Positions 1 to 21,893 of a stretch of DNA of 21,893 nucleotides are shown one piece after another. This stretch comes from a virus. The translations under genes were made by a program, and so were the position numbers. The notes under the pieces were generated by a model. The model saw nothing but the letters and a program-made list of their open reading frames with translations. It was not told the DNA's origin and searched no databases. Where the stretch lies: the IMG/VR virus record IMGVR_UViG_3300010883_000574, positions 1-21,893 of that record. One strand, 5' to 3'. How positions within the stretch are numbered: the stretch's first letter is position 1; each line of letters begins with the position of its first letter.

Positions 1-1
1 A

Positions 2-181
2 TTTGGTGCTGCAATTAAAGATGAATGGAATATAAAGTCAGTACCAACGATTCTTATGTTTGAATATGGAAAAGAGATTCAAAGATTTGAAGCAGGTTTA
101 TCGTTTAAATTAGATAAAGCTACAATACTAAAAAAAATCAATGATGAAATTGATAACATACAACTAAGGAAGTTTCAATGA
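2..181 (+). CDS. Thioredoxin-fold protein, C-terminal fragment (5' end outside window)
   Basis: An open frame enters from the left edge and ends at TGA 179-181. The 59 visible residues include W-N-I-K-S-V-P-T-I-L-M-F followed by E-Y-G-K-E-I-Q-R-F-E-A-G-L. This matches the C-terminal half of thioredoxins: the cis-proline 'SVPT' loop that lies against the CxxC active site, then the beta-hairpin with 'GK' and the start of the last helix. The CxxC would lie upstream, outside the window, so redox activity cannot be judged. Phage thioredoxin-like proteins can act as disulfide reductants, for example for ribonucleotide reductase, or as polymerase processivity partners as in T7. Neither role is shown here. 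The stop overlaps the next start as ATGA, which suggests translational coupling. Confidence 0.72.
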   Translation, partial: FGAAIKDEWNIKSVPTILMFEYGKEIQRFEAGLSFKLDKATILKKINDEIDNIQLRKFQ

Positions 182-1269
182 AAAAAATACTATGTAGTTT
201 ACTGTTAATGAGTAGTTTATTTGCTCAAGGAATTCTTAAATATAGTACCATTTATGGTGCTTATAGCTTAACAAGTCCTCTTACTAAGGAACAAACCTTT
301 TCAGTAAGTGGTGGAAAGTTAAATGAAATACTACAAGATTCAGATGACTATACTTCTTTTACTATCGGTATTAGAAAATTAGCACGTTTTGGATATGAAA
401 ATAAACCTGAAGTGTGGTATACAGGAGATGAAGCTCCTATAAATCAGTCAGTAGCCATTGGTAATGGTATGGCAAAAGGTTGGGAATATGTATTAGAGTA
501 TTCAGATCACAATGAATTTGAAGAGAGTTTTACAGAACAAGAAATAATGTTACGATACTTAGGTGATAACTTTATAGTAAAAGCAAACTATGATTATAGA
601 GGATTGGAAGACTTAGAGTTCTCAGGATTAGATATGAGATATAGAAAAAATCTAGGAAACTTAGATCTCTCTCTTGGTGTTGCTGCTAGAAGTCATCCAG
701 CATACTTAGACTTTCTACCAATAGATCTATATTGGGAAGACCAAGGTGTTAACCCTGAAGAGTTTATTCCATTTTGGTTATTAGCATGGGATGAAGCAGG
801 ATATGCAGATGGACCATATAAAGATACTTGGACTGAACAGTACACTCAATTCGGATATGTATTCTGGGATTGGTATTGGACAGATGCTGAAGGTAATATT
901 GTAGCAACAACAGATCAAGAGTTTTATGAAACAGTATATACTAAGTTAGTGGAAGATTACAATGAAGAATATACTAGAGATCTTGGATATCAAAATGAAC
1001 TAAGTTTATCTTTAGGTGCTGATTATTATAATTATAATCCTACTAATTGGCTACACATGTGGGTTACAACATATCCAGTTACAAAGGGTATGAGTGACTA
1101 TTCCTTTAACTATGGACTAGCTGAGAATGGTATGGATTACGACTTAGGAATGGTATACGGATGGAAACTTTCGAAAAAGTTTGGAATATTTGTAGAAACT
1201 AGGTATATTAGCATGTATGATATACAAAGTTACGAAGCAAAGACTGGATTTAATCTATTAATATATTAA
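178..1269 (+). CDS. Secreted outer-membrane beta-barrel-like protein
   Basis: 363 aa. Residues 1-16 form a clean Sec signal peptide: K2-K3, a Leu-rich core and S-L-F-A, with likely cleavage after A16. The mature part is rich in Tyr, Trp, Phe and Gly, with short alternating polar/aromatic stretches typical of transmembrane beta-strands (for example 'FIVKANYDYRG', 'LSLSLGADYY', 'FGIFVETRYIS'). The chain ends in an aromatic residue (...NLLIY), the usual C-terminal signal for Bam-dependent insertion. There are no lipobox and no catalytic motifs. A good Shine-Dalgarno (AAGGAAG) precedes the ATG. I infer an outer-membrane or envelope protein that the phage makes in a Gram-negative host. Superinfection exclusion, envelope remodelling or a lysis-related role are possible but unproven. 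Confidence 0.65.
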   Translation: MKKILCSLLLMSSLFAQGILKYSTIYGAYSLTSPLTKEQTFSVSGGKLNEILQDSDDYTSFTIGIRKLARFGYENKPEVWYTGDEAPINQSVAIGNGMAKGWEYVLEYSDHNEFEESFTEQEIMLRYLGDNFIVKANYDYRGLEDLEFSGLDMRYRKNLGNLDLSLGVAARSHPAYLDFLPIDLYWEDQGVNPEEFIPFWLLAWDEAGYADGPYKDTWTEQYTQFGYVFWDWYWTDAEGNIVATTDQEFYETVYTKLVEDYNEEYTRDLGYQNELSLSLGADYYNYNPTNWLHMWVTTYPVTKGMSDYSFNYGLAENGMDYDLGMVYGWKLSKKFGIFVETRYISMYDIQSYEAKTGFNLLIY

Positions 1270-1287
1270 GTACAGTTAAGAGAGGTA

Positions 1288-1388
1288 ATGGTAAAAAAAA
1301 GACACGTCAAGGCATGTCTAACAACACAAAGTATGGTGCTAAAACAAGTAAAAAGTACTATAAAAAACGATCCCGAGGACAGGGATAA
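1288..1388 (+). CDS. Very small basic protein, readable only with a frameshift at an A8 run
   Basis: An ATG at 1288 follows AAGAGAGG but after two residues meets eight A's (1293-1300). In frame 1 it continues into an unremarkable peptide. Re-reading one A (a -1 shift) gives a coherent 33-residue product, MVKKKTRQGMSNNTKY..., continuing G-A-K-T-S-K-K-Y-Y-K-K-R-S-R-G-Q-G and ending at TAA 1386-1388, just before the Shine-Dalgarno of the next gene. The alternative is a 24-residue ORF from ATG 1314 with no frameshift but no clear ribosome-binding site. The shift could be a sequencing indel in the homopolymer, ribosomal slippage or transcriptional slippage. The composition (Lys, Arg, Gly, Tyr) suggests a nucleic-acid-associated peptide, but the function is unknown. 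Confidence 0.5.
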
Positions 1389-1397
1389 GGAGCAATC

Positions 1398-1901
1398 ATG
1401 GCATTAAAAACCATAGCAGAAAGAAAAGAAGCTGCTAGATTAAGAAGAGAAGCGTTAGCTAAAAAAAGAAAGGCTTTAGGAAATAAGATTAAAACAGGAG
1501 CTAAAAAAGTAGGTTCTAAAATAAAAGCTAGAGCTAAAAAAGTAGGACATAAAATAAAAAGCAGACTCAAAGGAGCTACTGCTAATTATCAAGGTACTAC
1601 AGTAAATCGTGCAAAAGTAGTAGGAGTTACTAAAACTAAAGGCGGTAACTATCCTAAGTACAAAAAAGGATCTACAAAAGGTAAGGACTTTAATACTAAA
1701 TTAGCGGCTGCTCGTAAAAAAGGTCAAAAAACATTTAGTTGGGATAAACGTTCATACCATACTGGAGTTAAAAAAACTACCAGAAAAGGTAACACCTATA
1801 CTAATACAGTTGGAAAAGGATCTAAGTTAAGTAACATGAGTGCTAAAATGAAAGCTAATCGTGCTGCTAGAAAGAAAAGACGTACAAGTAAGAAAAAATA
1901 A
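1398..1901 (+). CDS. Lys/Arg-rich phage protein with three 11-residue repeats
   Basis: 167 aa, ATG preceded by AAGGAG. It is extremely basic throughout. Residues 1-27 look like a charged helix. Residues 28-60 are three near-identical 11-mers of the form G-x-K-I-K-x-x-A-K-K-V, which form an amphipathic helix with one lysine-rich face. A linker follows, then a more globular piece around residues 100-125 ('KLAAARKKGQKTFSWDKRSY'); the pattern 'AARK.G.KTF.W..+.Y' resembles a short motif that I recall from many phage virion-region proteins. The tail is again Lys/Arg (RAARKKRRTSKKK). It is histone-H1-like in composition, so DNA binding or condensation, inside the capsid or on host DNA, is the simplest guess. 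No enzyme motif is present and the function is unknown. Confidence 0.75.
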   Translation: MALKTIAERKEAARLRREALAKKRKALGNKIKTGAKKVGSKIKARAKKVGHKIKSRLKGATANYQGTTVNRAKVVGVTKTKGGNYPKYKKGSTKGKDFNTKLAAARKKGQKTFSWDKRSYHTGVKKTTRKGNTYTNTVGKGSKLSNMSAKMKANRAARKKRRTSKKK

Positions 1902-1928
1902 TTAATAAAACAAAATAGGAGAGCCCAC

Positions 1929-2129
1929 ATGGCTAAAGAAAAAAAAGTAGATCTTAAAGCAGTTGCTATGCAAGAAATGGAAACATTAGTAGAGCAACAT
2001 AATGAATTGATACAATCAATTCAGGAACAGCAAGGTCGCTTAAATGAAGTAAAAACAATGTTAACAGAAAAACAAGGATACTTAAAAGGCCTGGAAGACT
2101 GTAACGCAAACTGTGAGATAGATGCCTAG
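1929..2129 (+). CDS. Small coiled-coil protein
   Basis: 66 aa, ATG preceded by TAGGAGAG. After a basic N terminus, residues about 12-55 show a heptad pattern of Met/Leu/Ile/Val with Gln/Glu, strongly predicting one long coiled coil (LVEQHNELIQSIQEQQ then RLNEVKTMLTEKQGYLKGL). Two Cys (C58, C62) near the acidic C terminus could form a disulfide or bind metal. The stop overlaps the holin start by 8 nt, so translation is probably coupled. It has no signal peptide or membrane segment, so it is not an obvious spanin. It could be a regulator of the neighbouring holin or a small virion or chaperone protein, but the sequence does not decide. Confidence 0.72.
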   Translation: MAKEKKVDLKAVAMQEMETLVEQHNELIQSIQEQQGRLNEVKTMLTEKQGYLKGLEDCNANCEIDA

Positions 2130-2493
2130 TTTAAATTTAATAGGTACACTTATTGACAAAGTTGCAAGCAACGTTGATAAATTCACTTTAGACAAGCAAG
2201 AGAAAGCTACGTTAATTGCAGAAATTAATAAAGCTCAACTTGAAGTTAATAAAGTAGAAGCAGGTCATACATCAATATTTGTAGCAGGCTGGAGACCCTT
2301 TACGGGTTGGGTTTGCTCATTTGCATTGTTGTATCATTTTATTCTACAACCATTACTAACCTTCGTGCTATACGCTCGTGGTGTTGAAATAGTGTTGCCC
2401 GTGTTTGACATGGGCACACTAACAACAGTACTTCTTGGCATGCTCGGTCTTGGGGGGATGCGTTCCTTCGAGAAAGTAAAGAAAAAAAACTAG
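2122..2493 (+). CDS. Holin, GTA 3TM type
   Basis: 123 aa. Residues 1-45 are a charged amphipathic helix (LDKQEKATLIAEINKAQLEVNK), followed by 'AGWRPFTGW', the hallmark of the 3-TM holin family linked to gene-transfer-agent release (Pfam GTA_holin_3TM as I know it). Hydrophobic segments lie at about 62-85 and 97-115, then a basic tail SFEKVKKKN. It should oligomerise in the inner membrane and open holes large enough for the cytoplasmic lysozyme encoded at 6758-7276, which has no export signal of its own. The start overlaps the upstream coiled-coil gene; the Shine-Dalgarno is poor (GTGAGAT), which fits coupled translation. Confidence 0.85.
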   Translation: MPSLNLIGTLIDKVASNVDKFTLDKQEKATLIAEINKAQLEVNKVEAGHTSIFVAGWRPFTGWVCSFALLYHFILQPLLTFVLYARGVEIVLPVFDMGTLTTVLLGMLGLGGMRSFEKVKKKN

Positions 2494-2502
2494 GAGAAAC
2501 CT

Positions 2503-3270
2503 TTGAAAGTAAAGAAACGTGGTATTATTATACCAGATCAGCACTATCCTTTAGAGGATAAAGCTGCAGTAAATTGTGTTATTAAAGCAATAGAAAAGAT
2601 TAAACCTGACATCTTTGTAAATTTGGGAGATGTTGGAGAGTGGGAGTCTGTGTCAGCATGGAAATATAAAGACAAAAAACTACCACCTTTAGAATATGTA
2701 TTACCAATAGTAGATGAAGATATAAGATTAGTTAATGAAGGATTGGATGTTTGGGATGAAGTATTGGACAAAGTTGGATGTAAAGAGAAGCATTTATTAC
2801 AAGGCAATCACGATCTCTGGTTGGATAACTTTGTTACTAAGTATCCCTATCTCGTTAATTACTCTTTTTTTAAAGCGTGTAAAATAAAAGAGAGAGGATA
2901 TAGTTATAGTGAATATAATTTACCTATACAAATTGGTAACCTCACTTTCTTTCATGGTGCCTTTGCGACTACGTACCATGCAAAAAAGCATCTTGAAACG
3001 TATGGAGAGAACGTAATGTATGGACATGTACATGATATACAAAGACATACAATGACAAAACTACATGGAACTATTGGTTCTTGGTCTATGGGATGTTTAA
3101 AAGATATGTCTCATGAAAAGAATAAATGGTTAAAAGGTAGATTAAATAACTGGGGTCATGCTTTTGCTATTGTTGATTGGTTTGACAATGGTGATTTTAA
3201 AGTAGAGACTGTAGAAATTAAAAATGGAATAACAACCCTATGGGGAGAGGTAATAGACGGCAATGAGTAA
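2503..3270 (+). CDS. Calcineurin-like metallophosphoesterase
   Basis: 255 aa, TTG start preceded by TAGGAG nine bases after the holin stop. The metallophosphoesterase signature is complete: D12-x-H14, G42-D43-x-x-E46, G101-N-H-D104, H151-G and G174-H-x-H177, all expected ligands of a two-metal centre. The family hydrolyses phosphomonoesters or phosphodiesters on proteins, nucleotides or nucleic acids; the substrate here is not apparent. No signal peptide or membrane segment is present, so it is probably cytoplasmic. It sits between the holin and the tail genes, in a late-expressed block, which is unusual for a replication-type nuclease. Nucleotide recycling, removal of RNA ends or dephosphorylation of host factors are all possible. 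Confidence 0.85.
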   Translation: MKVKKRGIIIPDQHYPLEDKAAVNCVIKAIEKIKPDIFVNLGDVGEWESVSAWKYKDKKLPPLEYVLPIVDEDIRLVNEGLDVWDEVLDKVGCKEKHLLQGNHDLWLDNFVTKYPYLVNYSFFKACKIKERGYSYSEYNLPIQIGNLTFFHGAFATTYHAKKHLETYGENVMYGHVHDIQRHTMTKLHGTIGSWSMGCLKDMSHEKNKWLKGRLNNWGHAFAIVDWFDNGDFKVETVEIKNGITTLWGEVIDGNE

Positions 3271-3400
3271 AATAGTAACAACTAACACATTAAAGGGTAA
3301 TCCTTGGAATGGTTCTGATATGGACAAAGATAGAAGAATGCATAACACAAAAGTAACAAAAGGAAGAAGTAGTGCCAAAAGAAGTTCTAAACGTAAATAA
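3263..3400 (+). CDS. Small basic hypothetical protein overlapping both neighbours
   Basis: 45 aa, ATG 3263-3265, TAA 3398-3400. It begins inside the last codons of the phosphoesterase gene (8-nt overlap, different frame) and runs 29 nt into the tail gene that starts at GTG 3372. The product is MSKIVTTNTLKGNPWNGSD..., with a C-terminal half rich in Lys, Arg and Ser (KGRSSAKRSSKRK). No recognised family. It fills the otherwise unexplained 101-nt space between two genes and its 3' part carries the AAAGGAAG ribosome-binding site of the next gene, so it fits the compact layout. It could be a minor virion or DNA-binding peptide. Confidence 0.55.
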   Translation: MSKIVTTNTLKGNPWNGSDMDKDRRMHNTKVTKGRSSAKRSSKRK

Positions 3401-5819
3401 TTTTAGTGGTGGACTAAATAACAATACTAATCCAAGAGACTTAGAAGTAAATGAATATCGAGAGTTAAAGGGATTAAGTATTGAGACGCCAGGTAAACTA
3501 AAAGTTTCTGGTGCTGTTACTGATTTATCACATGTACAATCAGCAGATGAAGAAAAGTTTACTACAACACTAAACCATGGTAATGGATTGTTTCACTTTA
3601 ATAGTGATAGAGATCCAAATGATGGAGCTTTATATAATACTGAAATGTTATTTATTAATGACATTCCTAATACACAAGTAAAAGGATTTGATAAAACAGA
3701 TGGTGCATATGAAGCTAACTCTGTAATAGACTATGGCAGTGTAGCAGCTCAATTAGAATATTATGCAGTAGATGGTCAACTAAGAGTATGTCCACATACT
3801 TACACAGCTGGTAGTACAAGTAATCAAATTAAATGGCATGGATACTTAGACTTAGTAAAGGACTATGGATTTGATGCTAATGTTCATATCATTCAACAAG
3901 AAAGTGGATTTAAAGTAGATAATGCTTATGCAGCACCATTAAAAAGTGGTGTATGGTCTGGACCTGATGGATATGGATATCAAGATGGAACATTACAAGC
4001 TTATTCTGCTGGTGTTAACACACATTATTATCCTGCTTCAGCTAATCAATCAGAATTTTTATTCAATATGGCTATTTCTAGCTACACTGTAGCAGCAGGA
4101 AGTATAACACCTACTGGAACTAATTTGATAGATACTTTAGCAGATTATATGAAAGGTAGTACTTACACTGGTTATACAGATGGGTATGGTCCATTAGCAT
4201 TTTATATGTGGTTTGCTCCAGAAGACGACAATAGTAATGACACAGGAGCTAATATATCAGTATATGCAAATTCTACTAATAAAAAGTATAGTATATGGGT
4301 ATCTAATATATACGATGATCAAGAATCAAGTCCAACTCATGTTGGTCATATATTACAACCTACTTTAATTGCTGATACTAAAAAAACATTGTACTGGTCT
4401 GCTATAGGTAGAGTACCAAATAAAATTAGGCAAACTGGATTTAAAGTTTATTGGGCTATAGATGATAATGATGCAGTTGATACTCAATACTTATTTATGG
4501 AAATAGATTTTAGTAAAGGATTAAGAAAAGCTGGATCTGATATATGGACTAAGATGGGTGAAGTTACTCATAATAATTCAGGAACTATTGGCGTAGATCA
4601 TGAAAGAATGTATGCAACGGGAGCATCTTTTACATCAGGAGTTCAATATATAGTAGGATTAAGCAATATACAAACTTTAGATACAAATAATCCTTATACA
4701 AAACGTGGCTACAATCCTTTAGGCAGAGCAGGAACGTCTTTTAAAACATCTACTATTTTAAACAGAAGAGCATATGTAGGTAATATTACTTACTATGATG
4801 AAAATAATAAGCTACAAACAGCTAATGATACTGTGATAAAATCAGATGTAGGTGCTTTTGATACTTTTGATTATAAGAAGAGGATAGATGTAGATATAAA
4901 CGATGGTGATGATATTATAAAACTAGCATCTGTTGGTAATAAATTATTGGAATTTAAGAAGAGTACTTTATTTATTATTAATTGTAGCAGAGATGTAGAA
5001 TTATTAGAAGCTACATTGAAATATAAAGGATGTCAAAAAGATTACCATGTGGTACAAGCAGAAGGATTTGTAGCATGGTTTAATGAATATGGTGCATTCT
5101 TATATGATGGAGAACAACTAAGAGATTTATTAATGGGACAAAACGGACAAAAAAGATTTAAAGATTGGAATACTCAGTATTATAGTAACGATGCACAAAT
5201 TGGATACGTACCAGATAAGCAAACATTGATTATTACAAATCCAGCCATAGGGGAGTTAAATAACAATCCTAGTGGTGGAATACTAGAAATCGATTTAAAG
5301 ACGCTAGGATGGTCATATAGTGCCTCTAAAGGCAATGCTGTGGATGTATCTAACCTTATTAATACTAATGATGGTAAATTAGTATGGTTTGAAAAAGATG
5401 GTAATGATATTGAATTAAAATACTGGAATCCAGAACCTTCATTAAAAGGTGCAGCAACTACAGCTATATCTTTAAAAACACCAGCATATACTTTTGATGA
5501 TCCAAGTCTAGATAAAACTATAACAACAGTATATATAAGTTATAAGAATGGTGAAGACATAACAGTAAAAGGATTTACTGATGTAGGAGTAAACAATGAT
5601 GGAGTTTCAGATGGCTCTGCTTTTACTAGTGTAACATTAGGAACATTAGCTGGTAACAACGACGGGTCTAACAGGACAACAAAATTTAAAATAAGAGGTA
5701 TTACTTCTGCATTTAAAAAAGTTAAAACATTTGGATTGGAATTAGCAGGTGCTACAGATCAACAAGATTTTGAGATTAACGATATGCAAATAGTATATCG
5801 AAACAAAAGTGTAAAATAA
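3372..5819 (+). CDS. Large tail/neck structural protein, likely beta-rich (nozzle or DNA-stabilisation type)
   Basis: 815 aa, starting at GTG 3372 with AAAGGAAG upstream. The N terminus 'NNFSGGLNNNTNPRDLEVNE' followed by 'YRELKGLSIETPGKLKVSG' has the phage pattern 'GGL(N)...D.. NE.....N......G.l...GG' seen in podoviral tail-tube/nozzle and P22-gp10-like stabilisation proteins. The rest is almost entirely beta-strand and Gly/Asn/Asp/Tyr-rich loops. A central part about residues 515-610 has the propeller-like 'LLEFKKSTLFIIN' and 'GFVAWFNEYGAFLYDG' strands, another feature of these proteins. No signal peptide, TM or catalytic motif. I infer a structural component of a short tail; the exact position in the virion (nozzle versus hub) is not certain. 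Confidence 0.6.
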   Translation: MPKEVLNVNNFSGGLNNNTNPRDLEVNEYRELKGLSIETPGKLKVSGAVTDLSHVQSADEEKFTTTLNHGNGLFHFNSDRDPNDGALYNTEMLFINDIPNTQVKGFDKTDGAYEANSVIDYGSVAAQLEYYAVDGQLRVCPHTYTAGSTSNQIKWHGYLDLVKDYGFDANVHIIQQESGFKVDNAYAAPLKSGVWSGPDGYGYQDGTLQAYSAGVNTHYYPASANQSEFLFNMAISSYTVAAGSITPTGTNLIDTLADYMKGSTYTGYTDGYGPLAFYMWFAPEDDNSNDTGANISVYANSTNKKYSIWVSNIYDDQESSPTHVGHILQPTLIADTKKTLYWSAIGRVPNKIRQTGFKVYWAIDDNDAVDTQYLFMEIDFSKGLRKAGSDIWTKMGEVTHNNSGTIGVDHERMYATGASFTSGVQYIVGLSNIQTLDTNNPYTKRGYNPLGRAGTSFKTSTILNRRAYVGNITYYDENNKLQTANDTVIKSDVGAFDTFDYKKRIDVDINDGDDIIKLASVGNKLLEFKKSTLFIINCSRDVELLEATLKYKGCQKDYHVVQAEGFVAWFNEYGAFLYDGEQLRDLLMGQNGQKRFKDWNTQYYSNDAQIGYVPDKQTLIITNPAIGELNNNPSGGILEIDLKTLGWSYSASKGNAVDVSNLINTNDGKLVWFEKDGNDIELKYWNPEPSLKGAATTAISLKTPAYTFDDPSLDKTITTVYISYKNGEDITVKGFTDVGVNNDGVSDGSAFTSVTLGTLAGNNDGSNRTTKFKIRGITSAFKKVKTFGLELAGATDQQDFEINDMQIVYRNKSVK

Positions 5820-6100
5820 TGGCTAAAGCATTACCAGGTAATAAAAGAAAATATGGTGAGAATGTATATAGTGAATCTTATACACCACCAGAAAGTAGTG
5901 GTGTCGGTGCATTAAATAGTTCACATAGTAAAGTTAAAGATTTAGATAGTAAAGCAAATACGCAAACTAAACTAGAAAATAAACCACGTAATATTGATGG
6001 AGTAACTGGCGATAAAAAACTCGTTAGAGAAGGTGATGAAACTTATCTATATTATAAAGTAGAAGGATCGTGGTTTAAAACACAATTGGAGAAAGCATAA
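5819..6100 (+). CDS. Small virion-type hypothetical protein
   Basis: 93 aa. The start codon shares one base with the previous stop (TAATG) and has no strong Shine-Dalgarno, so it is probably translated by reinitiation. Residues 1-55 are polar, basic and likely disordered. Residues 58-93 form a compact beta-hairpin-like motif 'DKKLVREGDETYLYYKVEGS' then 'WFKTQLEKA', resembling the small 'G..r.v..g...Y.k..g.W+...l' modules found on phage tail proteins. It is also coupled to the next gene (TAATG). A minor tail or fibre-associated role is inferred from context only. Confidence 0.65.
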   Translation: MAKALPGNKRKYGENVYSESYTPPESSGVGALNSSHSKVKDLDSKANTQTKLENKPRNIDGVTGDKKLVREGDETYLYYKVEGSWFKTQLEKA

Positions 6101-6753
6101 TGGCAAGTAGAACAGATGTAGCAATGGCACAATTTGATGCAAACACAGCAGAAGAAGAAAGAAAAATGAATAAACGTATAGAAGATAGTAGGACTATACG
6201 TAACTTAGATAATATTACTGCAATGGCTTCAGGGGCAGAAATGGGTCTTCAAATTGGTAGTACTGTATCTTCTATAAATGAAGGTATGAAAGGTTTTAGT
6301 TATCGTTCTAAAGTAAGAAAAAATCATATGACTAATGAGATGGCTTCGGGGAAAAGCAGAAAAGAGGCAAGAAAGGCTTGGCGTGAAACTGGTAAGGGTG
6401 AAGCTAAAGCTTTGTATAAAACTCAAAAAGATGATGGCTTAAGTCATAAAACTATAGTATCTATGTATTTAGAGGGAGTTAATGACAACCCATCTGGAGA
6501 TGGTGCAACGAAACCAAGTACTTCTGTTAAAAACTATCCAGAGTTTGTTGGTCCTCATCTACCAGGAGAAGGATTTGTAGGTCCAGTTCAAGGGTCATCT
6601 ACCACCGAAGATAACAGTTGGTATTTAGGAAAGTGGTGGAATAAAGCTAAAGATAAAGATGCGGAAATTAAAGGAGATGGTGGTCTATTAGAATTTTGGA
6701 AAAAGAAAAGAGAACAAAAAAACAATTCTGGTGGTGGTGGTGGAGCTGGTTAG
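6100..6753 (+). CDS. Hypothetical virion-region protein with Gly-rich C terminus
   Basis: 217 aa, ATG overlapping the previous stop by one base, with TTGGAG ten bases upstream. Residues 1-45 are charged and helical; residues 40-65 (about 'ITAMASGAEMGLQIGSTVSS') are small-residue and Gly-rich, able to pack as a weak membrane or glycine-zipper helix; residues 70-125 are basic; residues 130-170 are a Pro/Gly linker; the end is Lys-rich followed by G-G-G-G-G-A-G encoded by a GGT repeat. No family recognised. The helical plus Gly-zipper composition is common in podoviral core or ejection proteins, but this is only compositional evidence. Confidence 0.6.
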   Translation: MASRTDVAMAQFDANTAEEERKMNKRIEDSRTIRNLDNITAMASGAEMGLQIGSTVSSINEGMKGFSYRSKVRKNHMTNEMASGKSRKEARKAWRETGKGEAKALYKTQKDDGLSHKTIVSMYLEGVNDNPSGDGATKPSTSVKNYPEFVGPHLPGEGFVGPVQGSSTTEDNSWYLGKWWNKAKDKDAEIKGDGGLLEFWKKKREQKNNSGGGGGAG

Positions 6754-6757
6754 ATCA

Positions 6758-7276
6758 ATGTGGAACTTAATACCAGATAGATTTAGAAGTTCTAATAAGT
6801 TTATGGATAAGCTTTTTGAACATTTAAAACTAAGAGAGGGATATAAACAAAGTGTTTATCTAGATGTAGTAGGTAAACAGACTTGTGGTATTGGACATTT
6901 ATTATCAAAGGAAGAAAAAGAAAAGTATCCAGTAAAGTCTTTAGTACCAAAAAATGTTATAGATGAGTGGTTTGAGAAGGATGTAAAGACAGCATTAGAT
7001 AGTGCTAGTAAGCAAATGAGATTACTAGAATTAGATGATGAAGATTTTAAGATAGCTTTAGTTTCTGTTAATTATCAACTTGGTACTAGTTGGCATCGTA
7101 AGTTTCCAGCTACTTGGCATTTATTAAAGTGTAAGTATTATGATGATGCTATAAAAGAATTATTATATAAGAATCCACCAGACGAAGAACCGTCTACGTG
7201 GAAGGAACAAACACCTGTAAGGGTAAAAGATTTTGTAGAAGCAATAGAGTTATTAAAGGAGAAAAAAAATGGCTAA
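6758..7276 (+). CDS. Endolysin, T4-type lysozyme (GH24)
   Basis: 172 aa from ATG 6758 (MWNLIPDRF...). The frame is open to a GTG at 6731, but that would overlap the upstream Gly-repeat coding region; ATG 6758 lies 4 nt after the upstream stop with GGAG at 6742. The catalytic triad of T4 lysozyme (E11, D20, T26) is conserved with identical spacing: E in 'KLREGYK', D in 'VYLDVVG' nine residues later, T in 'TCGIGHLL' six further on. The C-terminal helical lobe follows. It cleaves the glycosidic bonds of peptidoglycan. No signal peptide or SAR helix is seen, so release should need the holin at 2122-2493, although four kilobases of structural genes separate them. It overlaps the next gene by 8 nt. 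Confidence 0.88.
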   Translation: MWNLIPDRFRSSNKFMDKLFEHLKLREGYKQSVYLDVVGKQTCGIGHLLSKEEKEKYPVKSLVPKNVIDEWFEKDVKTALDSASKQMRLLELDDEDFKIALVSVNYQLGTSWHRKFPATWHLLKCKYYDDAIKELLYKNPPDEEPSTWKEQTPVRVKDFVEAIELLKEKKNG

Positions 7277-7643
7277 CAATAAGAATACAGTAGCACAATC
7301 AGATTCACTTAGAACTAACACTGACCCAATGCTAGAAGGTACAGGTCAGCCTGGTGAGTTATTTGGAACACCAGATGAACCTAGTCAAATGTTACTTGAC
7401 GATATGCAAGAAGAAGAAACAGGAGTACCACAAGATCCTTCATTAAAAGGAACAGGTCAACCTGGTGAACTATATGGCGTACCAGAAAAAATTAGCAAAC
7501 ATGATAAAGCTAAAAGAGAAGCATCTAAAGCAATTGCTCCTAGCTTTGGTGGTTTATTTTGGTTAAATTCTATTAGTCCAGACTTAACAATTAAACCTTT
7601 TAGTCAAACTATAATTGCTAAAAAAATGAATGAGGAGGAATAA
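7269..7643 (+). CDS. Hypothetical protein with a duplicated 18-residue motif
   Basis: 124 aa; ATG within the last codons of the lysozyme gene, preceded by AAAGGAG. Residues 19-36 and 56-73 are near copies (DPMLEGTGQPGELFGTPD and DPSLKGTGQPGELYGVPE), spaced 37 residues apart. They are acidic and Pro/Gly-rich, likely short linear binding motifs on a disordered stretch. The C-terminal third (FGGLFWLNSISPDLTIKPF) is more hydrophobic. No known domain. Two identical docking motifs suggest a scaffold or connector that binds a repeated partner in the virion, but this is inference. Only two bases separate it from the next gene. Confidence 0.65.
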   Translation: MANNKNTVAQSDSLRTNTDPMLEGTGQPGELFGTPDEPSQMLLDDMQEEETGVPQDPSLKGTGQPGELYGVPEKISKHDKAKREASKAIAPSFGGLFWLNSISPDLTIKPFSQTIIAKKMNEEE

Positions 7644-7645
7644 TT

Positions 7646-8176
7646 ATGGATCCAATTAGTATAGGTTTTGCAGTAGGAGGTGCTATCTTAGGTAAGATAG
7701 GTATGAATAAAAGAAGACGAGAAGAAAGAAGACGTAGAGCTAGAGAAAGAGTACATGCTATAAATGCACAAAAATCTTTAATTAGTAGTATTGGCGGTTT
7801 AAGACAGGATTATAAAGATAGAGCGGGCTTTGGAAGACAAGAGTTTAGTATAAGACAACAAGGAGCTATACAAGGTTATCAAGGTGAACGAAGTGCTATG
7901 GACTCTTTGGTGGGTAGTACTGGACTGTCTTATGGTGGTGGTGCACAAGAACAAAGTAATAGATTAGATTCTTCTTTCAAAACTCAATTATCTGGTCAAA
8001 GACTAGGAGCTGAACAACAAATGTCTTCATTAACACAAGGTTTTGAAAGTGATTTAAGAGGAGTACAAGTAGGATTATTAAATTTAGAACAAACAGCATC
8101 ACAAAGAGGGTATTCAATACCAAGTATGGGTGCTAACTTTAATACAAGCCCATCTGGGTTAGGAGGAACAGTATAA
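7646..8176 (+). CDS. Candidate small internal virion (ejection) protein
   Basis: 176 aa, ATG preceded by GAGGAGGAAT, a very strong ribosome-binding site. Residues 4-18 (ISIGFAVGGAILGKIG) form a Gly-zipper hydrophobic helix, followed at once by a dense Arg stretch (KRRREERRRRARER). The remainder is a Gln-rich helical region with 'FKTQLSGQRLGAEQQMSSL' and a Gly/Ser-rich tail. A hydrophobic helix plus basic anchor in a small Gln-rich protein placed directly upstream of larger core proteins resembles T7 gp14 and analogous podoviral ejection proteins that enter the host envelope. Sequence homology cannot be shown by eye. Confidence 0.55.
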   Translation: MDPISIGFAVGGAILGKIGMNKRRREERRRRARERVHAINAQKSLISSIGGLRQDYKDRAGFGRQEFSIRQQGAIQGYQGERSAMDSLVGSTGLSYGGGAQEQSNRLDSSFKTQLSGQRLGAEQQMSSLTQGFESDLRGVQVGLLNLEQTASQRGYSIPSMGANFNTSPSGLGGTV

Positions 8177-8901
8177 TGGCAAGTTACAGTGAAGCATTTT
8201 TAGATTCGTTATCACGTGCTACGTCTAGCGTATCAGGATTAATGAAACAAGTTAAGGAACCTAGCTTTGAAGAAAAGTTAGACATGGAAACATCGGCAGA
8301 AAAAGAGTTGTTGCAAGAGCAAGCTAGTGTTACAGCAGGCTTACAATCATTCTTATTGGGAGAAAAGCATGCAGACGATGTAACTCTAGCTACAATGGGA
8401 CATGAGAATAATTACAATATGGAAGCGTTAAGAGCTATATCTAATTTGAATTTGCAAGCATTACGTGGTGAGCAATCAATGAGAGAAATTGAATATAAGA
8501 CTGAACAAGATTTAGAAAGAGCAGGTTATGATTCTATGGTAGCTTTAGGACAAGTAAATTTTTTAGGAGAGAAATTTGATCCAAGTGAAAACCAAGGATT
8601 TAGTCTTGAAACAGCTAAAAGGTTCTTAACAAAAGATAGAGGACGTGCTGATACTTCAAAACTAGCATTTGAAACTCAATACAATTTATTAAATGTAGGA
8701 TTAGCTGACGTATTACAGGTAAAAACAATGAATCCAGATGCACCTTCGGTAAATCAAGCTATTGATTTAATTAGTACTGGTATAGAAACAGCAGAAAGTC
8801 TTGCAACGTTTTCAGCACGTCAAAGTTTTGATGATGATGTAGACTATTATAATAGTAGACTGAATCAGTTATATCAATTAAGAGATACCTTAGAAAAATA
8901 A
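8176..8901 (+). CDS. Candidate mid-size internal virion protein
   Basis: 241 aa, coupled to the upstream gene by TAATG with AGGAGG thirteen bases before. Predicted to be nearly all helical, acidic, without membrane segments; long Glu/Gln/Leu helices at about 30-60 and 75-115 and again at 190-241. No catalytic motif. The position between a small Gly-zipper protein and the giant 3361-aa protein mirrors the gp14-gp15-gp16 order of T7-like phages, so a role in the internal core or ejection channel is inferred. Function is otherwise unknown. Confidence 0.55.
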   Translation: MASYSEAFLDSLSRATSSVSGLMKQVKEPSFEEKLDMETSAEKELLQEQASVTAGLQSFLLGEKHADDVTLATMGHENNYNMEALRAISNLNLQALRGEQSMREIEYKTEQDLERAGYDSMVALGQVNFLGEKFDPSENQGFSLETAKRFLTKDRGRADTSKLAFETQYNLLNVGLADVLQVKTMNPDAPSVNQAIDLISTGIETAESLATFSARQSFDDDVDYYNSRLNQLYQLRDTLEK

Positions 8902-8907
8902 TATATA

Positions 8908-11900
8908 ATGTTAAACCCTTATATTACAAGACTAAACGAACGTTTAGCTTCTGGACGTTTAAATGAAGTTACATATGGTAATATTTTAAAAAACTATTAC
9001 GATTCAAATGCACTTTTTCTAGATCAAGACTCTATAGGATTTTTAGAAACGAAACTTTCTGAACTTGGTATACCTATAGATAATTCAGATGCAACAGACG
9101 GTATTATTAAACAAGCAGTCTCTGGTCTTATTGAAGGCTTTACTACGTTTGGAATTGCTGACAAGCCTGATACTCCTATGGAAAAAATAGTAAATAATGT
9201 TACTCACTTATTAGGTTTAGCACCAGGTATTATGATGGGTGGAGCTAGAATGTTAACAAGTGCAACAGCTACTGTTGGTAAGGCACTAGTAAGCCGTGGT
9301 GCTGCAGAATCAAGTAAATCTTTAGTTAATCTGGGTAATAAATTAGTAGCAAAGTCGAATAGGTATGCATCTAGTAGTGATAGGTTGCAAAGATCTATAG
9401 GAAGACTAGCAGATACTACTCTATTAAAACCATTTCGTTCTAATCAGCCTGTTATGTTAGACCCTGTAGCTAATAGAGCTATATATGATTTAAAATCTAT
9501 ACCAGGGAAATTAGCAGAGATAGTACAAATGCAAGGTATTGCAGCACTTGGAAAAAATAAAGGTGTTGCTTTAAATGCTATAACTAGTGGATTATTATTA
9601 GGTCAATTTAGTAAAGAAGGAGTATCAAGAATACTACATGAAGCTGGTCACGTTGGATTACTAATGGCTTTTTCTCAACATCCATTAGCAGCTAGAAATG
9701 AAGGTGGTATGTCTTGGGAAGGTGTTAAAGATATGGCTATGGCTGGTATGCATGGGGGTATAGCTGGAGGTATCTTTGGTACTATAGGTCAATATGGAAA
9801 CATATCTAAACTAATGACATCTACTAATCCTGCACTAGTAAAAGTAGGTGAGAATATTATAAGAAAAACAGCTAGTACTTTAGCTACTAAAAATACAGCA
9901 GAAGCTACTGAGTTTATAAATACTATGGTAAGAGGGACAGCTGGTGCTGGATACGGTGGTATTGTATCTTCTATGAACGACTACCCCGTAGAAGAGCAAA
10001 TATATGAAACATTAATGGGTGTATTTTTCAGTGTTAATGCTAGACCTTCGTGGCAAAGTAGAGCTACTAAAGATATAAATCTTCATGCAAATCGTTTTGA
10101 TAGAACTAAGTCTGTAAAAGAACAAGTAGAAATATTAAAAAGAGAGGAGTTCTTTACATCTGAATCTAAAGACTATCAACTATACTGGGTTAATCACTTT
10201 GAAGCTATAAGACAACAGCAATTAACTAGTAAAGAAATTATTAGCGATGAAATGGGTTTGCAAATTTTAAAAATGGTTAAAAAATTAGAAAAAAGTGGTA
10301 AGATTACTCAAGAAGAAATCAAACTTGCATTAAAAGGTAAAAGTAAAGAAGAAGGTAAACTTGGTTTATTACAGTCATTAGTAGCTTTAAAAGAAAAAAT
10401 TACTCATGATGACTATACGCCTAATATAGACATACTTCCTTATAAACCTTCTCAAAACATAGATTTAACTATCTTAACAGGAGAAAATAGTTTTAAGCAT
10501 AACTTAACCCCAGGTAATGAAGTTGACTTTCCTGTACATAGTTTAACTGAACTATCAAAGCGTGTTGCAGATACAGTAGGCTACGACATAACACAAGAAA
10601 CTTTCTTTCGAGATATAATTGGAACATTCAATCGTGTAAAGAAGAAAAGTTTCTTTAAAGATAGTAGAGGCGTTAAACATATAGATATAGATAAATTTGT
10701 AGCTTCTGTAAAAAGAAAATATCCTTTAACTAAATTTACCCCAAATGATATAAAGGAAGCTAGAAGAGTAGGTCTTAGGTTTGATAATTACAGACCTGTT
10801 ATAAATGATTTTGTTATAGATTTTACCGATCCTATAAAAAAAGGTGATGAAAAAAAACTAGGTAATGCTAGAATAATTCCACCTGTTGATCCTAAAGGTA
10901 ATACTTTAGGAAAATTAACTTCAGGTAGAAGAGATGATTTTAAAGGATTTACTAATATGGGAGCTAAAAGCATAAGCTATATGGTTGTTACTCAAGGTGG
11001 GAAACCCGTGTATGTATCACCTTTTGCTAGAAAAACTACCTATATAAAAGGAAAACCTGTTGTTGAGCCGTATGTATCCGAAAAAGATTGGTATGCTTTT
11101 GAAAATGACTTAAATGCAAATAGAGAATTTATATATGGAGCTATAGCTGATACTGGTAGAGTTGAAATTAGAAGTTTCCCATGGTCTCCTGAAGGTAAAA
11201 AAGGACATTGGACTGACGCAAACATAGCAGATGTTTATAATACTATTGTTAGGGAAGCTATAAAAACAGATGTAGGTAAAGATTGGTATAAAAATAGCGT
11301 TAAGGGTACTGCTAATTTAAAAACAAAAGTTAATACAGTTGCTACGATGATATATAGAATGCGTGATATGGGTATAATAGAAAATAATAAACAATTAGAT
11401 CCTAGTAGAATAACAACATTTAAAAAATACATTGCTAAGTACTTACAAGCTGAACGTACTGGTGACTATCAAAGTCCTGCTAAGTTTCAAAAGTATTTAA
11501 ATCAAATAGACAAAGCTGAAATACCATTCTTAGATGGTACTAGATTAGGTTTACCTGATAATGACATGAATGGTATTCTATTAGAAGACTTAAACTCTGG
11601 AATTCGTGCATCAGAAACTGATGGTACTATAATATTAAATGCTACAATATTTGATAAGTTAGTTAGGTATATGGGTAATGATGCTTCTTCTGGTATGTCT
11701 AAGGGTACCTTATATTCTAAGCCTTTAAAGACGTCTGAAGGGGCGAGAAATGACGCAGGGAATAGAAGTTTAATTATAGGTAAGTTTGCTTACGCAAGAG
11801 CCGATAAAGCTGATATGAAATACATGACTAAAGAAAATCTTCAATTTATGATGTATACTTCTGCTGCTAAACACAAATACGGCTTAGAAACAAATCTCTT

Positions 11901-14900
11901 AAATGCTGAAATGTATGATGCTAGTAAAAAAACTATAGATCAAGAAGGTATATACCCCGACGCTCCTAATAAGTTTAAAGTTCAGACAAAAGATTTTAAT
12001 TGGAACATAGATGTTCGTGAAAAAATAAACGTTACTGGTAAATTAAATATTATGCAACAAATGTTTTTAAATGCAAATAGTGTTCAGTTTGATCCATCAA
12101 CAGACATTGGTAGAAAGTTTCATGATAGTTGGGTAGAGTTGATGGATTCTGGTATAAAGGGAGATATTAAAGTAACTAAAGAAGCTATTAAAAGATTAGG
12201 TCAAAAAAAGCATAAAGGTAAAAATCTTAAAGGTGGTAGAGATTTAGAAGGATTAGATATAGATCAAATTGATATTGCTACCATTGATAAAATTATGACT
12301 ACAAGAACTAAAAGTGAAGCATTTAGAAGCATATTAAAGCATTTATATTTTGAAAACAAGCATGGTCAATTCTTAGATTCAGAACAAAGCGAGTTTAAAA
12401 GAGTAACAGAACGACATGTTGGGCAACATTTAGCAGATGCTAATTGGTCTTGGGCTGCTTTACAATCTAGAGGTACTTCAGAGTTTGTACAAAAAACTTT
12501 AAGAAATTATATAATGTCACGTATCATAAGACCAAAAGTAAGTAATAGTTATGCAGTAATTTTAGGACCTTACGATTGGAAATACTCTTTAAGAAAACAA
12601 AAATATAGTAGTGCTGAAAAAGGATTAGCAGATGATGAGTTTATGCTATGGTCTGGTGCTAAACAAATGAAAGTAAAGGATCCTGACACTGGTAAGAACA
12701 TAAGATTGGATACATGGTGGATGACCATGAAAGACGTATTAAGTTTAAATATGAGTAATACAAGAGTTGCAGCTATGTCAGCAGAACAATTGAATGCATG
12801 GAGGGATTCTCAATATGCTATTATAAATCGTTCACCTGTTATGACAGCTGGAAATATGAGAGCATTAAAATTTGTTGGATTTGCTGGTGGAAAAGGTGGT
12901 AAAGGTTTTTCATTAATTACAAATTCTCGTAACGATAATATGATGGGTGGTGCTGACAAAGACATTGATTCTGCTCACTTGTCATGGGGTATGCCTGAAG
13001 GAATAAAAAAAGGTTATAGACAAGATCACGTTCAATATGAGTTTGCAAAAGATTGGAAAAACCCTGTTGAAGATTATGAATTGAAAGACGATAAATTTAT
13101 TAGAGGCGTAGTTGATATGGAATTAGCTGGTAGTGATCCTTATGGAATACTTTCTTTTAGTAATAAGTTAAAGGCTGCAGACTCTGCTACTTACGGTAAA
13201 GATTCTATTGGTATTATATTTAATGGGTTTACACAAATAAAACAAATAACAGATTTACACTTACAGTCTAGAAAAGATTTATCTCAAAATCAAAAGCTTG
13301 AAATATGGCAAGAAATAGCTAGAATGAATGCTGCTATTGGTAATAGATATATCGACGCTGCAGAAACTACAAAATTAGAAGATGCTCATGCAGTTATGAA
13401 AAAAGTAAGAAAACATTTTACTAATTCTTATGATATACCATTAGACAATGCTACTGTAAGAAAATTTAATGACTTTCATAATGCTACTATTAAAGCTAGA
13501 TTAAAGAAAAAAGGACCTACTTACGAGCAAATTTCAGAAGAAATGCTTGACTTACATGGAGATTTAGACACTATGGCAAGTAAAATAGCATCATATACAA
13601 AAAATTTAAACTTAACTATAGATCCATTGGTTGGGTTAGAAAAAGACAATGTGTTTCAAATAGTAGCAATGCTTAATGAAGCGTTGGCAAAAGATCCTTA
13701 CGCTAGAGCATTTGGAATAGAAAATGATAGTTACTTTAAAAATTTATTTTTTAATCCTAAAACTTTAATAAAATCAGAAGAAGAAGCCATAAAAGATCAT
13801 CCTCATTTTTTGTATAATAAAATGGCTACAATAAGAGTAGTAAAGGCTGTAGAAGAAACCTATAAGTTTTTTGATGAACCACATAAAGTTCTAGGTGATA
13901 ACGTAACTAAAGAAAAAACTATAGCTGAAGCATTAGAAGACCACTATGGTATGAAAAGAAATGTGTTAGATAGTTTTGTACACCAACTTATACATACAGC
14001 ACAACAACAAAAATTTATGTTTAGTGGTCAAGCTAATGCTAAATTAAAAAAGTTTGGAGCTAATTCAAAAAATGATCCTAATCAAATGACTTATCCAGAA
14101 ACAGTTCTAATGAGTAAGAAGTATTTAAAGCAAGCATTAACAGATTTTTATGCTAAGAAAACAATTAAACAAAGTAAAGGTACAATACCAAAAAGTCATA
14201 AAGACCTTATTAATAGAGAGGTTGAGAAGCTATTTGAATACTGGCATGAAGCTAGTCCATTTATGGAGCTTAACTATAATACTATGCCTGAAATACAAAG
14301 AGCTGCATTTGAAAAAAGAAAAAAACAATGGATTAGTGTGAAAGATAGGTTAGAAAATTTAGTAAAATGGAAGAATGGAATAAAGGCTAGAGGAGAACAA
14401 CGTGAAAATAAGTGGAGCGATGATGATGCTGGAGAATACTATAAGTTAAGAGAAAAGTTAGGTAGGTATGAGTATGAAGCTAGAAACTTTCAACCTAAGG
14501 GTCAAAACAATATGATGCGTAATGCAGCTATATCTCGAGAAGTAAAAAGAGATATTTATGCATTTGAAGAAAAAATACTTTCAACATTACAAGGCGGTAC
14601 TGGAAAAAGCAGATCTAAAAGATTGTTTTCTATAACAACACTTGAAAAACCAAAAACTTTTAGTGATAAAGATGGCCCTGGTACTTTAGTAGATGTTGAT
14701 ATTAAATTTAGTGGAAAATTTGCTACAGATTTACTAGATTGGGAAGCATTAGGTAGTGCAGCTAACTTTAAAAAAGAAATTGCTTCTCAAATAAAATCAA
14801 AAGAAAAGATAATAAGTAAGTATAAAATGACACCCGAGGCTCTTACTCATGAACTAGATAGAATGGGTGATATTGTTACGAGAATGGTTAAGCATGGACA

Positions 14901-17900
14901 GACATCACACGTAATGGATCTTACTGGTATCTACTTAAAAGCATTTGAAAAATTAGATGTTGTATCTAAGCAAGGTATAGAAGAAGTAGATTACAATCAC
15001 TTAAGAATATTTAGTAACATATTAGAGAATCGTTATTTAGATGGATGGAAAGAGTGGGGTGCTAGAAAAACTATACATAGAAAACTAATAAAAGAAATTA
15101 GTGTATTAGAAAAAGAACATGGTTCAAAATTAATGCCACCTGAATTTGATACAGACTTACTATTTCCATCAGAAGTAAGTAAGATACTAGAAAAAGTGGA
15201 AAAAGTATACACCCTAGGTACTGCTCAAGTTGTTAAAGATGGTATTTTTACGGAAGTGGGTATAAGATATCCTACTGGTACTTCTTCTAGTATTGCAACA
15301 TCTATTGGTAGATCACACACAGCTGGTATTACTTTATTTGCAGCACTAGAAGAAGAGTTTAATGCTAGGTTGGATTATATAAGAGCAGAAAATTATAAGG
15401 ACTATAAAAAAATACAACCAGTAGTAGAATCTTTAGCAGCCTTTGAAAGACAAATGGGATTAAAAGGTAATGAAGCAGTTAGAGAAGAAGGACCTAGACC
15501 TAAAGAAGCAGATCGGTCTATAGCTAATTTAAGAAAGAATATATTGAAGTATAGAAAGCTTTTAAATGATATAGATTCTGATTTCAAAATTAGAATTGTT
15601 GAAAGAGGTACTGATAAGAAATTTGATTATACTCCTAGAGATATGGTAGAACATATTAAAGATATACAAACTAAGATTATGACAGATGCATACAATGTTT
15701 TATTTACTAGTAATCATGTAGTTCTAAAAACTATGTTAAGTGGAAAGCAGTTAGTTCAAGGTAATTTCCGTGGCGGTGTATTTGATTTTAATAAATTTTA
15801 CAATGTTTCTGCTAAGGATAGAATTTCAACAGAGTCACCTCAATATATGCATCAAGCTATGTCTGAAATGTTTATGGATAAACATGGAGTTATTCAACCA
15901 GATAGATTAATGTTTATAGAAAGTGTAAACTTAAATGATAGAAGATTAGCACAAGGAAAAGAGGTTGTTAGAAAGCATTTTCACGCTGAAGATTTAACTT
16001 GGGCTGAATTTCAATTAGATATCTTAGATATGGCAACAGAAACTTTTGGTACAATATTAAAAGATGGTAGCGTTGGTTTAGACTATGCTAAATTAAAAAG
16101 AACTCAATCGGATACAAAAATGAATGTAACTAAATATGAAGAATTACAAACATTTATTAGAGAAACAAACTTATCTAAAGTAGCAGACACTGAAATTGGT
16201 TTTATTGGACAAGAAGATGTAGATGGTGTAAGATTTAGTACTAAATATCACCCATTAGCACACCCTAATACTAAAGAGCATATAAAATTTATACAAAATG
16301 AACATATACCTAGAGAGACTTTACGTTTCTTTGGTAAGCTTCAGAACATTAAAACACGAGAGTACTATACAGAATTTAATGAAATAGATATTGAAGCATT
16401 TAAAAGAGGTGAAGTAGTAGGTAGATATGATAGCAAACTTGGACTAACAGAAAGTCAATTAATGCAAGAAAGTTCCGAGATTTCTAGATCAGTAGAACAA
16501 GGATATCTGACAATAGAACAAGCTGCTAAAAGATTATACGATAATATGGTAAATAAACTTGTAAATAATCCAGAACAATATAATAATGTTTTTTACGATC
16601 AAGTTGCTTTTGATAGAGTTTCTCGATTATCTACAAGAAGAGGTGCACTTTCGTCTCCAGGAGTAGGAAAGATAGCACCAACTAGAAAAAGAGCACCAGT
16701 CCCTGTAGAAGGATATGATACGTCGTTAGAAGCTTATAGAAGATACTTAAAAACAGCTTCATTGGGAGTGACAAGTCAACGTGCTGCATTAATATCTAGA
16801 TTACATATTAGAAACTTTAAGTATAACACACTCCCTGGTAATAAAAGAATTGATCCTGATGTTGGAAGAAGATGGTTGCATAAAATAATAGATATCACTA
16901 AAGGATATATGAATATGCCTAGTACAAGAAGCTTAGAATTGAATGGTGTTACTTCCAAGGATATGACTATGTTAATGGAATATGCCGACTCTGGATATAG
17001 TTTACACTTTATGAAAGAAAATCCAAAATATGATGTTGTAGATGCAAAGCTTATTAATGACATTAGAATGTATACTAGGCCTTCACAAAACGAAATTAAT
17101 AATATGGAAAAAAAGCTTTACAAAAAGTATCGTTTCAATGAAACTGCTGATATACTCAAGACCAAATTGGATAAAATAAATACTTCAAAAGCAACTGTTG
17201 AAGTAAAAAAACAGTTAAGATTTAATTTAAATAATAAGTTTAAAACAGAAAAGACTAATAAAAAATCTCGAATGCTAAAAGAATTATATGGTGAGTACAG
17301 ATTAAGAAATGGGACACTTATTAAAAGAAATAAAATTGCCCATATAGATTATGCAGAAAATATAATTCAACTACAATCTGGAAAAACTGTTCAATATGAT
17401 CCATCACAAAGCTCTGTAGGAATGATTAGAGCAAAAACTATTGAATATAGAAATGATTTTATTTATAAGACTGGTACAAAAGAAGCTAATACTGATAATA
17501 TAGATATTACCAATATAAGAAAATCATTTAGAAATTTCTATAGTGATGAAGCTGTAGGAAATGTAATGTTACGTGCAGAGTCAAGAATTAATAAAGCTTT
17601 AGGACACTTAACAGATGGTAGAATACAAATTTTTAAAAGTTTACCTAAAGATCCTACTGCGAGACATAAAGCTATGGTAGATAAACTGTCTTGGTTTGCA
17701 GATATGGAAGGTAAGTTTGAAATGATGGCTTTACTTTCTCACCCTAAATCAGCTCTTGCTAACATGTATGGTGGTACTACTAATTTAATTTCTGATGTAG
17801 GATTTAATTTTTATCTGAAATCTTTTCAGGAAGAATATCTAGTTAATGAAATATTTAAAGGAAAAACATATAAAAAGTATGATAATGAGAAACAAAAATT

Positions 17901-18993
17901 TACAGATGAACCTATTGAAGATATGAATGATGTACATAGTTATATGGAAAGTTTTGGTTTCTTGGAAGCTAACATATTAAAAGAATTAGTAATGATGCAA
18001 CCTAGTAATAAAACTGATTGGCAAGGTTTTGTAAATGTTATTGGTCCTAAGATTGTTGAAGGATTTAAACAATTACCTGTCTATACAAAAAATAAAGAAA
18101 TAAATAAAACTAATAAAGAAAAACGTAACGAACTTGTAAATAAACACTTAACCTTTGGTGAAGCATCTAAAGAGTTTGGTATTAGTAAGTTTATGTTAGA
18201 CAAAGGTGCTTATTTTATGAGAACAACTGAAAGACATTTACGTTTAAAGACTGCTATTTCACATTACCTTAAGGGTAGAGATTTATTTACAGATAGTAGA
18301 GGTCGTGTAGAAGTTTCTGAGCAATTCTTATTAGAGTTTGCACAAAAAGGTATCGAAGCTTCGCAATTTATTTATCATGCTACTAATAGACCTAATTTTT
18401 CTAACAGTAATATGGGTAAAGTAATGACACGTTTCCATCCTTATAGTTGGAATAGTATTCGAAGAAGAGCTAACATTATATCAGATCGTATGATTACAGA
18501 AGGTTATGGAGATTTTGATGCTAACAAAAAATTTGAAAGACAATTAAGTGCAGATTTAATGGTTTCTGCTCTTAGTACTGTATTTGCAGCAAGTATCTTT
18601 GAATACGCATTATCGCCTCCAATGAGTTGGATGGTAGATTTCTCTCATTTAATGTATGGTAGTCAAGAGGAAAAAGAAAGAGCCTTCTACAATCAATATG
18701 GTCATCCACTACTATCACCATTAAGTATTGTAACACCTCCTATAGGAAGATTTGTATTACAACCTATAACAAGTATTATTAATAATGACTGGGATTCATT
18801 TGTCAAGTATACTGCAGCTACAGCATTTCCATTTGGTAGGGTTGTAAGAGATGGACTTAAAGTAATAGAGACTCCAGAGATGGCCTTCGAGTTTGGATTG
18901 GGTCTTCCTATACACGCTCTTGGTAGATTAGGTAATAGACCTGATAAAGAGGAAGATGATACTGATGATGTTCTTACAGAAGACGACCTATAA
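8908..18993 (+). CDS. Giant virion protein with candidate two-barrel (DPBB) RNA polymerase core
   Basis: 3361 aa, one uninterrupted frame. Residues 90-130 and 200-310 are hydrophobic and Gly/Met-rich (for example 'HLLGLAPGIMMGGARML'); residues 3215-3236 look like a membrane helix; 3154-3190 (QFIYHATNRPNFSNS, then MTRFHPYSWNSIRRRA) has the feel of giant phage ejection proteins. Residues 903-992 resemble a lysine-bearing barrel A (K938, K959, K988). Residues 1205-1360 follow the beta-prime barrel order: VILGP (1217-1221), N1307-R-S-P1310, then D1350-K-D-I-D1354. Later, 1474-1489 (NAAIGNRYIDAAETTK) may belong to a trigger-loop-like region. The remainder, about 1700-3100, is helical with no recognised domain. 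I infer a core protein ejected into the host that transcribes early genes. No clear Shine-Dalgarno precedes the ATG. A purely structural protein is the alternative; the ORF itself is certain. Confidence 0.7.
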   Translation: MLNPYITRLNERLASGRLNEVTYGNILKNYYDSNALFLDQDSIGFLETKLSELGIPIDNSDATDGIIKQAVSGLIEGFTTFGIADKPDTPMEKIVNNVTHLLGLAPGIMMGGARMLTSATATVGKALVSRGAAESSKSLVNLGNKLVAKSNRYASSSDRLQRSIGRLADTTLLKPFRSNQPVMLDPVANRAIYDLKSIPGKLAEIVQMQGIAALGKNKGVALNAITSGLLLGQFSKEGVSRILHEAGHVGLLMAFSQHPLAARNEGGMSWEGVKDMAMAGMHGGIAGGIFGTIGQYGNISKLMTSTNPALVKVGENIIRKTASTLATKNTAEATEFINTMVRGTAGAGYGGIVSSMNDYPVEEQIYETLMGVFFSVNARPSWQSRATKDINLHANRFDRTKSVKEQVEILKREEFFTSESKDYQLYWVNHFEAIRQQQLTSKEIISDEMGLQILKMVKKLEKSGKITQEEIKLALKGKSKEEGKLGLLQSLVALKEKITHDDYTPNIDILPYKPSQNIDLTILTGENSFKHNLTPGNEVDFPVHSLTELSKRVADTVGYDITQETFFRDIIGTFNRVKKKSFFKDSRGVKHIDIDKFVASVKRKYPLTKFTPNDIKEARRVGLRFDNYRPVINDFVIDFTDPIKKGDEKKLGNARIIPPVDPKGNTLGKLTSGRRDDFKGFTNMGAKSISYMVVTQGGKPVYVSPFARKTTYIKGKPVVEPYVSEKDWYAFENDLNANREFIYGAIADTGRVEIRSFPWSPEGKKGHWTDANIADVYNTIVREAIKTDVGKDWYKNSVKGTANLKTKVNTVATMIYRMRDMGIIENNKQLDPSRITTFKKYIAKYLQAERTGDYQSPAKFQKYLNQIDKAEIPFLDGTRLGLPDNDMNGILLEDLNSGIRASETDGTIILNATIFDKLVRYMGNDASSGMSKGTLYSKPLKTSEGARNDAGNRSLIIGKFAYARADKADMKYMTKENLQFMMYTSAAKHKYGLETNLLNAEMYDASKKTIDQEGIYPDAPNKFKVQTKDFNWNIDVREKINVTGKLNIMQQMFLNANSVQFDPSTDIGRKFHDSWVELMDSGIKGDIKVTKEAIKRLGQKKHKGKNLKGGRDLEGLDIDQIDIATIDKIMTTRTKSEAFRSILKHLYFENKHGQFLDSEQSEFKRVTERHVGQHLADANWSWAALQSRGTSEFVQKTLRNYIMSRIIRPKVSNSYAVILGPYDWKYSLRKQKYSSAEKGLADDEFMLWSGAKQMKVKDPDTGKNIRLDTWWMTMKDVLSLNMSNTRVAAMSAEQLNAWRDSQYAIINRSPVMTAGNMRALKFVGFAGGKGGKGFSLITNSRNDNMMGGADKDIDSAHLSWGMPEGIKKGYRQDHVQYEFAKDWKNPVEDYELKDDKFIRGVVDMELAGSDPYGILSFSNKLKAADSATYGKDSIGIIFNGFTQIKQITDLHLQSRKDLSQNQKLEIWQEIARMNAAIGNRYIDAAETTKLEDAHAVMKKVRKHFTNSYDIPLDNATVRKFNDFHNATIKARLKKKGPTYEQISEEMLDLHGDLDTMASKIASYTKNLNLTIDPLVGLEKDNVFQIVAMLNEALAKDPYARAFGIENDSYFKNLFFNPKTLIKSEEEAIKDHPHFLYNKMATIRVVKAVEETYKFFDEPHKVLGDNVTKEKTIAEALEDHYGMKRNVLDSFVHQLIHTAQQQKFMFSGQANAKLKKFGANSKNDPNQMTYPETVLMSKKYLKQALTDFYAKKTIKQSKGTIPKSHKDLINREVEKLFEYWHEASPFMELNYNTMPEIQRAAFEKRKKQWISVKDRLENLVKWKNGIKARGEQRENKWSDDDAGEYYKLREKLGRYEYEARNFQPKGQNNMMRNAAISREVKRDIYAFEEKILSTLQGGTGKSRSKRLFSITTLEKPKTFSDKDGPGTLVDVDIKFSGKFATDLLDWEALGSAANFKKEIASQIKSKEKIISKYKMTPEALTHELDRMGDIVTRMVKHGQTSHVMDLTGIYLKAFEKLDVVSKQGIEEVDYNHLRIFSNILENRYLDGWKEWGARKTIHRKLIKEISVLEKEHGSKLMPPEFDTDLLFPSEVSKILEKVEKVYTLGTAQVVKDGIFTEVGIRYPTGTSSSIATSIGRSHTAGITLFAALEEEFNARLDYIRAENYKDYKKIQPVVESLAAFERQMGLKGNEAVREEGPRPKEADRSIANLRKNILKYRKLLNDIDSDFKIRIVERGTDKKFDYTPRDMVEHIKDIQTKIMTDAYNVLFTSNHVVLKTMLSGKQLVQGNFRGGVFDFNKFYNVSAKDRISTESPQYMHQAMSEMFMDKHGVIQPDRLMFIESVNLNDRRLAQGKEVVRKHFHAEDLTWAEFQLDILDMATETFGTILKDGSVGLDYAKLKRTQSDTKMNVTKYEELQTFIRETNLSKVADTEIGFIGQEDVDGVRFSTKYHPLAHPNTKEHIKFIQNEHIPRETLRFFGKLQNIKTREYYTEFNEIDIEAFKRGEVVGRYDSKLGLTESQLMQESSEISRSVEQGYLTIEQAAKRLYDNMVNKLVNNPEQYNNVFYDQVAFDRVSRLSTRRGALSSPGVGKIAPTRKRAPVPVEGYDTSLEAYRRYLKTASLGVTSQRAALISRLHIRNFKYNTLPGNKRIDPDVGRRWLHKIIDITKGYMNMPSTRSLELNGVTSKDMTMLMEYADSGYSLHFMKENPKYDVVDAKLINDIRMYTRPSQNEINNMEKKLYKKYRFNETADILKTKLDKINTSKATVEVKKQLRFNLNNKFKTEKTNKKSRMLKELYGEYRLRNGTLIKRNKIAHIDYAENIIQLQSGKTVQYDPSQSSVGMIRAKTIEYRNDFIYKTGTKEANTDNIDITNIRKSFRNFYSDEAVGNVMLRAESRINKALGHLTDGRIQIFKSLPKDPTARHKAMVDKLSWFADMEGKFEMMALLSHPKSALANMYGGTTNLISDVGFNFYLKSFQEEYLVNEIFKGKTYKKYDNEKQKFTDEPIEDMNDVHSYMESFGFLEANILKELVMMQPSNKTDWQGFVNVIGPKIVEGFKQLPVYTKNKEINKTNKEKRNELVNKHLTFGEASKEFGISKFMLDKGAYFMRTTERHLRLKTAISHYLKGRDLFTDSRGRVEVSEQFLLEFAQKGIEASQFIYHATNRPNFSNSNMGKVMTRFHPYSWNSIRRRANIISDRMITEGYGDFDANKKFERQLSADLMVSALSTVFAASIFEYALSPPMSWMVDFSHLMYGSQEEKERAFYNQYGHPLLSPLSIVTPPIGRFVLQPITSIINNDWDSFVKYTAATAFPFGRVVRDGLKVIETPEMAFEFGLGLPIHALGRLGNRPDKEEDDTDDVLTEDDL
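11614..12987 (+). other. Two double-psi beta-barrel RNA polymerase-like core within the giant protein
   Basis: Domain annotation, residues about 903-1360. Barrel A: 'ETDGTIILNATIFDKLV' opens with the D-G strand, then K938 in 'LYSKPL', K959 in 'IIGKFAY', and 'YTSAAKHKYG' with K988; single-chain two-barrel polymerases carry their catalytic lysines here. Barrel B: 'SNSYAVILGPYDW', then after a helical insert 'AIINRSPVMTAGNMRALKF' and 'MMGGADKDIDSAHLSWG'. Bacterial beta-prime reads VxVGP ... LNRAPTLHRLGIQAF ... NADFDGDQMAVH; the R-to-first-D distance is 35 residues there and 42 here. DxDxD instead of DxDGD is what I recall for the crAss-like phi14:2 gp66 virion polymerase (DFDID). The assignment rests on motif reading only. 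Confidence 0.6.
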
Positions 18994-19069
18994 GGGTCAT
19001 AATTAGCCCTACACGTACGCCGTTGTTTTTTGTTGAACATTCTTATTAAAAATTTTTTTATTACCTTAT
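18994..19069. terminator. Convergent operon junction; only weak terminator candidates
   Basis: 76 nt between the stop of the giant + strand gene and the stop of the - strand operon. On the + strand, AGGGT-N7-AGCCCT (18992-19010) can form a 4-5 bp stem, but the T6 run (about 19025-19030) starts well after it. The A5T7 stretch near 19050 is symmetric and could serve either strand weakly. A bidirectional terminator is expected here; the sequence supports it poorly. Confidence 0.25.
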
Positions 19070-19363
19070 TTAATCGTATTTTTTAATGTCTATTTTATAA
19101 CTATTATCTAATCCCTCGTTGTCTATTAAATTGTGGCAAGCTTTAGTTGCCTCAATATAATAACTTTTTCTGCTTTGAAATTCTTTTTTATGAGTCATTA
19201 CGTCTATTCTACAAATATTAGGTCTTTTATCATATATAGAACATAAATTGCCTATTAAATTAGCACAACTCCCATCCTCTTTTATTGGTAAACCATATTT
19301 AGCTCCATCCATTTTACCAGCGGCTCTACAACAAGCCCCGCAACTAGAACATAAAAATTCCAT
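19070..19363 (-). CDS. YkgJ-like CxxCxxCC metal-binding protein
   Basis: 97 aa, ATG preceded by AAAGGAG. It starts 'FLCSSCGACCRAAG' (C5-x2-C8-x2-C11-C12), followed by 'GSCANL' (C33), 'CSIYDKRPNICR' (C41, C51) and C76. This is the arrangement of the CxxCxxCC (YkgJ/UPF0153) family, small proteins thought to bind zinc or iron; the family's function is not well defined. It is the last gene of the - strand operon and lies after an 85-nt leader containing a 10-bp hairpin. It could be a metalloenzyme accessory or a regulator. Family assignment is firm, role is not. Confidence 0.85.
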   Translation of the reverse strand: MEFLCSSCGACCRAAGKMDGAKYGLPIKEDGSCANLIGNLCSIYDKRPNICRIDVMTHKKEFQSRKSYYIEATKACHNLIDNEGLDNSYKIDIKKYD

Positions 19364-19389
19364 TACTTATATCTCCTTTCATAGGCAAC

Positions 19390-19420
19390 CTGAACTATGC
19401 TTTACGATAACATAGCTCAG
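19390..19420 (-). other. 10-bp stem-loop in leader of the CxxCxxCC gene
   Basis: CTGAACTATG (19390-19399) and CATAGCTCAG (19411-19420) pair over ten positions with an 11-nt loop. Read on the - strand (CTGAGCTATG...CATAGTTCAG) the only non-Watson-Crick pair is a G.U, so the hairpin is better in - strand RNA than in + strand RNA, where that pair is A.C. There is no following U-run, so it is not an intrinsic terminator. It lies 26 nt before the ATG of the gene at 19363. It could be an RNase processing site, stabilising hairpin or regulatory element. Confidence 0.55.
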
Positions 19421-19448
19421 ATATTAGTAGGTATACTTGCCATAATTA

Positions 19449-19595
19449 TTATTTTTCTTCTTCTTCTTCGTAATCTTCATCTATAAATTCTCCCCAATCT
19501 TTACATCCTGTGCATAATGCTATGTAAAGACCTTTAGTATCAGTTTCTATTGGTTCTGATGCTGGAACTCCATTAATACATATTGTACATTCCAT
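19449..19595 (-). CDS. Small zinc-ribbon-like protein with poly-Glu tail
   Basis: 48 aa, ATG at 19595 preceded by AAAGGAG at ideal spacing. The sequence starts MECTICINGVPASEP and has two CxxC pairs, C3-x2-C6 and C28-x2-C31 ('LCTGCKDW'), 21 residues apart: the classic spacing for a four-Cys zinc knuckle or ribbon. The C terminus is strongly acidic (DEDYEEEEEK), encoded by a GAA repeat. No known family is certain; small zinc-ribbon phage proteins often modify host RNA polymerase or other host complexes. It lies directly downstream of the structured intergenic element at 19615-19776. Confidence 0.7.
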   Translation of the reverse strand: MECTICINGVPASEPIETDTKGLYIALCTGCKDWGEFIDEDYEEEEEK

Positions 19596-19614
19596 AATTT
19601 CTCCTTTTTAATTT

Positions 19615-19776
19615 ATTATTCCCTTTCATTGAAGTAATAATGTTTGACGCCAACCAAACAGTATTTGCAATCAATCGTTTATTAAACATTTATTAAATAA
19701 ACCTATTAATTAACAGATGACAAGCGTGGACTTAACCACTCAGATCCTCATAATCTGCTTTAAGAAAGGGAATAAT
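19615..19776. ncRNA. Candidate structured RNA: 19-bp closing helix enclosing four hairpins
   Basis: ATTATTCCCTTTC (19615-19627) is the exact reverse complement of 19764-19776. After one bulged A (19628), TTGAAG (19629-19634) pairs with CTTTAA (19758-19763). Inside are four hairpins: 19641-19646/19655-19660 (6 bp), 19677-19683/19696-19702 (7 bp), 19726-19729/19736-19739 (4 bp) and 19741-19745/19753-19757 (5 bp, 7-nt loop). The last hairpin abuts the closing helix and is one base from its neighbour, as in a stacked multiway junction. The element fills the 184-nt gap between two genes of a tightly packed - strand operon. Strand is uncertain: one pair in the closing helix is G.U on + but A.C on -. 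Riboswitch-like leader of the zinc-ribbon gene, independent ncRNA, or DNA-level structure such as an origin are all possible. Confidence 0.6.
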
Positions 19777-19779
19777 TGT

Positions 19780-19941
19780 TTAATTATCTTTATTAATTCT
19801 CATTAATATTTCTTCAATCATTTCTTTCTCTGTTTCTCCAACGAAAGGTGCTTTTCTATAATTTAATAGAGCTGCTTTAACAATCATTAATTCTGCTGGG
19901 TTATAGAAATTTAAACGATTTTCTGTTTTCTTTTTAACCAT
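19780..19941 (-). CDS. Small helical hypothetical protein
   Basis: 53 aa from ATG 19941 (54 aa if ATG 19944 is used). It overlaps the last codons of the upstream 73-aa gene (ATGATGGTTAA), typical of coupled phage genes, and has no strong Shine-Dalgarno of its own. The product begins MVKKKTENRLNFYNPAELM and continues as two predicted helices with a loop 'RKAPFVGETEKEM'. No family recognised. Its stop lies 4 nt before the closing helix of the structured element. Confidence 0.65.
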   Translation of the reverse strand: MVKKKTENRLNFYNPAELMIVKAALLNYRKAPFVGETEKEMIEEILMRINKDN

Positions 19942-20155
19942 CATGACACTCACAATTTCCTGGCCCTGGACGTCCAGTCATATCATGTTGATCTTCTGAT
20001 TCTCTAATCATGTTATCTATAGCATAATCTTTATCTTTATCTGCTTTCATATCTATGATCTCTTGAGGATCTGGTTTATCCATCTCTATTATAATCTTCT
20101 GAGCTATAGATACAATTAATTCTACTTCTTTTGCTTCAAGATTTATCTTTACCAT
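19934..20155 (-). CDS. Small acidic hypothetical protein
   Basis: 73 aa. A very good ribosome-binding site (AAAGGAGG, 5 nt before ATG) supports the start, even though it lies inside the 3' end of the upstream gene, where it encodes part of N-K-G-G-K-N-G. Residues 1-30 look like a helix with a hydrophobic face (EVELIVSIAQKIIIEM); the rest is acidic and ends N-C-E-C-H-D-G, a possible metal-binding C-x-C-H tail. No known family. Overlaps of 20 nt upstream and up to 11 nt downstream place it firmly in the operon. Confidence 0.7.
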   Translation of the reverse strand: MVKINLEAKEVELIVSIAQKIIIEMDKPDPQEIIDMKADKDKDYAIDNMIRESEDQHDMTGRPGPGNCECHDG

Positions 20156-20327
20156 TTTTGCCTCCTTTATTTTTACTTATTTGCTTATGGAAATCTTGTA
20201 AAACTAGATTAGATGCTACGTTTGCATAATGATTATCTGCGTCATTTGCAAAGATTCCATATTCTGATAATGATTCCTCTAAAATTTCCCATTGTTCCAT
20301 TGTTACTTGTAATGTTTGATTACTCAT
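20136..20327 (-). CDS. Small hypothetical protein
   Basis: 63 aa. The start shares ATGA with the stop of the nuclease gene and has AAAGGAGATGAAAGA in front. It is helical (MEQWEILEESLSEYGIF) with a Lys/Gly-rich C terminus that also encodes the next gene's Shine-Dalgarno. No domain recognised; a regulator or accessory factor of the replication module by position only. Confidence 0.68.
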   Translation of the reverse strand: MSNQTLQVTMEQWEILEESLSEYGIFANDADNHYANVASNLVLQDFHKQISKNKGGKNGKDKS

Positions 20328-20647
20328 TCTTTCATCTCCTTTTCTATTTTAATTAATCTTATCCATTCTATATATGGTATTATAGCTAATGCTTCCTTGC
20401 GATCCATACGTGTTACTACGATATCTACATCGTCTGCATGGTATTTAGGATATAACCATTGTGCAATCTTCTTTTTCATTTTAGCTTGAATTGCATATCC
20501 TTCTACCAAACAATCAACCTGTTCAGATTTTCCTAGTGCTAAACCGTTTGAGGCATAGGCCCTCTTTGCAGAGAGCCCTTCCTCTTTAGCGATATTAACA
20601 CATTCTCTTTCAAGATTGTTACCACGTATTTTATTTCTATGAGTCAT
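20324..20647 (-). CDS. Holliday-junction-resolvase-like PD-(D/E)xK nuclease
   Basis: 107 aa. The N-terminal helix 'RGNNLERECVNIAKEEGL' carries E13 and E15, followed by 'AKRAYASNGLALG', 'EQVDCLVEGYAIQAKMKKK' and 'VDIVVTRMDRKEALAIIPY'. This is the layout of the small archaeal Hjc/RecB-like nuclease fold: E in helix 1, D45 at the end of the second strand and x-K56 on the third. The usual acidic residue two before the Lys is Gln (Q54-A-K56), a substitution known in some PD-(D/E)xK proteins. It probably cuts branched replication or recombination intermediates before packaging. Placed downstream of the helicase, consistent with DNA metabolism. It overlaps the upstream gene by 11 nt. Confidence 0.78.
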   Translation of the reverse strand: MTHRNKIRGNNLERECVNIAKEEGLSAKRAYASNGLALGKSEQVDCLVEGYAIQAKMKKKIAQWLYPKYHADDVDIVVTRMDRKEALAIIPYIEWIRLIKIEKEMKE

Positions 20648-20846
20648 ACCATGTACCTAAGTTCACTTTATCAAACTTTAAACCTACTGTTCCAAATTGA
20701 AACACTAATTTAAAGATTCCTATAAAGAATGAAAATGAAAAACTATGACCTGTTAGGTTTGTATAAGATACTAGGAATTTAAATATCCATATCCTAAAAC
20801 CTAATACCCATACATCTTCGTTGGTATTATTTATTAATTCAAACAT
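20637..20846 (-). CDS. Small hydrophobic, probably membrane-associated protein
   Basis: 69 aa. ATG 20846 lies 18 nt after the helicase stop with GAAAGGTGAG upstream. Aromatic/Ile/Leu/Phe-rich stretches at 12-27 (VWVLGFRIWIFKFLVS) and 36-53 (FSFSFFIGIFKLVFQFG) could be two membrane or membrane-surface helices. No signal peptidase site. Unknown function; possible inner-membrane anchoring or host-takeover peptide. Being between two replication genes, with a good ribosome-binding site, supports that it is real despite its odd composition. Confidence 0.6.
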   Translation of the reverse strand: MFELINNTNEDVWVLGFRIWIFKFLVSYTNLTGHSFSFSFFIGIFKLVFQFGTVGLKFDKVNLGTWYDS

Positions 20847-20864
20847 ATTGTACTCACCTTTCTT

Positions 20865-21893
20865 TTATTTTAATGTCTTAAAAGTAAAGTCATTAGTCTC
20901 AAAGAAGCAAGTCATTTCGAATCTATCTTCATCTCTTGATTTTTCAGATGTAATAGTTCTAACTTTCTCGTTTCTTTCACCTTTAATAACTAATACTTTA
21001 TCAGCTTTTTGTACTAGATTAGATGATCCCTTCAATGAATGAAGAGTTATTACATTTGATGCTGCACTTATCTTATTTAAATGAGATATAGCAATAATTA
21101 TTATATTATTTCTTTGAGCAATTTGCTTTAAGCCATCAATAATAATATTTTGCTTTTCTATTTCTCCTCTATTAAATTCAACTTGTATTTCATCTGTAGT
21201 ATCTAATACTAATACGTTTGGATTATATTCTGCAACAATTTTCTTTACTGCATCTATTCTTGGTGCTATAGTCAATATTTTGATATGTTTTAATTTATCT
21301 GTTAATGTGAAGTCTGGATTAGTTGAATATTCCTTATCAATCCATTCTTGACTTTTTCCTATTGCCATTTGAGCAAACCTTCTAAAAGTTAATTCTTCTT
21401 TCATTTCCAAAGATAGATACAGGCAGTCTTTCATTGCCTTTGTAACTAAATATTGAATAAACGCTGATTTCCCCATACCTGTATCACCTGAAAACACAAC
21501 TAGTTCACCTGGTTTTAATCGATACTTTGGTACTTTAAATATATCAGCCATATCAATAGAACGTTGACTTAAGTCTTCTTTAATATAAGTTCTTAAGTTT
21601 GATTCTAATTTGTCAATACTGTTAATTTCTAATGTATAATCTTTACGTTTAAAGTATATACATTTTGGATCACAATATTCTGACATAATATGGTCATTAC
21701 AACTGTAAGAATAGTTACCTTCATAAACATTAGTAACTGATCTTTCAATTTCATCGTCTGGTAAGGTGCTATTTGCCCATGTAAACATTCCATTTAATGT
21801 TACAAGGAAAGGTACACCAGCTCTTTTATAAGAACTTACCATTCTCATTAGTTTCATATTTCTAGATCCTTTAATTGGACCTTCGTTAAATAC
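20865..21893 (-). CDS. Replicative DnaB-type helicase, possibly a primase-helicase (5' end outside window)
   Basis: The frame is open to the right edge (12 further codons before the ATG at 21857), so the gene starts outside. Counting from that ATG: a RecA/SF4 core with Walker A 'SGDTGMGKSAF' (G124-S131), a conserved acidic position E151, Walker B 'NVLVLDTTD' (D219), the 'SHLNK' sensor (H259), and 'LKGSSNLVQKADKVLVIKGE' with the arginine-finger region at R305. The region before it contains 'SYKRAGVPFLVTLNGMF' and 'DDEIERSV', similar to PriCT-type linkers, then three Cys (C53, C62, C66) that may form part of a zinc site. I infer the helicase half of a phage primase-helicase, unwinding DNA 5' to 3' at the fork. 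It is first of the visible operon, ending 18 nt before the next ATG. Confidence 0.85.
   Translation of the reverse strand, partial: VFNEGPIKGSRNMKLMRMVSSYKRAGVPFLVTLNGMFTWANSTLPDDEIERSVTNVYEGNYSYSCNDHIMSEYCDPKCIYFKRKDYTLEINSIDKLESNLRTYIKEDLSQRSIDMADIFKVPKYRLKPGELVVFSGDTGMGKSAFIQYLVTKAMKDCLYLSLEMKEELTFRRFAQMAIGKSQEWIDKEYSTNPDFTLTDKLKHIKILTIAPRIDAVKKIVAEYNPNVLVLDTTDEIQVEFNRGEIEKQNIIIDGLKQIAQRNNIIIIAISHLNKISAASNVITLHSLKGSSNLVQKADKVLVIKGERNEKVRTITSEKSRDEDRFEMTCFFETNDFTFKTLK

Follow-up and report, generated by a model that had tools for sequence, protein, structure and literature searches.

The element at positions 19615-19776 on the minus strand of the virus record IMGVR_UViG_3300010883_000574 (the window, that is, the whole 21.9-kb stretch analyzed here) would, judging from sequence comparison, represent in this virus a family of structured non-coding RNAs that is apparently undescribed and acts in trans, a reading whose chances we regard as about even. 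Across the relatives that we have compared, the fold, a core of nucleotides and the genomic place are conserved, while the sequence itself changes fast and entire architectures are exchanged. Because the element is present in all 26 adequately covered relatives, because several of its helices covary, because no database entry matches it and because it is rapidly exchanged, it stands, among uncultured phages, as a strong candidate for a new functional RNA. The swapping of architectures also gives a hint of some part in conflict between phage and host or between phages, and the covariance model can serve others as a search handle.

On the plus strand of the window, the long genes lie between 178 and 18993, and one of them is a giant ORF of 3361 aa (8908-18993) that takes up nearly half of the window and whose counterpart in a relative measures 3109 aa. 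The minus strand, read from the right end, holds the replication genes, namely a DnaB-like replicative helicase (20865-21857; PF03796, E=2e-10; phrog_19), which the window end may cut, and a RusA-like resolvase gene (20324-20647; phrog_244, E=1.4e-5), the constant upstream neighbor in relatives, followed by small ORFs, the element and further ORFs. A 57-aa ORF (19780-19953, minus) lies upstream of the element, its stop codon 3 nt before the outer helix, P1; downstream comes a 48-aa Cys-rich ORF (MECTICINGV...; 19449-19595, minus), which is optional cargo, and after it in the same series a CxxCxxCC protein (PF03692). The element fills the sole sizeable gap of this gene series, as the initial annotation had it. 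A relative of 47.4 kb (L361-L363) has the same gene plan and encodes a terminase (PF17289), a P22-like portal (PF16510) and an SU10-like capsid (PF17236). Against 50,697 phage records, the window helicase drew no match and the RusA-like protein reached only 34-39% identity, in Salinibacter phages. The phages carrying the element form an uncultured group with a P22-like portal, an SU10-like capsid and one giant protein, apparently of marine origin, the latter being a reading of the collection rather than recorded metadata.

Within the window, the element follows the architecture that we term type A, with P1, a first hairpin bearing a UAAAAGG-like loop, a second hairpin, GCAAATAC and a TTGGTTGGC hairpin, all read on the minus strand. 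P1 is formed by ATTATTCCCTTTC (5' arm, 19764-19776) and GAAAGGGAATAAT (3' arm, 19615-19627), which confirms the 13-bp perfect helix described earlier. It encloses HP1 (19741-19757; stem CAGAT/ATCTG, loop TATGAGG, consensus UAAAAGG), HP2 (19726-19739; stem GTGG/CCAC, with the consensus GGU...UCC at the loop), an A+T-rich insertion with a third hairpin (19669-19725), the conserved GCAAATAC (19661-19668) and, in the MFE fold, HP4 (19641-19660), whose stem TGTTTG/CAAACA surrounds the loop with the conserved core TTGGTTGGC (19649-19657). GCAAATAC is invariant in the 26 aligned type A members, and so is TTGGTTGGC in the 26 aligned members, the latter occurring in type B too. The enclosed hairpins are present in the window, and three of the four originally proposed (HP1, HP2 and HP4) are conserved; the third is a variable insertion that is short or missing in most relatives. 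An additional 6-bp helix inside P1 did not survive comparison: it needs a G-U pair on the plus strand, is interrupted on the minus strand and was not seen in relatives, and the plus-strand reading built on it was rejected because the helix is not conserved.

Both strands of 19600-19790 fold well, the minus strand at -45.3 kcal/mol (z -4.0) and the plus strand at -39.9 kcal/mol (z -5.1), with 0 of 200 shuffles as good in either case. Of the two, the minus (operon) strand is most likely the biological one. All members examined are oriented in the operon sense, and G-U pairs outnumber A-C pairs in the element (46 versus 21; interior, 28 versus 13), an excess that constitutes modest evidence of strand, G-U having been permitted during pair choice. 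Taken together, constant orientation with the operon and the surplus of G-U over A-C favor, but do not prove, an RNA over a DNA element.

At least some 36 distinct relatives carry the element at the same place. Searching with the RusA-like protein retrieved 27 loci, 26 of which reach far enough downstream, and every one of these 26 (a few being duplicates of one virus) has the element downstream, in 20 cases as type A, in three as type B and in three as type C. A search with a pattern that included GCAAATAC supplied further members, those listed being a minimum, and a RusA-like gene lies upstream in every clear member whose contig extends far enough. The 36 type A sequences share a common plan of P1, HP1 with the loop UAAAAGG or similar, HP2, GCAAATAC and HP4 with TTGGTTGGC; P1 spans 9-14 bp in most of them and 29 bp in L015, and is built from many different sequences. 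The sequence core of type A consists of GCAAATAC...TTGGTTGGC and the hairpin loop UAAAAGG, its invariance being in part a circular effect of ascertainment, since many members were collected by the core motif. R1, a covariance model built on five near-identical members, recovers the other members, many of them with very low E-values, and finds the window with exact ends at E=0.015; R2, a second model from 33 members with the window left out, matches the window at precisely 19615-19776 on the minus strand, scoring 43.2 bits at E=4.9e-6 over 0.4 Mb. R2 gave no useful E-values on types B and C, which are consequently linked to type A through the core motif and the shared place. The pattern TTTGGTTGGCGTYAAA was discarded as a search handle, its matches being mostly unrelated DNA. 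Among the matches listed in a scan of bacterial and archaeal genomes, those examined were scattered and without the rest of the element, and when the element was compared with cultured phages by BLASTN, only weak A+T-rich pieces or nothing came up.

Covariation is extensive. In the R2 alignment, which was fitted to the structure, 94.1% of cells are paired (shuffles, 74.7%), double changes occur in 24 of 29 pairs, and double-changed cells number 152 versus 36.8 in shuffles and 5-23 with slid partners. The compensatory changes in the outer helix that had been named as support for an RNA are abundant, each of the 13 P1 pairs being double-changed in one relative or more; double-sided changes also affect four of the five HP1 pairs (98.8% of cells paired), three of five in HP2 and four of six in HP4. 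All counts from this alignment are inflated to the extent that the type A helices were partly picked by complementarity. RNAalifold on a structure-blind MAFFT alignment is exempt from this bias and recovers HP1, whose pairs have 8, 3, 9 and 10 double changes and are never broken. Under a home-made tree-preserving null that borrows the idea of R-scape but is not R-scape, and in which substitutions are redistributed on the tree, seven column pairs reach E<0.05, six of them proposed base pairs, of which P1 contributes four and HP1 and HP2 one each; the partial choice of helices by complementarity inflates this count as well. A further interaction is suggested by the counterpart of 19669-19725, which in many relatives is short and bears a CCUU-like stretch that complements the HP1 loop: complementarity between that loop and the segment from HP2 to the core was equaled or bettered in 8 of 500 permutations, and pairing variants such as UUACAAG/CUUGUAA and UAUUAG/CUAAUA occur among members. 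An HP1-loop pseudoknot thus appears likely, with moderate support, in many members; the pairing was not seen in the window.

Types B and C reside at the same locus as type A and share a TTGGTTGGC-like core. Type B displays an AAUAC-like segment and UUGGUUGGCUACUAA, followed by a hairpin of variable stem whose loop UUAGUC can pair with ACUAA; type C is a softer architecture. When rusA nucleotide identity lies between 0.90 and 0.95, mean identity in the element is about 0.6 and the types differ in 25 of 43 pairs; L003 (type A) and L008 (type C) share 97% of rusA and 51% of the element. Variation extends to the small ORFs that separate rusA from the element, so that turnover involves the whole module. 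Directly upstream of the type C element in L008 (~3630-3705) and L014 (~3590-3660) there is a second long stem with compensatory TTAAAGCGGGA/TCCCGCTTTAA and TTAGGGTGGA/TCCACCCTAA, which looks like another structured RNA.

In most members P1 starts 0-4 nt past a stop codon, and a promoter therefore has no room outside the upstream ORF. The downstream neighbor varies between the Cys-rich ORF, a groES-like gene, other small ORFs and no same-strand gene at all; where a gene is present, its ribosome-binding site starts a few nt after P1. About a dozen lineages (L009, L011, L014, L042, L067, L069, L080, L084 and L123 among them) have no plausible same-strand ORF downstream within reach, very small ORFs being liable to be missed, and a convergent giant gene then lies ~37-137 nt from the element. 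The Cys-rich 48-aa ORF follows the element in the window and in L004 and precedes it in L009. A small gene directly after the element in L061, L076, L102, L109, L118, L140 and L088 is putatively groES-like (co-chaperonin), a label taken from the start of its sequence, and is probably cargo. AGCCACCGAAAAA recurs downstream of the element in L009, L014, L067, L080, L084, L101 and L123, mostly close to the 3' terminus of the convergent giant gene, and could pair with GGUUGGC with one bulge. A separate stem flanked by A and T tracts follows the element in L016 (~3785-3835; GATTGCGAGGATA/TATCCTTGCGAT) and L015 (~3820-3870), apparently a bidirectional terminator.

Comparison with known RNA classes bears out the earlier proposal of a new candidate structured RNA (or DNA), not recognized as a known riboswitch or tRNA and with no terminator character. 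At gathering thresholds, Rfam 15 places no family in the window or in 12 relatives, and lax scans of the window and the scanned members yielded weak matches only, none of them credible; the best, to RF02772 in L344, reaches 27 bits where the gathering score is 81, and this AilA thermometer match, at one third of the required score, was taken as chance. ARAGORN finds no tRNA or tmRNA in the element, and 18900-20200 contains 0 sites with the G+C-rich hairpin, short loop and ensuing T run of an intrinsic terminator. We also set aside a cobalamin riboswitch, which we presumed AAAAGGAA...GGUGAAAAUCC of some members to resemble, for want of Rfam support, and a likeness to 16S/23S rRNA, the matching pieces being short and inconsistent between members. 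HP1 of L019 resembles what we take to be a CsrA SELEX site (a CsrA-type GGA hairpin), a lead only, since that loop can also pair with a CCUU-like sequence.

What might such an element do? The window is A+T-rich, as would suit a chance fold, but covariation and z-scores of -4 to -5 refute this explanation, whose probability is practically nil and which the initial annotation had likewise dismissed. An element working as DNA (a cruciform, or a single-strand replication or packaging signal) would account for a long inverted repeat at the junction of the replication and structural blocks and for the good folding of both strands; nevertheless, the predominance of G-U over A-C fits an RNA of the operon strand, even if pair selection favors G-U and a single-stranded DNA might still fit, and we deem a DNA element unlikely. 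A riboswitch or leader for the gene immediately downstream is, in our estimation, very unlikely: the conserved loop nucleotides do look aptamer-like and the ribosome-binding site, where there is a gene, is suitably close to P1, yet a cis-acting leader should always precede a gene of one function, whereas here the genes that follow show no relation from one member to the next and, in the dozen or so lineages facing only the convergent giant gene, are apparently missing.

More serious is the possibility, on balance a doubtful one, that no separate RNA exists and that the closed fold acts in cis as a 3' or intercistronic element, shielding the mRNA of the replication operon from exonucleases or directing its processing. 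Its position directly after stop codons, often last in the operon, and the apparent terminator behind it in L016 agree with such a role; a plain stability hairpin, however, would need neither conserved unpaired stretches nor two different pseudoknot arrangements nor the exchange of whole architectures. With leader and plain stability hairpin both disfavored, a separate RNA is favored, and action in trans follows from the lack of a constant downstream gene. In the course of events that we infer, from transcription and excision to action in trans and the nature of the partner, the operon transcript would include the element as its 3' part or between the last replication genes; the long P1 would join the RNA ends and enclose HP1, HP2 and HP4 as a closed domain; cleavage at P1 or close to it would release the RNA from the operon transcript; and, once excised, it would act in trans, presenting the conserved loops UUGGUUGGC, GCAAAUAC and AAGGA to some protein or RNA, perhaps a factor of the host. 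A tentative extension, which we consider possible rather than probable, is that the locus is a hypervariable, allele-swapping one on the phage side of a conflict, exchanging architectures A, B and C while keeping the core loop GGUUGGC; if so, the RNA would be a decoy, anti-defense or immunity RNA directed against hosts or rival phages.

Several known phage RNAs invite comparison. The packaging RNA of the phi29 type is, like the element, a structural RNA of phages in which a long helix joins the ends; the element differs in having no Rfam match and in being located after replication genes. The manA (RF01745) and wcaG (RF01761) motifs, together with marine and cyanophage candidate RNAs, came from comparative genomics (Weinberg et al. 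2010, PMC2864571); like them, the element is a structured RNA found in apparently marine phage DNA by that route, whereas manA and wcaG are read as cis regulators of metabolic genes and the element has no Rfam match. Racr, an RNA-based anti-CRISPR, is a small phage ncRNA targeting a host factor in trans (PMC10651486), the kind of action proposed here. It mimics CRISPR repeats as solitary repeat units; among the Rfam CRISPR repeat families, the set compared with the element, none passes its threshold, CRISPR-DR34 giving 13.9 bits versus 35. Finally, the vrRNA of VIPR systems carries 9-16 YNNGG tandem repeats (PMC13142463, preprint), which our sequences lack; vrRNA is nonetheless a phage RNA of roughly 100 nt with a conserved structured part and, in one clade, a pseudoknot, features in which the element resembles it, and GG-pyrimidine letters occur in the core of the element.
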